From the NCBI RefSeq assembly GCF_017744255.1, contig NZ_JAGHQP010000006.1:62001-126000 (forward strand): a stretch of DNA of 64,000 bases, written 5' to 3'. Source of the DNA: Brevundimonas sp. A19_0. Its GTDB lineage: Bacteria; Pseudomonadota; Alphaproteobacteria; Caulobacterales; Caulobacteraceae. Shown here one piece after another: positions 1 through 64,000 of the stretch. The notes beneath the pieces are model-generated. The model worked only from the letters and a program-made list of their open reading frames with translations. It was not told the DNA's origin and ran no database searches. Position 1 is the first letter of the stretch, and every line of letters starts with the position of its first letter. The position numbers and the translations under genes were made by a program.

Positions 1-120
1 GCGCGAGCCTGGAGCCGCGCCGCGGCGCATCTGGAGCGCGCCGCGCCGGTGCGGACGCGCCCTGGACCACCGGGCCCGATCCGGATCGACGCCGATCGGC
101 GCCGCGAACGCGACCGGTAG
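1..120 (+). CDS. Possible 3' end of an upstream gene (partial)
   Basis: Frame 1 is open from the window edge to a TAG at 118-120 and would encode a C-terminal tail of 39 residues rich in Arg, Ala and Pro, ending in a run of charged residues. It would converge on the AbiEii gene with only 4 bp between the stops. In DNA this GC-rich, open frames are common, so this is weak evidence and no function can be given. Confidence 0.3.
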   Translation, partial: ARAWSRAAAHLERAAPVRTRPGPPGPIRIDADRRRERDR

Positions 121-124
121 GCGC

Positions 125-1150
125 TCAGCCCTCGGTGGGCGCGACCGCGGCGTTGGCCCGGGCGGCCAAGTCGGCGCAGGCCTCCATCAGGGCCTCGAAC
201 GGCTCGGCGTCGTTCTGGAGCAGGCCGTCCTCGATCATCCGGCGATAGTCCTCGCCCAGCGTCTCCAGCGAGGCGCCCTCCGGCTTCAGGCGCAGTCGGC
301 CCGAAACAGCCTGGCCGTAGTCGATGACCTGGCCGTCGGCCGTCTCACGGAAGAACATCGCCTTATGGCGCGCGACCGCCGCCGCCAGCCCGCGGTCGGC
401 GATCGCCGTAGCGGCGAAGCCGGCGGCGTCGAGCCGCGCCAGATCGTGCCAGTGCCGGGAGAAGCGGTCGCCGCGCAGACGCCCTTGGGCACAGTAGACG
501 TGGGCCGCGGTGGCCTTCTCCCAGAAGGTCCGCTCGGCCGCCATCACCCGCGGCTTGGCGGCCGGAAAGACCAGCCCGGCCAGGTGCGGGGCGGCGTCAC
601 AGGTTACGGCCCGCGGCGCGCTCGGCTCGCCCGTCGCCCGCGCGCCGAACTCCAGCATCACGCTGGGCGAGACATAGCCCGTGCCGGTCCGGGTCGGCGC
701 ATAGTCGATGAAGGCCTTGGCGTCCTCCACGCGCACGGTCGCGGCGATCCCGTCGGCGGCCAGGCGCGCCTCCAGCGCCGGCCGGACCTGCGTCTCGACC
801 CACTCGGGCAGGCCTCGCCGGACCGCGTCGGACCAACGCCGTTCCTCGGCGCGACTGGCCGGGAGCGGGTCCTCCCCGGCCTCCGCCAAGGCCGGCAGCA
901 ACTGCCGAATATCGTAGGTGAGGTCGACGTCCTCGGAGAAGCGCTGGATGACGTCGTAGGCCTTGGACAGGGAGGTGCCGCCCTTGAAGACGAGGTGGTC
1001 CCCGAAGGGCGCCTCGAACAGGGCCTGCAGGGCCCAGACGACCCAGACGTCCTTCTCCAGCAGGTGGGCCGGACGGCCCGAGGCCTCGGCGGCCACGCCC
1101 AGGGCGTCGCGCCGCTCCGCCTCGGACAGGCGCAGGAAGAGCTCAGCCAT
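125..1150 (-). CDS. AbiEii-type nucleotidyltransferase toxin
   Basis: The 341-residue protein has the polymerase-beta-like nucleotidyltransferase motif of the AbiEii/AbiGii family: GGTSLSK at residues 57-63, followed by SEDVDL at 72-77, which supplies the two metal-binding aspartates. AbiE systems are bicistronic toxin-antitoxin modules that act in phage abortive infection; family members are nucleotidyltransferases whose activity stops growth. The gene starts inside the end of the AbiEi gene (8-bp overlap), so the two are probably translationally coupled. Its length suits the family and no key residue appears missing. It lies directly after the mobilization genes, which suggests a role in keeping the element or in defence. 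Confidence 0.88.
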   Translation of the reverse strand: MAELFLRLSEAERRDALGVAAEASGRPAHLLEKDVWVVWALQALFEAPFGDHLVFKGGTSLSKAYDVIQRFSEDVDLTYDIRQLLPALAEAGEDPLPASRAEERRWSDAVRRGLPEWVETQVRPALEARLAADGIAATVRVEDAKAFIDYAPTRTGTGYVSPSVMLEFGARATGEPSAPRAVTCDAAPHLAGLVFPAAKPRVMAAERTFWEKATAAHVYCAQGRLRGDRFSRHWHDLARLDAAGFAATAIADRGLAAAVARHKAMFFRETADGQVIDYGQAVSGRLRLKPEGASLETLGEDYRRMIEDGLLQNDAEPFEALMEACADLAARANAAVAPTEG

Positions 1151-1739
1151 GCGCCGCCGACCGGCTGACGGACCGGGCCAGCCAGGTCGGCAGGCGCGGC
1201 CCCACCGCCACCAGTTCCCCGAAGGCCGAGGGGCCCAGCTTGCGCTTGAGCATTTCCAGGGCCGGCTCGACCTTTTCGGGCCCGAGCCAAGCGAGCGCGC
1301 GCACCGCCTCGCCGGCGGGGCGGCCGGCGAGCAGGAGTTGCCAGGGCGGCGCGTGCTTGAACTCGACGGTCTGCTTGCCGAGGTTGAGGGTGCGATCGGG
1401 TCCGCTGGTCAGATAGACCATGCGGATCGGCACCTGGGTCGTCAGCCCCAGGGCGTTCGCCGCCGCCGCCCCGTTGGCGGCGATCACCTCGCCGCGTTGC
1501 GCCCCGACCGCTTGCACCACCTTCTCCACGGCGGGCGGCCGAACCCCGAAGCGGCTTTCCAGCGGACGGACATAGAGGCCGCGGCCGGCGCGCAGCAGCC
1601 GCCCGGCGCGCACCAGTCGCGACAGCGCCTGGTCCACGGCGGCGCGGCTGCCCAGGTGCAGCAGCGCCTTGGCGGCGATCGGCGCGCCTTCGGGGAGCGC
1701 CTGGGCGCGTTCCATGATCTGTTCGGCGAGGGCTTGCAC
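1143..1739 (-). CDS. AbiEi-type antitoxin / DUF6088 regulator
   Basis: I chose the GTG at 1739 as start. It follows an AGGAG ribosome site by 7 nt and lies just after the palindromic operator; longer reading frames would run through that operator. The 198-residue product has an N-terminal winged-helix-like region (about residues 5-60, with 'SRLVRAGRLLRAGRGLYV') and a C-terminal domain typical of AbiEi/DUF6088 proteins. In the family this protein binds inverted repeats in its own promoter and neutralises the AbiEii toxin encoded next. The 8-bp overlap with the toxin gene supports joint translation. Confidence 0.85.
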   Translation of the reverse strand: MQALAEQIMERAQALPEGAPIAAKALLHLGSRAAVDQALSRLVRAGRLLRAGRGLYVRPLESRFGVRPPAVEKVVQAVGAQRGEVIAANGAAAANALGLTTQVPIRMVYLTSGPDRTLNLGKQTVEFKHAPPWQLLLAGRPAGEAVRALAWLGPEKVEPALEMLKRKLGPSAFGELVAVGPRLPTWLARSVSRSAAHG

Positions 1740-1750
1740 GGCGATTCTCC

Positions 1751-1786
1751 TGTCAGAAACATATAGGAGTTTCTGACAGCATTCAA
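1751..1786 (-). promoter_or_regulatory. abiE promoter with palindromic operator
   Basis: A perfect inverted repeat with arms TGTCAGAAAC (1751-1760) and GTTTCTGACA (1769-1778) and an 8-nt centre covers a plausible promoter read on the minus strand: -35 TTGAAT at 1786-1781, 17-nt spacer, -10 TATGTT at 1763-1758. The start codon is at 1739. A repressor bound here would cover the -10 and spacer. AbiEi antitoxins are known to autoregulate through inverted repeats, so this is the likely site. Confidence 0.75.
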
Positions 1787-1807
1787 GAACGGCCCGCGCC
1801 CCGCAGC

Positions 1808-2824
1808 TCATCGCCGACGCTCCGGCCCGGCTGCCCCGCCATCCCGGCGCGACTTCTCGCGTCGGACGACCGCCTGCTCGAGCGCCTCCTGGCGGGTCCG
1901 CACCGGCGGCATGGCTTTGACGAACGCCTCCAGGTTCCGCGCCAGAGTCTGGTCGGCCGCCGACGGCGAGCGACGCAGCGCCAGGGCCTGGGCGACATAA
2001 TAGCGTCGGACCTTCGCCTGCCGCTGGCGCAGGGCCTCGGTCCACGGCTCGGCCGCGCCCTCCGCCATCGCCTCGCGCCAGGCGGCGCGATCCCGCTCCG
2101 AAGGCGGGCCCGTCCCCGCCTCGAACCGCTCGCGCAGCTTGCGCAGCGGCGTGCGCTCGGCCTTGCGCACCACGCCGCGGGCCCGCCGGGGCGTCGCCTC
2201 GGCTTCGATCCCGCGCGCCCGCAAGGCGGCGGCGAAGGTCTCCCGCCATTGCTGCAGATCGGCCTTGCGCGGATTGAGCCGGCGGCCGTCCTCGCCGAGC
2301 ATCCGGACCGTCAGATGCACATGCGGGTGCCGCTCGTCGGTGTGGCAGGCGAAAACGTAGGGGTGCGTCCCCCCGAAGGTGCGGGCGGCGAAGTCGCGGG
2401 CGGCGTCCTGGGTCCGGAACGCCTCCGTCCCGGGTGGCATGCTGAGCACGATCGACAGGCTGACGCTGCTGTCGCGCCGTCGGCCCGGCTCGGCGGCCAC
2501 CTCCGCCATCCAGTCCTCGGCCAACATCCGGACCGCCGCCCGCCCCTCCAGCCGCTCGCCGTCGGGGCCCTCCAGCGGCAGGGCGCCGTTGCGGGAGATG
2601 TAGAGCAGGTGGCTGGAGAGGTGGCCGCCGTCCCGGGTGCGGCCGGTGATCTTGACCACCACCTCCGGGACGCGCCGCGCGATCCGCCCCAGCCGCGCGG
2701 CGGGCGACGCCTCTCCGGACCGGAGGCTGACCCGCCCCGTCCGGTCGGTGATACGGGCCCGCCGGGGATCGATCGGCGGCCGCACCGTCTCCTCGAACCC
2801 GCGCACCTGGATGAAGTCGCTCAT
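1808..2824 (-). CDS. Relaxase/mobilization nuclease (VirD2/MobA-like)
   Basis: The 338-residue protein has the relaxase histidine triad 'DERHPHVHLTV' with His166, His168 and His170, the metal-binding motif of HUH-type relaxases that nick the transfer origin and carry the strand through a type IV system. The ATG at 2824 overlaps the stop of the MobC gene (ATGA), which decides the start over an upstream ATG. The C-terminal 120 residues are Arg-rich and charged, as in other small mobilization relaxases. Together with MobC it marks this region as conjugative or mobilizable DNA. An origin of transfer would be expected near 3,376-3,553, but I see no clear one. Confidence 0.85.
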   Translation of the reverse strand: MSDFIQVRGFEETVRPPIDPRRARITDRTGRVSLRSGEASPAARLGRIARRVPEVVVKITGRTRDGGHLSSHLLYISRNGALPLEGPDGERLEGRAAVRMLAEDWMAEVAAEPGRRRDSSVSLSIVLSMPPGTEAFRTQDAARDFAARTFGGTHPYVFACHTDERHPHVHLTVRMLGEDGRRLNPRKADLQQWRETFAAALRARGIEAEATPRRARGVVRKAERTPLRKLRERFEAGTGPPSERDRAAWREAMAEGAAEPWTEALRQRQAKVRRYYVAQALALRRSPSAADQTLARNLEAFVKAMPPVRTRQEALEQAVVRREKSRRDGGAAGPERRR

Positions 2825-3375
2825 CCCGCCGCGTCCCAATAGCCGAGGTCGCCCTCGAAGGCGGCGCGAAGGCCGCGCAGCTGATCGCGGATCTGATCGG
2901 CCAAGCCCTCCATCTGCGCGATCTCCAGGTCGAGCACCCGGCCGGGCAGGACCGCCGCGTTCAGGGCGCGGGCGATCTGGTTGACGTTGACGCCGATGCG
3001 CCGCAGTTCGCGCTGCACGCCGATGAAGGCCTGGGCCGACGGCGGCGTCAGCTGCGGCCGGTCATGCAAGCGCCGGCGCAGCAAGGCCACGGCCCACTGC
3101 GTGCGGCTGAGCCCCACGCGCCGCGCTTCCCGCTCCAGGGCGGCGCGGTCCGCCTCGGTCAGTCGCAGGGTCAGCTTGGCGCACGTCGGCCCGCCTCGGC
3201 GAATGGCCACCCCGTCGCCCGCGCCCGCCGCCGCCTCCTCGATGACCCGGCGCAGCAGCCGCGAGCGCCCGCCCCGGCCGGCGGCGACGGCGTCGAACCG
3301 GGCGGCGAGATCGTCGTCGAGCCTGACGCTGAAGTGGGGCAAGGGAGCGGTCTCTGTGTGACATTGCCGGCGCAA
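2821..3375 (-). CDS. MobC-like relaxosome accessory protein
   Basis: The 184-residue protein has two ribbon-helix-helix-like stretches near the N-terminus ('HFSVRLDDDLAARFDAV', about 14-30; 'KLTLRLTEADRAALEREA', about 67-84) and the MobC signature IGVNVNQIARALN at 127-139. MobC proteins help the relaxase open DNA at the transfer origin. The gene overlaps the relaxase start by 4 bp. The true start may be a later TTG just before PHFSVRLDDD, since the residues before it are not family-like. Confidence 0.82.
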   Translation of the reverse strand: MRRQCHTETAPLPHFSVRLDDDLAARFDAVAAGRGGRSRLLRRVIEEAAAGAGDGVAIRRGGPTCAKLTLRLTEADRAALEREARRVGLSRTQWAVALLRRRLHDRPQLTPPSAQAFIGVQRELRRIGVNVNQIARALNAAVLPGRVLDLEIAQMEGLADQIRDQLRGLRAAFEGDLGYWDAAG

Positions 3376-3553
3376 AGCCTATCCTGCCCTAGACCGCGAT
3401 CCCCCTCGCCCCGTAGGTCTCCGGTGCTCCCCGCCCTCCCCTCGGCGACCGCAAAGGCGCCCGCTCGCCCGCCGCCCTGAAGGGCGCCCCCAGCCGGGCG
3501 CAAGCACCGATTTCAAAGCCAGACCAACTGAATTCGCGGCGCGCTCTGGGCCA

Positions 3554-4279
3554 TCACGGGTGAGGCCGAAGCCGCTTGAGAGTAACGCGCGTCTCTGGAG
3601 TCATTCCGAAAAAGCGCGTGGCCAGATCGGGCGAGATCGTTTGGCTGATCGGCCCTGGAATGACGGACATCAGAAGCTGCAGGGCTGGGTTCAGACGCCG
3701 CGCGTCCCAGTCCAGCGCCGCCATCAGATTCGGCACATTGCCGCTATCCAGTTCGAGCGCCTTGGCGGCCAGCGTCGCCGCATCGTCTTGGGGCGACACA
3801 CCCTTCACCACCGGATCGAACAACGCGAACAGCGGATAGAGCGGCCGCACGCTTCGAACAGGATGACCTGACGCCGCTGTCGTGGAGGCTAATCCAAAGG
3901 CGCTGAGTTCTGCGGCGGCATCCTCAAGGTCCCGCACGGAGACATCCGGAAACGCCACACGAATCGCGTCAAACGTCACCGGGTCTTCAAGACCAAACTC
4001 TGAGGTTTCCACCAGCCACACCGCCAGGGCCGAGGCCTCGACGGACATCCGGAACTTCGGATTGTGCAGGGCCTCAAGGGCCTGAAGCCGGGCCTCGTGA
4101 TCATTGCTCGCGTCGGTGACGGCGTCACGCCAAGTTTCGACATCCTTCTGGAACTGAGACGGATGGGTCGTCTGGTAGAGACGGCTCAAGGCGGCGGTGA
4201 CCGGAGTGAACTGAGTGACGGCCTCAGCCACCGCTCGCCACAGCGCCCGATCGAGGTTTTCCTTCGGCGCGTCGATCAT
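3554..4279 (-). CDS. Hypothetical protein, partner of the Cas2-fold-like gene
   Basis: A 241-residue protein I do not recognise. It looks soluble and largely helical, with no signal peptide, membrane segment or clear catalytic motif. The ATG at 4279 lies 1 nt after the stop of the upstream gene (4,281-4,658), so the two are surely co-transcribed. The C-terminus carries an Arg/Lys-rich tail. Its setting between mobilization genes and a divergent DUF3800-like operon suggests an accessory or defence role, which is inference only. Confidence 0.7.
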   Translation of the reverse strand: MIDAPKENLDRALWRAVAEAVTQFTPVTAALSRLYQTTHPSQFQKDVETWRDAVTDASNDHEARLQALEALHNPKFRMSVEASALAVWLVETSEFGLEDPVTFDAIRVAFPDVSVRDLEDAAAELSAFGLASTTAASGHPVRSVRPLYPLFALFDPVVKGVSPQDDAATLAAKALELDSGNVPNLMAALDWDARRLNPALQLLMSVIPGPISQTISPDLATRFFGMTPETRVTLKRLRPHP

Positions 4280-4280
4280 C

Positions 4281-4658
4281 TCAATCTTCGAGCCTGGCGT
4301 CGCCGAAGGTGCGGGTGGTTCCGACCGCCGTGACCGACAGGAAGTCGACCCTCTTCTCGAGCGGTACGCTCAGAAGGGTCAGCAAGGTCGCGCTAGTGCG
4401 ACGGCTCCTCACCTTCCAGACCGAGGTGGACAGGTGCCACTTGGCGCCGGCGAGCGCCTCAATGCGCTTGAGCAAGGCGTTTCGACGCTCGTCGTAGGTC
4501 CCCTTGCCGGGGACATCGGCCGCCTTGATCCGAAAAGTCACCAGGAAGGACTTCGGCTCGCCCGTGAGAAGACGCTCGCTTTCCTGGATCTTCGCCACGA
4601 CGTCGTCGCGTGGCACGGCGAGCTTACGTTTGAGCGCTTCCTGGAAACGGTCGGTCAT
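4281..4658 (-). CDS. Cas2-fold (SinR-like) small protein
   Basis: The 125-residue protein has, from about residue 37, a beta strand 'SFLVTFRI', a helix with 'YDERRNALLKRIEAL', then 'AKWHLSTSVWKVRS' and a C-terminal strand 'DFLSVTAV'. This strand-helix-strand order with a tryptophan before the second strand resembles SinR-family and Cas2-like ferredoxin-fold proteins, which include small nucleases. There are no cas1 genes or CRISPR repeats nearby, so a CRISPR role is unlikely. It leads a two-gene operon divergent from 4,788-6,625. Family assignment is from pattern only. Confidence 0.55.
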   Translation of the reverse strand: MTDRFQEALKRKLAVPRDDVVAKIQESERLLTGEPKSFLVTFRIKAADVPGKGTYDERRNALLKRIEALAGAKWHLSTSVWKVRSRRTSATLLTLLSVPLEKRVDFLSVTAVGTTRTFGDARLED

Positions 4659-4760
4659 CGGGAATCCCTCTCTTGGGTCAACGAGCCGATCACGTTCACC
4701 GCTCTACCCCTAGTCGCATATGGGTGCGCCGACGACCGACCGAAACGATGCATTGCGACT

Positions 4761-4789
4761 CATATTGAAATATGATTTCATTTCGATAT
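4761..4789 (+). promoter_or_regulatory. AT-rich nested inverted repeats in the divergent promoter region
   Basis: In otherwise GC-rich DNA, the bases just before the ATG at 4788 hold CATATT/AATATG (4761-4766/4769-4774), GAAAT/ATTTC (4767-4771/4775-4779) and a wider pair ATATTGAAAT/ATTTCGATAT (4762-4771/4780-4789, 9 of 10 paired). The intergenic region (4,659-4,787) separates two divergent operons, so a repressor binding here could control both. The binding protein is unknown; the small helix-turn-helix-like domain of the 4,788 gene product is a candidate. Confidence 0.5.
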
Positions 4790-5483
4790 GAAGCTGAGCG
4801 AACTGCTGCCGATCGTCGCCTCCACCTTGGGGCTGCCCCCCGCGTCCGTGAGGGTGCTAGGCGCCCACCTTCGCAAGCATGGGCTGATCACCCGCGGCGG
4901 CAGGGGCCGAGGCGGAGCCGAGATGACGCCGACTGATCTCACCAACCTGCTCCTGGCCGCCATGTCGGGCGGACAGGCGAAGGATGCCCACCTCGCCGTT
5001 ATCCGGTTGCGGGAGGCTTCGGTCGATCCCCGCTCGGAGCGCCAGGACGAACCGGCGCGTCCGATCGAGGACCACCCGATGTTCATGCGCCCTCATCAAC
5101 TGGGCGAGGCGTTGGATGCGATCTTTCTGAGCTACGCCGCCGAGGACGAGTTCAACGACGAGGGCTACGGCTTCCCCATCACCAACATGTTCCTGACAGT
5201 GCACTCGCCGCACACCCTCTGCTACGAGGCCGATCTCTGGCTGGACAATGGCAGCGAGGATTGGACGTTGCGCTATCATCGCAATCACCCGGACTTCGAC
5301 GACCTCCCCAGAGACCAGTGGCAGGAAACGGCGCGGGGCCTGGTCGCAGGCAAGGGCGATCTCGCGTTCACGGCCCGTGTGACCTCGAACACCTTCTACG
5401 AACTGGCCGAGGCCCTGGGCCAATCCGCAGGAGAAGAGGCCAATCGCCGCCTGGCCGCGGTCCTGGACCGGCGGTCGGCATGA
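4788..5483 (+). CDS. Hypothetical protein with possible N-terminal winged-helix domain
   Basis: The 231-residue protein begins with a segment (about residues 1-60, 'LSELLPIVASTLGLPPASVRVLGAHLRKHGLI') that reads like a small DNA-binding helical domain. It continues with an acidic region that I do not recognise. The TGA overlaps the ATG of the DUF3800-like gene, so the two form an operon. The start codon lies inside an AT-rich inverted repeat, which would fit autoregulation by this protein. No membrane segment or signal peptide is visible. Confidence 0.68.
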   Translation: MKLSELLPIVASTLGLPPASVRVLGAHLRKHGLITRGGRGRGGAEMTPTDLTNLLLAAMSGGQAKDAHLAVIRLREASVDPRSERQDEPARPIEDHPMFMRPHQLGEALDAIFLSYAAEDEFNDEGYGFPITNMFLTVHSPHTLCYEADLWLDNGSEDWTLRYHRNHPDFDDLPRDQWQETARGLVAGKGDLAFTARVTSNTFYELAEALGQSAGEEANRRLAAVLDRRSA

Positions 5484-6625
5484 CCTCCGATCAATCACCC
5501 TTGGGCGCCCGCACAATCGACGTGGACGAGATGCGGAATCCCGTCATCGCGATGCATGACCTGATCAACGTCGATACAGCCTACACCGTCTACTACGACG
5601 AGACGAACAACATCCGGCGGCTCCACGTGACGCCGGAGGGGCTGAACGTCGGCGATCCGAAATGCTTTGTCCTTGGTGGCATCGCCTACGACGGTCCGAT
5701 GCGCGATCTGGGGTTCGACCGCCTGAGCTCAGCGCTCCGGCTCCAGCCCTCCGCCAAGGAGCTGAAGTTCTCCCACTTGGCCAAGGGCGACTTCCTCGAT
5801 GTGCTGGGCGCCTCCAAGGTCGCAACACTGTTAGAATGGCTGAACGCGGAGGGACTGTTCATCCACTATGAGGCGCTCGATCCGCTCTACTGGTCGACGG
5901 TTGATATCGTGGATTCGATCCTGGCTGAGGACGACGAGAACCCGATCCTGATGATGATGGGGCCGGCGCTGAAAAACGATCTGCACGGAGTCCTGCGCGC
6001 GGACCTCACGTGCATGATCGACCTCTTCCAGCGCTACACCTATCCGAACGTCGGCCGGGACCGGCGAAAAGCCTTCATCTCAGAACTGCTGGACGCGCTC
6101 GAGGCGCATCGCGACGAGATGGAACATTTCAGCTTCCAGATGCTGAAGGGCTTGCTGCAGATCGGCCTCCGGCTGGACCGATTGCCCTTCCTTGAGGAGG
6201 AACGACCTAACGTCCTCATCGATGAGTTCAGCACCTTCTACCTTCACCGCCTCTGCTTGCTGAAGAACGCACAGCATGTGCTCGATACGGAGCCGGTCAT
6301 CATCGATCGGCTGGAGGCGATGCCGCTGACCCTGGCCGGCGCGCCCTTCCGGAACTTCCGCTTTGTGGCCCGATCCGAAGATGAGCCTGGCGTGCAGATT
6401 TCCGACGCCATCGTCGACCTGGTCGGAAAATTCTACAGCTGGATCATCGCGGCCGAGATGGGCGACGTGGTGCAGGCGCGAAGGTCGTTGTCTCCTCGAC
6501 AGGAGGCGGGCCGAAAGAACCTTCGGCGCCTCGTCGATCGCTCGATCGGGCAGACGCCCGCCTTCGCGCACCGCGTGATGAGTCTAGCCGACCAGTACAA
6601 GGCTGACCGGTTCCTGGAGGGCTGA
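5480..6625 (+). CDS. DUF3800-like protein
   Basis: The ATG at 5480 overlaps the previous stop (ATGA) and gives 381 residues. 'VYYDETNNIRR' at about residues 37-47 followed by 'CFVLGGIAY' is the typical first strand of DUF3800 proteins, which are predicted to have an RNase H-like fold with acidic catalytic residues (Asp40 and Glu41 here). Later acidic residues in 'VLIDEFSTFY' and 'GVQISDAIVDLVG' fit the rest of such an active site. DUF3800 genes are frequent in mobile elements and defence islands, but their function is not settled. It forms an operon with the gene at 4,788. Confidence 0.75.
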   Translation: MTSDQSPLGARTIDVDEMRNPVIAMHDLINVDTAYTVYYDETNNIRRLHVTPEGLNVGDPKCFVLGGIAYDGPMRDLGFDRLSSALRLQPSAKELKFSHLAKGDFLDVLGASKVATLLEWLNAEGLFIHYEALDPLYWSTVDIVDSILAEDDENPILMMMGPALKNDLHGVLRADLTCMIDLFQRYTYPNVGRDRRKAFISELLDALEAHRDEMEHFSFQMLKGLLQIGLRLDRLPFLEEERPNVLIDEFSTFYLHRLCLLKNAQHVLDTEPVIIDRLEAMPLTLAGAPFRNFRFVARSEDEPGVQISDAIVDLVGKFYSWIIAAEMGDVVQARRSLSPRQEAGRKNLRRLVDRSIGQTPAFAHRVMSLADQYKADRFLEG

Positions 6626-6665
6626 CGCCGGCCGAAGGCACCCGGCCGGCGTGGGCGCCGTCGCC

Positions 6666-7553
6666 TCACGGTGACGCAGCAGGCTGCAGCGCCTGAAGCC
6701 AGGCCACGCCGCGCTGGGCGTGCGCCGCCGCCGAAACGATGAAGCGCTTGTCGCCGCGCAGCACCTTGAGCCAGTGGTCGAGGTAGGCAGCGTGGTCCTC
6801 GCGCGGCTCGAGCGCCAGCCCGAGGTCGGCGCAGAGGAAGGCGGCGCCGAGTTCGGCGACGAGCTCCTCGCGGGCGTAGGCTTGGGTCGACCGGCTGAAG
6901 TCGCGGGCGAGACGAGCGGCATGGCCCGTCCAGTGCACGCATTCATGACCCAAAGTGGCGTAGTAGGTCTGCGCGTCGTGGAACTGTTCGAACGCCGGCA
7001 TCTGCACATGGTCCGTCGATGGGACGTAGAAGGCCGAGCTGCCCCCGTGGCGAATGTCCACGCCAAGCTTCGCAAACCAAGCCTCGACCTGGGCGATCCG
7101 GGCGTCCGGATTGACGGCCGGCGCGGGCTCCGGCGCATGGCCTTTGCCCAGACCGTCGATCTGCTCGACGTTGAAGACGGTGTAGGCCTTCAGGAATGGG
7201 ATGCGGCGCAGCTTTTCCTCGCCGGCGTCGTCGGTCTCCGCGCGCGCCAGGGTGTTGGCGTAGACGACGGTGGCGCCGGTCTCACCCTTGCGGACGTGGG
7301 CGCCCAAGGCCAGGGCCTGGCGGAAGGTCATCCAAGTTGAGGCCTGGAAGCCCCGGGCCATGGCCTCGGACCAGAGCAGAAGGACGTTGATGCCGCTGTA
7401 GGCCTCGCCGTTGTGGCGGAGTGGCCGGCTGACGCTGGCCGACGATGTCCAAGGCTGGGTCCAGGGGCGAACGCCCGTCTCCAGCTGGGCGATGATCTTG
7501 TCGGTGATCCGGGCGTAGAGGTCGGGGCGAGCGGGTTCGTTGGGGCGCAACAT
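6666..7553 (-). CDS. ArdC-like antirestriction protein with zinc metalloprotease domain
   Basis: The 295-residue protein has the N-terminal single-strand DNA-binding domain of ArdC (residues about 8-125, 'LYARITDKIIAQLETGVRPW') and a C-terminal metallopeptidase domain with HECVH at 203-207 and a downstream Glu in 'EELVAELGAAF'. ArdC proteins protect incoming DNA from restriction during conjugation. This fits its place near relaxase, MobC and DUF736 genes, a common set in alphaproteobacterial conjugative elements. Length and motifs are complete. Confidence 0.9.
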   Translation of the reverse strand: MLRPNEPARPDLYARITDKIIAQLETGVRPWTQPWTSSASVSRPLRHNGEAYSGINVLLLWSEAMARGFQASTWMTFRQALALGAHVRKGETGATVVYANTLARAETDDAGEEKLRRIPFLKAYTVFNVEQIDGLGKGHAPEPAPAVNPDARIAQVEAWFAKLGVDIRHGGSSAFYVPSTDHVQMPAFEQFHDAQTYYATLGHECVHWTGHAARLARDFSRSTQAYAREELVAELGAAFLCADLGLALEPREDHAAYLDHWLKVLRGDKRFIVSAAAHAQRGVAWLQALQPAASP

Positions 7554-7621
7554 GGCGGCCTCCGTGAAAGGATGTTGGGAAGGAGACGGCGGCGCCGGGG
7601 TCGGCGCCGCCGCGGCTCAGG

Positions 7622-7918
7622 TCAGCGGGACCAGATCAGGCTGTGTCCGCCCTCGACCTCGACCAGGGAGGCGTAGATCGGAGCGGGGAAGCTGGGATCG
7701 TCGAGCTTGACCGACAGGTATTCGCGGTTCTCGCGGGACGTCTTCTTCCAGGCGGCGCCGAACTCGGTCTGACCGGAGAAGATGCGGAAGTCGGGGGCCT
7801 TCTCGTCGGTCTTTTCGTTGGCGCGCAGCTGGGCCGCCTTGACGTTGAGGGTGAGGGTCTTGATCGAACCGCTATAGCTGCCGTCCGCTTGCTGGGTGAA
7901 GGTGCCGATGGTGGCCAT
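7622..7918 (-). CDS. DUF736 family protein
   Basis: The product (98 residues from the ATG at 7918, preceded by a GGAGAG ribosome site) begins '[20 protein letters not shown]', the hallmark start of DUF736 proteins. It ends in a strand-rich region '[20 protein letters not shown]'. DUF736 proteins are small beta-rich proteins found almost only on alphaproteobacterial plasmids and conjugative elements. Their role is unknown. The upstream ArdC gene supports the element context. Confidence 0.9.
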
Positions 7919-8409
7919 GGAAGTCTCTCCTTGCTGTCGGGCCACGCCTGCCGCGGCCTCGATGGCGATCGGTGGACCGGAAGCCGGCCGGCCCGCAGGG
8001 CGAGCGCAGCGAGCGCCCGCAGCGGAGCGGAGGACCGGGAGAGCGGTTTTCTTGTCTCGCGAGGAAGGCCGCAGGCCGGGGAAGAAAATCGATCGACCGG
8101 TTGCGAAGCTGGCCGGGCTTCGGTCAGATCAGGCCATAGAGAGGCCGCGCAGGCGGCGGTGCTGCCAAGAAGAGCTTTGGCCGGCGCGGGAGTTGCCCGA
8201 ACGCGACGGCTGAGCGGGACGGTTCCAACCCTCGAAGCGAAACCCCCACGCCGGCTCAATCCCGGTAAACGCACAACGAAGACATGCCGCCTCCAGATCG
8301 AGGAGATCAGTTCCGATGGCCGCAAGCGGACGACAGCAGCCTGCCCAGGGCTTGAAAGCGAACTGCAGGCGCCCCTAGGCTGACCACCCAGCGGAACTGG
8401 TTCGACCTC
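7919..8409. other. Gene-free region between DUF736 and the methyltransferase-HNH gene
   Basis: About 490 bp with no convincing gene; open frames here have no family-like composition. It holds GC-rich imperfect repeats around 7,970-8,030 built from GCGAGCGCAGCGAGCG-like units and GGCCGG runs. A similar GGACCGG/GCCGGCCGG-rich style returns in the gap at 25,640-25,870. Part of the right half must hold the promoter for the gene at 8,410, but no good -35/-10 pair stands out. Confidence 0.5.
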
Positions 8410-10125
8410 ATGAAAGCGATCGCGGGATACGACGCCCAGGGGGCAGAACTCGCGGCGCGGTACGAGCAACTGCGGGCGGAAGACGTGCACGCCGCCTTTT
8501 TGAGTTTCCTACCGACCGGTCCGGACAAGTTGGCCCTCGACATCGGCGCGGGTTCGGGCCGCGACGCGGCCTGGCTCACCCGAATGGGGTTCGACGTCGT
8601 TGCGGTCGAGCCCGCACGCGGCATGAGGGATGCGGCCGGAGCCCGCCACGGCAAAGAGAAGATTCGATGGCTCGACGACCGTCTCCCTGCACTCGCGGCG
8701 ACCCACCGCCTGGGGCTCGCCTTCGACGTCGTGCTTCTCAGCGGCGTGTTCATGCACATTCCGCCGGACGAGCGCCCCCGCGCCTTCCGCAAGATCGTCA
8801 CGCTATTGAAGCCCGGCGGGCGCCTGCTGATCTCGGTGCGGAATGGCTCCGGGTCGGCTGACCGTCCCATGTGGCCCGTCGCCCGTGGGGAACTCGAATC
8901 CTACGCCCGATCCCACGGCCTCGCGATCTTGCAGATCAACGAGGGGCCTGACCTTCAGGCGCGGCAGGACGTCCACTGGACGTCGTACGTTCTCCAACTT
9001 CCGGACGACGGCGCCGGCTCCCTCCCGTTGCTTCGAGGGATCATCCTCAACGACGACAAGTCCGCGACCTACAAGCTTGGCTTGCTAAGGGCGATCGCCC
9101 GCATCGCCGACACCGCTCCGGCTCTGGCAATCGATCGGGCAGATGCAGACGTCGTGGACCTGCCTCTGGGGGCCGTCGCTCTGAACTGGCTGCGGATGTA
9201 CCTGCCCCTCGCCGCCGCTGACCTCCCTCAACTTCCCGGCAATCGCGGCGCCGACAGGCTGGGCTTCGCGGGTGCGGCCTTTCGCCAGTTGCTGGCTGAT
9301 CGTGTCGCCGGACAGGACTTGCGGATCGGCGCCCGTTTCACCGGCGAACGCGCGGCGATCATCGCCAGGGCGTTAGCCGACGCCCGCACGAACATCTGCC
9401 GAATGCCGGCGAACTTTATCCGTTACCCGAACTCTGAAACCCGGGTGTTCGACGCGGCGCCGGCGCGTGCGCCCAGAATTCGTGACGACCTCGTGCTGGA
9501 CATGGAAACGCTGCGCGGATTTGGCACGATCACCGTGCCCGGCCCGGTCTGGCGCACCCTCCAGCGGCTGGGCGCTTGGGTGGAGCCGGTGTTGGTCAGC
9601 GAATGGAGTCGCCTGATCGAAGGGTTCGCGCTGCGGTCCGGACGCGTGATCGTCCCCGGCGAAACGGACGCCGCTCTCCGCTGGCTGGACCCGGCGCGCG
9701 ATACGACCCTGGCCCGGGAAACCGCCCGGCGGCTGATCGCCAACAATCGCCCGGTGCACTGCGTCTGGACGGGCGGACGCCTCTCGCTCGAAGCCCTCGA
9801 CATTGACCATTGTTTGCCTTGGACCGCCTGGCCCTGCGGCGATCTCTGGAACCTCTTTCCAGCGCGCGCGACCGTGAACCGCAATGCAAAGCGTGATCGC
9901 CTGCCCTCCGCCGCCGCCCTGGCTGCGGCGCGCGACGGTCTGCAGCATTGGTGGCGGCAGGCCTGGGAAGCGGACGAAGCGCTTGCGCAACGGTTCTGGC
10001 GCGAGGTGGAGGCGGCCCTTCCTGTCGGACGGATCCGCGATCTCGACGATGTCTTCAGCGGCCTTGAATGGCGTCGCCTGCGGCTACGACAGGACCAGCA
10101 GGTGCAGGAGTGGGCTGGCGTCTAG
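8410..10125 (+). CDS. SAM methyltransferase fused to an HNH endonuclease-like domain
   Basis: The N-terminal 180 residues are a class I methyltransferase: motif I 'LALDIGAGSGRDAAWL' (about 41-56), an acidic motif 'VVAVEPARGM' and 'KIVTLLKPGGRLLISVRNG' before the last strands. The C-terminal part has 'DIDHCLPW' (about 463-470), 'WNLFPARATVNRNAKRDRLP' and basic residues, the pattern of HNH nucleases. A middle domain of about 250 residues is unrecognised. The fusion suggests a modification-dependent or self-protecting nuclease. It converges on the Shedu gene, the two stop codons sharing the CTAG at 10,122-10,125. The start has no strong ribosome site, so it could be slightly different. Confidence 0.75.
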   Translation: MKAIAGYDAQGAELAARYEQLRAEDVHAAFLSFLPTGPDKLALDIGAGSGRDAAWLTRMGFDVVAVEPARGMRDAAGARHGKEKIRWLDDRLPALAATHRLGLAFDVVLLSGVFMHIPPDERPRAFRKIVTLLKPGGRLLISVRNGSGSADRPMWPVARGELESYARSHGLAILQINEGPDLQARQDVHWTSYVLQLPDDGAGSLPLLRGIILNDDKSATYKLGLLRAIARIADTAPALAIDRADADVVDLPLGAVALNWLRMYLPLAAADLPQLPGNRGADRLGFAGAAFRQLLADRVAGQDLRIGARFTGERAAIIARALADARTNICRMPANFIRYPNSETRVFDAAPARAPRIRDDLVLDMETLRGFGTITVPGPVWRTLQRLGAWVEPVLVSEWSRLIEGFALRSGRVIVPGETDAALRWLDPARDTTLARETARRLIANNRPVHCVWTGGRLSLEALDIDHCLPWTAWPCGDLWNLFPARATVNRNAKRDRLPSAAALAAARDGLQHWWRQAWEADEALAQRFWREVEAALPVGRIRDLDDVFSGLEWRRLRLRQDQQVQEWAGV

Positions 10126-11585
10126 GCTCCGGTGGCGGGCGGGCTCACAGACGCTGTTTCTGCATCCGCTTCAGTCACGGCTGGCAAGTCTGACCGCAGA
10201 AAATCGAGGATGGTCTTCAACTTGAGCAGCATCTCGTCGAACGTGAGCACCAACACATGCCGCAGATCGCGGCGGAACATCTCGAACGACTTCTTCTCGT
10301 CGTCGCCCGCCGGGTTGCGGCCGACGATGACCCGGCATTGAACGGCGTAGACCTCCAGGTCGAACGCGCGCGACTTCAGCCTCTTCGACGCGAAGTCGAT
10401 CTGCAGTTGGTACTTCTGGTCAAGCACTTGGGTGATCGAACCCGATAGGTCACGCGACGGCGCATAGACGCCCTCGCGGTATGGGACTTTCCCGAGCAGC
10501 GCCGTATCGGGCGTCTTGATCTCGATGAGCGCCAGATTGCCACTCAGCGCCGCAGACGCGGTGAAGTCGGTGATCTTCTCGCCCTTGCCGTCGAACCGGC
10601 CCCCGCCGACGGAGACCTGATCGCCCATCGCGATGATGGGATAGCCGAACGCGAGCTTGAGCGCGAAGGGATAGGTCTTGAAGAAGGTTTGCCAGGCCGC
10701 CTCGCCGCGATCTTCGCCGAGGAGCTTTTCATAGCGCTTGATGAGTTCCTCGAGCGTGATGAGTTCGACTTCCCGCGCTAGGGCCTGCACGGCGGCCGGT
10801 TTGCGAGTCACGACATCACGGGCAAGCGGCGCGACCGCGCTCAAGGCCGCTTCGCGATCCTTCCTGGGAAGCACCGTCTCCACGCCGGCGCGGATGGCGG
10901 CAAGGATCGCGCCTTTTTCGTGCGAGACCGGAGTTTCGGGAAAGCGTGTACTGTCGGCGGCGGTGAGCAGCGCGTTGTGCGCGAGCCGATGCTTCTCGTC
11001 CATCGCGCGATCGAGCGCCCGGCGGTGAATGGTGCGCACGCCCCGGCGCACCTCGTCGAACTGAATGCGAGCGACCGTCAACGTTCCGGCGTCGAAGGTT
11101 GGCAGCCCCTTGCGGGGCCCGTTGCGGACTATGAGTGTCGATACCCCTGCCGCCTCCAGTTCGTCGACTATGCTGATCAGTTCATAGTCCAGACCCAAGC
11201 CGGCCTCCGGCGTGACGACGAAGCCGGCAGTAAGCCCTTTCAGCGCATACTGAGCGCTCTCCCAATCCTCCGCCCCGAATAGGTTCAGGGCTTCGAAGCG
11301 GATCGTCCGAAGGACATCGTACTTCGGTCCGAACAGGCCATGGCCCATCCGCGTGGCGTTCAGCGGATAGGTCTCGATCCAGCCGGCTTCGGTGTCGGCT
11401 TTCGCGATAAGGATCGGCCCGCGCGGGGGCGTGTAATCCGGCTCGGCTCGCAAACTTGTTTCGATCGCCTTGGCCTTGGGTGTGTAGCGGACTTCCCAGG
11501 CCCGGCCCTTTCGGACCGGCGCAAAAGTGATCTTCCCATTGTCGGGAAGATCGTTGCGCGCTCCGCCCGCCGGCCCCCTCGCCAT
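10122..11585 (-). CDS. sduA: Shedu defence nuclease (DUF4263)
   Basis: The 487-residue protein has, around residues 338-356, 'ITDFTASAALSGNLALIEIKTP', the D-x(n)-E-x-K catalytic core of the PD-(D/E)XK nuclease domain of Shedu proteins. It is followed by 'VLDQKYQLQIDFASKRL' typical of the family. Shedu is normally a single-gene anti-phage system. The N-terminal 300 residues are the variable sensing region. Here it is the last gene of an operon of six: the upstream stop is at 11,593, 7 nt from its ATG, and the genes before it overlap one another. This may indicate extra control or a composite system. Confidence 0.85.
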   Translation of the reverse strand: MARGPAGGARNDLPDNGKITFAPVRKGRAWEVRYTPKAKAIETSLRAEPDYTPPRGPILIAKADTEAGWIETYPLNATRMGHGLFGPKYDVLRTIRFEALNLFGAEDWESAQYALKGLTAGFVVTPEAGLGLDYELISIVDELEAAGVSTLIVRNGPRKGLPTFDAGTLTVARIQFDEVRRGVRTIHRRALDRAMDEKHRLAHNALLTAADSTRFPETPVSHEKGAILAAIRAGVETVLPRKDREAALSAVAPLARDVVTRKPAAVQALAREVELITLEELIKRYEKLLGEDRGEAAWQTFFKTYPFALKLAFGYPIIAMGDQVSVGGGRFDGKGEKITDFTASAALSGNLALIEIKTPDTALLGKVPYREGVYAPSRDLSGSITQVLDQKYQLQIDFASKRLKSRAFDLEVYAVQCRVIVGRNPAGDDEKKSFEMFRRDLRHVLVLTFDEMLLKLKTILDFLRSDLPAVTEADAETASVSPPATGA

Positions 11586-11592
11586 GCCCGCC

Positions 11593-11817
11593 TCAGAACC
11601 CTGTGATCAGCTGGATCTTGTCCGGCGAAAGACCCGGGCGGACGCTGATGCCCTGGTAGACGACTTCAAGGTCGGCGCCGCTCCCGCCGACTGGGGTCGG
11701 CGTCAGCCCCGCCTCGGAACAGAAATCCTCCCAATGGTCGTAGCCAATCGTGACGGCTTGCAGATCGTCGCCGTGATAACCGAGGATGGCGCGATCGACC
11801 TCGTCCCTAATGGTCAT
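11593..11817 (-). CDS. Small hypothetical protein in the Shedu operon
   Basis: The ATG at 11817 gives 74 residues; a longer frame to 11844 is less likely because it overlaps the upstream gene more. The protein is acidic with 'GADLEVVYQGISVRPGLSPDKIQLI' at the C-terminus. I do not recognise it. It overlaps the end of the 11,807-12,169 gene and ends 7 bp before the Shedu start, so it is co-expressed with both. It could be an antitoxin-like or immunity partner, which is inference from size and position. Confidence 0.65.
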   Translation of the reverse strand: MTIRDEVDRAILGYHGDDLQAVTIGYDHWEDFCSEAGLTPTPVGGSGADLEVVYQGISVRPGLSPDKIQLITGF

Positions 11818-12169
11818 TGCCTTGTCTTCCTGGAGCAAAATCAACCACCACCTGCGCGTCGCCCGCGAGGATCGGATCGCCTGTCACAACACCGCGGCTA
11901 CGGGTACAGATCATGTAGAGCGGGTCGGGGTTGAAGGTCTCGAAGATGGCTATGACGGTCTCGCCCTCGGGTTCCCTCTCGCCGACGGTGGAGACATAGT
12001 CCCTACCGTTGTGGCGATAGGCGACGCTGTAAATTCGACGCTCGTTCGGCGCGAAGGCTACCTTGCGCATGAAGGCGCGGACCGACTCGTACACTTCTTC
12101 GGCGGTTTCCGAAGCGCCGGCAAAAGGTATGAAGAAGCGGGGCAGTTCAGCGGGTGCGTCACACCTCAT
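11807..12169 (-). CDS. Hypothetical protein in the Shedu operon
   Basis: A 120-residue protein of unknown family. The central part ('RIYSVAYRHNGRDYVSTVGE', 'VIAIFETFNPDPLYMICTRSRG') reads as a small mixed alpha/beta domain. The ATG at 12169 lies 11 bp inside the end of the MNT-HEPN gene, and its stop overlaps the next gene, so translation is probably coupled along the operon. No catalytic motif is evident. Confidence 0.68.
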   Translation of the reverse strand: MRCDAPAELPRFFIPFAGASETAEEVYESVRAFMRKVAFAPNERRIYSVAYRHNGRDYVSTVGEREPEGETVIAIFETFNPDPLYMICTRSRGVVTGDPILAGDAQVVVDFAPGRQGNDH

Positions 12170-13091
12170 TCGCTGCCTCCTCCCGCAACTGTGTCAAGCG
12201 CTCCTCGCAGACCATGGTAGAGAGCTGGCGCAACACCTCGACCCTCTCCGTCAGCCAAGTCAGTTCCGCGGGTGCGATCTTGTAGTGCGGAGAATAGCGC
12301 GCCTTGACGTAGGCCTCGCGCAGCAGCTCGAAACAGCGGCGCTCGAACTTGGTTTCGCGCGGCCAGGCTGCCGTCAACCGGGCGTCAATCCCCTCGCCCT
12401 TTTTTCGCAGGAAGGCGAGGTTGTGCGCCTTGCTGCTATATAGCGTCACTACCAAAAGGAGGCAGTGGTAGAGGTGTTCCGCGGCTTGATGGAGTAGAAA
12501 AGCCGCCCAATTGGGCTGGTTGTTCTCAATGTAGAACTGAGTCCCTGCTTGTGCACCGGTTGCGCTCCTCATCCATTTCTCGAAATGCTGTTCCGCCTCG
12601 GCGAGCGCGACCTTGGCCTTGAGGTCCGCCGGTTTGTGCAGCTTGGCGCCTGGCGTGTCGTAAAGCAGGACCCCATCGCGCAGGATGTCGGCGAAGAAGT
12701 AACGCCCCCGGTCCAGTTGGTCGTTCACGTCGTCCAGGCTATGGACGATGATGCTAACGGGCGTCCGGATCTCGCCTTCACCTGGCATTGTACGGTTGGT
12801 GGCCTCGTACCAGAACTCCCCGTCGGTGAGGTCTTCGTGGTCGACGATGACCAGCAGGTCAAAATCCGAAAAATATCTTCCGACCGGGTCGTGAACCCAA
12901 TCGCCCCGGGCGTATGACCCATACAGGATAATCTTAAGGATCTTTCCGTTCTTCAACCGCTCGGCGCGGCGCGTGGAGATTGCGTCTTCGAAGGACGCGC
13001 GGATTACCTCGACCACGTGGCGCAGTTCCGCCTGCTTCCGGGGCGGGAGATGATCGAGGTTCTTTTTCACCACTGGAGTCTCGCTGAACAC
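12159..13091 (-). CDS. MNT-HEPN fusion protein (nucleotidyltransferase plus HEPN domain)
   Basis: The 310-residue protein joins two halves of a known toxin-antitoxin type. The N-terminal half has the minimal nucleotidyltransferase motif GSYARG at 58-63 with SDFD at 75-78. The C-terminal half (about 150-305) is helical and has 'KARYSPHYKI', a typical HEPN-domain motif with Arg and His. In HepT/MntA systems the nucleotidyltransferase AMPylates and silences the HEPN ribonuclease; here both are one polypeptide. It lies 28 bp after the zinc/HNH gene and overlaps the next gene, in an operon ending with Shedu. Confidence 0.82.
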   Translation of the reverse strand: MFSETPVVKKNLDHLPPRKQAELRHVVEVIRASFEDAISTRRAERLKNGKILKIILYGSYARGDWVHDPVGRYFSDFDLLVIVDHEDLTDGEFWYEATNRTMPGEGEIRTPVSIIVHSLDDVNDQLDRGRYFFADILRDGVLLYDTPGAKLHKPADLKAKVALAEAEQHFEKWMRSATGAQAGTQFYIENNQPNWAAFLLHQAAEHLYHCLLLVVTLYSSKAHNLAFLRKKGEGIDARLTAAWPRETKFERRCFELLREAYVKARYSPHYKIAPAELTWLTERVEVLRQLSTMVCEERLTQLREEAANEV

Positions 13092-13119
13092 GAAAGTTGC
13101 CGCAAGTCGAAGGCATTCA

Positions 13120-14634
13120 TCATCTTTGCGTCACCGTGTCCGGCTTGGGGTATCCCTCGGGACTCCAGTCGCGCGCGTTCGCCTCGGAATAACGCCTTCC
13201 CTCGTCGAGCAGCCACGCGAGTTGATGTCGACGCTGATCTGCTTCGATGTGCTCTTCCCAGATCTCCTCAAGCTGAGCCTCGTCCACGTCCGGTTCGCGG
13301 TGGAATCGCAAGAGTTGCCGGCGCCGATAAAAGAGGTTGAGGCAGCGCTGGCGATGCCGGTCGTAGTCATCTATGGCCGCCATGATCTCAAAGTTCCGCT
13401 TGGCTCTCTGAGCGGCTTCCTGCCGGTCGAATTCAGGCCGCTCGTGTGGAGTCACCGAGATCAGCAAGCTGCGGATATCCTGGATGCTCAGGCAGTCGTC
13501 GATGAGGTGCTGACCGGTCTGTTTGGTGTCGGTGACGATCTGCCGGCAGTCCTTGCAGATCCAGACCCACCGATGGTCGCCGTAGGTTAGCCCGTCCTCG
13601 TACCAGCCATTGCGTCGTCGCAGCGCGTCCTGCCGCGCCTCAATCGCGAAGATGCGGCGACGATGAGCGCCCGCAGTCCAAAGCCGGCTTTTGGGCGACT
13701 TGCGCAGCATCTCGAACCGCGACCGTTCGCAGGTCTCGCATCGCCAGTCCTCGCCGGGACCATGCCAGTCATCGTTGGGCGGACGGGCGGCAGTGAACCG
13801 GGCCAGATCGTCCAACGTCGGCACGGTGGTCGGTTTGCGGGCGGCGTTCCTGGTTGAAGACCCGAACCCGTCGCGCTGGATCGAACGCGCATGGATAGCC
13901 GCCAGCAGGCCCTCGCCGCGGAACGGCAGGCCGGCGTTCTCAAGTAAGTCGTTAGTGACCGCCGCGAGCGGATGGGGCGGGTAGCTTGAGCCTTCACGGA
14001 CATGGCGACCATCGGCGATCCGCCGTGCCATGATCTCCATGAACGCCAAGCGATCGGCGACATCCTCCGCGACCTCGGTCCAGATCGTCCGCGCCACGTC
14101 GTCATCGATCTCATGGGCTCTGTTGGGCGCGACGCGGATGAAGCGGGCGATCTCCGATGGCGCGAAACTGAACTGCGGATGGACAACCCCTTCGAGGGCG
14201 GCCTTGGCGGCCCCATCCGCGGCATTGCAATCGTTGCAAACCAGGGTCGGGTGAAAACGCTCCGCGAGCGCTCGGCAGGCCAGGACCGCGCTGCCGACGG
14301 CGTCGCGCCGCGCCCGGTCGGCGTGCTTGACCTGACTGCGGAAGAGGATGGCGGCGCCTTCTTCGTCGAGATGGTCATGGTGCCGGTCGAGTTGGCAGAG
14401 CAGGACGCCCGCCGAGGTGAGCCTGGCGATCTGCGGCTTGCGCCGCAGACAGACCGGGCAGAACCAGTCGACTGGCGTCGAGGCCCAGCTGGCGTTGAGC
14501 TCTAGCAGCGTCGTCCCGGCTTGGGCCAACAACCCTCGGGTCTGCGCGCTCCAGCGGCCGTCGAGCGATGGCAGCGTCCGCTCTATCGTCGCGTCGTCGG
14601 CGAAGGCGAAGTCCGGAAGCTCTAAGCGCCACAT
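13120..14634 (-). CDS. Zinc-binding HNH-like protein
   Basis: I chose the ATG at 14634 (MWRLELPDF...), 10 bp after the upstream stop, giving 504 residues. Near the N-terminus are C59-x2-C62, His85-His86-Asp87 and C133-x2-C136, spaced like the zinc-stabilised HNH nuclease fold. A second pair of CxxC knuckles lies around residues 300-365 ('CETC', 'CKDC'). The C-terminal third is Arg-rich and helical. It is probably a DNA or RNA endonuclease; the family is not known to me. Its place in the operon with MNT-HEPN and Shedu suggests a defence effector. Confidence 0.7.
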   Translation of the reverse strand: MWRLELPDFAFADDATIERTLPSLDGRWSAQTRGLLAQAGTTLLELNASWASTPVDWFCPVCLRRKPQIARLTSAGVLLCQLDRHHDHLDEEGAAILFRSQVKHADRARRDAVGSAVLACRALAERFHPTLVCNDCNAADGAAKAALEGVVHPQFSFAPSEIARFIRVAPNRAHEIDDDVARTIWTEVAEDVADRLAFMEIMARRIADGRHVREGSSYPPHPLAAVTNDLLENAGLPFRGEGLLAAIHARSIQRDGFGSSTRNAARKPTTVPTLDDLARFTAARPPNDDWHGPGEDWRCETCERSRFEMLRKSPKSRLWTAGAHRRRIFAIEARQDALRRRNGWYEDGLTYGDHRWVWICKDCRQIVTDTKQTGQHLIDDCLSIQDIRSLLISVTPHERPEFDRQEAAQRAKRNFEIMAAIDDYDRHRQRCLNLFYRRRQLLRFHREPDVDEAQLEEIWEEHIEADQRRHQLAWLLDEGRRYSEANARDWSPEGYPKPDTVTQR

Positions 14635-14644
14635 CACCAGCGCC

Positions 14645-14896
14645 TCAGAACAAATCGATTTCGCCGGGGCGGGCGTCGCGCTCGTCGACCACCAGGACCA
14701 CGTAGTCGTCATGGCCCCTGGTCTTGAAGAACCGCGCCTTTACTTCCCACAGCGTTCCGGAATCTCCCTTCACGGAGGCGACGATGTGGTCGCCGACGAC
14801 CGGACAGACGCCGGCGCATTCGGACAGGTCGATGTCATGCTGCATATCTTCCAGGCGGCCATCGGGACTGCGGCTATAGAGGCGAAGAATGGTCAT
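14645..14896 (-). CDS. Small hypothetical protein leading the six-gene operon
   Basis: An 83-residue acidic protein with a beta-rich look ('VVGDHIVASVKGDSGTLWEV', 'DYVVLVVDERD'). It is the first gene of the run 14,896-10,122, separated by 109 bp from the next upstream gene, so the operon promoter is probably in that gap. The product could be a small OB or SH3-like domain; this is a guess from the strand pattern. Ten bp separate it from the HNH-like gene. Confidence 0.65.
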   Translation of the reverse strand: MTILRLYSRSPDGRLEDMQHDIDLSECAGVCPVVGDHIVASVKGDSGTLWEVKARFFKTRGHDDYVVLVVDERDARPGEIDLF

Positions 14897-15005
14897 GGTC
14901 GTCTCCCTGTGCGACTCGCGCGCCCTATCCTATCGCCGTATGCGTCAAATTCGGTCGTAGGGCCTGCCGCTGAGGCCCGGTGTTCCAGCAGTGCCCCGCT
15001 GTCCC

Positions 15006-15677
15006 TCAAGCGGTGGGGATCCAATGCTCCAGCCGCACCTCGAAGATCGCCGGGCTTTGCGCGTATTGGTCGCCTGCGGGATCGATATAGGCGAGGTAAT
15101 ATTCCGATGGAGGCGACGCCATGAGGCCCGTCCCGAAGACCGTGGTATCCGGCTGATAGAAGCTGAGTTCTCGACGTCGCCCGAGAACCTCCCGGACAAA
15201 CGCCTTTTCGAAGTCGGCGACGGCCTTGCATTCCATGCCCAGGAGCACTTCAGCGGGTCGAGGCCGTGGGTGATGCGGATCCCGCAACACCACGATATCG
15301 ATCTCATGATAGGCGCTTAGGTCGTTGATCGCCGAGCCGTTCAAGAGAGCAACCTCTGCCCCCAGGGTCATGACCTCGATGTCCGTATAAAGCCGCCCGA
15401 CAAGGACTCCGGCGTCGAACAGCATGAAGTGCGACGCCGTCGGATCGGCAAAGCCGCCGCTTGCTTTGAGCTTAAGCGGCCCAACTCCGGTGTAGACCGG
15501 CATGAGACCGTGGTCGCTATGCAGCTTGGCGAGCAGCCGGCCGACGCAATAGACCTCGTACAGCTTCCCACGCGCGGCGTGGACCGCATGAACAATCTGC
15601 ATCGGCGTCAGCGCCGTGACCTGGCCGAAGATATCCATGATCTCATCGGCGCAGGCTGCTTCATCCAAGGCCGGCAT
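15006..15677 (-). CDS. PD-(D/E)XK family nuclease-like protein
   Basis: The 223-residue protein shows the restriction-endonuclease-fold signature: 'GKLYEVYCVGRLL' with Glu41, then 'HEIDIVVL' with Asp127 and 'LLGMECKA' with Glu149 and Lys151. These fit the E-x(n)-D-x(n)-E-x-K active site. It overlaps the end of the upstream 142-residue gene by 17 bp. The partner is unknown. Nucleases of this size with an unknown partner are common in defence islands. No methyltransferase is next to it, so it is not a classic type II restriction pair. Confidence 0.72.
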   Translation of the reverse strand: MPALDEAACADEIMDIFGQVTALTPMQIVHAVHAARGKLYEVYCVGRLLAKLHSDHGLMPVYTGVGPLKLKASGGFADPTASHFMLFDAGVLVGRLYTDIEVMTLGAEVALLNGSAINDLSAYHEIDIVVLRDPHHPRPRPAEVLLGMECKAVADFEKAFVREVLGRRRELSFYQPDTTVFGTGLMASPPSEYYLAYIDPAGDQYAQSPAIFEVRLEHWIPTA

Positions 15678-16089
15678 CGTTGTCCTCCAGGATGCGGCCC
15701 CGCAGTTCGCGGATGCGCCGAAGCGGTTCGGACAAATCGGGCAGGTCGGCCAGGTCGAACTCGACGATGCCCTCCGCCGTCGCCGAGGGCAGCACGGCGA
15801 TCGCGGTCGACGGCATGTTGACGGCTTCTACCTCGTGACCACCGACCTCAAGCATGCCGCGAATCTTGGCCATCGCCTCGTCGTAGACCCCGCGGTGCAG
15901 GAGGAGAATGTGCCGTTCCAGCGCTTCCAGCCGGCGGATCAGCCGTTCCCGGGGACGAAGCCTCCGTCGGACACCGTCCACGGATCGCTCATCGGAATAG
16001 ATCGAACTCTCTCCCAAGTCCGGAGCGCCCAAGCGCATGGCTTGAGCCTGGATCAGGGTCTCGATCCGCAGGCAGGCTTGCTCGTTCAT
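15661..16089 (-). CDS. Hypothetical protein, partner of the PD-(D/E)XK nuclease
   Basis: A 142-residue charged, mostly helical protein ('RERLIRRLEALERHILLLHRGVYDEAMAKIRGML' could form a coiled coil or helical hairpin, about residues 47-80). I do not recognise the family. It overlaps the nuclease gene that follows, so the two are translated together and probably act together. The 90-bp gap upstream (16,090-16,179) may hold the promoter. Confidence 0.66.
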   Translation of the reverse strand: MNEQACLRIETLIQAQAMRLGAPDLGESSIYSDERSVDGVRRRLRPRERLIRRLEALERHILLLHRGVYDEAMAKIRGMLEVGGHEVEAVNMPSTAIAVLPSATAEGIVEFDLADLPDLSEPLRRIRELRGRILEDNDAGLG

Positions 16090-16179
16090 ACCCAGCGACT
16101 AGGACTGGTTCGCCAACCTTGCAACCTTTGCGTGGGCGCGGCCAGATCGCCAGCCGACGGTTTGACGCCGTGTGGTTGA

Positions 16180-16752
16180 TCAGGGCTCCTGGTCCACTCT
16201 GGTCGCCTCCAACTCACAACGGATGATTTCGTCGATCTCGCGCTGGTGCTGCTCCGGATCGATGCCGAGCCTGGGAATGACCGGCGCCATGGCCTGCCGT
16301 ACGGCCTCGTCGGTTCGGGTGAACAGATCATGGTCCCGAACGAGCTCCGCAATCATCGCGCGGCGGCCGGCGCCGTGGGCGAACGCGACCGCACTTTCCC
16401 GGAAGAAGCCGTGCACAATGTAGTTCCGCCGGCTCAGCGCCTCGGCCAGCAGCGCGTCAAGCGCCGGCTCAACCTTGTGAAGGCTCCGGAAACGATCGAT
16501 GAGGGTTCCGAGCGGCAGTAGCTCCTGCTTCGCCATATAGGCGTCGAACATCGCTTCCCACTCTGTGCGACTGGGCGCCTTACGCTCCCGCCGCGCGCGA
16601 CCGTGCACCTGCGACATGAGTTCGATCTGCATCAGCGCGATGGTCATGCCCGTCTCCACGCAGCTCGCGGCATAGACGGTTCGGCCGTAGTGGGCGAACA
16701 CCTCGCGGACCTCAAACTCGGCGGCCTCGTCTTCTTCGTCTTCGGTCGTCAC
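16180..16752 (-). CDS. HEPN-like protein with R-x4-H motif
   Basis: The 190-residue protein is helical and has 'ALSRRNYIVHGFF' in its middle, which contains R-N-Y-I-V-H, the R-x4-6-H motif of HEPN ribonucleases. The first 12 residues are very acidic. The start overlaps the stop of the DUF5677 gene (ATGA), so they are translationally coupled. HEPN proteins cut RNA in several toxin-antitoxin and abortive-infection systems. Assignment rests on the motif and the defence context; a sequence-profile search would be decisive. Confidence 0.62.
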   Translation of the reverse strand: MTTEDEEDEAAEFEVREVFAHYGRTVYAASCVETGMTIALMQIELMSQVHGRARRERKAPSRTEWEAMFDAYMAKQELLPLGTLIDRFRSLHKVEPALDALLAEALSRRNYIVHGFFRESAVAFAHGAGRRAMIAELVRDHDLFTRTDEAVRQAMAPVIPRLGIDPEQHQREIDEIIRCELEATRVDQEP

Positions 16753-17621
16753 TCGCTCGCCTCGGTCGTTTGCGGCTCGCCGTCGACCCGAACCCCGGCC
16801 AGTCGAAGATGCTCCTCCAGCAAGTCCTGAACAGCATTCGCCCCGTCACCAAGAGGCCAGGTTCCATTGAAGGCGGCCAGACAGGCCAGCAGGGCATGAG
16901 ACGCCAAGGTCAAAGCGCGCGCGATGCCATCACCGTCGGGCCCCGTGACGTGCCCCGACCAACTCCCGTCCGGGTTCATCTCCAGATGCCGGGCCAGTGA
17001 ATGAAACGATGGATGCGCCGAGCCCGAGGAGAGCATCTTGTAGAACATGTAGAAGTCGTCGGACTGGCCCTCAGCCGCCAACGCCTCGATTCCGAGCCGC
17101 GGCTGACCACGCAGTTCCCGATCCGCGGTCGCCACCCGAGCCTCAAGAAACGGCACCAAGGTCGGATCGGAGGCACCCGAACGCGCCATCTGGGCCAGCA
17201 GCGCTCGATCACGTCTACGTTGGCTGCGAAGCTCGTCAATCCGAAGCGCCTCGACCGCAGCGATCGGGGCCGTGTGGAGATAGCTCAACCAAAGGCTGTT
17301 CTCGTAGAGACCGCGAACCAGCGTCTCCGTCTCCAGCGTCATGCCTCGTTCGGCGAGAAGTACGGCGGCCTGAAACCCGGACAGGGTCCGGATCAGGAAC
17401 CGTGTGGCGATGCAGATCGGCTCGTGGGTGCTGTGACCGATGCAGGCGGCCTCCGCGCTATTCATGATGCGCTGGCCCACGCCGTTGATTCGGTCGGCGA
17501 AGTCGAACCACTGCTGATTCAGTTCCCGCAGGCGCGGCACCATTCGCGCGATGGCCTCGGACAGGAAGCCGTCGCGTCGGATCGAAAGGATCGCCGGGTG
17601 GGTCTCGAGCTCAGGGTTCAT
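16749..17621 (-). CDS. DUF5677 domain-containing protein
   Basis: The ATG at 17621 gives 290 residues and overlaps the end of the upstream gene by 11 bp. 'RFLIRTLSGFQAAVLLAERGMTLETETLVRGLYEN' (about residues 72-107) matches the usual helical core of DUF5677 proteins. This poorly characterised helical family is often found in defence islands. There is no signal peptide or membrane segment. It sits between a PD-(D/E)XK-like gene and a HEPN-like gene in one operon. Confidence 0.7.
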   Translation of the reverse strand: MNPELETHPAILSIRRDGFLSEAIARMVPRLRELNQQWFDFADRINGVGQRIMNSAEAACIGHSTHEPICIATRFLIRTLSGFQAAVLLAERGMTLETETLVRGLYENSLWLSYLHTAPIAAVEALRIDELRSQRRRDRALLAQMARSGASDPTLVPFLEARVATADRELRGQPRLGIEALAAEGQSDDFYMFYKMLSSGSAHPSFHSLARHLEMNPDGSWSGHVTGPDGDGIARALTLASHALLACLAAFNGTWPLGDGANAVQDLLEEHLRLAGVRVDGEPQTTEASE

Positions 17622-19035
17622 CGGGGCCAGGTTCGATCTCGTCGTCCCTGCTTTGCGCGGGAAGGAAATCCCCCAGCCTCGGCATGGGCGCATCTGCGTC
17701 CTGGATCAGGGTCTGGGACCAGAGGATGGCGTGCGGATAGTGGGCACGACACATCATCTCGCCGTCCTGGTCGAACCAATGCGTCGCCTCCGGCAGGAGT
17801 TCGAAGGGAACAGGGTGACGCGCGAACGGATTGTGGAACACTTCCATCTCCGCCGACCACGGCTCGTAGCTTTGAGGCCAGAGCGACCGGTACGCCTCGC
17901 TGGCCACGTCGAGACAGAAGGGAATGCCTTCGAGGGCGCCGGGGGTTCGGTCGAAGAACCGGCCGATGCGGACATAGCGCAGACCGTCCGGCGGACCTGC
18001 CGCCGAAGCCATCACCCGATTGAGCTTGGCCATCGAGCAGGCGTTGGAGAAGATGACCGCCGACAACTCGGCGTGCCGATCATCCGTGAAGAGGCCCGCC
18101 GGAAACGCCGACGGTCCGAGAAGGTGGGAGGCCAACACCGGTTTGGGAACGGGTCGACCATCGACCTCGACCACCTCCGCGCCTTGACCGTACAGGTAGC
18201 CGATCAGGCCCTCCCGGCTCCAAGTCATCGAGGCAGGGGCCTGGAAGTCCGCCAAGGCGATCATGAAGGGCTTGCCGGCTACGTGCGGCAGGGCGTGATA
18301 GTTCCGCTCCAACTTGTTCCCGAGCGTCTTGGCGAACCGCACCGCGGCAGGTCCGAAGAACAGCTCTTCACGCGCCTGCGGCGGCTGGCCGCGCGGCGCA
18401 TTGACATGCTCATAGAGGACGGCCGGATTGGCAGTGACGGCTTCGACCCAGGCCTCGTCCCCTTTCCGGTTCTCGATGTGGAAGTCCGGCGACTCATGAG
18501 GCTGGGTCACCAGCAACCCCTGCTCCCGAAACGAGGCGAGCAGCTGAGCTTCCCATAGCCGCGTATGGAAGTTCACGGTCTGGCAGTCGCCGGCCCAGGT
18601 CTTGTCGGGGTTTGGGAGCGCCAGATAGAGCTGATTGAGAATCCACCCCGCCCGCTGATGCGTCCGGGCTCGCAGCAGATCGAAGGCTTGGCTGGGAACG
18701 CGCCCCTTCAAATCATGCAGGGCGGGTCGGGCGGCTGTGTTGGCCGGAAGCGGCTCTAACGGCTCGCCCTCCCGCAACAGGAGCTTGATCCGCGCCTTGG
18801 TCTCTTCAAGCGATGCGAAGCCGTGCTCATCGGCGACCACAGTCCAGACATGATCGACGCGGCGCCGCATGACGAGCACACCGAACACGCCGGTGATGTC
18901 GTCGCACCTCGCGATACCGCAAGCCGTCCCGTCGGCGTCGCGCCAAGCGCCTACAGGCGGACGGTCGCCAAACCCATGTCCGCGCGGCAGCGCGAGGGCG
19001 TAGACGTCGAACAGGCTCTGCGGAAGCTCTTCCAT
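17611..19035 (-). CDS. Hypothetical protein with a PD-(D/E)XK-like segment
   Basis: The start at 19035 (MEELPQSLFD...) gives 474 residues; the reading frame stays open upstream, but those residues look non-coding. Near the middle, 'LWEAQLLASF' (Glu162), 'ESPDFHI' (Asp184) and 'WVEAVTA' (Glu198) fit the order of a restriction-fold nuclease. The usual final Lys is replaced by Ala, so the site may be inactive or use another residue. I do not recognise the rest. It is the first gene of a three-gene operon ending with the HEPN-like gene, and is divergent from the broken gene at 19,100. Confidence 0.65.
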   Translation of the reverse strand: MEELPQSLFDVYALALPRGHGFGDRPPVGAWRDADGTACGIARCDDITGVFGVLVMRRRVDHVWTVVADEHGFASLEETKARIKLLLREGEPLEPLPANTAARPALHDLKGRVPSQAFDLLRARTHQRAGWILNQLYLALPNPDKTWAGDCQTVNFHTRLWEAQLLASFREQGLLVTQPHESPDFHIENRKGDEAWVEAVTANPAVLYEHVNAPRGQPPQAREELFFGPAAVRFAKTLGNKLERNYHALPHVAGKPFMIALADFQAPASMTWSREGLIGYLYGQGAEVVEVDGRPVPKPVLASHLLGPSAFPAGLFTDDRHAELSAVIFSNACSMAKLNRVMASAAGPPDGLRYVRIGRFFDRTPGALEGIPFCLDVASEAYRSLWPQSYEPWSAEMEVFHNPFARHPVPFELLPEATHWFDQDGEMMCRAHYPHAILWSQTLIQDADAPMPRLGDFLPAQSRDDEIEPGPDEP

Positions 19036-19099
19036 CACGCCTATGTAGAAAGCTTGGCGGCAGGTGTCGCAACCTCTCTCAGCCAGCGGAGCGCAGACC

Positions 19100-19698
19100 A
19101 TGGACTTCACCGAGATCCTGAACCGTCCGTTCCGCTGGCCGAAGGCGGGCGACAAGCTGTTCAGCGCCTCGTCCCGCTGGGACGGGAACGCCCATCTGGA
19201 GCCGCACGGCCATGGCCGGCTGGTGATGATGATGAACGGCTACAAGTGCGGCGCGGACATGATGGTCCAGCAGGCGACCGCTAACCGCTTCGACCAGGAA
19301 GCGCTCGTCTATCCGATCATCTTCAACTACCGCCAGTACATCGAACTCTCTTTGAAATACCTGATCGCCAGCTACGGGCGGTCGGTTGGGGTCGAGGCGA
19401 ACTGGAAGACCCATTCGCTGACGGTGCTCTGGGCCTGACCATCGAGACGGTCAGCCGATACGGCGATCAGGACGACGACGGAGGGAGCGAGGCGGTGGCC
19501 GCCATTGTGGCGGAGTTCGCCAAGGTCGATCCCGGCTCCTTCTCCTATCGCTATCCCGTCGACACCAAGGGAAAACTGATCGAGCTGGCCCACGACCGCC
19601 TCGATCTGGGGGCCCTGGCGGATGTGATGAACGCTGTCGACGGATACTTCAGCGGCTGCGATGGCTACCTCGACCACCTACAGAGCGCCGGCCCCTGA
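19100..19698 (+). pseudogene. Frameshifted hypothetical gene
   Basis: The frame opened by the ATG at 19100 stops at 19,436-19,438 after 'NWKTHSLTVLWA'. A second frame takes over at once, reading 'TIETVSRYGDQDDDGGSEA' and then 'VDTKGKLIELAHDRLDLG' to 19,698. The join reads as one continuous protein of about 198 residues if a single base is added or lost around 19,430-19,440. The product is not recognised; 'FNYRQYIELSLKYLIASYG' is helical and the 'R...H' spacing recalls HEPN-type proteins, weakly. Either a real inactivating mutation or a sequencing error explains it. Confidence 0.65.
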
Positions 19699-19778
19699 TC
19701 GGTCCCCTGCCATCGCTCGGCCGAAGGCTTGACGACAGCGGCTGGACAGCAGAACCGTCGTGATCGTACGCCCTCAAG

Positions 19779-21488
19779 ATGGCCCCTAGCTCTCCAAAAC
19801 CTCGCGCCGCGCCGACGCTGAACCTGAGCGACCTTCTGCTCCACAGCAAAGCTCTGGAGCCGCTTTCCGCCGTCGATCAGCAACGCCTCACCGAACTCCA
19901 GGCCCTCGACATCGCCGGCTGGAACGAAGCCGACGTCAGGGGCGAGATCATCGACCCTGTCGTGCGGCTCCTCGGCTACCGCAAGGGAGACGTGTTCTCG
20001 GTGGATCGCGAGCGTCCGGTCGAGTTCCGCGACGGTCACCGCCGGATCGACTACGCGGCCACGGTCTGGTCCGAGAATTTCTGGCTCATCGAAGCCAAAC
20101 GCCCCAAACCCCGCTCGCGCGGATTTTTGCAGGCCGACCTCGACCAGGCGCTTCACTATGCGATCCATCCGGAGATCAACGCCGCGCTGGTGGTGCTGAC
20201 GGACGGCGACCTCTGGGAGGTATACGACCGGGAGACCAGCGTCGCTCGTCCGATCCTTCGTTTCCGCCGCCGCGATCTGGCGGCCTCGTTCGACGACCTG
20301 CGCGCGCTCCTCGGCCCTTGGCAGGCGTGGTTTCTGGAACGGCGACGGATCGTGCGGCTGGTGGACCGGGTCTTCGATCACGAGGTCAATCTCGGCCGGG
20401 TGGAGGAGTTTCGCGACCTGATCGACCGGCGGGTCCAGAAGAAGCGAGGACGCATCCTCGACAACTTCCGCGCCTCGGTGTCGTCGACCAAGGAAGCCGC
20501 CGCGCGAAGGGATTACCTCGCAAGCCGGGACATCGCCGAACTCGTCGATATCCGTCTCTTCCAGCCTCTGTCCTTCGGCGACCTGGAGATCATCGCCCAG
20601 CGCCTGACGGCTCTGGGCGGGCGCGGCGCCTTTCCCGTCCTGCACCGGCTTCTCGACGACCTGCCTCGCGATGCGAACCACCTCTATTGGCCCCATGCGG
20701 TTTGGGTGCTGATCACCCTGGAGGACGCGGGGATCGAACCAAGTTGGCTGCCGGCCTGGCTCGGCGTGGGCCAGTCCAGCGTGCCGCTTGCCCCGGCGAT
20801 CGCGAAGCTGATTGACCTGTGCCTGACCTATTTCGCCGCTTCGCCCGGTCATCAGGCGGTGCTGCTCTGGTCGGCCGCCGCCTGCCGTCAGTTCAAGATT
20901 CTAGCCCACGTCGCACCGGAGATCGAGGAGCACGCCCGGGCGCTGCACGCCCTGAACCGCTACCTCGGCGAGGAGCTGTCCTTCCAGCAAATCGTCACCT
21001 CCCCGGAAGGTCAGATGCTGAACGAAATCTCACGCCTGACCCTGAGGGCCACGGCCAGCTTCGTCGCCGGCTGTCGCGACGGGCACAATCGGTTCCGGGT
21101 CGAACAGGCCAGGGAGCAGGTGCGCCGGATGTGGACTCGTGAGCTGCAACTGCTCGACCGCACGCCGAACTACTGGGCGCTGAGGCGGGATCGCGACCTG
21201 GGCGACCTCTCAAGCGTCGAGGCTGCGGCCGTGACCTGGGACGAACTCGCGCACAACCTGCTGTGCGTCGTCGCGCACTCGCCGCGATGGCGAGAGTATG
21301 TCTTGTCCCAGCATCTGGAGACGGTCGAACGAATGGCGGCTCACGGATATTGGTCCGCGCGAAAGCTGCTCGGATGGCCGACCGAAGGCAAGGCCGATCC
21401 GGCGCCGGAGGGATGGGCGGCCGAGCGCTTCTTCTTCGGAGACACGACCACCGCCGCACGGCTGGCGACGGCCTACCGTCGAGTTTAG
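19779..21488 (+). CDS. Stand-alone nuclease with HsdR N-terminal-type domain
   Basis: The 569-residue protein has, at residues 51-110, 'EADVRGEIIDPVVRLLGY', then 'RRIDYAATVWSENFWLIEAKRP', giving Glu56, Asp91, Glu105 and Lys107. This is the PD-(D/E)XK core found at the N-terminus of type I restriction HsdR subunits. The helicase half of HsdR is absent; residues 200-569 are an unrecognised helical region. No HsdM or HsdS gene is adjacent, so this is not a classic type I system. The membrane-protein gene follows after 37 bp and may be its partner. Confidence 0.75.
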   Translation: MAPSSPKPRAAPTLNLSDLLLHSKALEPLSAVDQQRLTELQALDIAGWNEADVRGEIIDPVVRLLGYRKGDVFSVDRERPVEFRDGHRRIDYAATVWSENFWLIEAKRPKPRSRGFLQADLDQALHYAIHPEINAALVVLTDGDLWEVYDRETSVARPILRFRRRDLAASFDDLRALLGPWQAWFLERRRIVRLVDRVFDHEVNLGRVEEFRDLIDRRVQKKRGRILDNFRASVSSTKEAAARRDYLASRDIAELVDIRLFQPLSFGDLEIIAQRLTALGGRGAFPVLHRLLDDLPRDANHLYWPHAVWVLITLEDAGIEPSWLPAWLGVGQSSVPLAPAIAKLIDLCLTYFAASPGHQAVLLWSAAACRQFKILAHVAPEIEEHARALHALNRYLGEELSFQQIVTSPEGQMLNEISRLTLRATASFVAGCRDGHNRFRVEQAREQVRRMWTRELQLLDRTPNYWALRRDRDLGDLSSVEAAAVTWDELAHNLLCVVAHSPRWREYVLSQHLETVERMAAHGYWSARKLLGWPTEGKADPAPEGWAAERFFFGDTTTAARLATAYRRV

Positions 21489-21525
21489 CTGTCCGGATGA
21501 CGGTCAGGCGCGATATGGTTTGCCC

Positions 21526-22080
21526 ATGACCTATTGGGCGACTGTTTTCAAACGCGCCGCGCGCGAGACCCTGGCGCTGACGCCGTGGGCATCACCGGCC
21601 AAGGCCGTCTTCAGTGTCATTCCCACCCTCGTCGCGGCCGTCGCCGCCTACGCCCTGACCAGCAGTCCGGTGCAGACCGGATTGATCACCCTCGCCGTAA
21701 CCCTGGCGTTGGCGACAAGCGCCTTCGTCTGGAAAATGGCAACCGTTCCGCCCGCCATGGCCCGCGAAGCCGAACAGGCGCTGGCCGCGTTGACTCCATC
21801 GGAAGATGCGAAGGCGGCGGCCGAGAAACGCCGCCGACGCGGTGTCATCGACGATCTGGTGAGACTCTATCCGCTCGTCGCGGATTCGATGCCGCCTGAG
21901 ATCGCGGCCGGCATCGAACTGCCTCCCATGGAGTGGCTCAACGAAGAACTCGCCCGCCGCGACGAGGACTGGCAGATCATCGAAACGCGCGGTCGCGAAT
22001 ATTGGACGCTGGAGGTTCGCGCCATGACGCCGGAGGAGAAGATCACTGTGGCGGCACGATCCGGGCAGAGCGCGCTCTGA
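21526..22080 (+). CDS. Small membrane protein with two transmembrane segments
   Basis: The ATG at 21526 gives 184 residues. Two hydrophobic stretches at about residues 24-45 ('AVFSVIPTLVAAVAAYAL') and 50-70 ('TGLITLAVTLALATSAFVW') look like a membrane hairpin. They are followed by a charged cytoplasmic part. The gene starts 37 bp after the nuclease gene on the same strand. A membrane effector paired with a nucleic-acid sensor is a common defence layout, but nothing shows that directly here. Confidence 0.65.
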   Translation: MTYWATVFKRAARETLALTPWASPAKAVFSVIPTLVAAVAAYALTSSPVQTGLITLAVTLALATSAFVWKMATVPPAMAREAEQALAALTPSEDAKAAAEKRRRRGVIDDLVRLYPLVADSMPPEIAAGIELPPMEWLNEELARRDEDWQIIETRGREYWTLEVRAMTPEEKITVAARSGQSAL

Positions 22081-22386
22081 AAGCGCGCCATCGGAGAGCG
22101 GCGCCACGGAGGCCTTGCGGGCGCGGCGGTAGACAGCCCGCCCCTACCCACGGATCGCAGGCGATCAGAACGACCGCGTCCTGGACGACCAGATCGCGAC
22201 GAGGCCGGCCTTGCGCCCACAGCCTTCGAGGCCCATCTTGATTTCGCCGTCAACGTCGGCACGCCCGCTGCTGTGGCGAAGGTCTCTCGGGATCAGCGTC
22301 TTTTTGGACTCCCCCTCTTCACGCCTTTCCTTTGATCGGGCCATGAAGCGAGCAGCGCGTTTCGACAGGCCCAGACAGAGGACGGC
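22081..22386. other. Gene-free region
   Basis: Just over 300 bp without a convincing gene, repeat or hairpin. It presumably carries the promoter for the gene at 22,387. Confidence 0.4.
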
Positions 22387-23517
22387 ATGTACACCTCAAT
22401 TTCCGGCGCCAAGAAGCGCGCCGCATCTCTTCACAGAGCGCTGCAAGACAGCGCCTTCGTTGTCCCCCATGGTCACTGCCTTGAGGCCATGGCCCGCGCC
22501 GGGGGCTATGCTTCCTGGCACGAACTGAACCAGGTTGCCGCGCCCGATGCGACCGGCGATCCGGCCACAGCGCGACGGCGTCTGCTGAACTTCCTTCCCA
22601 AACCCTGCCACGCCGCCACGCGCGCTTGGCTGAACCGCGAGCCGGCGGCGCCCGACACCGCCGTCCCGGACATTCCGCCCCGCTGGTATTCCGATGTCGC
22701 CCCGTACTGGATGGCGTCGATGGGTCTGCATCGCCGGCACACGGCGCTGGTGCGGCGCGGCTCGGGTCCCGGACAGAGACTCCGCGAAGACCTGGTGATC
22801 GGCCTCCTCGTCAATCAGCACGGCGGCCCGTCGCCGACGCCATGGCTGGACCCCCGCAGCCTCGCCCTCGTCTATCGCGGCGACCTGCGCACCCTCTATC
22901 GCGCCACCATCGACCATCCGAACTTCGAGACCGAGTTCGCCAACCTTGTGAACGCCGGCGTTCTGGATTGGCGTCCGGACGGGCGAGATGGCCCGTCGTT
23001 ATGGGTATGCGCGCCCCAGGGGCTCCAGGCCGCCGTCGAGGAGGACGCCGTTGGCATGGCCCTGCACTGGATCGAGGGCGCCCCCGAATCCGGTGAAGGT
23101 GAGGTCAGGCTGACCCAGGCGCTCGCCGTGCTGGGCGTTGATCACCCCGCCGCGGTCTCCTCCGCCCTGCTTCGTCGTAACGCCGGCGCTTATACGGGGC
23201 CTGGCGGCGAAATGCTGTCGGTGTTGACGGACCTCGCGGTAGCGGGGTCCTTGCGGTCGTTCGCTCTGGCCTACGATCTCTTCGTGCGCATGCGACCGGA
23301 GGCGCGCGACTATGTCCGCGCCCGCCTGCCCGCCAAGATCGTGTCGGGGTATCTCCCGGGTCTCGGCTATTCGGCTGAAGTCCTGCACCGCTGGCTCACA
23401 GATCATCCCGATTGGGCCGAAGCCCTCAAGGTCGCGGCGGAAACGCCCGAGACCCTGATCCGTGAGGTCAGCGCGATGGAGGCGAGCCTTTCGAACGCCC
23501 GGCCGGCCGCCGCCTGA
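22387..23517 (+). CDS. Hypothetical protein
   Basis: A 376-residue soluble protein that I do not recognise. The N-terminus 'SGAKKRAASLHRALQDSAF' followed by 'LEAMARAGGYASWHELNQ' (about residues 6-50) reads as a small helical domain seen at the start of some element-borne proteins. The rest is helical and rich in Ala, Arg and Pro. It is followed by a strong terminator hairpin at 23,572. It converges on the ParB-like gene. Composition is like its neighbours. Confidence 0.65.
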   Translation: MYTSISGAKKRAASLHRALQDSAFVVPHGHCLEAMARAGGYASWHELNQVAAPDATGDPATARRRLLNFLPKPCHAATRAWLNREPAAPDTAVPDIPPRWYSDVAPYWMASMGLHRRHTALVRRGSGPGQRLREDLVIGLLVNQHGGPSPTPWLDPRSLALVYRGDLRTLYRATIDHPNFETEFANLVNAGVLDWRPDGRDGPSLWVCAPQGLQAAVEEDAVGMALHWIEGAPESGEGEVRLTQALAVLGVDHPAAVSSALLRRNAGAYTGPGGEMLSVLTDLAVAGSLRSFALAYDLFVRMRPEARDYVRARLPAKIVSGYLPGLGYSAEVLHRWLTDHPDWAEALKVAAETPETLIREVSAMEASLSNARPAAA

Positions 23518-23571
23518 CGGCGACGGCGTTTCCCGTCCTTCGTCGGTACGATGCCATCGGCGCAAAAGAAA

Positions 23572-23606
23572 GCCGCGCGCCCCCAAAGGGCGCGCGGCGA
23601 GTTTTT
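23572..23606 (+). terminator. Rho-independent terminator between convergent genes
   Basis: An 11-bp GC stem with arms GCCGCGCGCCC (23572-23582) and GGGCGCGCGGC (23588-23598) and a 5-nt loop is followed by five Ts at 23602-23606. It would stop transcription from the gene at 22,387. It may also work for the ParB gene on the minus strand, where a T-rich run follows. Nearly the same hairpin recurs at 37,844-37,869. Confidence 0.75.
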
Positions 23607-23616
23607 CCGCTTGCGG

Positions 23617-25638
23617 CTACTCCGCCGCGAACGGATAGGCGTCGTCCTCCGGCGGCGCTTCGGCCGCATCCGGCGCGGCCTCGACCGCCGCCGTCCGCAG
23701 CAGGGGCGGCAGCCAGCCCTTCCCGGCGATCAGCGTCTCCGCCGCCTCGGCCATGTCCGCCTTCTCCATCCCGGCGATGCGGTCAGCGTCGGACTGGCCG
23801 ACGCCTTCCGTCACCGCCTCCAGCACCCGCGCCTTGGACGCCCGGCCGAAGTATGACGTGGCGGTCGCCGTCCAGGTCGTCGTCATATCCAGCCCCATCG
23901 CCGTCGCCAGCGTGTCGGCATGGCCCCACGCCCCGGGCCTGCGGTCGTGCGGGTCGCGGAGGGCGTTGACCGCCAGCGAGGCGCAATGGGCCAGCAGATC
24001 CAGCAGGTCCGAGGGCGGCATGGCCGCCAGCGCCGACCAGAGGTCCCGGGCCGCGTTGGGCAGACGCGCCGCCCACGCCTCGCCGCGTTCGGCGATCCGC
24101 CGTCCGGCAGGGCCTTCGCCGACGCCGGGCGCGTACCGCTCCAGCCCCATGACGCCCAGCCGGACCTGCAGCACGGTCGGCTGGTCATAGGGCGGATAGA
24201 AGACCTGCAGGGCGAAGGCGTGGACCACCACCACGAGGGCCATGTTCGCATCCGCCGCCAGCGCGTCGCGCAGGCCCGCCGTGCGATGGGCGGTCAGGTC
24301 GAGCACCAGCTTCTCGGAGAGCGGCGCCAGCCCCTCGTCCGCGCCCGGTTCGGCGCCCTCCCCGTCCCCAACCGGGGCGTTGTCCTCCACCTCGCCGCCG
24401 CCTTCGTCGTCGGGCTGCGCCGTCTCCTCCGGCTCCGGCAGGGCGTCCTCCAACCGGACCAGACCGCGCTCGAAGCGGGCCACGCCGTCATGACCGAGGG
24501 TGACGATCACGCCCGCCCGCGCCAGATTGTCGGGCCGATAGGCGAAGTCCGGGCCGAAGGCCTGCAAGGCCTTGTCGATCTCCTCCAGCCGGGCGTCCAC
24601 CTCCGGCGGCAACATCTCGGCGGCGTCCGTCTCCGAGACGAGCCGGTCATACTCCTCCGACAGGGCGGCGACCGCCGCCACGTCCTCCTCCGACCGCGCG
24701 ACCGCCTCCGGATAGGCCCGGCCCAAGCCGAGGCCGTAGGGGAAGTCCACATGGGCCTCGGCCCACTTCCAGCCCTCCTGAGCCCGGACCTCCTCGGCTA
24801 GCCCGGTCAGCTTGTCGGCGACCAGCCGGTCGAGCAGGACCACGTCCTCCAGCCAGCCGCCGCCGTCCTCGGTGAAGGGGTCGCGCAGCACCGCGCCGCC
24901 CTGCTCGGCGTAGACCTCGACGCCGACAAACCGGACCCGCCGGTCCCCGACCTGAACCTTGGCCTCGGTCATGGCGCGGCGGATGGCGTAGGCGGGCGTA
25001 TGCGGCCCGATCTGCTCGAACACCTGCCGCTGGCGCTCGTGGTCCTCGCTGACGGCGAAGGCCATGAGCTGGTCCAGGGTCACGCCGCCGCCGCGATAGG
25101 CGCCGATGAGGTCCGGGGCGACCGCCCCCAGCCGCAGCCGCTGGCGCACGACATGGGCCGACACCCCGAACCGGGCGGCGATTTCCTCCGGCCCGTAGCC
25201 CCGCTCCTCGGCCAGCCGCCGGAAGGCCTCGAACTGGTCGGCGGGATGCATGGCCTCGCGGGTGACGTTCTCGTCGAGGCTGATCTCGTGGGCGTCGTTG
25301 TCGGCGTCCACGATGACCCGCACCGGATGGGTGCGCTTGACCTGCTTGCGCTTGGCCAGCAGCCGCAACGCCTGACGGCGCCCCTCGCCGATGGTGACGA
25401 GGTAGGCGCCGGTGGGCGCGCCCTCCCCGTCCCGCTCGATCTCGACCACGGGCGGCTGCAACACCCCCTTGGCGTTGATGGAGGCGGCTAGCGCCTCAAG
25501 GGTGGCGGGCGCATGCGGGGTCTTCCGCGCGTTCCTCGGCGAGGCCTTGAGCCGGTTGAGCGGCACGGTGATCTCCGCGCCGTGCTGCGGCGCGGTGGCT
25601 TCCGCTGTCTGGGCGGTTTCGATGGGTTGAGCGTTCAT
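23617..25638 (-). CDS. ParB/RepB/Spo0J-type partition protein (large)
   Basis: The ATG at 25638, preceded by GGAGG, gives 673 residues. The ParB N-domain spans about residues 20-120 ('LNRLKASPRNARKT', 'VTIGEGRRQALRLLAK', 'DENVTREAMHPADQF'), with the arginine-rich CTP-binding patch. It is followed by a helix-turn-helix ('EEIAARFGVSAHVVRQRLRL', about 147-166). The remaining 480 residues hold a long acidic linker (about 400-440) and an unrecognised C-terminal domain. Large ParB-like proteins of this sort are frequent in alphaproteobacterial elements. No parA is next to it, so classical partition is doubtful and a regulatory role is possible. Confidence 0.82.
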   Translation of the reverse strand: MNAQPIETAQTAEATAPQHGAEITVPLNRLKASPRNARKTPHAPATLEALAASINAKGVLQPPVVEIERDGEGAPTGAYLVTIGEGRRQALRLLAKRKQVKRTHPVRVIVDADNDAHEISLDENVTREAMHPADQFEAFRRLAEERGYGPEEIAARFGVSAHVVRQRLRLGAVAPDLIGAYRGGGVTLDQLMAFAVSEDHERQRQVFEQIGPHTPAYAIRRAMTEAKVQVGDRRVRFVGVEVYAEQGGAVLRDPFTEDGGGWLEDVVLLDRLVADKLTGLAEEVRAQEGWKWAEAHVDFPYGLGLGRAYPEAVARSEEDVAAVAALSEEYDRLVSETDAAEMLPPEVDARLEEIDKALQAFGPDFAYRPDNLARAGVIVTLGHDGVARFERGLVRLEDALPEPEETAQPDDEGGGEVEDNAPVGDGEGAEPGADEGLAPLSEKLVLDLTAHRTAGLRDALAADANMALVVVVHAFALQVFYPPYDQPTVLQVRLGVMGLERYAPGVGEGPAGRRIAERGEAWAARLPNAARDLWSALAAMPPSDLLDLLAHCASLAVNALRDPHDRRPGAWGHADTLATAMGLDMTTTWTATATSYFGRASKARVLEAVTEGVGQSDADRIAGMEKADMAEAAETLIAGKGWLPPLLRTAAVEAAPDAAEAPPEDDAYPFAAE

Positions 25639-25874
25639 GTCTGCCTCCTTTGGGCATGGGTTGCAGGCACGCGAGGCGCGCGCCTGAAACCCTGCCCGTC
25701 GGCGAGACCGGGGTAGCAAAGGCCAGGGCGGACCGGCCGGAGGGGGATCGCCCGGCCTGCACAAGCCTGACGGCCATGACGATGCTGAGCCTCCTCGCCG
25801 GCGCGGAAGGTCGGGGAGACCGGCCGGTCCGGCGGCGCAGCCGCTTCACCCTGGCCTGCGCGAGGGCGGAGCCC

Positions 25875-26876
25875 TTAGCCTCTTTCGCCCTCGGAGGGCT
25901 CGCGGCCGGCCCGCATGGGCTCAGGGGCCGCATCGTCCAACGTGACGGGGGGCCGGGCGCGGATCGGTCCTTCGCCCGATCGCGCCGCGTCGCCGCCGTC
26001 GTCGAGGGAGGCGGCGCTGATGATCGCCCGAAACTCGTCGACCAGTTCGGGATGCCGGGTGGTCAGGTAACGCTCGATGTGGGCGTTGGCCAACAGTCGG
26101 TTGAGGTAGCCGCTGGCGACGACGAGATGCAGGACGTCGTCCCCGTAGGACGCCTCGATCGCCCGGAAGTCCTGCGTCAACGACGCCATCTCCCGCTCCA
26201 TGCGCGCCATCTGCTCAGAGGTCATGCCGCCGACGCGCTTGGGCTTGTCCTGGCGCACGAGGTCGGCCTGACGGGTCGCGGCCAGCAGCGCCTTGGCGTA
26301 GGCGGAGGTGAAGTTGTTCGCCGACAGCATCAGCTCGGCCGCCTCCACCTGTCGCATCGGCCGCATCTTGCGCAGTACGTCGAAGGTCACCGGATTGACC
26401 GTATGGTTTTTCAGCAGCTCGACGACCTCGGGCGCAACGCCCTCCAGCAGGCTGCGGCGGCGCTTGATCGCCTTGACGTCCACATCGAGGGCCTTGGCCA
26501 GCTTCTCCTCGGACACCCCGCGCTCAAGGGCGCGGACGATCATGTAGTGTTCCTGGATGGTCGCCAGCCGGTTGACCCGCCGGTTGTAGGTGAAGGCCTC
26601 GTCGTCGTCGGCGACCAGACAGCGGGTCTCGGTCTCGCCCAGGTCTTTCAGGATCGCCAGCCGGACATGCCCGTCGAGCAGCATCCAGGCGCCGGGTGAT
26701 TTGGGTCGCGCCACCACGAGCGGCTCGATGATCCCGACCTCGGCCACCGACCGGGCTATGCGGCGATACTTGACCGAGCGGATGACCTCGTCGGCGAGCC
26801 GTCGCAGCGGCAGGATGTCCGAAAGGCGGAGGGTCTCGAGGCGGGTCTCGAACGCCGCCCTGACGGTCTCCGTCAT
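25875..26876 (-). CDS. RepB/ParB-like protein 2 of the recombinase operon
   Basis: The 333-residue protein has a ParB-like N-terminal domain ('MLLDGHVRLAILKDLGETETRC' about residues 65-86) and a helix-turn-helix region 'EEKLAKALDVDVKAIKRRRSLL'. Its C-terminal part belongs to the RepB type ('NPVTFDVLRKMRPMRQVEAAELM'). It begins 1 nt after the stop of RepB-like protein 1 and so belongs to the same operon as the serine recombinase. Acidic and Arg-rich residues fill the tail. Function as a partition protein is uncertain without a ParA. Confidence 0.8.
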   Translation of the reverse strand: MTETVRAAFETRLETLRLSDILPLRRLADEVIRSVKYRRIARSVAEVGIIEPLVVARPKSPGAWMLLDGHVRLAILKDLGETETRCLVADDDEAFTYNRRVNRLATIQEHYMIVRALERGVSEEKLAKALDVDVKAIKRRRSLLEGVAPEVVELLKNHTVNPVTFDVLRKMRPMRQVEAAELMLSANNFTSAYAKALLAATRQADLVRQDKPKRVGGMTSEQMARMEREMASLTQDFRAIEASYGDDVLHLVVASGYLNRLLANAHIERYLTTRHPELVDEFRAIISAASLDDGGDAARSGEGPIRARPPVTLDDAAPEPMRAGREPSEGERG

Positions 26877-26877
26877 G

Positions 26878-27759
26878 TCAGCGGCCCGCGGCGCCGAGGC
26901 GCTCGGCGAGCGGCCGCGGCAGGGTGTGCATGGACTCGGCGCGCAGCAGGGTGACGAAATGGTCGTCGTCGAGCAGTCGGCGCAGGGCGTTGACGACGAA
27001 GACCAGGCGGCTCTGGGTCAGGGCGGCCTTCTTGACGAGCAGTTTCTGCCGGTCCGCCTCCTTGCGGTAGGCCCGCACCAGGGCGTCGGCGGTCACGCGG
27101 ACCCGCGGCCCGCCGCCTTCCCGGGCCCCGGAGCGTCCCGCCTTGCCGCTGGTCTTGCGCTGTTCGATGATCTTGCGGATGGCCAGCACCTGGTTGCCGG
27201 GCAAGGCCTTGCGCTCATAGGCCTCCGCCAGGGCCTCCTGGACCTCGCGGTCGCCGGCCCTGGCGATCTCCATGGCGACGGTATGGGGGATGACGCCGCG
27301 CTCGACGGCCGCGATCAACCGATCCTCGCCATTGTCGAGCAGGAAGCAGATCGCCCAGATGTATTCGGCGCTGAAGTCGGTCTTGGTCGCGATCTCCTGG
27401 GTCGAGTAGCCCCGGTCCTTAAGGGCCCCGATCTCCCGGACCAGCTCCAGCGGCCGATGCTGCCGCCGGGCGAGGTTCTCGACCAGACTCATCACGAAGC
27501 AGTCCTCCGCGGAGGCCAGCGTGACCACGGCGGGGATCTCCGCCTGCCCCAGGGCCACGAAGGCCTCCAGCCGGCCCTGCCCGCAGATCAGGTCGTAGCC
27601 GCCGTCGGGACGGGCGCTGACGGTGATCGGTTTCTTCAGGCCGAGGTTGGCGATGCTGGTGACCAGTTCCTGGAATACCCGCTTGTTGCGCGAGCGCGGG
27701 TTCAACACGGTGATCGCCGCCACCGGGATGCTGCGGATCTCAGGCGCGGCGTCGGTCAT
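26878..27759 (-). CDS. RepB/ParB-like protein 1 of the recombinase operon
   Basis: The ATG at 27759 overlaps the recombinase stop (ATGA) and gives 293 residues. The ParB-like domain (about 15-100) has 'NPRSRNKRVFQELVTSI' and 'LICGQGRLEAFVALGQ', with 'VMSLVENLARRQHRPLELV' after it. A helix-turn-helix 'TQEIATKTDFSAEYIWAI' follows. It is co-translated with the recombinase and with a second relative downstream, so the two ParB-like proteins may form a complex that loads on DNA near the recombinase site. That idea is inference. Confidence 0.82.
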   Translation of the reverse strand: MTDAAPEIRSIPVAAITVLNPRSRNKRVFQELVTSIANLGLKKPITVSARPDGGYDLICGQGRLEAFVALGQAEIPAVVTLASAEDCFVMSLVENLARRQHRPLELVREIGALKDRGYSTQEIATKTDFSAEYIWAICFLLDNGEDRLIAAVERGVIPHTVAMEIARAGDREVQEALAEAYERKALPGNQVLAIRKIIEQRKTSGKAGRSGAREGGGPRVRVTADALVRAYRKEADRQKLLVKKAALTQSRLVFVVNALRRLLDDDHFVTLLRAESMHTLPRPLAERLGAAGR

Positions 27760-29321
27760 GCCGCCACGCGGATCGCGGCCCGCCGGGTGAGATCGAAGAA
27801 GGGCTCGAGGCCGTCGAAGCGGAAGGCGTCGAGGAAGACGCCGTTCGCCTCGCCCATGCGCACCTTGCCCATCGGCCCGACGTCGAGCCAGGGCAGCAGG
27901 TAGTAATCCCGCACGTCGGCGTTGGCCGCGTCCATGCGCACGGCGATGGTGATATCCGGCTTGAGGCTGGAGTCCAGCCGGACTTTCCAGCGCAGTCCGC
28001 CGGCGGAGGTCCGCGAACAGCGGATGACGGTGATGGAGACGCTGAACTCCTGGTTCACGGTGAGCAGGTCGGTGGCGGGATCGACCACCACCGAGCCGCC
28101 CAGGCGCTCGATCTGGGCGATGGCGCCGGCGACCACCTCGGGGTGCAGCGCCCGTAGGACGCGGTTGGTTTCGAGGAACCGGTAGTCGCGGTCCGGCGAA
28201 TAGCCGACCAGCGCATAAGCCCGCAGCAGCGTCCCGAAGCGCTGGCGGTAGGTCGAGCTCGACGGCATGTCCTCGACCTCGTCGATCAGCAGCCCGGACA
28301 GGCAGCCCTTCTCGCCGAGGAGCACCGTCAGCCGGTCCAGCAGCTGCTCGTCGGTGAACCGGCGCGTGCGGTCGGCGATGATCCGCTGGGCGGCGGCGAA
28401 GAACTCGGGATCTACGATGCCGTCGAAGACGCCGTCCGCCCGCACCCACATGTCGGGCGCGTTGAGCACCCGCTTCTTCTTCAGCTTGAAGGAGACGCGG
28501 TTGTAGACGTTGTTGCCGATGTATTTCTCGTTGGTCAGGACCTGGTGCACGGTCCCGCGCGTCCACGGCCGGCCCAGGTCGGTCAGGACGCCCTCACCGT
28601 TGAGCAGGACGGCGATCTCGCGCTCGGAGCGCCGCTGCAGCACGAACATCCGGTAGATTCGCTGGACGACGTCGATCTCCTCCTGCGGGCCGGCGGTGAG
28701 GATGACGCGATCGGTCTGCAGGCTCTTGTGTTCGCCGCGATCGAGCAGGGCCTTGGGCCGGCGCTGCTCGTCGACGAGCTGACGGCGCAGTCCGAATCCG
28801 GCCGGCCCGCCCTGGCGGTAGCCGAGGCTGATCAGACGACACTGGCCCGTGAACACCTTGGCCGACAGCTCGCGGCTGTATTCGCCGGCCATGGCCCGCT
28901 TCATGCCCTTGATGATGGTGGCCGTCAGGCTGCCGTCGTTCTCGAACTGCTCGGCGCAATAGTGGATGCTGATCCCGGCCTCGCGGCACAGGTACTCGTA
29001 GTAGGCGCTCTCGTCGGCGTCCTGGAAGCGGCCCCAGCGGCTCACGTCGTAGACCAGGATGACCTTGTAGTCGGCGCGCCCCGCCTGGACGTCGGCGAGC
29101 AGTTGCTTGAGCGCCTCGCGGCCGTCGATCCGGAGGCCGCTCTTGCCTTGGTCGGCGTAGGTCCGGACGATCTCGAAGCCGCGCCGCTCGGCGTAGGCCT
29201 GGATGATGTCGGCCTGGTTCTCGGTCGAGTATTTCTGATGCTCGGTCGACATACGGACGTATTGCGCCGCGCGTACAGGGGCGCGGTCGGCGACGTTCGG
29301 ATCGGACTCCCAACGGCTCAT
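27756..29321 (-). CDS. Large serine recombinase
   Basis: The ATG at 29321 gives 521 residues. The resolvase-type N-domain has 'QYVRMSTEHQ' with catalytic Ser25 and 'VYDVSRWGRFQDAD' with the usual active-site arginine. The recombinase domain follows ('GPAGFGLRRQLVDEQ', 'VLTDLGRPWTRGTVHQVLTNEKYIGN'). The usual zinc-ribbon cysteines of large serine integrases are absent; the region around 'GLLIDEVEDMPSSSTYRQRF' replaces it. Such enzymes integrate or invert DNA. It leads an operon with two ParB-like genes and is divergent from a small helix-turn-helix gene. Confidence 0.85.
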   Translation of the reverse strand: MSRWESDPNVADRAPVRAAQYVRMSTEHQKYSTENQADIIQAYAERRGFEIVRTYADQGKSGLRIDGREALKQLLADVQAGRADYKVILVYDVSRWGRFQDADESAYYEYLCREAGISIHYCAEQFENDGSLTATIIKGMKRAMAGEYSRELSAKVFTGQCRLISLGYRQGGPAGFGLRRQLVDEQRRPKALLDRGEHKSLQTDRVILTAGPQEEIDVVQRIYRMFVLQRRSEREIAVLLNGEGVLTDLGRPWTRGTVHQVLTNEKYIGNNVYNRVSFKLKKKRVLNAPDMWVRADGVFDGIVDPEFFAAAQRIIADRTRRFTDEQLLDRLTVLLGEKGCLSGLLIDEVEDMPSSSTYRQRFGTLLRAYALVGYSPDRDYRFLETNRVLRALHPEVVAGAIAQIERLGGSVVVDPATDLLTVNQEFSVSITVIRCSRTSAGGLRWKVRLDSSLKPDITIAVRMDAANADVRDYYLLPWLDVGPMGKVRMGEANGVFLDAFRFDGLEPFFDLTRRAAIRVAA

Positions 29322-29398
29322 TAGGGGTTCTTCTCCCTCCAAACGTCTCACCTCCACCAAGCGGCGACGTCGCGACCAATAGGGGGGAGAGGCGCTGA

Positions 29399-29782
29399 AT
29401 GTCGCCTACGCAGAAGGACCGAAAAGTTCGGTCGGAATCCGGAAGAAGTCTTCTTCAGCGGCCAGTTCCGGAGCCGGAGCCGAGCTTCGCCGAGGCCATC
29501 GCCGACGCGCTTCGGCGCGAGTTCGGCGGCACGCCGGGCGCTGTGAAGAAGGTCGTTCGGCTGACCCGCGCCAACGAGCGCGCCGTCCGCAACTGGTTCG
29601 AAGCCAAGAACGCGCCGAGCGGCGAGAACCTGGTGATCCTGATGCGCCACTCCGACGAAGTCCTTGAGGCCGTCCTGCGGCTCGCCGACCGCCAGGACCT
29701 GGTCGCCGCGCGAAAGCTGTCAGCGGCCCGTGAGAAGCTTCAGGAGATGCTGGCGATGATCGACGACATCGAGACCGGATGA
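29399..29782 (+). CDS. Small helix-turn-helix-like protein
   Basis: The 127-residue protein has 'GAVKKVVRLTRANERAVRNWFEAKNAPSGENLVILMRHSDEVLEAVL' (about 45-93, read in two stretches), an XRE-like helix-turn-helix layout with a recognition helix 'ERAVRNWFEAKN'. It is transcribed divergently from the serine recombinase; the 77-bp gap between them is the likely shared control region. It may regulate the recombinase operon. The N-terminal 30 residues are charged and probably disordered. Confidence 0.7.
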   Translation: MSPTQKDRKVRSESGRSLLQRPVPEPEPSFAEAIADALRREFGGTPGAVKKVVRLTRANERAVRNWFEAKNAPSGENLVILMRHSDEVLEAVLRLADRQDLVAARKLSAAREKLQEMLAMIDDIETG

Positions 29783-29838
29783 GGCGCCCGCTCGATCCTG
29801 AAGGGATGCCCGCCCGAACTGGCAGTCGGTAGACGCGT

Positions 29839-31203
29839 TCACGCCGCCGCAGTGAAACCGGGGTTCAGGCGGCGGAAAGCGTCGCCGTGGGGCGAGGCGA
29901 GTCGGTGATCCACACCGAGCAGGTCCAGATCGATCAATCGATGCACAGGCCCCCCGTGCAGGAGCCGCAGCACCTCGGACAGGGCGAGAGTGGCGGCCAC
30001 CGCTCCGACGAACGGCGCGCCAACCGCCTTGCCGGCCAGGAGCGTCATGCCGCACCGATCGAGATCCCCATCGGTCAGGAGCTTCGTATAGGCCGGGCGG
30101 TCCTCGAGCGATTCAACCGCGCCCGCCGCTTTCCACATCTCGGCAGTGGGCCGCGCCCCCGGCAGGGTATGCAGCCGCATAGTGCGGTAGTCCCGGTGGC
30201 CCCGTCCCAGTCCCGCCTCCACGATCATGTCGAAGCCGACCTGATCGAGGGCCCGCCGGCCCGCCGCGTTGTCCAGCCCGCAGAGCGCGATCGCCGGCTC
30301 TCCGGGTTGACGGCTGAAGCCGGCGTCGAAGAACCGCTCCTGGATGGAGGTCTGGAACCCCCGCCGTTCAGCCCAGGCCGCCATGGCCCGCGTCTTCTTC
30401 TGCCCCACCATGGCCGCGTCCGTCAGGATCGAGGTGCTTTCGGTCGACGGCGTGATCGTATCGATGTCCTGGAGGACCAGCGAGACTTCGGCAGGGGACC
30501 GGTAGGGCAACAGACCGAGGCCCCACAGATAAGCCTGCCCCAAGTGTCCCAGGCCGATCAGCCAGAGCTGCGACGGCAGATAGGTCAGGGGCGGTTCTTG
30601 GGAGTCGGTGGGCAGCCAATCCACATCAGCGCCCGGCCGCCACAGGGAGAGACCGACGATCCGGCGTCCTGCCGCCTCCACGGCGCTGACATGCAGAAAG
30701 GCTTCGTTGACGGCGAGCGCCGCCGCCAGCATGCCGGCCAGCGGGTTCGCCGGTCCCGCCTCCGGCGTCTGGGAGGCATGCAGGGGCGCGATCCCGCCGC
30801 GCCAGCCGGCCGCCGCCGTGCGAATGCAAAACCCCTCACGACGCACTCCGCGCGGCCCGACCACGACGACCGGCGCGCCCGGAGCGCCATCTTCGACGCG
30901 ACCGCCGAGAGACCGGACCGCTTCGGCCAAGGTGCAGCCGAGCGGCAGGGGCGCGGTCAGGGACGTCTCCAGCGCGCCGCTGACCGAAACGCCGCCGAGG
31001 AAGACGCGACGACCCAGTGCGACGAGCGTCAGCAGAGTCGCTTGGCTGATCGGATCGCTGGGCTCGTCGGGACGGAATTCGACGGTGAGGCGAAAGCCCT
31101 GAAAGAGGGCCTCGGCTTCGGCGATGCTTTCGGCCGCACCGCTGTCGATCGCCTGTTTCACCAGACGGTGCAAAGACTCGGCGGGGACGTACTGGGTCAT
31201 CAC
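29839..31203 (-). CDS. bilD: BilD-type E1-like adenylyltransferase (ThiF fold)
   Basis: The 454-residue protein has a ThiF/E1 nucleotide-binding motif 'LIGLGHLGQAYLWGL' (GLGHLG at 217-222), a strand end 'VLQDID' (about 243-248) and a candidate catalytic Cys384 in 'DRCGMTLLAGKA'. E1 enzymes adenylate the C-terminus of a ubiquitin-like protein and pass it to an E2. It is the fourth gene of a run in the order ubiquitin-like, E2, JAB, E1, the order of bacterial bilABCD systems. The N-terminal 200 residues are an extra domain, as in other bacterial E1 proteins of this type. Tandem ATGs at the start leave a one-codon ambiguity. Confidence 0.85.
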   Translation of the reverse strand: MMTQYVPAESLHRLVKQAIDSGAAESIAEAEALFQGFRLTVEFRPDEPSDPISQATLLTLVALGRRVFLGGVSVSGALETSLTAPLPLGCTLAEAVRSLGGRVEDGAPGAPVVVVGPRGVRREGFCIRTAAAGWRGGIAPLHASQTPEAGPANPLAGMLAAALAVNEAFLHVSAVEAAGRRIVGLSLWRPGADVDWLPTDSQEPPLTYLPSQLWLIGLGHLGQAYLWGLGLLPYRSPAEVSLVLQDIDTITPSTESTSILTDAAMVGQKKTRAMAAWAERRGFQTSIQERFFDAGFSRQPGEPAIALCGLDNAAGRRALDQVGFDMIVEAGLGRGHRDYRTMRLHTLPGARPTAEMWKAAGAVESLEDRPAYTKLLTDGDLDRCGMTLLAGKAVGAPFVGAVAATLALSEVLRLLHGGPVHRLIDLDLLGVDHRLASPHGDAFRRLNPGFTAAA

Positions 31204-31209
31204 GCGCTC

Positions 31210-31728
31210 CTAGAGGCCGATGTGGAAGAAGGTGGAACGGGCTTCGGGGGCGACCGTCGCCCACCGCTTCGCCCCCAGATACCGGTAGATGCCGATGTCG
31301 CGTCGGGGCTGGGGCGATGAGGCGAAACGCGGCAGGATCAGTGCGATATGTCCGGCCCGCGAGATCATCGGATGGTCGCGATCGGAGGTGCTTTGCCCCG
31401 AACCGCCCGGATGAACATGAACGTCAGCGACCACCGACAGACCGCGGGCTTTGCACAGCCGCCAGAGTTCACCGAAATACCGGCCGTCAAATCGGACGAT
31501 GCCGCTGTCGAGACAGTGGGGATCCAGGTCGTCGTAGAGGACGAAGTCGACGACGCGCCGCCGCCCGTCCACCTGACGACCGAGCAGGAAGGCGCCGCTT
31601 TCGCGGCTGCTGTTCCGGCCACGCTGCCGCAACGCCCGGCGCAGGCGTCCCCACAGGAACCAGGAACAGGACAGTTCATGCCGCGGCGCGAAGAGGCGGC
31701 GCATAGTCTCGGCAATGGAGAAGTTCAT
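31210..31728 (-). CDS. bilC: BilC-type JAB/MPN+ deubiquitinase-like peptidase
   Basis: From the ATG at 31728 the product is 172 residues. It has the JAMM metalloprotease motif: Glu in '[10 protein letters not shown]' and '[15 protein letters not shown]', which gives the H-x-H and downstream Asp that bind zinc. JAB enzymes in such systems remove or process ubiquitin-like modifiers. The gene overlaps the E2 gene by 53 bp; a later in-frame ATG would shorten this to 29 bp. It is followed after 6 bp by the E1 gene. Confidence 0.84.
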
Positions 31729-32158
31729 GGACGAGCTCCAGATACTGAACGACGCCGGTGGCCGGGCGCCAGATTTTCGAGGGCATCTCATGACGCCAGT
31801 TGTCGTGGCCGGCGAAGCTTTCGCGGTCACAGGGCAGGTACAGGGCGGTGCCGTTCTTCCAGTCCGTCCGGAACACAGCCGAGACGCGCCCTCCCTGCCC
31901 GCGGGGCCAAAGATCGAACGCAAGGATCTGGTCGCGTTCGATGTCCCAAGGCCCCCCCGTCGGCGCTGTCTGCGGGTAGCCTGAGCAGTTCAGCCGGAGC
32001 ACGTACTCGCGTCCGTCCATGGCCGTCACGCCGATGAAGGCGTGCGGCCAGCGGACCTCGATCAACCGCCACCGCCCCTCGGCCTGGCCGAGGCGGAACG
32101 TGGCTCGCGCCACGTCCGCCTCGAACGCCCGTTGGTCCGGCCCGATCACCGCTCCCAT
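31676..32158 (-). CDS. bilB: BilB-type E2-like conjugating protein
   Basis: The 160-residue protein reads as an E2 fold: a central '[19 protein letters not shown]' (about 53-71), like the Y-P-x-x-P stretch of E2 enzymes, and then '[13 protein letters not shown]' with Cys110 as the likely thioester cysteine. It lies between the ubiquitin-like and JAB genes, overlapping both. The family is divergent from eukaryotic E2s, so assignment relies on fold pattern, size and context. Confidence 0.8.
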
Positions 32159-32655
32159 CCGGGCGCGCCGTTGACCCGCTCGTCGGCGACGAGGTCGAAG
32201 GCGAGCGCGCAGGTCTTGCGGTTCGTCAGCGAGCCGATGTGGGTTCCCGGCGCCGGCCGCTCGTGCGTGCCCGAGATCTGGAGCACGTGTTCACCCGCCT
32301 CCTCGGCGGTCATGCCGAACTTGCGTTCCGCCGCCCACCGCTTGACGCGCGCCACCGTCGCGCCGGGGGCGAACTTCCGATCGGCGGTTTCGCCGTTGAA
32401 GGTCACGCTGACCTCGACGTGGCGGCAGCGGTTCAGGTGGACCTTGAGCCCCTTGTCGCTGGCGCGCTCCTTGATCTTTGCCTCGTCGTCGAGCGGGTCG
32501 TCCTCGTCTTCGACGAACAGCAGGGCGTCCGGTCCGATCCCGTGCTTCTCGGCGAGCAGGGCCTTGAGGGTGGCGAAGGTGGCCTCGGCGTCGATCTCGA
32601 GGTGCTCGATCTCGCCGACCCCTTCGCCCTGGTAGAACAGATCGATGGTCTTCAT
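32146..32655 (-). CDS. bilA: BilA-type protein with two ubiquitin-like domains
   Basis: The 169-residue protein appears to contain two beta-grasp units, about residues 1-75 ('[18 protein letters not shown]', 'LLAEKHGI', 'GLKVHLNRC') and 77-160 ('[17 protein letters not shown]', '[13 protein letters not shown]'). Tandem ubiquitin-like domains recall ISG15, as in BilA. The C-terminus ends 'NGAPGWER', which would be the tail joined to targets after processing. A Bil system conjugates this modifier to phage structural proteins. The gene is first in the operon and overlaps the E2 gene by 13 bp. Confidence 0.82.
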
Positions 32656-32761
32656 GGGTTCACACTCCGGGGATCGAGGTGTGAGGCCCTATTGCCCCGC
32701 TTTCGTCCCTTACCTCCCTGATCGGAGGCCGGGCGCGAATCCGGAAAGCCGAGGCGGCGAT

Positions 32762-35700
32762 CTAGCTCAGATCGAGCTTCCCTCGCGGCGTGGCGGCGCA
32801 GATGAAGAAATGGGGACAGCGCGGACAAGTGACCACGTCGGTCTCGATCGGAAAGTCCCCGGCGGCGATCCCCGCCAGCATGGTTTCGCTCTTTGTCTTG
32901 CGGTTGCTGAGCTTGGTGGGCGAGATCGCGACCGGCTCAGCCGCCTCGTCGGTCAGGTGCAGCGCCTGGACGACAACGCCGGCGCCGAACTGAGCCTCGG
33001 CCGCCAACTGATAGAGCGTGTATTCGAGGCGATCGTATTCATCGCTTCGTTTGTGGCCGGTGCGGACCCGGCGAACAACGACCGTACCGTCCGACAGTTC
33101 CGCCAACTCGTTCGGCTCGACCAGAACCCGACCGTTCGCGAAATCGATCGCCAGCGGTTCGGATTCGCGGAATCGGCGCCCCGCGCCGGCATTGACCAGG
33201 GCCGCGATCAAGCGGGTCGCCAGCCGTCGATAATCAGCGGCGAAGGCGTGATCGACGGGCCCGCGCACCGTCCATATGGCCGCAAAAGCCGCTTCCGCTT
33301 CAGCGAGCGTCGGGCTCGAGGTCCGCCGCGCGTCAGCCAACCAGCGAAGGAGTTCGTACAGACAATCGTGGGTGCGCGAGAAGGCGGTGGGTTTGCGCGC
33401 CCCGCCCAGACCGAGGACATGCGTATAGAAGAACCGTCGAGGACACTTCTCATAGGCTCCAAGCCGACTGTCGGTCAGCGTCCAGTCCTCGGGCCAGGTG
33501 ACGCGGATCGACGACGGGCCTAGCGCCCCGCCCGGCGGGGGCGACACCGCGGGCCGGGCGACCTCTTGCACCAAGCCCTTGGGCAGCCAGTCCAGGTAAG
33601 GCGACGCCGACCGGTTGTTGCCGTTCGGCTGCCTGCGGGCGAGATAGAGCCGCAGATGTGTCCGCGCTCTGGAGAGGCCGACGAAGAACAGGCACTGCTC
33701 CTCGTGCTCATGGGCCCGTTTCGCCTCGTCTGCGGGTGACAAGGCCTCCGTCCCCTCGATCATCCCGATCGGCGCCGGACAGCGTTGGCCGCGGTTGGAG
33801 GCCGGAAAGCTGGAGACTGTAAGACCTGGCAGATGGACGGCCTCGAACTCCAGACCCTTGCTGCCATGGACGGTCATAAGCCGGACCGCATTCAAGTGCA
33901 GCGCAGCCGCCGGCACCTGCCGAAGATCCCGCTCCTCAGCCAAGAGCACCAACTGGCGCACACGGTCGAGCGTCCGCTGAATCGGCAGTCCGCCGCCGAC
34001 CGGGCTCTGCTCGCGCACGAAGTTGAGGAACTGCCATATCGCGACCGCACGCATCCGTTGGGTGACGCTCATCGCGGCGCCCAGGCGACGGCCCAAGTCC
34101 GTTCGGTCGAGAATATAGGTGGAGAGAAACGCCCACGCAGACGTGTTGGTCGTCAAACCTGCCAAATCGGCCGCCAGCCGGGTGATCGCCTCACGGCCAG
34201 CCGGCGAAAGGCCGGTCGCGCCGGCCGCGTCGCCAAGGCCCGTCAGCGCCGGCCGGCCGGCCGCCCGAAGATGACGTGAGACCACGGATACGTCCTGAAG
34301 GCTGAGGTCATACCGCGGCATGGCGCCGACGCGCACCAAGGCGTCGCCGAAGGGATCGATCGCCAGGCTGAGCAGCGCCAACAGATCGCGCACATCTTCA
34401 CGTTCGAAAAGGCTTCCAAGGTGAAGGACGGGGATATCGCGGGCTTCGAGCGCGGCGGCGATGTCATTGAGCCGATTGTTGGAGCGGCAAAGCACCGCTT
34501 GATCGCGCAGCGGCACGCCCGCAGCCTCGAGTTCTCGAATGCCGGCGGCGACGCCCGCAGCCTCGTCGTCGAGCGTCTCGAACCGCCTCACTTCGGGATG
34601 GCTTGTCCCCTCACCCCGGTCCGCCTCCAGCGCCAAAGGCAACATGCCTGCCGAGGCGCCCATGCGCGGCGCAGTCGCGACGAACGTCTGTACGATCTGC
34701 TCGGTGGAGCGGTAATTGACGCCGAGCTGATCGACGACAGCCTTTGGATAGTCTTCCCCGAAACGCGCCATGTTGGCCGAGGAGGCCCCTCGAAATCTGT
34801 AGATCGATTGCCGGGAGTCGCCCACCACCCAGAGACGCTCGCCGTCACCCGCCACGGCTTTCAGAAGACGCGCGCTGGCCCGGTTGACGTCCTGGTATTC
34901 ATCTACGAGCACATGACGATGGCGCAGTTGAACCGCCATCCGCAGCGCCGTGTCTTCCTCCAGCAAACGGGCTGGGCGCATGATCAGATCGCCGAAATCC
35001 ACGCCTCCATGCTGGGTTTTGGCCGCCTCATAGAGATCGTAGATGTCGGCGATCTCCAGACATTTGGAAGCAGCCGTCTGGGCGGCCTCGTCGTCGCCGG
35101 CCGCCTCCCGCATCGCGGTCGCCAAGGCGCGATAGCGTGTCGGGTCCGCCATCTCGTCCTTGGCGCGCGAGATGGCCGCGACCACATCGCGCAGCACCAT
35201 CGCCGGGTCCCACAAGTTCCGATAGTGAACCAACGGCAGGGTCGGGAGGATCTCTTCGAGCAACGCGATTGCATCGCTTCGATCAAACAGGGCCGGATCA
35301 GGAGACAAGCCTAGGCGATCGTGATGCCGCCGCAACAGGTCGAGCCCGAAGGCGTGAAAGGTGCCGATCCACAGACGCGGTGCAGCGTCCGGCATAGCCA
35401 TCGTCAGGCGTTCGGAGAGTTCGCCCGCCGCACGGTTCGAAAACGTCAATATGAGCGTGGCTGCGGGATCGATGCCATCGGCCAGGAGCGACGTCACGCG
35501 TTTAACCAGTGTTCTCGTCTTGCCCGTGCCTGGCCCGGCCTGAAGTTGGAAGGGCGAGCCTCGGTGAGCCGCGGCCCGGTCCTGGGAGGGGTCAGGGCGC
35601 GGAACGTGGGTCGATGCCGGCGCCGCGTCCGCCGACTCGAATGGGGGAAGCAGAAGTGCGTCAAAGAGCTGCTGGCGAACCAGAGCAAGCGGAAGGCCCG

Positions 35701-36190
35701 TGCGGGTCGCGATGTCCGTCGCGCCGAGACCATCGATGACATGCAGGCGTCTGGCGAGGGGGCGCGACAGGACGAATTCGCGCGCAAAGACGTTTGCCTG
35801 GAGCTCACGCCGTTCTCGCGCTCCATAGTCTTCGACACGCTGAAGGCCGACCGGCGCGGCCTCTGTGGACCGGGTCGCATCGATGTCGGACGAGGCGCAC
35901 GTCGCGGACCCTGCATGCAGACGGGCGTGGCCGATCTCATGAGCCACCAGTAGGGCGCGTGCGACCTCGTCGCCGGCCGTCTCGCAACAGATCGTGCCGC
36001 TCTGGTCGTCATACAGCGCACGGGCCCCCTTCAGCGCGGGGTCGCCGGCAGCGAGCCACACCAGTTCCAAGTCGAGAGCCTTAGCCCCGGCTTGCACGAA
36101 GGCGAACGGGTCGAGCGGATCGGCGCCCGTCTCCACCAGCACATCGTGAAGCGCTGCGGCATCGGACCGAATTGGATCGAACGGGTCCAT
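32762..36190 (-). CDS. ImmA/IrrE peptidase-UvrD-type helicase-Cas4-like fusion
   Basis: The 1142-residue protein has three parts. Residues about 30-180 are an ImmA/IrrE (M78) peptidase with HEIGH at 84-88 and Glu in 'RELQAN' (129-133). Residues about 200-880 are a superfamily 1 helicase with Walker A AGPGTGKT at 218-225, Walker B VDEYQD at 429-434 and later 'VGDSRQSIYRFRGA', 'MTVHGSKGLEFEAV' and 'FVGLSRAR'. Residues about 905-1142 resemble a Cas4/AddB nuclease with Cys916 and Cys1122, Cys1125, Cys1131 for an Fe-S cluster. The nuclease core reads 'VVVRRVRTG' (about 1037-1045) where 'V-D-Y-K-T-G' is usual, so it may be inactive. It ends a three-gene operon. Confidence 0.85.
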   Translation of the reverse strand: MDPFDPIRSDAAALHDVLVETGADPLDPFAFVQAGAKALDLELVWLAAGDPALKGARALYDDQSGTICCETAGDEVARALLVAHEIGHARLHAGSATCASSDIDATRSTEAAPVGLQRVEDYGARERRELQANVFAREFVLSRPLARRLHVIDGLGATDIATRTGLPLALVRQQLFDALLLPPFESADAAPASTHVPRPDPSQDRAAAHRGSPFQLQAGPGTGKTRTLVKRVTSLLADGIDPAATLILTFSNRAAGELSERLTMAMPDAAPRLWIGTFHAFGLDLLRRHHDRLGLSPDPALFDRSDAIALLEEILPTLPLVHYRNLWDPAMVLRDVVAAISRAKDEMADPTRYRALATAMREAAGDDEAAQTAASKCLEIADIYDLYEAAKTQHGGVDFGDLIMRPARLLEEDTALRMAVQLRHRHVLVDEYQDVNRASARLLKAVAGDGERLWVVGDSRQSIYRFRGASSANMARFGEDYPKAVVDQLGVNYRSTEQIVQTFVATAPRMGASAGMLPLALEADRGEGTSHPEVRRFETLDDEAAGVAAGIRELEAAGVPLRDQAVLCRSNNRLNDIAAALEARDIPVLHLGSLFEREDVRDLLALLSLAIDPFGDALVRVGAMPRYDLSLQDVSVVSRHLRAAGRPALTGLGDAAGATGLSPAGREAITRLAADLAGLTTNTSAWAFLSTYILDRTDLGRRLGAAMSVTQRMRAVAIWQFLNFVREQSPVGGGLPIQRTLDRVRQLVLLAEERDLRQVPAAALHLNAVRLMTVHGSKGLEFEAVHLPGLTVSSFPASNRGQRCPAPIGMIEGTEALSPADEAKRAHEHEEQCLFFVGLSRARTHLRLYLARRQPNGNNRSASPYLDWLPKGLVQEVARPAVSPPPGGALGPSSIRVTWPEDWTLTDSRLGAYEKCPRRFFYTHVLGLGGARKPTAFSRTHDCLYELLRWLADARRTSSPTLAEAEAAFAAIWTVRGPVDHAFAADYRRLATRLIAALVNAGAGRRFRESEPLAIDFANGRVLVEPNELAELSDGTVVVRRVRTGHKRSDEYDRLEYTLYQLAAEAQFGAGVVVQALHLTDEAAEPVAISPTKLSNRKTKSETMLAGIAAGDFPIETDVVTCPRCPHFFICAATPRGKLDLS

Positions 36191-36194
36191 CGAC

Positions 36195-36857
36195 CTATAG
36201 CGCCAAAAGGGCGCGTTGCTGGTCCTCGGTCAGTCCCGAGCTTCGCACTGCGTCTTTGAACGTCTGTCGCCCACCATCGGTAGGCTTCCCGTCGGCCTTG
36301 AAGAACTGCGAACGCGCGCCAACGCCCTGAGCGGCCGCGAAATGTGCGACCACAACCTCCAGCGGCGCATGTAGATCATTGGCGACGCGTTGCCGAAATC
36401 CGGATGTGAGCGTGTCGGGGTCAATCTGCCGATCGCGCAATTTGGCGACGAACACGCTGTTAACGTCGAGCCGTCTCGCAAATCCACGAAACTCCTCGCG
36501 GCTGAGCGCCGAGAAAGGATTGACTGCGGCGGTGGACGGACGGTCAGTCGCTACCGCGGAGGCACGTCCCATCGTCTCGGCGTGTAGTCGGTTCTGGTAG
36601 CGGCTCATAGCGCGGGCGACCGCTGGGCTTACGGTCGTGGGGTCTAGCGCGGCCTCTGCCGCCTCGAGTACGCATTCACCGCGCAATGCATCAATCGCGA
36701 TCGCGATCGCATAGTCCGTAAGTTCGTCGCCGAACTGCGGAAAACGGCGCACAAGATCGTCGAGAAGATTGGCGTTCGGCACGGTCTCCGCGGTCGACAG
36801 CGCATAGAGCGCATCGCGCAAGCCAGGTGGTGGGTTGGCGGTAAGTGTGGGGGTCAT
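36195..36857 (-). CDS. Unknown protein between the sigma-like gene and the peptidase-helicase
   Basis: The 220-residue protein has an N-terminal helical domain (about 10-85) and, after a linker, 'NPFSALSREEFRGFARRLDVN' and 'FVAKLRDRQIDPDTL', a compact helical region near residues 115-150 that could be a helix-turn-helix-like domain. The C-terminus ends in 'GLTEDQQRALLAL'. Its start overlaps the stop of the sigma-like gene (ATGA), and it ends 4 bp before the peptidase-helicase ATG. ImmA/IrrE peptidases usually cut a regulator encoded beside them, so this protein or the sigma-like one may be the substrate. That is inference. Confidence 0.7.
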   Translation of the reverse strand: MTPTLTANPPPGLRDALYALSTAETVPNANLLDDLVRRFPQFGDELTDYAIAIAIDALRGECVLEAAEAALDPTTVSPAVARAMSRYQNRLHAETMGRASAVATDRPSTAAVNPFSALSREEFRGFARRLDVNSVFVAKLRDRQIDPDTLTSGFRQRVANDLHAPLEVVVAHFAAAQGVGARSQFFKADGKPTDGGRQTFKDAVRSSGLTEDQQRALLAL

Positions 36858-37633
36858 AGGTCCTCCTTAAATCGGGAGAGCTTCGCCGCCGCCCGTTTCA
36901 GTCGGTTGCGGATCGTTCGTCCCGTGCAGTTGCAGCGCGTTGCAGCGGTCTCTTCATCCGGATCATCCGACTCCTCCTGGTAGCCGAGGGCGTGGACCAG
37001 AATGACTGCGTCGCGCTCGTCCGTGGGCAAGGCTAGGATCGCATCTTCCAGTTCAGACCGGAAAGCGATGCTCTCCTGTGTCGCCGGCGACTGGAACGCT
37101 TCGGAAACGCGTGCGAACACATCTTCCCGCGGGTCAGCGTCCTCTTCGTCAGTCGGTTGGGGCAGATCGACCGCTGGCTTCAGGCGAGCGATCTCCTGGC
37201 GAACGATATCAATCCGGAAAAATCGGAAAGCTCGGTTGAACTTGCATTCGTAGAAGTCGAGTTCGTCGGGCGCGGCGCCGTGATCGTCGCTGGCGAAGAG
37301 TTCGCTGAACTGCCCTAGAATCTCTTCACGAACGCTGGCCGCTTCAGGGAGTTGGCCGTCTGGAACCTTCACGAGCAGATTGGCTTCACAGCGCCCGAGC
37401 AAAACGGGCAATGCCGCCCCGATCAGAACCTGATCGCCGACCCGCCGGGCGTGTCGAACGAGATGGACCAGGGTTTCGGAGCGCAGATGCTGGGGATGCT
37501 GACGGTCAGTGATAACCAACCGGACCCGAAGGGCCGACAGATCGAGAGCGATGGCTTCATCAATCTGCGCCTCGATGGCCTTCGGTCGGATCAAGGGGCC
37601 CTTGTCACCCGATTTCGTTAGCGGTCGAGCCAT
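36854..37633 (-). CDS. Sigma-70-like regulatory protein
   Basis: The 259-residue protein ends with a region-4-like helix-turn-helix (about 205-259): 'AILALPTDERDAVILVHALG', then 'EETAATRCNCTGRTIRNRL' and 'KRAAAKLSRF'. The middle contains 'NRAFRFFRIDIVRQEIARL', which may be a region-2-like helix. It is the first gene of the operon with the unknown protein and the ImmA-helicase. Sigma factors or sigma-like adaptors controlled by a peptidase would allow stress-triggered expression; that role is inferred. The N-terminal region is unusual for a standard ECF sigma factor, so promoter recognition is not assured. Confidence 0.72.
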   Translation of the reverse strand: MARPLTKSGDKGPLIRPKAIEAQIDEAIALDLSALRVRLVITDRQHPQHLRSETLVHLVRHARRVGDQVLIGAALPVLLGRCEANLLVKVPDGQLPEAASVREEILGQFSELFASDDHGAAPDELDFYECKFNRAFRFFRIDIVRQEIARLKPAVDLPQPTDEEDADPREDVFARVSEAFQSPATQESIAFRSELEDAILALPTDERDAVILVHALGYQEESDDPDEETAATRCNCTGRTIRNRLKRAAAKLSRFKEDL

Positions 37634-37843
37634 CCTGCCCCTTGCCTCATGCAGCGCCGGTTATGAGCGTCCGTGAAGCCCGCTCGTCGTCGCTGATCGC
37701 GTCGGGGCAGAAAATCCGGAAAGTCGATTTTTGCTTTTCTTGTTTTTCTACGCTAACGCCGATTCCGCCCTCGGCGAGAGTCGTTCACCGATCATACTCA
37801 TGCCAAGAGCGCTCGGATAGATTGCAGGACCGGCGACAAGAAA

Positions 37844-37869
37844 CCGCGCGCCCCCAAAAGGGCGCGCGG
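37844..37869. repeat. GC-rich hairpin, near-copy of the 23,572 terminator
   Basis: The arms CCGCGCGCCC (37844-37853) and GGGCGCGCGG (37860-37869) form a 10-bp stem with a 6-nt loop. The sequence is nearly the same as the terminator at 23,572-23,598, but no long T run follows on the plus strand. It lies in the 375-bp gap (37,634-38,008) between the sigma-like gene and the toxin-antitoxin pair. Apart from this hairpin and the tacA-type promoter, I see nothing else in that gap. Confidence 0.55.
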
Positions 37870-37947
37870 CTAATGCTTCGACCTGTAGAAAGGGGGATGG
37901 CCGGGGAGCGCGCGCGTCTCGAAGGGCCGCCCGGAGTCAACCGATCC

Positions 37948-37976
37948 TTGACTTGTACGCCACTGCGGCGTACATA
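37948..37976 (+). promoter_or_regulatory. Toxin-antitoxin promoter with operator between -35 and -10
   Basis: A good promoter, TTGACT (37948-37953), 17-nt spacer, TACATA (37971-37976), precedes the DUF1778 gene. The spacer and first part of the -10 are covered by a perfect inverted repeat TGTACGCC/GGCGTACA (37954-37961/37967-37974). The TacA-type antitoxin is expected to bind this site and repress its own operon. A ribosome site GGAGG at 37999-38003 serves the ATG at 38009. Confidence 0.75.
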
Positions 37977-38008
37977 CGCTTCACGTTTGAGGAGTACCGG
38001 AGGCAGCC

Positions 38009-38317
38009 ATGCTCGCTTTCAATGACCAGATCAGCCCGCTCGATGAGCGCAGCACGGAACGGATGAACTTCCGGACCAAGCCGCACATCAAGCAAACCAT
38101 TCAGCGCGCCGCGGCCTTGGCCGGCGTGGACGACTCCGTGTTCACGATGAACGCGGCCTACCAGTCGGCCCGCGAGACCATCGAAGCGCATGAGCGCACG
38201 ATCCTGGCTCCGCTGGACCATGCGGCGTTCTTCGCCGCCATGGACGCGCCCCCGGCTCCCACGGACAAACTCCGTGCGGCCTTCGCCCGTCACCGTGAGA
38301 CGGTCGCCAGTCGGTGA
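38009..38317 (+). CDS. DUF1778 antitoxin (TacA-type)
   Basis: The 102-residue protein has an N-terminal ribbon-helix-helix part ('TERMNFRTKPHIKQTIQRAAALAG', about 16-39, read as strand then helix) and a C-terminal helical tail that would wrap the toxin. DUF1778 antitoxins neutralise GNAT toxins that acetylate aminoacyl-tRNA. The start follows a clear GGAGG at 5 nt. Its stop overlaps the toxin's GTG start (GTGA). A palindromic operator lies in the promoter. Confidence 0.88.
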   Translation: MLAFNDQISPLDERSTERMNFRTKPHIKQTIQRAAALAGVDDSVFTMNAAYQSARETIEAHERTILAPLDHAAFFAAMDAPPAPTDKLRAAFARHRETVASR

Positions 38318-38868
38318 GCGCTGGCGAAGCTGACGCCCTGAACATCGTTGAGCCGTTCGATCCTGAGACCCATGATCGGACGGCTTTTTCCTGCGGCATC
38401 GAACAGGTCGACAACTTCTTCAAGAAGACGGCGAACAAGCTGTCCAAGGCCGACAATCTGCGCGTCTGGGTAATGACCGACCCCAAGGGCGCTCTGATCG
38501 GCTTCTACGCCACCAACGCCCACAGCGTCGATTACCAGGACCTCCCGCCCAAATACGCGCGGACCCGCCCGGGCCACGGCCAAATTCCCGCCGCCTATAT
38601 TTCGATGATCGGGGTGGATCAGCGCTTTCAAGGCCAAGGCTATGGCGGCGACCTGCTGATCGATTGCCTGCGCCGCCTCGCCCAGGCCAGCGAGGCGCTC
38701 GGCGTCGCCGTGGTGATGCTGGACGTGCTGGACTGCGGCGACCCCAAACAGGTCGAGCGGCGGTTGGCGCTCTATAAGGGATACGGGTTCGAACCCCTTC
38801 CCACCAACCCGCTGCGCCTGTTCCTGCCCATGGCGACAGTGAAGACGCTGATCGCTGAAGAGACGTAG
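38314..38868 (+). CDS. GNAT acetyltransferase toxin (TacT-type)
   Basis: The 184-residue protein has the acetyl-CoA-binding motif 'QRFQGQGYGGDLL' (QGQGYGG at about 106-112) and the C-terminal 'YKGYGFEPL', as in TacT toxins. These toxins acetylate the amino group of charged tRNAs and stop translation. The GTG start at 38314 overlaps the antitoxin stop, so the two are coupled. It is probably a stability module for the element. Length and motifs are complete. Confidence 0.88.
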   Translation: MSAGEADALNIVEPFDPETHDRTAFSCGIEQVDNFFKKTANKLSKADNLRVWVMTDPKGALIGFYATNAHSVDYQDLPPKYARTRPGHGQIPAAYISMIGVDQRFQGQGYGGDLLIDCLRRLAQASEALGVAVVMLDVLDCGDPKQVERRLALYKGYGFEPLPTNPLRLFLPMATVKTLIAEET

Positions 38869-38979
38869 GAATCGCCGACGCCGGACGGAACCCCGCGACC
38901 TTACGGACGAAAGGCTGACGGCTGGTCCTGTCGGAGGCTTTCGCGTTCGATTCCCTCGACACGAGCGTGGAGAGAACCG

Positions 38980-39269
38980 ATGGTTCAAGCCGACCCGCCC
39001 CTTCGCCGGACGATCAAGAAGACCCAGCTCCGCCAGATGGTGCCGCTGGCTGACAGCACCATCTGGGAAATGGAGCGGCGCGGCCAGTTCCCAAGCGCTT
39101 CCTCCTAACGCCGCGCTGCGTGGTCTGGGATCTCGCCGAGGTCGAGACCTGGCTGGCCTTGCGCCGGGCGCAGCCCATCCCCCGCGCCGCGCCCCCCGAC
39201 GTCCACAAGCGGCTGGCGCGGCCCGTCAGAGGCGCGGATCGAAGCGAGGGCCCGCCGCTTCCGGGATGA
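38980..39269 (+). pseudogene. AlpA-like excisionase/regulator gene, frameshifted
   Basis: The frame from the ATG at 38980 reads 'TIKKTQLRQMVPLADSTIWE' and 'MERRGQFP', the helix-turn-helix start of AlpA proteins, and then stops at 39106-39108. The next frame continues exactly where AlpA proteins do: 'KRFLLTPRCVVWDLAEVETWL' up to a stop at 39269. One missing base near 39,090-39,093 explains this. AlpA-like proteins control integrase expression or act in excision. Loss would leave the integrated element hard to excise, unless another factor serves or the base is a sequencing error. The tail overlaps the convergent integrase gene by 44 bp. Confidence 0.72.
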
Positions 39270-40479
39270 CCAGGACGGGCGTGTAAGCCCTACCCTCTTC
39301 CCAGGCCTCGACGGCGTTCGACCACTCCTGGGCCATGTGCCGACGCTGCGCTTCGAACTCAGCCTTGTTGTAGACGCCGCGCGAGGAGCGCTCCTCGTGG
39401 GCCAGGCACTTCTCGATCCAGTCCGAGTTGAAGCTCATCTCGTGAAGCAGGGTCGAGGCCGTCCGGCGAAGGTCGTGCACCGTGAAGGGCTCCAGCGGCA
39501 GACTCTTCTCCCGCGCCCGCTCGGCGATGGCGGTGGTCACCCGGTTGAAGGTCGCCCGCGACATCGGCGCGTCGGCGTCGTAGCGCGAAGGCAGGATGTA
39601 GCGGGAGTTGCCGGCGCAGGTCTTCAGCGCGATCAGGATGTCCAGCATCTGGGTCGACAGATAGACGTTGTGCGGCCGGGAGCGCTTCATCCGCGCCTTC
39701 GGGATCGACCAGACGGCGTTCTCGAAGTCGACCTCGTCCCAGGTTCCGTCCTGAAGCTCGCTCTTGCGCACCATGCTGAGCAGGATGAACTTCAGCCCCA
39801 ACCGGATGGTCGGCAGTGTGGCGACGTCACCGAGCAGGCCCAGCATGATGCGGATCTCGGCCGGCGACAGCGACCGGTCCCGCGGACGGAAGGTCGCGAT
39901 CGACGCCGGGCCGACCCCATCGGCCGGATTGTCGATCTTCTCGCCATGCAGGATGGCCCAGGCGTAGATCTGCTTGACGATGTCGCGGACGTGGATGGCG
40001 GTCGCCGGCGCCCCGCGGTCGACGATGGTCTTGCAGTGCGCCCGCAGGTCGTCGGGCGTGATCTCGCTCAGCAGCCGGCTCCGCCAGGTCGGCAGCACCT
40101 CGCGATTGAAAATGGCGCGCCGCATGTTGCGGGTGCTGTCCGCCATAGGCGCATGATCCATCCACTTCTGCGCCACGATGCCGAAGCTCCGCGCCTCCTT
40201 CAGGCGGCGTTTGGCGCGCTGCTTCTCCAGGGCCGGAGACACCCCGTCGGCGATCAGTCGCTTCGCTTCGATCACCTTTTCCCGCGCCTTTGCGAGCGAC
40301 AAACCGGCAGGCCCATAGGAGCCGAAGGTCACGGTCTCCCGCCGGCCATTGAAGCGGTAGTCGTAGCGAAATGCGATCCCGCCGGCGGGCGAAACCAGCA
40401 CGTACAAACCGTCCCTGTCGGTCATTTTGTAAGGCTTTGATTTCCCGCGGATATTCCGCAACGCAGCGTCCGTAAGCAT
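39226..40479 (-). CDS. Tyrosine-type site-specific integrase (P4 family)
   Basis: The 417-residue protein has the DUF4102 arm-binding N-domain ('MLTDAALRNIRGKSKPYKMTD', 'FGSYGPAGLSLAKAREK') and the catalytic set Arg238 ('MVRKSEL'), His335-x-x-Arg338 ('HDLRR'), His361 ('LAHEE') and Tyr370 ('GVYNKAEF'). These are complete, so the enzyme looks functional. It lies next to guaA with its gene pointing away from it, which fits integration at the guaA 3' end. Possible arm sites are the ATACCGTCA boxes at 40,497-40,652. The frameshifted AlpA gene is convergent and overlaps its 3' end. Confidence 0.92.
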   Translation of the reverse strand: MLTDAALRNIRGKSKPYKMTDRDGLYVLVSPAGGIAFRYDYRFNGRRETVTFGSYGPAGLSLAKAREKVIEAKRLIADGVSPALEKQRAKRRLKEARSFGIVAQKWMDHAPMADSTRNMRRAIFNREVLPTWRSRLLSEITPDDLRAHCKTIVDRGAPATAIHVRDIVKQIYAWAILHGEKIDNPADGVGPASIATFRPRDRSLSPAEIRIMLGLLGDVATLPTIRLGLKFILLSMVRKSELQDGTWDEVDFENAVWSIPKARMKRSRPHNVYLSTQMLDILIALKTCAGNSRYILPSRYDADAPMSRATFNRVTTAIAERAREKSLPLEPFTVHDLRRTASTLLHEMSFNSDWIEKCLAHEERSSRGVYNKAEFEAQRRHMAQEWSNAVEAWEEGRAYTPVLVIPEAAGPRFDPRL

Positions 40480-40496
40480 GGCAAACTCCCACCAAA

Positions 40497-40652
40497 ATAC
40501 CGTCAGGCCGTTTCGGGGGTTCTTGGACTCAATTTTCCTTTTGAAATCAGGAACTTGGTCCGAAAAAATACCGTCAGGCCCGGTTCATCGGGGTGACGGT
40601 ATGAGCGCGAGGCCGTACGGACAACGGGGAGCCATACCGTCAGAATTGACGG
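40497..40652. repeat. ATACCGTCA repeats, candidate integrase arm sites
   Basis: ATACCGTCAG occurs directly at 40497-40506, 40568-40577 and 40634-40643; the inverse TGACGGTAT is at 40594-40602; and CCGTCA/TGACGG form a palindrome at 40637-40652. The copies are spread over about 155 bp in the 290-bp gap between integrase and guaA, where P4-type integrases bind arm sites. Spacing of about 70 bp between direct copies is regular. They could also regulate integrase expression. Confidence 0.6.
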
Positions 40653-40750
40653 CATCACGGTTTCGAGACCCTCCGAAAGGCTCCGAAGGGTATCGAGAGA
40701 ATTCACTTTTTTGTCAGTGGCTTAGTGGGTTATTCGGAAGCGATCTCGAA

Positions 40751-40800
40751 AGGCCCCGAAAGGCCCGGACTATTCCCACTCGATGGTGCCCGGCGGCTTG
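40751..40800. other. Presumed attachment site at the guaA 3' end
   Basis: The element joins the chromosome at or near the last codons of guaA (stop at 40770-40772), whose coding end is conserved and is a known integration site. The exact core cannot be fixed because its other copy is outside the window. Short CGAAAGGCCC-type repeats at about 40,747-40,766 lie just outside the stop. Confidence 0.5.
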
Positions 40801-42329
40801 GACGTCACGTCGTAGACCACGCGGTTCACGCCGCGCACCTCGTTGATGATGCGGGTGGCGGTCCGGCCAAGCACTTCCCAAGGGAACTGATAAAAGTCCG
40901 CCGTCATGCCGTCGGTCGAGGTCACGGCGCGCAGGGCCAGCACCTTTTCATAGGTCCGGGCATCACCCATCACGCCGACGGTCTTGACCGGCAGCAGCAC
41001 GGCAAACGCCTGCCAGATGTCGTCGTACAGGCCGGCCTTGCGGATTTCCTCAAGGTAGATGGCATCCGCCTCCTGCAGGGTCGCCACAGCATCCGGCGTG
41101 ATCTCGCCGGGGATGCGGATGGCCAGGCCCGGCCCCGGGAAGGGATGGCGTCCGACAAAGGCGTCGGTCAGGCCCAGCTCGCGGCCCAGCGCGCGCACCT
41201 CGTCCTTGAACAGTTCGCGCAGCGGCTCGACCAGCTTCAGCTTCATATAGTCGGGCAGGCCCCCGACATTGTGGTGGCTCTTGATCACATGGGCCTTGCC
41301 GCTGGACGACGAGACGCTCTCGATCACATCGGGGTACAGCGTCCCCTGGGCCAGGAATTCGGCGCCGTCGATCTTGCCGGCCTCGCGGTCGAACACCTCG
41401 ATGAAGACCCGGCCGATAGTCTTGCGCTTGGTCTCGGGGTCCGACTGGCCGGCAAGTTCGCCGAGGAATTCCTTCGATGCATCAACGTGGATCAGCGGGA
41501 TGTTATAGTGATCCCGGAACAGGGTCGTGACCTGTTTCGCCTCATCCTTGCGCAACAGGCCGGTGTCGACGAACACACAGGTCAGCTGGTCGCCGATGGC
41601 TTCGTGGATCAGCACCGCGGCGACCGAGCTGTCGACCCCGCCCGACAGGCCGCAGATCACTTTCGCGTCGCCCACCTGTTCGCGGATCTGGGCGATCTTC
41701 TCCTCGCGATAGGCGGCCATGGTCCAGTCGCCCTTCAGCCCGGCGATGCCGTGGGTGAAGTTCTTCAGCATCCGGTCGCCGCGCGGCGTGTGCATGACCT
41801 CGGGGTGGAACTGGATGCCGTAGAAGCGCCGTGTCTCGTCCCCGATCACCGCATAGGGCGACCCGGGCGAGGTGGCGATGACGTCAAAGCCCTCGGGGAT
41901 GGCAACGATCTTGTCACCGTGGCTCATCCACACCGGCTCGTCCTCGCCGACGCCGGCCAGGCCCTCCAGCAGGGGCGAGGCCTTCTGCACCGTGATCTCG
42001 GCCCGGCCGAACTCGCGATGGTGCCCCCCCTCGACCTTGCCGCCCAGCTGCTCGCACATGGTCATCTCGCCGTAGCAGATGCCCAGCACCGGCACGCCCG
42101 CCTCGAACACGGCCTGCGGTGCGCGGGGGCTGCCTTCCTCGTGCACGCTCTCGGGCCCACCCGACAGGATGATCGCCGCCGGGTTCATCGCCGCCATGGC
42201 GGCCTCGGCCTTCTGGAAGGGATGTATCTCGCAATAGACCTTCGCCTCGCGCAGGCGCCGCGCGATCAGCTGGGTCACCTGGCTGCCGAAATCGACGATC
42301 AGGACTTTCTGGTGTTCGGGCTGGCTCAT
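40770..42329 (-). CDS. guaA: GMP synthase (glutamine-hydrolysing)
   Basis: The ATG at 42329 (MSQPEHQKV...) gives 519 residues. The class I amidotransferase has 'LGICYGEM' (catalytic Cys) and 'GGPESVHE'; the PP-loop ATPase has '[12 protein letters not shown]'. The C-terminal dimerisation domain ends in 'PGTIEWE'. It converts XMP to GMP in purine synthesis. It is the last gene of the guaB-MAPEG-rsmB-nucleosidase-guaA run, with an ATGA overlap with the nucleosidase gene. Its 3' end is the insertion site of the element and reads intact. Confidence 0.96.
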
Positions 42330-43027
42330 GCGATCGGTTCCGGGGAGGCGGGCTGGGACATATCCGGGCGGGCGGAGGGGGCGCGGTCGAGGGCGGCGAG
42401 GCCCTCGGCCTCCAGCACGTCCATCAGCCGATCCCACGCCGTGGCGAGGTGTTCGTCAATCCGATGCAGGGTGCCGGTCCAGTCCTCCAGCGCCGTCAGC
42501 TCCGTCCGACCGTCGGACACGCCGCGCAGGGCGACCAGCGGCACGTCAAACGTCTGCGCGGCCCGCACCAGCGCCCAGGTTTCCATGTCCACCATGTCGG
42601 CGTCGATCGCGTCATAGGCCGCCCCGGAAACGACATTGGCTCCGGTCGACAGGCTGGCGCACGGCAGGCCCGGGATGGGACACGGCAGCGGCAGCACGGC
42701 CGGCAGGTCCGACAGCGGCGTCACGCCCTTCGGGAATCCCAGCGCACTGGCATCCATGTCGCGATAGCCGACCGAGGCCACCTGATAGACCGCAGCATGA
42801 TCCAGCGTGCGCGAGCCACAGGATCCCAGCGAGACGATCAGGTCGGGCCGTCCGTCCCTCCCCTGCAGGCGGGCCAGGGCGGCAGCCAGCGAAACCGCCG
42901 CCTCGACCGGGCCCACGCCGGTGATCAGCGGGTCGATGCGAGCCTTCAGATGCGCGCCGTATTCGGCCGGTGCAGCCATGACCGGCAACACCGTCACTCC
43001 GCCCCGGCGCTCCAGTCGTCCTGTCAT
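42326..43027 (-). CDS. Phosphorylase/nucleosidase family protein (MTA/SAH nucleosidase-like)
   Basis: The 233-residue protein has the PNP/UDP-phosphorylase fold: '[18 protein letters not shown]' (about 34-51), 'VSLGSCGS' (about 65-72), '[10 protein letters not shown]' with the substrate-binding Met-Glu, and '[10 protein letters not shown]' with the catalytic Asp. It probably cleaves 5'-methylthioadenosine or S-adenosylhomocysteine, returning adenine. Overlaps with rsmB (ATGA) and guaA (ATGA) place it in the purine operon. The exact substrate is not certain from sequence. Confidence 0.82.
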
Positions 43028-44283
43028 GCCGCCCGCTCATAGAGGGCAAGGAAGAAGCCGTCGGTGTCGGTCGCGCCGGGCGACAGGCGGACCCGCGTCA
43101 TCGGCCCGTCGGCCCACGGCGGCGTCACGGCGACCGGGCGCATATCCGGGTGCGCCGCCTCAAAGGCATCGGCGCTGGCCTCGTTCTCGCGCGTCAGCAC
43201 CGAACAGGTCACATAGGCCAGCCGGCCGCCGGGTTTCACCAGCTTTGCGGCCTGATCCAGAATGCGGACCTGCAGGGCATGAAGGCGCTCAACCTCGTCG
43301 GGCTTGAGGCGCCACGCCGCCTCGGGGTGACGCCGCAAGGTCCCCGACCCCGAACAGGGCGCATCGACGAACACCAGGTCGGCCTGACCGTTCAGATCCT
43401 CCAGCCCCCCGCCGTTCTGACCGATGAGGCGCAGGTCAGCTTCGACGCCCGCGCGTTCCAGTCGGGGCTGGATGTTGCCCAGCCGCTTCTGCACCACATC
43501 CGAGGCGATCAGTCGCCCCTCGCCCTGAAGCGCGGCTGCCAGCCCGAGAGTCTTGCCCCCGCCCCCGGCGCAATAGTCGACAACGGTCATGCCGGGCCGG
43601 GCCCCGGCAAGGGCACAGACGACCTGACTGCCCTCGTCCTGAATCTCGATGCGCCCCTCGCGGAAGGCATCCAGCGTCTGGATGTTCGGCGGCGGCTCGG
43701 CCGTCAGTCTCAGGCCGACCGGCGACCAAGGCGTGCGCTCGGGCGACAGTCCGGCGGCGCGCAGCTCACCCTCGACCGCCTCGAGGCTGGCCCGTCCGGT
43801 ATTGACCCGCAGGTCGATCGGCGCGCGCGGCGCCATCAGGGCCCGGGCTTCGGCGGCCCACTGATCGCCAAAGGTCTCCTTCAGGTCCTCGACCACGAAC
43901 TCCGGCAGCCCCGCCTCGACCCAGCCGGGCAGTTCGCTGTCCTTGACCGCCAGTCGCCCGCGCTCATGCTTCGACAGAGGGCCGGGGCCATAGCCCTCGC
44001 CCGTGTGAAGGGCCTCGATCTCCTCGAGGGACAGGCCGTCCAGCACGCCCAGCGACCCGATCACCAGCGCCCGGCCGTCCTCGCGCCCGCCCATGATCCA
44101 AGACAGCCGGCCCCGGGCCCGCAGCACCTTGTAGACCCGGTCGGCGATCGCGCGCCGGTCCTTGGAGCCCGCGTAGCGGTTCTGCTGCCCCCAAGCCTTG
44201 ATGACGACCTCGGCCGGGTGGCGACCCTGCGCGATGGAGTCGAGGATGGAAGCGGCGGCAGCCAGTCGGGCAGCAGGGGTCAT
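43024..44283 (-). CDS. rsmB: 16S rRNA m5C methyltransferase, RsmB family
   Basis: The 419-residue protein has an N-terminal NusB-like helical domain ('AASILDSIAQGRHPAEVVI') and a NOL1/NOP2/Sun methyltransferase with 'VVDYCAGGGGKTLGLAA' (SAM motif I), 'FVDAPCSGSGTLRRHPE' and 'LAYVTCSVLTREN', the two cysteines used in catalysis. RsmB methylates C967 of 16S rRNA in E. coli. It lies 9 bp downstream of the MAPEG gene and overlaps the nucleosidase gene. An RsmF or other relative is possible, but the NusB-like domain favours RsmB. Confidence 0.88.
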   Translation of the reverse strand: MTPAARLAAAASILDSIAQGRHPAEVVIKAWGQQNRYAGSKDRRAIADRVYKVLRARGRLSWIMGGREDGRALVIGSLGVLDGLSLEEIEALHTGEGYGPGPLSKHERGRLAVKDSELPGWVEAGLPEFVVEDLKETFGDQWAAEARALMAPRAPIDLRVNTGRASLEAVEGELRAAGLSPERTPWSPVGLRLTAEPPPNIQTLDAFREGRIEIQDEGSQVVCALAGARPGMTVVDYCAGGGGKTLGLAAALQGEGRLIASDVVQKRLGNIQPRLERAGVEADLRLIGQNGGGLEDLNGQADLVFVDAPCSGSGTLRRHPEAAWRLKPDEVERLHALQVRILDQAAKLVKPGGRLAYVTCSVLTRENEASADAFEAAHPDMRPVAVTPPWADGPMTRVRLSPGATDTDGFFLALYERAA

Positions 44284-44292
44284 TCAGGGCTT

Positions 44293-44691
44293 TCAGACAA
44301 ACAGGGCCACGATCACCATGATCAGGCCGGCCAGGGCGGCCATCCACACAAGGCTGCGGACATAGGGCACACCCAAGGCGTAGAGCGGCACGTAGACGAT
44401 GCGACCCAGCAGGTACAGCCAGGCGCCCCACTGCGTCAGCGCGCCGGACTTGTCCGCAACCACGGCCATCAGCACAGCGGCGATGAACAGCGGCAGGGTC
44501 TCGAACAGATTGTCCTGCGCCCGCCTGAGGCGTCCGGCCAGCGGTCCGGGCGGGGGCGGATTGCCGTCCCGCGGACCGGCATTCCATTTGGCGCCCAGCT
44601 CGGCCGTGCGTGCCGCACCCGCCGCCAGGATCTGGACCAGCGCCAGCACGAGCGTTCCGGCCAGGGCGATGAATTCCGGTGTCATGTCCAT
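44293..44691 (-). CDS. MAPEG family membrane protein
   Basis: The 132-residue protein has four hydrophobic segments (about residues 5-25, 60-80, 85-105 and 110-130). 'RRAQDNLFETLPLFIAAVLM' at about 56-75 is the conserved MAPEG motif. MAPEG proteins act in glutathione or eicosanoid-type chemistry in eukaryotes; bacterial roles are unclear. It lies between guaB (15 bp) and rsmB (9 bp) in one operon. Confidence 0.88.
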   Translation of the reverse strand: MDMTPEFIALAGTLVLALVQILAAGAARTAELGAKWNAGPRDGNPPPPGPLAGRLRRAQDNLFETLPLFIAAVLMAVVADKSGALTQWGAWLYLLGRIVYVPLYALGVPYVRSLVWMAALAGLIMVIVALFV

Positions 44692-44706
44692 GGCCGGTTC
44701 TCTCCC

Positions 44707-46912
<2,206 letters not shown>

Positions 46913-46921
46913 GGCCGGGCG

Positions 46922-47740
46922 TCAGGGACGGATATCGTCCGGATTGTAGCGACAGCCGCTGCCGATCTTGCGCGCCTCGGCACAGGGAATGATCTCCGCC
47001 AGTCGCCGATCCATATCGAACCGCGTCACGACATGCGGGCCGCCCGCGCACAGCAGCTCGAAGTAGTCGCCATCGGCGCCGCGTCCCATCGCCCGGACAT
47101 CGGCGGGGGTGCACCCGGCCAATTCGCTCCCCTCAAGACGCAGTGCAAATGAAGCCCGCGCCTGGCTGTCCGACGTCAGGCGACACTCGCCCCCCTGCGA
47201 GGCGACGGTGAGGCAATCAGTGACCTCCCAGTCGCCCCCTGCCTGCTCCAGCCAGACGCCCGCGGCCCTGCGGCACCCGATCTCGTACAGCATATGCCCG
47301 TCCGCGCTCATGCCGATCAGCCGACCCTCCTCGACCTCGCAGTCGACACCGGCGTCGGCGGCCATTTGGGCATAGTGGCGTCGGGCGTCCCGGTTTTCCG
47401 GCAACCGACACGATGTGCCGGTCAGCGGCCCGCCACTGGCGTCGAACGCCAGACAGCTGAAGGCCTGCGGCTGGGGCGAGCCGATCACGACATAGCCCGG
47501 CCCCTCCGCACAAACGGCCTCATAGTGGGTATCGCCATTGGCATCCCGGCCGCGCGAGACGGCCCCGGTCACGCGACAGTCCGCCTCCGCACCGTCGAGC
47601 GCCCGCTGGGCCGCCTCGACCACAAAGGCATCGCTGCCCGCCCGCCCTCGCGAGGTCGTGCCCAGTCCCTGCCCGTCCTGCGCCAGCGCAGGGCCCGCAA
47701 CAAGGGCACTGGCGAGCGCAAGCAGGACGATCCGGATCAT
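46922..47740 (-). CDS. Secreted hypothetical protein with repeated cysteine motifs
   Basis: The 272-residue protein starts with a signal peptide (MIRIVLLALASALVAGPALA, cleavage likely after ALA). The mature part has many cysteines in repeated units of about 55-60 residues ('CRVTGAVSRGRDANGDTHYEAVC', 'CEVEEGRLIGMSADGHML' and similar), with the pattern C-x(n)-G-R-x(n)-Y-E-x-x-C. It is probably a periplasmic protein with disulphide-linked repeats. It follows rlmE with an ATGA overlap. Its function is unknown. Confidence 0.8.
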   Translation of the reverse strand: MIRIVLLALASALVAGPALAQDGQGLGTTSRGRAGSDAFVVEAAQRALDGAEADCRVTGAVSRGRDANGDTHYEAVCAEGPGYVVIGSPQPQAFSCLAFDASGGPLTGTSCRLPENRDARRHYAQMAADAGVDCEVEEGRLIGMSADGHMLYEIGCRRAAGVWLEQAGGDWEVTDCLTVASQGGECRLTSDSQARASFALRLEGSELAGCTPADVRAMGRGADGDYFELLCAGGPHVVTRFDMDRRLAEIIPCAEARKIGSGCRYNPDDIRP

Positions 47741-48474
47741 GCGGCGCCGTCCCTGTGCCGTCCCATCGCCACCAGATAGACTTCCGAACTGTCCTTCCGG
47801 CTGGACGCCGGCTTGACGTATTTCACCTCGCGGAAGCCGGCGCGCAGCTCGGCCAGCACGCCCCCCGCGTCGCCGCCCTGGAAGTTCTTCGTCACGAAAT
47901 GGCCGCCGGGCTTCAGCGTCCTGAGGGCGAACTCGGCCGCGATCTCGATCAGGGCGACGATCTTCAGGTGGTCGGTCTGGCGGTGGCCGATGGTGTTGTG
48001 GGCCATGTCGGACAGGACCACGTCCGGCTCCCCGCCCAGCGCCTCGATCAGCTGCCCGTCCACGCCCGGGTGGGTGAAGTCGGCCTGCACCAGCTCGGCG
48101 CCGGGGATGGGCTCGATCATCAGCAGGTCCACGCCGACCACGGCCTGGGCCCCGCGCTTCAGCGCCACCTGCACCCAGCCGCCGGGCGCGGCGCCCAGAT
48201 CAATGACCCGCGAGCCCGGGCGGATCAGGCCGAACCGGTCATCGATTTCCATCAGCTTGAAGGCCGCACGACTGCGCCAGCCCTCGGCCCGGGCCCGGTC
48301 GGACCAGGGGTCGGCCAGCTGTCGCTTGATCCACTGCTGGCTGGACATGGACTTGTCATCCGCAGTCTTCATCTTGGTGCCCATGCCCCGGCCCGCCGCC
48401 GTACCCTTGGTCGGCGGTCGCACCATCCGGCGTCGGGGGGCGGGGTTTTCTTCATCGGTCATGGCTCCCGACAT
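47737..48474 (-). CDS. rlmE: 23S rRNA 2'-O-methyltransferase RlmE
   Basis: The 245-residue protein has the FtsJ/RrmJ core: 'RSRAAFKLMEIDDRFGLI' and 'VIDLGAAPGGWVQVAL' (SAM site), 'DVVLSDMAH' and 'GGHFVTKNFQG', which give the catalytic K-D-K-E set. It methylates U2552 of 23S rRNA in E. coli. The start may be 48474 or the later ATG at 48462. An Arg/Lys-rich N-terminal extension of about 45 residues is typical of alphaproteobacterial RlmE. It is divergent from the cyclophilin gene. Confidence 0.92.
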   Translation of the reverse strand: MSGAMTDEENPAPRRRMVRPPTKGTAAGRGMGTKMKTADDKSMSSQQWIKRQLADPWSDRARAEGWRSRAAFKLMEIDDRFGLIRPGSRVIDLGAAPGGWVQVALKRGAQAVVGVDLLMIEPIPGAELVQADFTHPGVDGQLIEALGGEPDVVLSDMAHNTIGHRQTDHLKIVALIEIAAEFALRTLKPGGHFVTKNFQGGDAGGVLAELRAGFREVKYVKPASSRKDSSEVYLVAMGRHRDGAA

Positions 48475-48526
48475 AGCGCCCCGCGCGTTGAGCCGCTATG
48501 ACCCCGCCACGACAAAAGGAGCCCGC

Positions 48527-48991
48527 ATGACTGCACAGACCCTCACCTTCACCCTCGACACCGGCAATGACACCGGCGGCGACGTCGTCATTCGCCTGCG
48601 CCCGGACCTGGCCCCCGGCCACGTCGCGCGCATCACCGAACTGGCGCAGGAAGGCTTCTACGACGGCGTGGTCTTCCACCGCGTCATCCCCGGCTTCATG
48701 GCCCAGGGCGGCGATCCGACGGGCACCGGCACCTCGGGCTCGAACAAGCCGAACCTGAAGGCCGAGTTCTCGGCCGAGCCGCACGTGCGCGGCGTGTGCT
48801 CAATGGCCCGCACCAACGACCCGAACAGCGCCAACAGCCAGTTCTTCATCTGCTTCGACGATGCGACCTTCCTCGACCGCCAGTACACGGTCTGGGGCGT
48901 GGTCGAGTCGGGCATGGAACACGTCGACGCCCTGCCCAAGGGCGAGCCGCCCCGCAATCCGGGCAAGATCGTCAAGGCGACCGTCAACTAG
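48527..48991 (+). CDS. Cyclophilin-type peptidylprolyl isomerase
   Basis: The ATG at 48527, preceded by AAAGGAG, gives 154 residues with no signal peptide. The motifs 'YDGVVFHRVIPGFMAQGGDP', 'NSANSQFFIC' and 'YTVWGVVESGM' form the cyclophilin active site (Arg, Phe, Gln and Trp/His region). It is probably a cytoplasmic PpiB-type foldase. The gene stands alone between rlmE and a lipoprotein gene. Confidence 0.93.
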   Translation: MTAQTLTFTLDTGNDTGGDVVIRLRPDLAPGHVARITELAQEGFYDGVVFHRVIPGFMAQGGDPTGTGTSGSNKPNLKAEFSAEPHVRGVCSMARTNDPNSANSQFFICFDDATFLDRQYTVWGVVESGMEHVDALPKGEPPRNPGKIVKATVN

Positions 48992-49021
48992 ATCGATTGC
49001 GCCGATCCGGGCGGGGTGACG

Positions 49022-49609
49022 TCAGTCCCCCGCCCACCAGCGGAAGCCTACCGCCTGAGGGGCCCCCTGACCGATGCTGAGCGTGCCGTTCAGCGCCGAG
49101 CCTTCCTCGCCCAGATTACGGCGTGCCGTCGCCAGCGCATCGCCATTCAGCCGGGCATCCAGCTGCACCACACCCAGCTCCTCCGACACACCGACGAAGC
49201 GCAGCATGCCCTTCTCGAGGCTGTAGAAGCGCGGCAGCACCCGCACGCGCCCGGTGTGGATCTCGCCGCTTTCGGTCTGCACCGTCGGGCTCGACTCATC
49301 GACGAACTCGAGCATGACCGGCGCGAACCGGCCCTCGCGCGCGCCATTTTCCCAGGCCGCAAAGTCCTGCGTCTGTCCGAGGAAAACATGATCCAGACGC
49401 CAGCTGGCCTGCCGGACCTCGGTCGTCGGCCGGTAATAGCCCGACACGTCCGCGCTCAGGTCATTGCTGAAGCCTTCCGGCAGGGACGCCGTCTCCGCGC
49501 CGGTGTCCCTGGGCGCATCGGCCGGCTCCAGCGGCGGATCGCAGGCCGCCAGCGCCAGGGCGGCCATGCCCCCGGCGATCAGGGTCGCGGTGCGCGTCAC
49601 CGTCCTCAT
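49022..49609 (-). CDS. Lipoprotein of unknown function
   Basis: The ATG at 49609 gives 195 residues with a lipobox 'ALALAAC' at about residues 16-22, so it is exported and lipid-anchored. The mature part has 'DVSGYYRPTTEVRQASWRLD' and 'FAAWENGAREGRFAPVMLEF', a beta-rich pattern I do not recognise. Its ATG is 1 nt from the stop of the M28 peptidase gene (49,611), so they form an operon. Confidence 0.78.
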   Translation of the reverse strand: MRTVTRTATLIAGGMAALALAACDPPLEPADAPRDTGAETASLPEGFSNDLSADVSGYYRPTTEVRQASWRLDHVFLGQTQDFAAWENGAREGRFAPVMLEFVDESSPTVQTESGEIHTGRVRVLPRFYSLEKGMLRFVGVSEELGVVQLDARLNGDALATARRNLGEEGSALNGTLSIGQGAPQAVGFRWWAGD

Positions 49610-49610
49610 C

Positions 49611-50570
49611 CTAGCGGTCCAGTCCGCGATCCAGCGCCCGGAAGGACTGGATCGACAGGGTGGTGGCCGCCTGGAAAACCTCGGGCGTGATCCGCTCGGG
49701 GTCGTCACTGGGCTTGTGATAGTCGGGGTGGAACTCGACCCCCAGATAGAGGAAGGGCACGCCCGCCGCGTGGAAGGCCCCGTGGTCCGAGGCACTGACC
49801 CAGTTGTCCGAGCCCGTGTCCTCAGGCGTGTCCTTGCCGAAGGCCAGCGACACCGGCCCCACCGGCGCAATCCCGTCCAGATACGGCCGCAGCGCCGGGT
49901 TCTGATAGGTGCCCGTGACCCACAGATGCCCGTCGGTCTCCGCCCGGGCCGTCATGTCGAAGTTCAGGTTCATCGAGATCGATTCCAGCGGGAACGGCGG
50001 CGCCTCGACAAAGTGCTTCGCCCCCAGCAGGCCCCGCTCCTCCCCGTCGAAGGCGACGAACAGCACGCTGTGCTCGGGCGGATTGCGCTTCAGCTCCTCG
50101 GCCAGGGCCAGCATGGTCGCGACGCCTGAGGCATTGTCGTCGGCCCCGTTGTAGATCTGGCCGCCGTACATCCCCACATGATCATAGTGGGCCGTCACCA
50201 CAATGTAGCGGTTGCCCACACGGGTGCCGGGGATCAGACCCAGCACATTCACCCCGTTGAAGGTCCGGCGCCCCTCATGCGAGCGTCCCTCGGCGGAAAA
50301 CGGCTGCAGACGCCCCATGGCCGGCGCGGCAATGCCCAGCTCTTCAAAGCGCGAGACGATGTAGACCCGGGCCCGCTCGCCGCCGGGCGTCCCCGTCCCA
50401 CGTCCTTCCATGTCGTCCGCCGACAGGGTCGTCAGGTCAGCCCAAAGCTGCGACGAGACCGCCGGCCGGGCGGGCGACGACACCTCGGACGTGCCGGGCA
50501 CACAGGCCGCAAGCGCCCCGGCGGCCACAAGGGCCAGCACGGCGGACGCGGGCTTCGACAGACGACGCAT
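49611..50570 (-). CDS. M28 family zinc metallopeptidase (lipoprotein)
   Basis: The 319-residue protein begins with a lipoprotein signal ('ALAACVPGT', Cys at 23). The peptidase core has His in 'VVTAHYDHVG', Asp in 'YNGADDNASGVA', Glu-Glu in 'AFDGEERGLLGA', Asp in 'MNLNFDMTAR' and His in 'GVEFHPDYH', the five zinc ligands plus catalytic Glu. It is an aminopeptidase acting in the periplasm. The lipoprotein gene follows directly. Confidence 0.9.
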   Translation of the reverse strand: MRRLSKPASAVLALVAAGALAACVPGTSEVSSPARPAVSSQLWADLTTLSADDMEGRGTGTPGGERARVYIVSRFEELGIAAPAMGRLQPFSAEGRSHEGRRTFNGVNVLGLIPGTRVGNRYIVVTAHYDHVGMYGGQIYNGADDNASGVATMLALAEELKRNPPEHSVLFVAFDGEERGLLGAKHFVEAPPFPLESISMNLNFDMTARAETDGHLWVTGTYQNPALRPYLDGIAPVGPVSLAFGKDTPEDTGSDNWVSASDHGAFHAAGVPFLYLGVEFHPDYHKPSDDPERITPEVFQAATTLSIQSFRALDRGLDR

Positions 50571-50671
50571 GGAACCTCCGGAACTGTTCGCCCGGACCCT
50601 AGACCGGGGCGCGAGCGCCGTCAGATTAACTTCCTGTCATCGGCGCTGGGAAGCCGGGCCGACGATGCTAG

Positions 50672-54854
<4,183 letters not shown>

Positions 54855-54858
<4 letters not shown>

Positions 54859-55700
54859 TGTTTCATCTCCGGGAGGGTGCGCCGCGTCAGTGCCGCCAGA
54901 CCGGCCGGCGCGCTGGCAAAAAGCGACAGGTTTGCAAGGGGATCAGACGAAGACCTGTCCTGACCTGTCAGGCGGATTTCGGCCGACAGTCCGCTGTGTT
55001 GCAGGCACGACAGATAGGCGCTGTCGCTCCACAGGGCCCGGTGGACGCCGGCCAGCCCCTCGGCCATCAGGGCCACCAGATGCTCACGCCCGTCGACCAC
55101 CAGCGTCAGCTGATGGCCGGGCCAGTCCGAGGCCACCCGCGCCTCGGCTGTCGCGCGACGCTGGATGACCCCCTCGATCCCGGCGCTGTCGCCATAGATC
55201 AGGCCGGCGACCGTCACCCCCCGCGCCGCGCACCGGGCCAGGTCCTCGCGCAAGGCGTCAAGCGGCGCCGGAAACAGGTCGAACAGCACGATCTCGCGCG
55301 CCGACGCCAGCATGGCCCGCGCCCGCTCGATCACCTGTCCGGGCTCACCGATCTGGTAGATACGGTCGTCGTCCTGGGGCCGGGCCAGCGATTGCAACGC
55401 CCCGTCGGCCTTCACCCGTGCCCGCTCGAACCCGGCTTCAAGCGCGGCCAGCACTTCGGACGGGGCGGCGGCCCGATAGGCCGACGGCTCCCCCTCCTCG
55501 ACCAGCACCACGCCCTTCTGCGTGAGCTGCCCCAACGCCTGATAGACATTCGGCGGCGCCTTTCCGCACAGCTTGGCCAGCCGGTAACCGGTGGACGGCC
55601 CGGCCTGCAGCAAGGTGCAGTACAGCCGCGCCTCCAGTTCGGTGAACCCCAGCGCCTTCAGCCCGGCTTCCGCTTCATCGCTCGTCTGTAGTGTTTGCAT
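54855..55700 (-). CDS. TrmB family transcriptional regulator
   Basis: The ATG at 55700 gives 281 residues; a TTG two codons earlier would also be possible. The winged-helix domain (about residues 10-75) has 'LGFTELEARLYCTLLQAGPSTGYRLAKLCG' (read as two helices), with the recognition helix at 'APPNVYQALGQL', and the C-terminal part is the TrmB ligand-binding region ('EIVLFDLFPAPLDALREDL'). It overlaps the protease gene and so may control it. A 14-bp palindrome lies over its start codon. Confidence 0.83.
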
Positions 55701-55707
55701 ATGCAAA
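55694..55707 (-). promoter_or_regulatory. Palindrome over the TrmB-type gene start, possible operator
   Basis: The perfect inverted repeat TTTGCAT/ATGCAAA (55694-55707) spans the ATG. On the minus strand a TAGTAT box lies a few bases upstream, and no good ribosome site is seen, which fits a leaderless transcript. A regulator bound here could block both transcription start and translation. The matching -35 is weak. Confidence 0.5.
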
Positions 55708-55755
55708 TACTAGCCAGGCGATTCCGCTATTCGCCAGTGAATTCGGCGTAATGGC

Positions 55756-56745
<990 letters not shown>

Positions 56746-56800
56746 GGGAAAGGTCCTCGTGGCGGGAGAGCCCTTCAGGTGGTCGGCGCCGGGCCGGGTT

Positions 56801-57796
56801 TCAAGGCGTGTTGAGCGCCCGGATGGTCGGCGAGGTGTCCAGCGCGGTGTCCTCGACCGGGTCGGCCTGCAGCGACAGATGGGCGAAGATGGTTCGCGCC
56901 TCGTCCAGATCGTCCGCCGACACGACTGCCGGATAGCCTCCGGCCGTGGGCACCAGCGGCAGCAGGGTCAGGCTGACGCCGTTCAGCACATTGCCGCCGA
57001 TCACCGCGACCGCGTCCTCCCCGACCCGTACGACCACATCGCAATGGGTCCCGGCATAGCGCCCCAGATCAGGCCGCCGGTCGGCCAGGCGGCGATAGTC
57101 GACGCCGCCGCGCGAATTGCACAGCAGGTCCCCGGGCCGGATCGGCACCTCGCCCCGGTCATGGGCGACATAGGCGGCCTTCGCGCGCTCGCCGTCCCGC
57201 GCCCGGATGGCCTGATCGATATAGACGCGGTGCGAAATGTCGCGCTCGAACTGGTCCATCGCGCCCAGCCCCGCCTCGCACATGACCCAGCTGATGAAGG
57301 CGGCCGACCACGGCTCGACCCAGCTGATCTCGCCCTCCCCCTGCCGCCACTGTCGGTTCTGGCGGGCCAGGATGTCGGCCCCGTCCGGCGTCGCGCTCCA
57401 GTAGCCGGCGATGGTGGCCGCAAGCGACGGCGTGTGCTCCCACCGTCCGACCGCCCGGATCACCCGGTCCTGCTCCGGCGTCGCCAGCACCGGGTTCAGC
57501 GCATCCGGCACCACCCCCTCCGGCAGCCGCCGCTCGCGGACTCCGCGCAGGTCGATGGTCTGGAAGCCGAACACGCCCCATTCCTGCACGGCCACGTCGA
57601 CGATCCGCCTGCGCGCCCAGTGGGTCGGGCCGACCCGGCAGCCGGACTGCACGATCTGCATCGACCCGCGCCGTCCGGTGACCCGCTCGGACGGCGGGAT
57701 CACATCGAACACCTCGCGGGGCAGCCTCGGCTGGCTCTGGGCCACGGCCGGCCCGGCGGCCAGCCAGACCGCCAGCGCGATCAGAGCGCGGCGCAC
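56801..57796 (-). CDS. Exported DUF2272 domain protein
   Basis: The 331-residue protein has a signal peptide ([19 protein letters not shown], with cleavage near AVA). The DUF2272 core is visible in '[19 protein letters not shown]', '[12 protein letters not shown]' and '[21 protein letters not shown]', which resemble an NlpC/P60 or CHAP-type Cys-His arrangement. It may act on the cell wall. It overlaps the aminopeptidase gene by 16 bp. Confidence 0.85.
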
Positions 57797-59592
57797 TGCA
57801 CCGTCAGCCAGTCCCGGACCTCGCCGTCCAGCAGCGGCCCGACCCTGGCCAGCACCTCGGCGTGATAGGCATCGACATAGGCCCGCTCGTCCGCCGTCAG
57901 CAGGTCGACGTCGATCAGCCGACGATCCAGCGGCGCCAGCGTCAGCTGCTCGAAGCCATGCATCGGCCGCTCGCCGCCCGGAATGGCCTCCGGCGCCGTC
58001 ACGACCTGCAGCGTCTCAATGCGGATGCCCCAGTGGCCTTCGCGGTAGTATCCCGGCTCGTTCGACACGATCATGCCGGTCAGCAGCGGCTGGGTGTTGA
58101 CCGCCTTGGCGATCCGCTGCGGGCCCTCGTGGACGCCCAGATAGCTGCCGACGCCGTGGCCGGTCCCGTGGTCATAGTCATGCCCCGCCATCCACAGCGG
58201 CAGCCGCGCCAGCGCGTCCAGCTGATGCCCCGTCGTGCCCTCGGGGAAGCGCACCACGGCCATGGCGATATGGCCCTTGAGCACCAGGGTAAACATGCGC
58301 CGCTGATCGTCCGACGGCTCGCCCACGGCGATGGTGCGCGTCACATCGGTCGTGCCGTCCAGGTACTGCCCGCCGCCGTCCACCAGCAGCAGCGAGCCCT
58401 TTTCCATCCGCCGGATGGTGCGGGTCACGGGCTTGTAGTGCGGCAGGGCGCCATTCGGACCGGCCCCGGCGATCGTGTCGAAGCTGAGGTCCATCAGGGC
58501 GCCCGTGCCCTCGCGGAACTGCTCCAGCTTTTCGACCACGGCCCGCTCGTCCGGCAGGGTCTCCTGCGCCTCGGTGTCCAGCCAGTGGAGGAAGCGGGCC
58601 AGCGCCGCGCCGTCGCGGATGTGCGCCTGACGCGCGCCTTCGATCTCCACCGGATTCTTGACCGCGCGCGGCAGGGTGCAGGGGTCCTGCCCCCGCACGA
58701 CCGTCCCCCCGGCGGCTTCCACCCGGTCGAAATACCAGGCCGCGCTCTGGCCCGGATCGATCAGCACCGACCGGCCCTTCATCTCGTCCAGCGCCGAGGC
58801 CAGGGTCTCGGGCGTCTCCAGCGTCACATCCTCGCCCAGCCAGCCGGGCAGCTCATTGGTCACCTTGGCCGGGTCGAGGAACAGCCGCGCGCGCCCGTCC
58901 GCCTCGACCAGCGCCTGGCCCAGTGGCAGGGGCGAGCGGATCACGTCCCCGCCGCGGATGTTGAACAGCCAGGCGACCGAGGTCGGCGCGGTCAGCAGGG
59001 CCGCATCGGCCCCCGCATCCGCCACAGCCTTGCCCACACGGGCGCGCTTGTCGGCCGCATCCTCGCCCGCATAGTCGATCGGATGGGGCACCACCTTCGC
59101 CTGCGGCTGGGCGGGACGTTCCGATCCCCAGGCGCTGTCCAGCGGATTGCTGTCGACGGGTTTCAGGGTCACCCCCGCGCGCTTCGCCGCCGCCTGCAGG
59201 CGCTTCAAAGCGTCGGGGCTGTGCAGCCGCGGATCGTATCCGACGACCGACCCCTTGGGCTGCTCCGACAGATAGCGGGCGACCGCGCTCTCGTTGAAAT
59301 CGCGCAGCTCGAACTGGCCCTGATCGACCTGGGCCTTCACCTGCACCGTATAGCGCCCGTCGGCGAACACGGCGGCCTTGTCCTTCATGACCACGCCGGC
59401 CCCGGCCGAGCCGGTAAAGCCCGAAATCCACGCCAGCCGGTCATTGGCCGCCGGAAGATACTCGTTCTGGTGCTCGTCCTCGTGCGGCACCAGAAAGCCG
59501 TCCAGGCCCTGGGCCTGCATCTCGCGTCGCAGAAGCGGCAGGTGGCGCTCGCCAAAGCCGGGGTCGGTGGTCTCGTCGAATGTCTGTCTCAT
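57781..59592 (-). CDS. Aminopeptidase P (M24 family)
   Basis: The 603-residue protein has two creatinase-like N-domains and the C-terminal pita-bread domain with Asp in 'LLVDGGGQYLDGTTDVTRT', His in 'HGTGHGVGSYLGVHEGP' and Glu in 'VSNEPGYY' and 'GIRIETLQV', the dimetal ligands. It removes N-terminal residues before proline. Its length matches the three-domain eukaryotic-type X-prolyl aminopeptidases. It is in the cytoplasm; no signal peptide is seen. Confidence 0.95.
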   Translation of the reverse strand: MRQTFDETTDPGFGERHLPLLRREMQAQGLDGFLVPHEDEHQNEYLPAANDRLAWISGFTGSAGAGVVMKDKAAVFADGRYTVQVKAQVDQGQFELRDFNESAVARYLSEQPKGSVVGYDPRLHSPDALKRLQAAAKRAGVTLKPVDSNPLDSAWGSERPAQPQAKVVPHPIDYAGEDAADKRARVGKAVADAGADAALLTAPTSVAWLFNIRGGDVIRSPLPLGQALVEADGRARLFLDPAKVTNELPGWLGEDVTLETPETLASALDEMKGRSVLIDPGQSAAWYFDRVEAAGGTVVRGQDPCTLPRAVKNPVEIEGARQAHIRDGAALARFLHWLDTEAQETLPDERAVVEKLEQFREGTGALMDLSFDTIAGAGPNGALPHYKPVTRTIRRMEKGSLLLVDGGGQYLDGTTDVTRTIAVGEPSDDQRRMFTLVLKGHIAMAVVRFPEGTTGHQLDALARLPLWMAGHDYDHGTGHGVGSYLGVHEGPQRIAKAVNTQPLLTGMIVSNEPGYYREGHWGIRIETLQVVTAPEAIPGGERPMHGFEQLTLAPLDRRLIDVDLLTADERAYVDAYHAEVLARVGPLLDGEVRDWLTVQCAAL

Positions 59593-59638
59593 GCGCGCGG
59601 CTTAGCATCTCCCTCGCCCGTGCGGGAAGGGAGCAGGC

Positions 59639-59923
59639 CTATTGCTGTGCCGGGGGTCCGGCCGGGGCCTCGGCAGCCGCGACCGGTACCGCGACCGGCA
59701 CCGCCACCTCGCGTTCAACCACCACCGGCTCGGTCTGCGGGGCCTGACGGTTGAACAGGATGAGCATGACGGCCACCAGCACCAGCCCGCCAAGTATCCC
59801 GGCAATCCACCAGCCGGTGTTGCTCTCGCGGACGATGACGGTCTCGGTCGTTTCGGAATAGGCGGGCGCCGGCTCGACGATCACGGTCGGCTGGCGGGGG
59901 TCGTTCGGATCAAGGTAGGTCAC
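59639..59923 (-). CDS. Small single-pass membrane protein
   Basis: The 94-residue protein has one transmembrane segment at about residues 37-57 ('WWIAGILGGLVLVAVMLILF') and a Pro/Val/Ala-rich tail ('VEREVAVPVAVPVAAAEAP'). The N-terminal part is charged. The tail probably lies outside the cytoplasm. The family is unknown to me; similar small proteins are frequent in Caulobacterales. It lies 57 bp from prmA. Confidence 0.7.
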   Translation of the reverse strand: MTYLDPNDPRQPTVIVEPAPAYSETTETVIVRESNTGWWIAGILGGLVLVAVMLILFNRQAPQTEPVVVEREVAVPVAVPVAAAEAPAGPPAQQ

Positions 59924-59980
59924 GGGAGGGCTCCTCAGGGTCTTCAGACCTGAAAACGGCCCCGCCTGTGCCCGCGTTCC

Positions 59981-60850
59981 TTAACCCTTTCGCCTCGACA
60001 CCAGCGCGCTCCAGGCATCGCGGCGGATACGCCGTTCCAGCACGAAGCCGCGCGAAAGATAGGCAGCGGTCACCCGGCGCTCCTGCGTCCGCAACAGGCC
60101 TGACAGGATGGCGACGCCCTCCAGCTGCAGCGCCTCCTTGATGTCCTGCGCCAGCGCCACCAGCGGCGGCGCCAGAATGTTCGCGAACACCAGGTCGTAG
60201 GGGCCGTGCCGGCGGACCTTCTGGTCGCTCAGGCCGGAGGCGTGGACAAAGCTGGCCTTCGCCTGGTTGAGCGCCGCATTCTCGTTGGCGATGCGCACCG
60301 ACGGCGCGTCGATATCGGTCCCGACCGCGACCCGGCTGCCGGTCTTCGCTGCGGCGATCGCCAGCACGCCCGTGCCCGCCCCGACGTCCAGTACCCGCTC
60401 GAACCGCTCGCGCTTCAACAGGTCATCGAACGCCATCAGGCAGCCGACCGTCGTGCCGTGGTGCCCGGTACCGAAGGCCGCACCGGCATCGATCTTCAGG
60501 TTCACGGTGTTTTGCGGCACCCGCCCCTGATCGTGCGCGCCATAGACGAAGAACCGCCCCGCCCGTACCGGCGGCAGACCCGACAGCGACATCGCCAGCC
60601 AGTCGGCATCGGCCAGATCCTCGACCGTGGTGCTCAGGGCTGTATCGCCCTTCAGCGAGGTCACCAGTCGCTCAACCTCGGCGTCCGTCGTCGGAAAGGC
60701 GTCGATGCGCCAGATGCCCCGGTCCTCGTCTTCCTCGAGGATGGAGTAGGTCACGCCCTCCAGCAGGGGGTCGGCGTCCCACGCCGCCACCCGCGCTTCG
60801 GTTGCGTCTCTCGACCCATGTGCGATTATCTGAACTGCGGACTCTGACAT
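59981..60850 (-). CDS. prmA: Ribosomal protein L11 methyltransferase
   Basis: The 289-residue protein has the PrmA signature: '[21 protein letters not shown]' (with the conserved GTGHH) and the SAM site '[19 protein letters not shown]', then '[16 protein letters not shown]'. It trimethylates L11. Neighbours are co-directional but spaced. The start region is standard, although the N-terminal domain is divergent as in other alphaproteobacteria. Confidence 0.94.
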
Positions 60851-60935
60851 TTCTCAAACGCCGCTATCATACCGAATCGCATGAATCGTCGGCGCGGCGT
60901 CTCGCGTCAAATCCATCCGAGGGGTCGGGGAATAC

Positions 60936-61547
60936 ATGGCCAAGGTTCCATCCAAGTCGAGTGCGTCCAAGCCGGGCGCGACAGCATCGGGCGCTTCCAA
61001 GCCTAAAGCCGCGCCGAAGTCTACGGCGAAAGCGGCGACGGCCAAGCCGGCCACTGCCAAGGCGGCCGCGCCCAAGGCCGCTCCGGCCAAGGCGAAAGCC
61101 CCGGCTGCGAAGGCCGCCGCGCGGCCCGCGCCCAAGGCTCCGGCTGCCGCCAAGGCCCCCGCTGCAGCCAAAACGCCGGCTGTGAAGAAGCCCGCTGCGG
61201 CGACCAAGCCGGCCGCTGCCAAGCCGGCGGCGAAGACCACGGCTGCGAAGCCCGCTGCTGCCAAGCCGGCTCCCGCCAAGGCCGCCCCGGCCGCGAAGAA
61301 GCCGGCCGCCTCGCGCGCCACTCCGGCCCGTCCGGCTGCGGCGAAGAAGGCCGCTGCCCCGCGCGCCGCTGCCAAACCGGCCACCACGCCCAAGGCTGCA
61401 GCCGTGACCCCCGCTCCGGTTCACCCGGCTCCGACCTCGGCGGCTCCGGCGCCCGCCCCGGCCGCTTCCTCCCCGACCGCGGCCAGGCCGGCCGAGAAGA
61501 AGAGCTTCATCGGCGGCATCCTCGACGCCATCTTCGGCAAGCGCTGA
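60936..61547 (+). CDS. Alanine/lysine/proline-rich H1-like protein
   Basis: The 203-residue protein is low-complexity, built from repeats of AKPAA/KAPAA type (about residues 10-180) like histone H1 and AlgP-type proteins. It is very basic and probably disordered and DNA-binding. The last 16 residues, 'EKKSFIGGILDAIFGKR', form a short amphipathic helix unlike the rest, which could be a docking tail. It is followed by a strong terminator. It is divergent from prmA. Length can vary between strains because of the repeats. Confidence 0.8.
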   Translation: MAKVPSKSSASKPGATASGASKPKAAPKSTAKAATAKPATAKAAAPKAAPAKAKAPAAKAAARPAPKAPAAAKAPAAAKTPAVKKPAAATKPAAAKPAAKTTAAKPAAAKPAPAKAAPAAKKPAASRATPARPAAAKKAAAPRAAAKPATTPKAAAVTPAPVHPAPTSAAPAPAPAASSPTAARPAEKKSFIGGILDAIFGKR

Positions 61548-61567
61548 TCCGGCGACCGCCCAAACAG

Positions 61568-61603
61568 AAAACCCCCGCCGGTGTCGCACCGGCGGGGGTT
61601 TTT
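61568..61603. terminator. Bidirectional rho-independent terminator
   Basis: A 13-bp stem (ACCCCCGCCGGTG/CACCGGCGGGGGT, 61571-61583 and 61587-61599) with a 3-nt loop has flanking AAA on the left and TTTT on the right. It would end the H1-like gene on the plus strand and the DUF3126 gene on the minus strand. Confidence 0.9.
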
Positions 61604-61625
61604 CCTTGTGCGCGGGCGCGGGTCG

Positions 61626-61835
61626 TCAGGCCGGCGGCAGGTCCTCGGCGAGGATCGCCATCTCGAACATGAAGGAGCCGTCGCCGTCCTCGTCCTCGAA
61701 GACCAGGCCGAGGAATTCGTCGTCGACATAGACCTCGACCGAGTCGGCGGTCTTGCGGGCCTTCAGCTTGATTCCTCCGTGGTTGAAGGTGCGCTTCAGG
61801 TGGCTTTCCAGCCGGCGTTGGTCGTTCTCGTTCAC
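61626..61835 (-). CDS. DUF3126 family protein
   Basis: A GTG start at 61835 gives 69 residues (VNENDQRRLESHLKRTF...), with a GAGAGG a few bases before it; a longer frame adds an Arg-rich stretch not seen in the family. The protein has 'KLKARKTADSVEVYVDDEFLG' and 'DGDGSFMFEMAILAEDLP', matching DUF3126. It sits 69 bp downstream of cysE on the same strand, a layout seen in other alphaproteobacteria. Its function is unknown. Confidence 0.88.
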   Translation of the reverse strand: MNENDQRRLESHLKRTFNHGGIKLKARKTADSVEVYVDDEFLGLVFEDEDGDGSFMFEMAILAEDLPPA

Positions 61836-61904
61836 GGGATGCCTCTCGGTTCGTTCGGCGCGGACCCTAGAGAAGGCGGCCCGCAAGGGAAAGCCCGACC
61901 GGGC

Positions 61905-62732
61905 CTAGATCACAAAGTCATACACAATGTCGGCCAGGGTGTGGTCCATGGTCCGGGCCGGCGTCGCATCGGTCGGACAGTTGACCAGGCGCGCGGGCAC
62001 ACCGGCCACGGTGCATCCGGCGGGCACCGGCTTCAACACCACCGAGCCCGACGCCACCTTGGCGTAGTCGCCGATCGTAATATTGCCCAATACCTTGGCC
62101 CCGGCCCCCAGAAGCACGCCCTTGCCGATCTTCGGGTGGCGGTCGCCGCGCTCGGCACCCGTGCCGCCCAGCGTCACGGCATGCAGCATCGACACCTCGT
62201 CGCCGACCACCGCCGTCTCGCCGATGACGATGCCGGTGCCATGGTCGAGGAACAGGCCCGAGCCCATCCGGGCACCGGGGTGGATATCAACCTGGAACAG
62301 TTCCGAGATGCGGCTCTGGAAATGCAGCGCCAGGGTCTCGCGCCCATGGGTCCACAGCCAGTGCGCCACGCGCCAGCCCTGCAACGCCTGAAAGCCCTTG
62401 AAGTACAGGAACGGCTGCAACAGCGAGCGGATCGCCGGATCGCGTTCCTCGACGGCCTGAAGGTCGGCCTCTGCCGCCGCGACGATCCCCGGGTCGGCCT
62501 CGAACGCCGCCAGACACACTTCACGCACCGTCATGGCGCCCAGCTCCGCATCGCCCAGCTTCCTCGCGATCTGGAAACTCAACGCCGCGCCCAGATTGCC
62601 ATGCGACAGGATCACGGCATTCATCTGCGAGGCCAGATCCGGCTCATCGCGAGAGGCCTGCTCGGCGGCGCGCCGCAGCTGGTTCCACAGGTCAGACGTT
62701 TCGGGAACGGCCTCCAGTCGGGGCGTGGCCAT
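61905..62732 (-). CDS. cysE: Serine O-acetyltransferase
   Basis: The 275-residue protein has the SATase N-domain ('LWNQLRRAAEQASRDEPDLA') and the left-handed hexapeptide repeats with 'VDIHPGARMGSGLFLDHGTG' (catalytic His), 'VSMLHAVTLGGTG' and 'HPKIGKGVLLGAGAKVLGN'. It makes O-acetylserine, the first step to cysteine. Length and motifs are complete. The DUF3126 gene follows. Confidence 0.96.
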   Translation of the reverse strand: MATPRLEAVPETSDLWNQLRRAAEQASRDEPDLASQMNAVILSHGNLGAALSFQIARKLGDAELGAMTVREVCLAAFEADPGIVAAAEADLQAVEERDPAIRSLLQPFLYFKGFQALQGWRVAHWLWTHGRETLALHFQSRISELFQVDIHPGARMGSGLFLDHGTGIVIGETAVVGDEVSMLHAVTLGGTGAERGDRHPKIGKGVLLGAGAKVLGNITIGDYAKVASGSVVLKPVPAGCTVAGVPARLVNCPTDATPARTMDHTLADIVYDFVI

Positions 62733-62833
62733 GTATCCTCGCTTATCGGTTCAGGCCGAAAGATAGGCCCGCCACCCGGATATCGCCACCCCGGCCACTG
62801 GCGGCCCCGCCCGCGCGCCCCTAGCTAGGGCTC

Positions 62834-63427
62834 ATGACCGAGCTTGCTGCCCCCCTCGCCCTTCCCCGCCGCGACCCCGCCCTGATCGACTATCTGTCGA
62901 CCCGGCGCTCAGCTCCGGCCCAGGCCCTGGCAGGCCCCGGACCGTCCGATGAGGACCTCCAGGCCATCCTCCGGATCGGCCTTCGCACCCCCGACCACGG
63001 CAAGCTCTTCCCGTGGCGGCTGGTGGTGCTGTCCGCCGACACGCGCGCGGCCCTCGGCCATGCGCTGCAGCCCCTCGCCGACGACCAGCCCGACCCCAAC
63101 AAGGCCCGCGCCGTCCTCGCCAAGCTGACCGCCCCGCCGGTCACCATTATGGTGGTCTCCACTCCGGTCCGCGGTCACAAAGTCCCCGTCTGGGAGCAGG
63201 AACTGTCCGCCGGGGCGCTGGCCATGAACCTCAGCCACGCGGCCTTCGCCCACGGCTTTTCGGCCAGCTGGATCACCGACTGGTACGCCTATGACCCCCG
63301 GGCCCTCGGCCTGTTCGGCATCGGCGAGGGCGAGCGCATCGCCGGCTTCATCCATATGGGCACGCTCGAATGCCCACCCATGGAACGCCCCCGCCCCGAT
63401 CCGGCCGACAAGGTCGTCCGCCGATAG
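62834..63427 (+). CDS. Nitroreductase family protein
   Basis: The 197-residue protein has the FMN-binding nitroreductase fold: 'IDYLSTRRSAPAQALAGPGP', 'LRIGLRTPDHGKLFPWRLVV' and 'ALAMNLSHAAFAHGFSASWI', as in the YdjA/TdcF-like subgroup. It reduces nitro or quinone-type compounds with NAD(P)H; the substrate is unknown. It is divergent from cysE and converges on the histidine kinase, 3 bp apart. Confidence 0.92.
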   Translation: MTELAAPLALPRRDPALIDYLSTRRSAPAQALAGPGPSDEDLQAILRIGLRTPDHGKLFPWRLVVLSADTRAALGHALQPLADDQPDPNKARAVLAKLTAPPVTIMVVSTPVRGHKVPVWEQELSAGALAMNLSHAAFAHGFSASWITDWYAYDPRALGLFGIGEGERIAGFIHMGTLECPPMERPRPDPADKVVRR

Positions 63428-63430
63428 GCC

Positions 63431-64000
63431 TCAGGCGGCCCTGGCCGGTGCGTCCTCGACCGGCGCGGGCAGCATCGGCAGGCGCAGGGTGAAGGTCGCG
63501 CCTTGGCCGAGCGTACTGTTCACCGAAATGTCGCCGCCCATCGCCCGGATCAGCCGCTTGCAGATCGCCAGCCCCAGCCCGGCCCCGTCGTGGGCGCGGG
63601 TCACGGACTCATCGGCCTGGGCAAAGTCGTCGAACATGCGCGGCACGAAGTCCGGGTCGAGACCCGGCCCCGTATCCGACACGCTCAGGTGCACCACCCC
63701 GCCCTTCATCTCGGACGACAGGCGAATCTGGCCCTCGCTGGTGAAGTTGGCGGCATTGCGGGTCAGGCATTCCAGCGCCTGTTTCAGGTGTGGCCCGTCC
63801 CCCATCCAGAGGCCCTTCACACCCGAGTCGACCAGCACCGAAATCGGCTTGGTTTGCACGGCCGCGCGGGTGCGATCTGCGATGTCCTCCATCAGGGCGT
63901 CCAGGTCGAACGGCGCCGTCTCCAGATCCACCCGCTCGCGCTCCAGTCGCGTGACCAGCAGGATCTGTTCGATCATGCCCAGCAGATCCTGACCCGACGC
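63431..64000 (-). CDS. Histidine kinase, C-terminal part (runs off window)
   Basis: The minus-strand frame is open to the window edge. The visible 189 residues hold the end of a HisKA-like helix ('LLGMIEQILLVTRLERERVDL') and the HATPase domain with N box 'CLTRNAANF', G1 'DTGPGLDPDF', F box and G2 'GAGLGLAICKRL'. It is a signalling kinase; the sensor region and phospho-His are beyond the window. The C-terminus ends in 'EDAPARAA' with no receiver domain. Confidence 0.9.
   Translation of the reverse strand, partial: ASGQDLLGMIEQILLVTRLERERVDLETAPFDLDALMEDIADRTRAAVQTKPISVLVDSGVKGLWMGDGPHLKQALECLTRNAANFTSEGQIRLSSEMKGGVVHLSVSDTGPGLDPDFVPRMFDDFAQADESVTRAHDGAGLGLAICKRLIRAMGGDISVNSTLGQGATFTLRLPMLPAPVEDAPARAA

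What the first reader, a model, noticed from the sequence alone, without database searches (positions are those of the whole stretch)
32762..37633. Three-gene operon: sigma-like factor, unknown partner, ImmA/IrrE-helicase-Cas4-like giant protein
The three genes are tightly coupled (ATGA overlap, then a 4-bp gap). They join a sigma-70 region-4-like protein, an unknown helical protein and a protein with M78 peptidase (HEIGH, 84-88), SF1 helicase (AGPGTGKT, VDEYQD) and an Fe-S nuclease-like end (Cys916, 1122, 1125, 1131). ImmA/IrrE peptidases are known to cut a neighbouring regulator after DNA damage or phage entry. A helicase that senses DNA and a peptidase that releases a sigma-like protein would make a new type of damage- or phage-triggered switch. 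I know of no described system with this set.
Basis: partly seen in the sequence, partly recalled or inferred. Interest (0 to 1): 0.88.

Follow-up and report, generated by a model that had tools for sequence, protein, structure and literature searches.

The report
Sigma-factor switch for bacterial ubiquitin-like immunity
Three linked genes (a transcription-starter protein, a small partner and a giant helicase-peptidase) sit in front of bacterial ubiquitin-like defence operons and look like a DNA-sensing switch that turns those defences on.

Summary
A genome scan found 326 relatives of the giant protein C; 80 were kept. A and B lie upstream of C in 73 of 77 assessable loci. Of 63 loci with whole C and enough downstream sequence, 59 continue into a ubiquitin-like cassette (Bil or multiubiquitin), one into CBASS, three into nothing recognised. 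In an evenly drawn class sample, 10 of 11 assessable cassettes without A-B-C have an HTH + ImmA/IrrE (CapH/CapP-like) controller instead. A is predicted to fold like a diverged ECF sigma factor. A promoter-like element, TTTCCGG-N16-CGATC, lies before A, before bilA and inside gene A. C keeps all peptidase and helicase residues checked in 86 of 86 copies, but its Fe-S nuclease-like domain has lost the catalytic acid in 86 of 86. Best model: C senses foreign or damaged DNA and cleaves B (or an A-B complex), freeing sigma factor A to transcribe the defence operon. Controller role well supported, sigma step fairly; trigger and cleavage target are inferred. I found no printed description.

The parts
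36854..37633 (-). gene A, 259 aa: diverged ECF-like sigma factor (predicted sigma2-like domain about residues 46-157, sigma4 184-259)
36195..36857 (-). gene B, 220 aa: small helical partner with an XRE/Cro-like HTH fold suggested at 109-180; candidate anti-sigma factor or repressor
   Evidence: weak fold matches only
32762..36190 (-). gene C, 1142 aa: ImmA/IrrE (CapP-like) peptidase + UvrD-type SF1 helicase + Fe-S PD-(D/E)XK-like domain without catalytic residues
35666..36025 (-). C: M78 peptidase domain (residues 56-175), HEIGH at 84-88, conserved E129 and E138
33557..35590 (-). C: UvrD/PcrA-type helicase (about residues 201-878)
32798..33475 (-). C: PDDEXK_1-like domain (residues 906-1131), Fe-S cysteines kept, D-x-K lost
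37694..37723 (-). promoter-like element CTTTCCGGATT-N13-CGATCA, about 90 bp upstream of A
37037..37064 (-). same element (TTTCCGG-N16-CGATC) inside gene A, about 180-207 bp upstream of B
32719..32748 (-). same element in the C-bilA gap, about 93 bp upstream of bilA
32146..32655 (-). bilA, ubiquitin-like protein
   Evidence: PDLC03844 E 1.5e-61
31676..32158 (-). bilB, E2-like
   Evidence: PDLC03845 E 7.2e-64
31210..31704 (-). bilC, JAB deubiquitinase-like (ORF reaches 31923; the profile match starts at residue 74, so the true start is probably near 31704)
29839..31203 (-). bilD, E1-like
   Evidence: PDLC03847 E 2.2e-168

Best explanation
A-B-C is a regulatory switch for the ubiquitin-like defence operon behind it. 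A is an ECF-like sigma factor held inactive by B. C is an ATP-driven DNA helicase carrying a CapP/IrrE-type metallopeptidase. When C meets foreign or damaged DNA (single-stranded DNA in the CapP and PprI precedents) its peptidase cleaves B, or the A-B complex, and frees A. A then starts transcription at up to three like promoters: before A (more switch), inside gene A (more B and C: inhibitor and sensor, a likely brake) and before bilA (the defence). Shown here by computation: operon structure, conserved linkage, replacement by HTH + ImmA/IrrE controllers, intact peptidase and helicase motifs, lost nuclease motif, repeated promoter-like element. Supported by prediction: A is a sigma factor. 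Inferred: B as inhibitor and cleavage substrate, DNA as trigger, order of events. My odds by step: controller of the adjacent operon 0.85; A drives the promoters as a sigma factor 0.75; DNA is the trigger 0.6; B is the substrate 0.5.
For: Linkage: A+B upstream of C in 73 of 77 loci; 59 of 63 assessable loci run into a Ubl cassette, one (L091) into CBASS. Separate even draw over the phylum: C in 6 of 398 genomes, 6 of 6 with A-B-C-Ubl. Replacement: in the class sample, 16 assessable cassettes: 5 have A-B-C, 10 an M78 peptidase protein (with an HTH gene beside it, read by eye, or fused), 1 neither; four further plasmid cassettes without A-B-C also have M78. Peptidase: best PDB match CapP 7t5t E 5.3e-4, then IrrE and a PprI ortholog. 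Sigma: Sigma70_r4_2 in 55 of 61 A proteins, PF07638 ECF family in 8 of 61; fold search top hits are ECF sigma factors, and isolated sigma-E region 2 chains align with residues 46-157 (4lup: Z 7.5, 2.7 A, 89 of 91); in Methylobacterium the A slot holds another sigma70-ECF-like protein (TIGR02937 over 24-178, E 7.6e-5). Promoters: element 2 times in the window (0 in 100 shuffles) and 2 times in the 2.92 Mb genome (reversed control 0); in 41 of 62 C-cassette gaps (0.07 expected) and 28 of 89 A upstream regions (0.05 expected); inside A in 53 of 91 (0.73 expected under synonymous recoding); 0 sense hits in 308,538 bases of C coding sequence; none upstream of 16 cassettes that lack A.
Against: No experiment. 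Foldseek has no E <= 0.001 for A, Z 7.5 for the sigma2 part is inside the range that helical bundles reach by chance, and the PDB sequence profile of A matches only the sigma4 end. B has no significant match of any kind. In multiubiquitin-type loci the element is not found upstream of A in the strict form. The looser pattern TTWCCGG-N15-17-CGATY has 7 places in the genome, 4 of them elsewhere. In G533 (L033) both strict hits lie outside the locus. The match of the -35 third base between internal and cassette elements (27 of 27) needs only 1 change on the tree, so it is one event. L014 has A, B, Bil and the element but no C. L122, L123, L148, L091 and L165 have A-B-C without the strict element. 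Cassette type is stable on the C tree (3 changes), so exchange is rare.
Confidence: 0.6

Rival explanations
1. CapH/CapP-like repressor switch: B is the DNA-bound repressor (XRE-like HTH), C cleaves B when it meets DNA, and A is an accessory activator or co-repressor rather than a true sigma factor.
For: HTH + M78 pairs stand in the same place in cassettes that lack A-B-C. The B model shows an XRE-like domain; the ImmR DNA-binding domain is among its weak matches, Z 4.8.
Against: The shared element is asymmetric with constant 15-17 bp spacing, as expected for -35/-10 boxes and not for a dimer operator. A has sigma4 and a sigma2-like fold.
Confidence: 0.2
2. C is an effector: the helicase-peptidase attacks phage DNA or proteins, or supplies substrates to the Ubl machinery, with A and B regulating only C.
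For: C is a large ATPase with every catalytic residue of both enzymes kept. UvrD-like proteins are effectors in other defence systems (GajB profile, E 1.1e-66).
Against: The nuclease motif is dead. Cassettes work in nature with only HTH + M78 in its place. The internal promoter groups C with B.
Confidence: 0.12
3. Independent DNA-repair or element-maintenance module that merely travels with defence genes.
For: UvrD-PDDEXK fusions are repair-like. Many loci are on plasmids (100 PLSDB records match C) and the window has an integrase and a serine recombinase nearby.
Against: 59 of 63 assessable loci run directly into a Ubl cassette, usually within about 120 bp. The element before the cassette is shared with A.
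Confidence: 0.05

Closest known systems
CapH + CapP (DNA-damage-activated controller of CBASS, also reported with Bub operons; PMC13373217, passages)
   Same: Upstream position, M78/ImmA-IrrE peptidase (best PDB match is CapP), HTH partner, same kinds of operon downstream
   Different: Peptidase fused to a UvrD helicase and an Fe-S domain; a sigma-like A and a small B replace the single CapH repressor; a sigma-type promoter element is present
CapW and CapK + CapS controllers (PMC13373217, passages)
   Same: Portable upstream controllers of Bub, Bil and CBASS operons that respond to ssDNA or DNA damage
   Different: Those are repressors without a peptidase; this one looks like an activator (sigma factor)
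PprI/IrrE-DdrO of Deinococcus (PMC10904395, abstract and passages)
   Same: HEXXH peptidase switched on by ssDNA that cleaves a transcription regulator
   Different: PprI has an HTH and a GAF-like domain, no helicase; the target DdrO is a repressor
ECF sigma / anti-sigma pairs (recalled)
   Same: Sigma gene followed by an overlapping gene for a small partner; autoregulated -35/-10 promoter with about 16 bp spacing; release by proteolysis
   Different: Known pairs mostly answer envelope or chemical stress; no helicase-peptidase sensor, no immune operon known to me
Bil (BilABCD) and polyUbl/multiubiquitin operons (PADLOC; PMC1779556 and PMC11354881, passages)
   Same: The genes downstream are these systems
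   Different: The passages I saw name no A-B-C component ('helicase', 'UvrD' and 'sigma' have 0 occurrences in PMC1779556; 'helicase' and 'sigma' 0 in PMC11354881)

Membership tests
ECF sigma factor (protein A) | sigma region 4 (-35 binding HTH) | tested here: met
   PF08281 26.0 bits vs cut-off 25.7; 55 of 61 members at E <= 0.01; VIA Z 9.5 to 2h27
ECF sigma factor (protein A) | sigma region 2 (-10 binding, core binding) | tested here: inconclusive
   Fold only: 4lup Z 7.5, 2.7 A, 89 of 91; 5or5 Z 7.6; 2map Z 7.6. No Sigma70_r2 among the 11 Pfam families listed for A6. PF07638 (ECF family) above cut-off over 18-167 in member L123
ECF sigma factor (protein A) | directs RNA polymerase to a cognate -35/-10 promoter upstream of its own gene | not testable with these tools
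   A fitting element is present; transcription not tested
CapH + CapP | M78 peptidase related to CapP | tested here: met
   7t5t E 5.3e-4; HExGH, E129 and E138 in 86 of 86
CapH + CapP | two-gene unit: stand-alone peptidase plus one HTH repressor | tested here: not met
   three genes; peptidase fused to helicase
CapH + CapP | ssDNA-activated cleavage of the regulator | not testable with these tools
   needs biochemistry
Bil system (downstream genes) | Ubl, E2, JAB and E1 genes in one operon | tested here: met
   BilA, BilB, BilC, BilD profiles E 1.5e-61, 7.2e-64, 1.5e-66, 2.2e-168
PD-(D/E)XK nuclease (end of C) | fold and Fe-S cysteines | tested here: met
   PDDEXK_1 E 4.5e-11; C916 in 86 of 86, the other three in 84 of 86 with 2 gaps
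PD-(D/E)XK nuclease (end of C) | catalytic D and D-x-K (recalled motif) | tested here: not met
   acid at the D-x-K position 0 of 86 (R 71); the AddB-like control in L009 keeps DYK at the aligned place (weak alignment)

The most novel reading that the evidence does not exclude
A sigma / anti-sigma immune switch: a helicase that inspects DNA is physically joined to the protease that frees a dedicated sigma factor. The sigma factor carries its own promoter inside its reading frame for the inhibitor and sensor genes, so one element at three places sets amplification, brake and defence. It would be a fourth class of immune-operon controller, and the first based on activation by a sigma factor known to me, controlling ubiquitin-like conjugation in several phyla.
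Probability: 0.5. Interest if true: 0.9.

Novelty: new variant of a known kind. Interest (0 to 1): 0.82.

Why it matters
How bacteria keep ubiquitin-like defence operons off until needed is an open question. PMC13373217 reports CapW or CapH+CapP at 219 of 544 Bub operons and CapK+CapS at 59; if those sets do not overlap, 266 have no named controller (whether Bub includes the multiubiquitin cassettes seen here I could not check). A-B-C offers a candidate that is easy to test: one sigma factor, one promoter element at three places, one peptidase and one helicase with known active sites. It would also join two fields, DNA-end sensing by helicases and regulated proteolysis of sigma inhibitors.

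Tried and rejected
Cas4/AddB-like nuclease as DNA cutter: rejected because the D-x-K acid is absent in 86 of 86 copies.

Phage-borne system: no hit in 50,697 phage records. Query B found nothing in viral contigs; query A4 gave 6 weak hits there, of which only L107 also has B next to the peptidase.

RNA hairpin before bilA: a conserved inverted repeat is visible in the alignment, but the window copy does not fold better than shuffles (z 0.53), and of three relatives two do (z -3.4, -2.2) and one does not (0.25). Left open.

Attachment site of an island: no tRNA in the window; direct repeats gave no clear pair.

Free exchange of cassettes: first suspected, but the C tree needs only 3 changes of cassette type. 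L026 (Bil cassette in the multiubiquitin clade) and L091 (CBASS) are the exceptions.

Co-variation of the -35 base as independent proof: 27 of 27 concordant, but one change on the tree, so dropped as such.

PDB search with the C end alone found nothing.

Rows dropped: 17 of 80 loci from the downstream count (broken C, C cut by the contig end, or under 1 kb downstream; L045, L055 and L064 among them do have a cassette), 3 of 80 from the upstream count. L052 is the same record as L007; the counts are not dereplicated. L163 seems to be the same contig as L098 (both 53,270 bases), so the five extra genomes are not all held-out. The shuffles were first-order Markov resamplings.
Full report
What is there. 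C carries an M78 (ImmA/IrrE) peptidase domain, a UvrD-type helicase and a PD-(D/E)XK-like end.

Conservation forward. The peptidase part of C, as an alignment of 17 proteins, found 326 relatives in genome contigs; the tool kept the best 80. With profiles built here, A and B are upstream in 73 of the 77 loci with at least 1.7 kb upstream (B alone in 76). Of 63 loci with a whole C and at least 1 kb downstream, 27 have Bil and 31 a multiubiquitin cassette. Of the other five, L088 has Multi_ubiq by Pfam, L091 a CD-NTase (SMODS, E 6.4e-12) and a patatin (E 2.2e-28), that is CBASS, and three Methylobacteriaceae loci have nothing recognised. An even draw of 398 genomes from the phylum gave C in 6, window included, each with A-B-C and a Ubl cassette. 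Besides proteobacteria the records name cyanobacterial, acidobacterial, planctomycete and verrucomicrobial sources, several of them MAGs.

Conservation in reverse. In an even draw of 385 genomes of the class, BilD occurs at 8 places in 7 genomes. Two places are a fragment or a short contig. Of the other six, three have A-B-C (window, L122, L123) and three an M78 peptidase, in L125 as its own gene and in L124 and L128 fused to an HTH. Multi_ubiq occurs in 10 genomes: two have A-B-C (L148, L153), seven a divergent gene pair with an M78 protein, its HTH neighbour read by eye, and one (L149) a RES-domain neighbour instead. So 15 of 16 assessable cassettes have one M78-based controller: 5 A-B-C and 10 CapH/CapP-like. 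Plasmid cassettes agree: L021, L022, L024 and L025 lack A-B-C and have M78. L023 (only bilD recognised) was not tested for M78, and L014 has A and B but no C. This replacement is the main reason to read A-B-C as a controller; [quoted passage not shown]

Protein C. The peptidase profile's best solved relative is CapP (7t5t, E 5.3e-4), then IrrE and a PprI ortholog. In 86 complete C proteins (83 different) HExGH, E129, E138 and the helicase motifs II, V and VI are present in all 86, as is the Walker A lysine; T222 is S in one and the motif IV N492 is S in seven. Cys916 is in 86, the other three cysteines in 84 with 2 gaps. The canonical nuclease motif D-x-K (recalled) reads R-x-R or similar: no acid at its first position in 86 of 86, while an AddB-like protein in L009 keeps DYK at the aligned place (the alignment is weak, E 0.0061 for a single comparison). 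C is therefore probably a DNA translocase and peptidase, not a nuclease. PprI is switched on by ssDNA and cleaves the repressor DdrO (PMC10904395, abstract and passages).

Protein A. Sequence shows only sigma region 4 clearly. The AlphaFold2 model (61 sequences, mean pLDDT 87.6) matches ECF sigma factors first in Foldseek (E 0.004-0.05, none at or below 0.001). In the second look, chains of isolated sigma-E region 2 align with residues 46-157 (Z 7.5-7.6, 2.7-3.8 A, nearly the whole chain). That Z is within the range helical proteins can reach by chance. Two sequence results help: member L123 matches the ECF family PF07638 above its cut-off over 18-167, and the Methylobacterium loci L063 and L096 hold in the A position another protein that matches the sigma70-ECF profile end to end, below its cut-off.

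Protein B. No family and no solved relative. The model (63 sequences, pLDDT 83.0) has an XRE-like HTH domain at 109-180 with weak matches only (best Z 6.6; Foldseek E 2.1 or worse). That it is an anti-sigma factor or repressor is inferred from position.

Promoter element. Upstream of A and in the C-bilA gap, relatives share TTTCCGG-N16-CGATC. The strict form CTTTCCGGNTT-N13-CGATCA occurs twice in the window against 0 in 100 shuffles, and the near-identical form searched genome-wide has the same two places in 2.92 Mb, with 0 for the reversed pattern. Over all loci the loose form is in 41 of 62 gaps (0.07 expected) and 28 of 89 A upstream regions (0.05 expected), both in 18 of 57; with up to one mismatch 52 of 62 (0.4) and 36 of 89 (0.8). 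None stands upstream of 16 cassettes that lack A; one unrelated hit lies about 7 kb away in L023. In 12 genomes of Bil-type loci the strict form is found as a pair about 5 kb apart in 8, once at the locus in 3, and only elsewhere in 1 (G533). In 8 genomes of multiubiquitin type the TTACCGGTY form is a pair 4.2 kb apart in 7 and absent in 1. The multiubiquitin pair led to a third site: inside gene A, at the codons for F/Y-R-x6-A-I before sigma4, 53 of 91 A genes carry the element with spacing 16, against 0.73 expected when codons are redrawn with the locus's own usage (rows are related, so this is not a probability). In the window it is 37037-37064. C coding sequence has 0 sense hits in 308,538 bases, and A has 0 antisense hits. 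The looser pattern has 7 places in the genome, 3 of them here.

Reading. A bipartite, asymmetric element with fixed spacing in front of a sigma-like gene, in front of the defence genes and in front of B-C fits an autoregulated sigma factor better than a repressor operator. Together with the CapP-like peptidase this gives the model in Best explanation. The trigger, the substrate and the order are not shown. The internal element would raise B and C when A is active, a plausible brake; this is inference.

Evolution. On a FastTree of 86 C proteins, cassette type (Bil, multiubiquitin, CBASS) needs 3 changes against a shuffled mean of 27: the association is old and seldom exchanged. L026 has a Bil cassette inside the multiubiquitin clade, and its bilA promoter has the TTACCGG form of that clade; the promoter may simply travel with C.

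Print. Ten searches of the open-access library gave no paper that describes A-B-C. Three papers that might (two by identifier, one EMBO J. DOI) are not held, so a mention there cannot be excluded.

Noticed in passing
37037-37064 (-) and 52 other A genes: A copy of the promoter element lies inside the sigma gene's own coding sequence, conserved far beyond what synonymous codon choice predicts.
   Followed up: yes
about 32660-32682 (-), C-bilA gap of Bil-type loci: A conserved inverted repeat just before bilA overlaps the likely ribosome-binding site; arms change together once in the alignment, but folding in the window copy is not better than chance.
   Followed up: partly
window 25875-29360 and L145 8101-11560: A serine recombinase (66% identical over 505 aa) followed by two ParB-like genes stands next to a Ubl cassette in both the window and another genome; possibly the mobile carrier.
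   Followed up: partly
L007, L019, L020, L026 (annotations); L088, L093 (read by eye): SbcD/YhaN-like DNA repair exonuclease + ATPase pairs recur beside A-B-C-Ubl loci.
   Followed up: no
L014 4656-10362: Cupriavidus locus with A, B, the promoter element and Bil, but C replaced by an inverted 295-aa gene without Pfam match.
   Followed up: partly
L063, L075, L096: Methylobacteriaceae loci keep B and C but have no recognised cassette; in L063 and L096 the A position holds a different sigma70-ECF-like protein.
   Followed up: partly
window 38009-38868 (+) and 39226-40479 (-): A TacA-like antitoxin / GNAT pair and a tyrosine integrase lie upstream of A; next to the integrase is an ORF that reads like GMP synthase (guaA; by eye): possible island boundary.
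   Followed up: no
L049, L045, L055: C is split or interrupted while neighbouring genes are kept.
   Followed up: no
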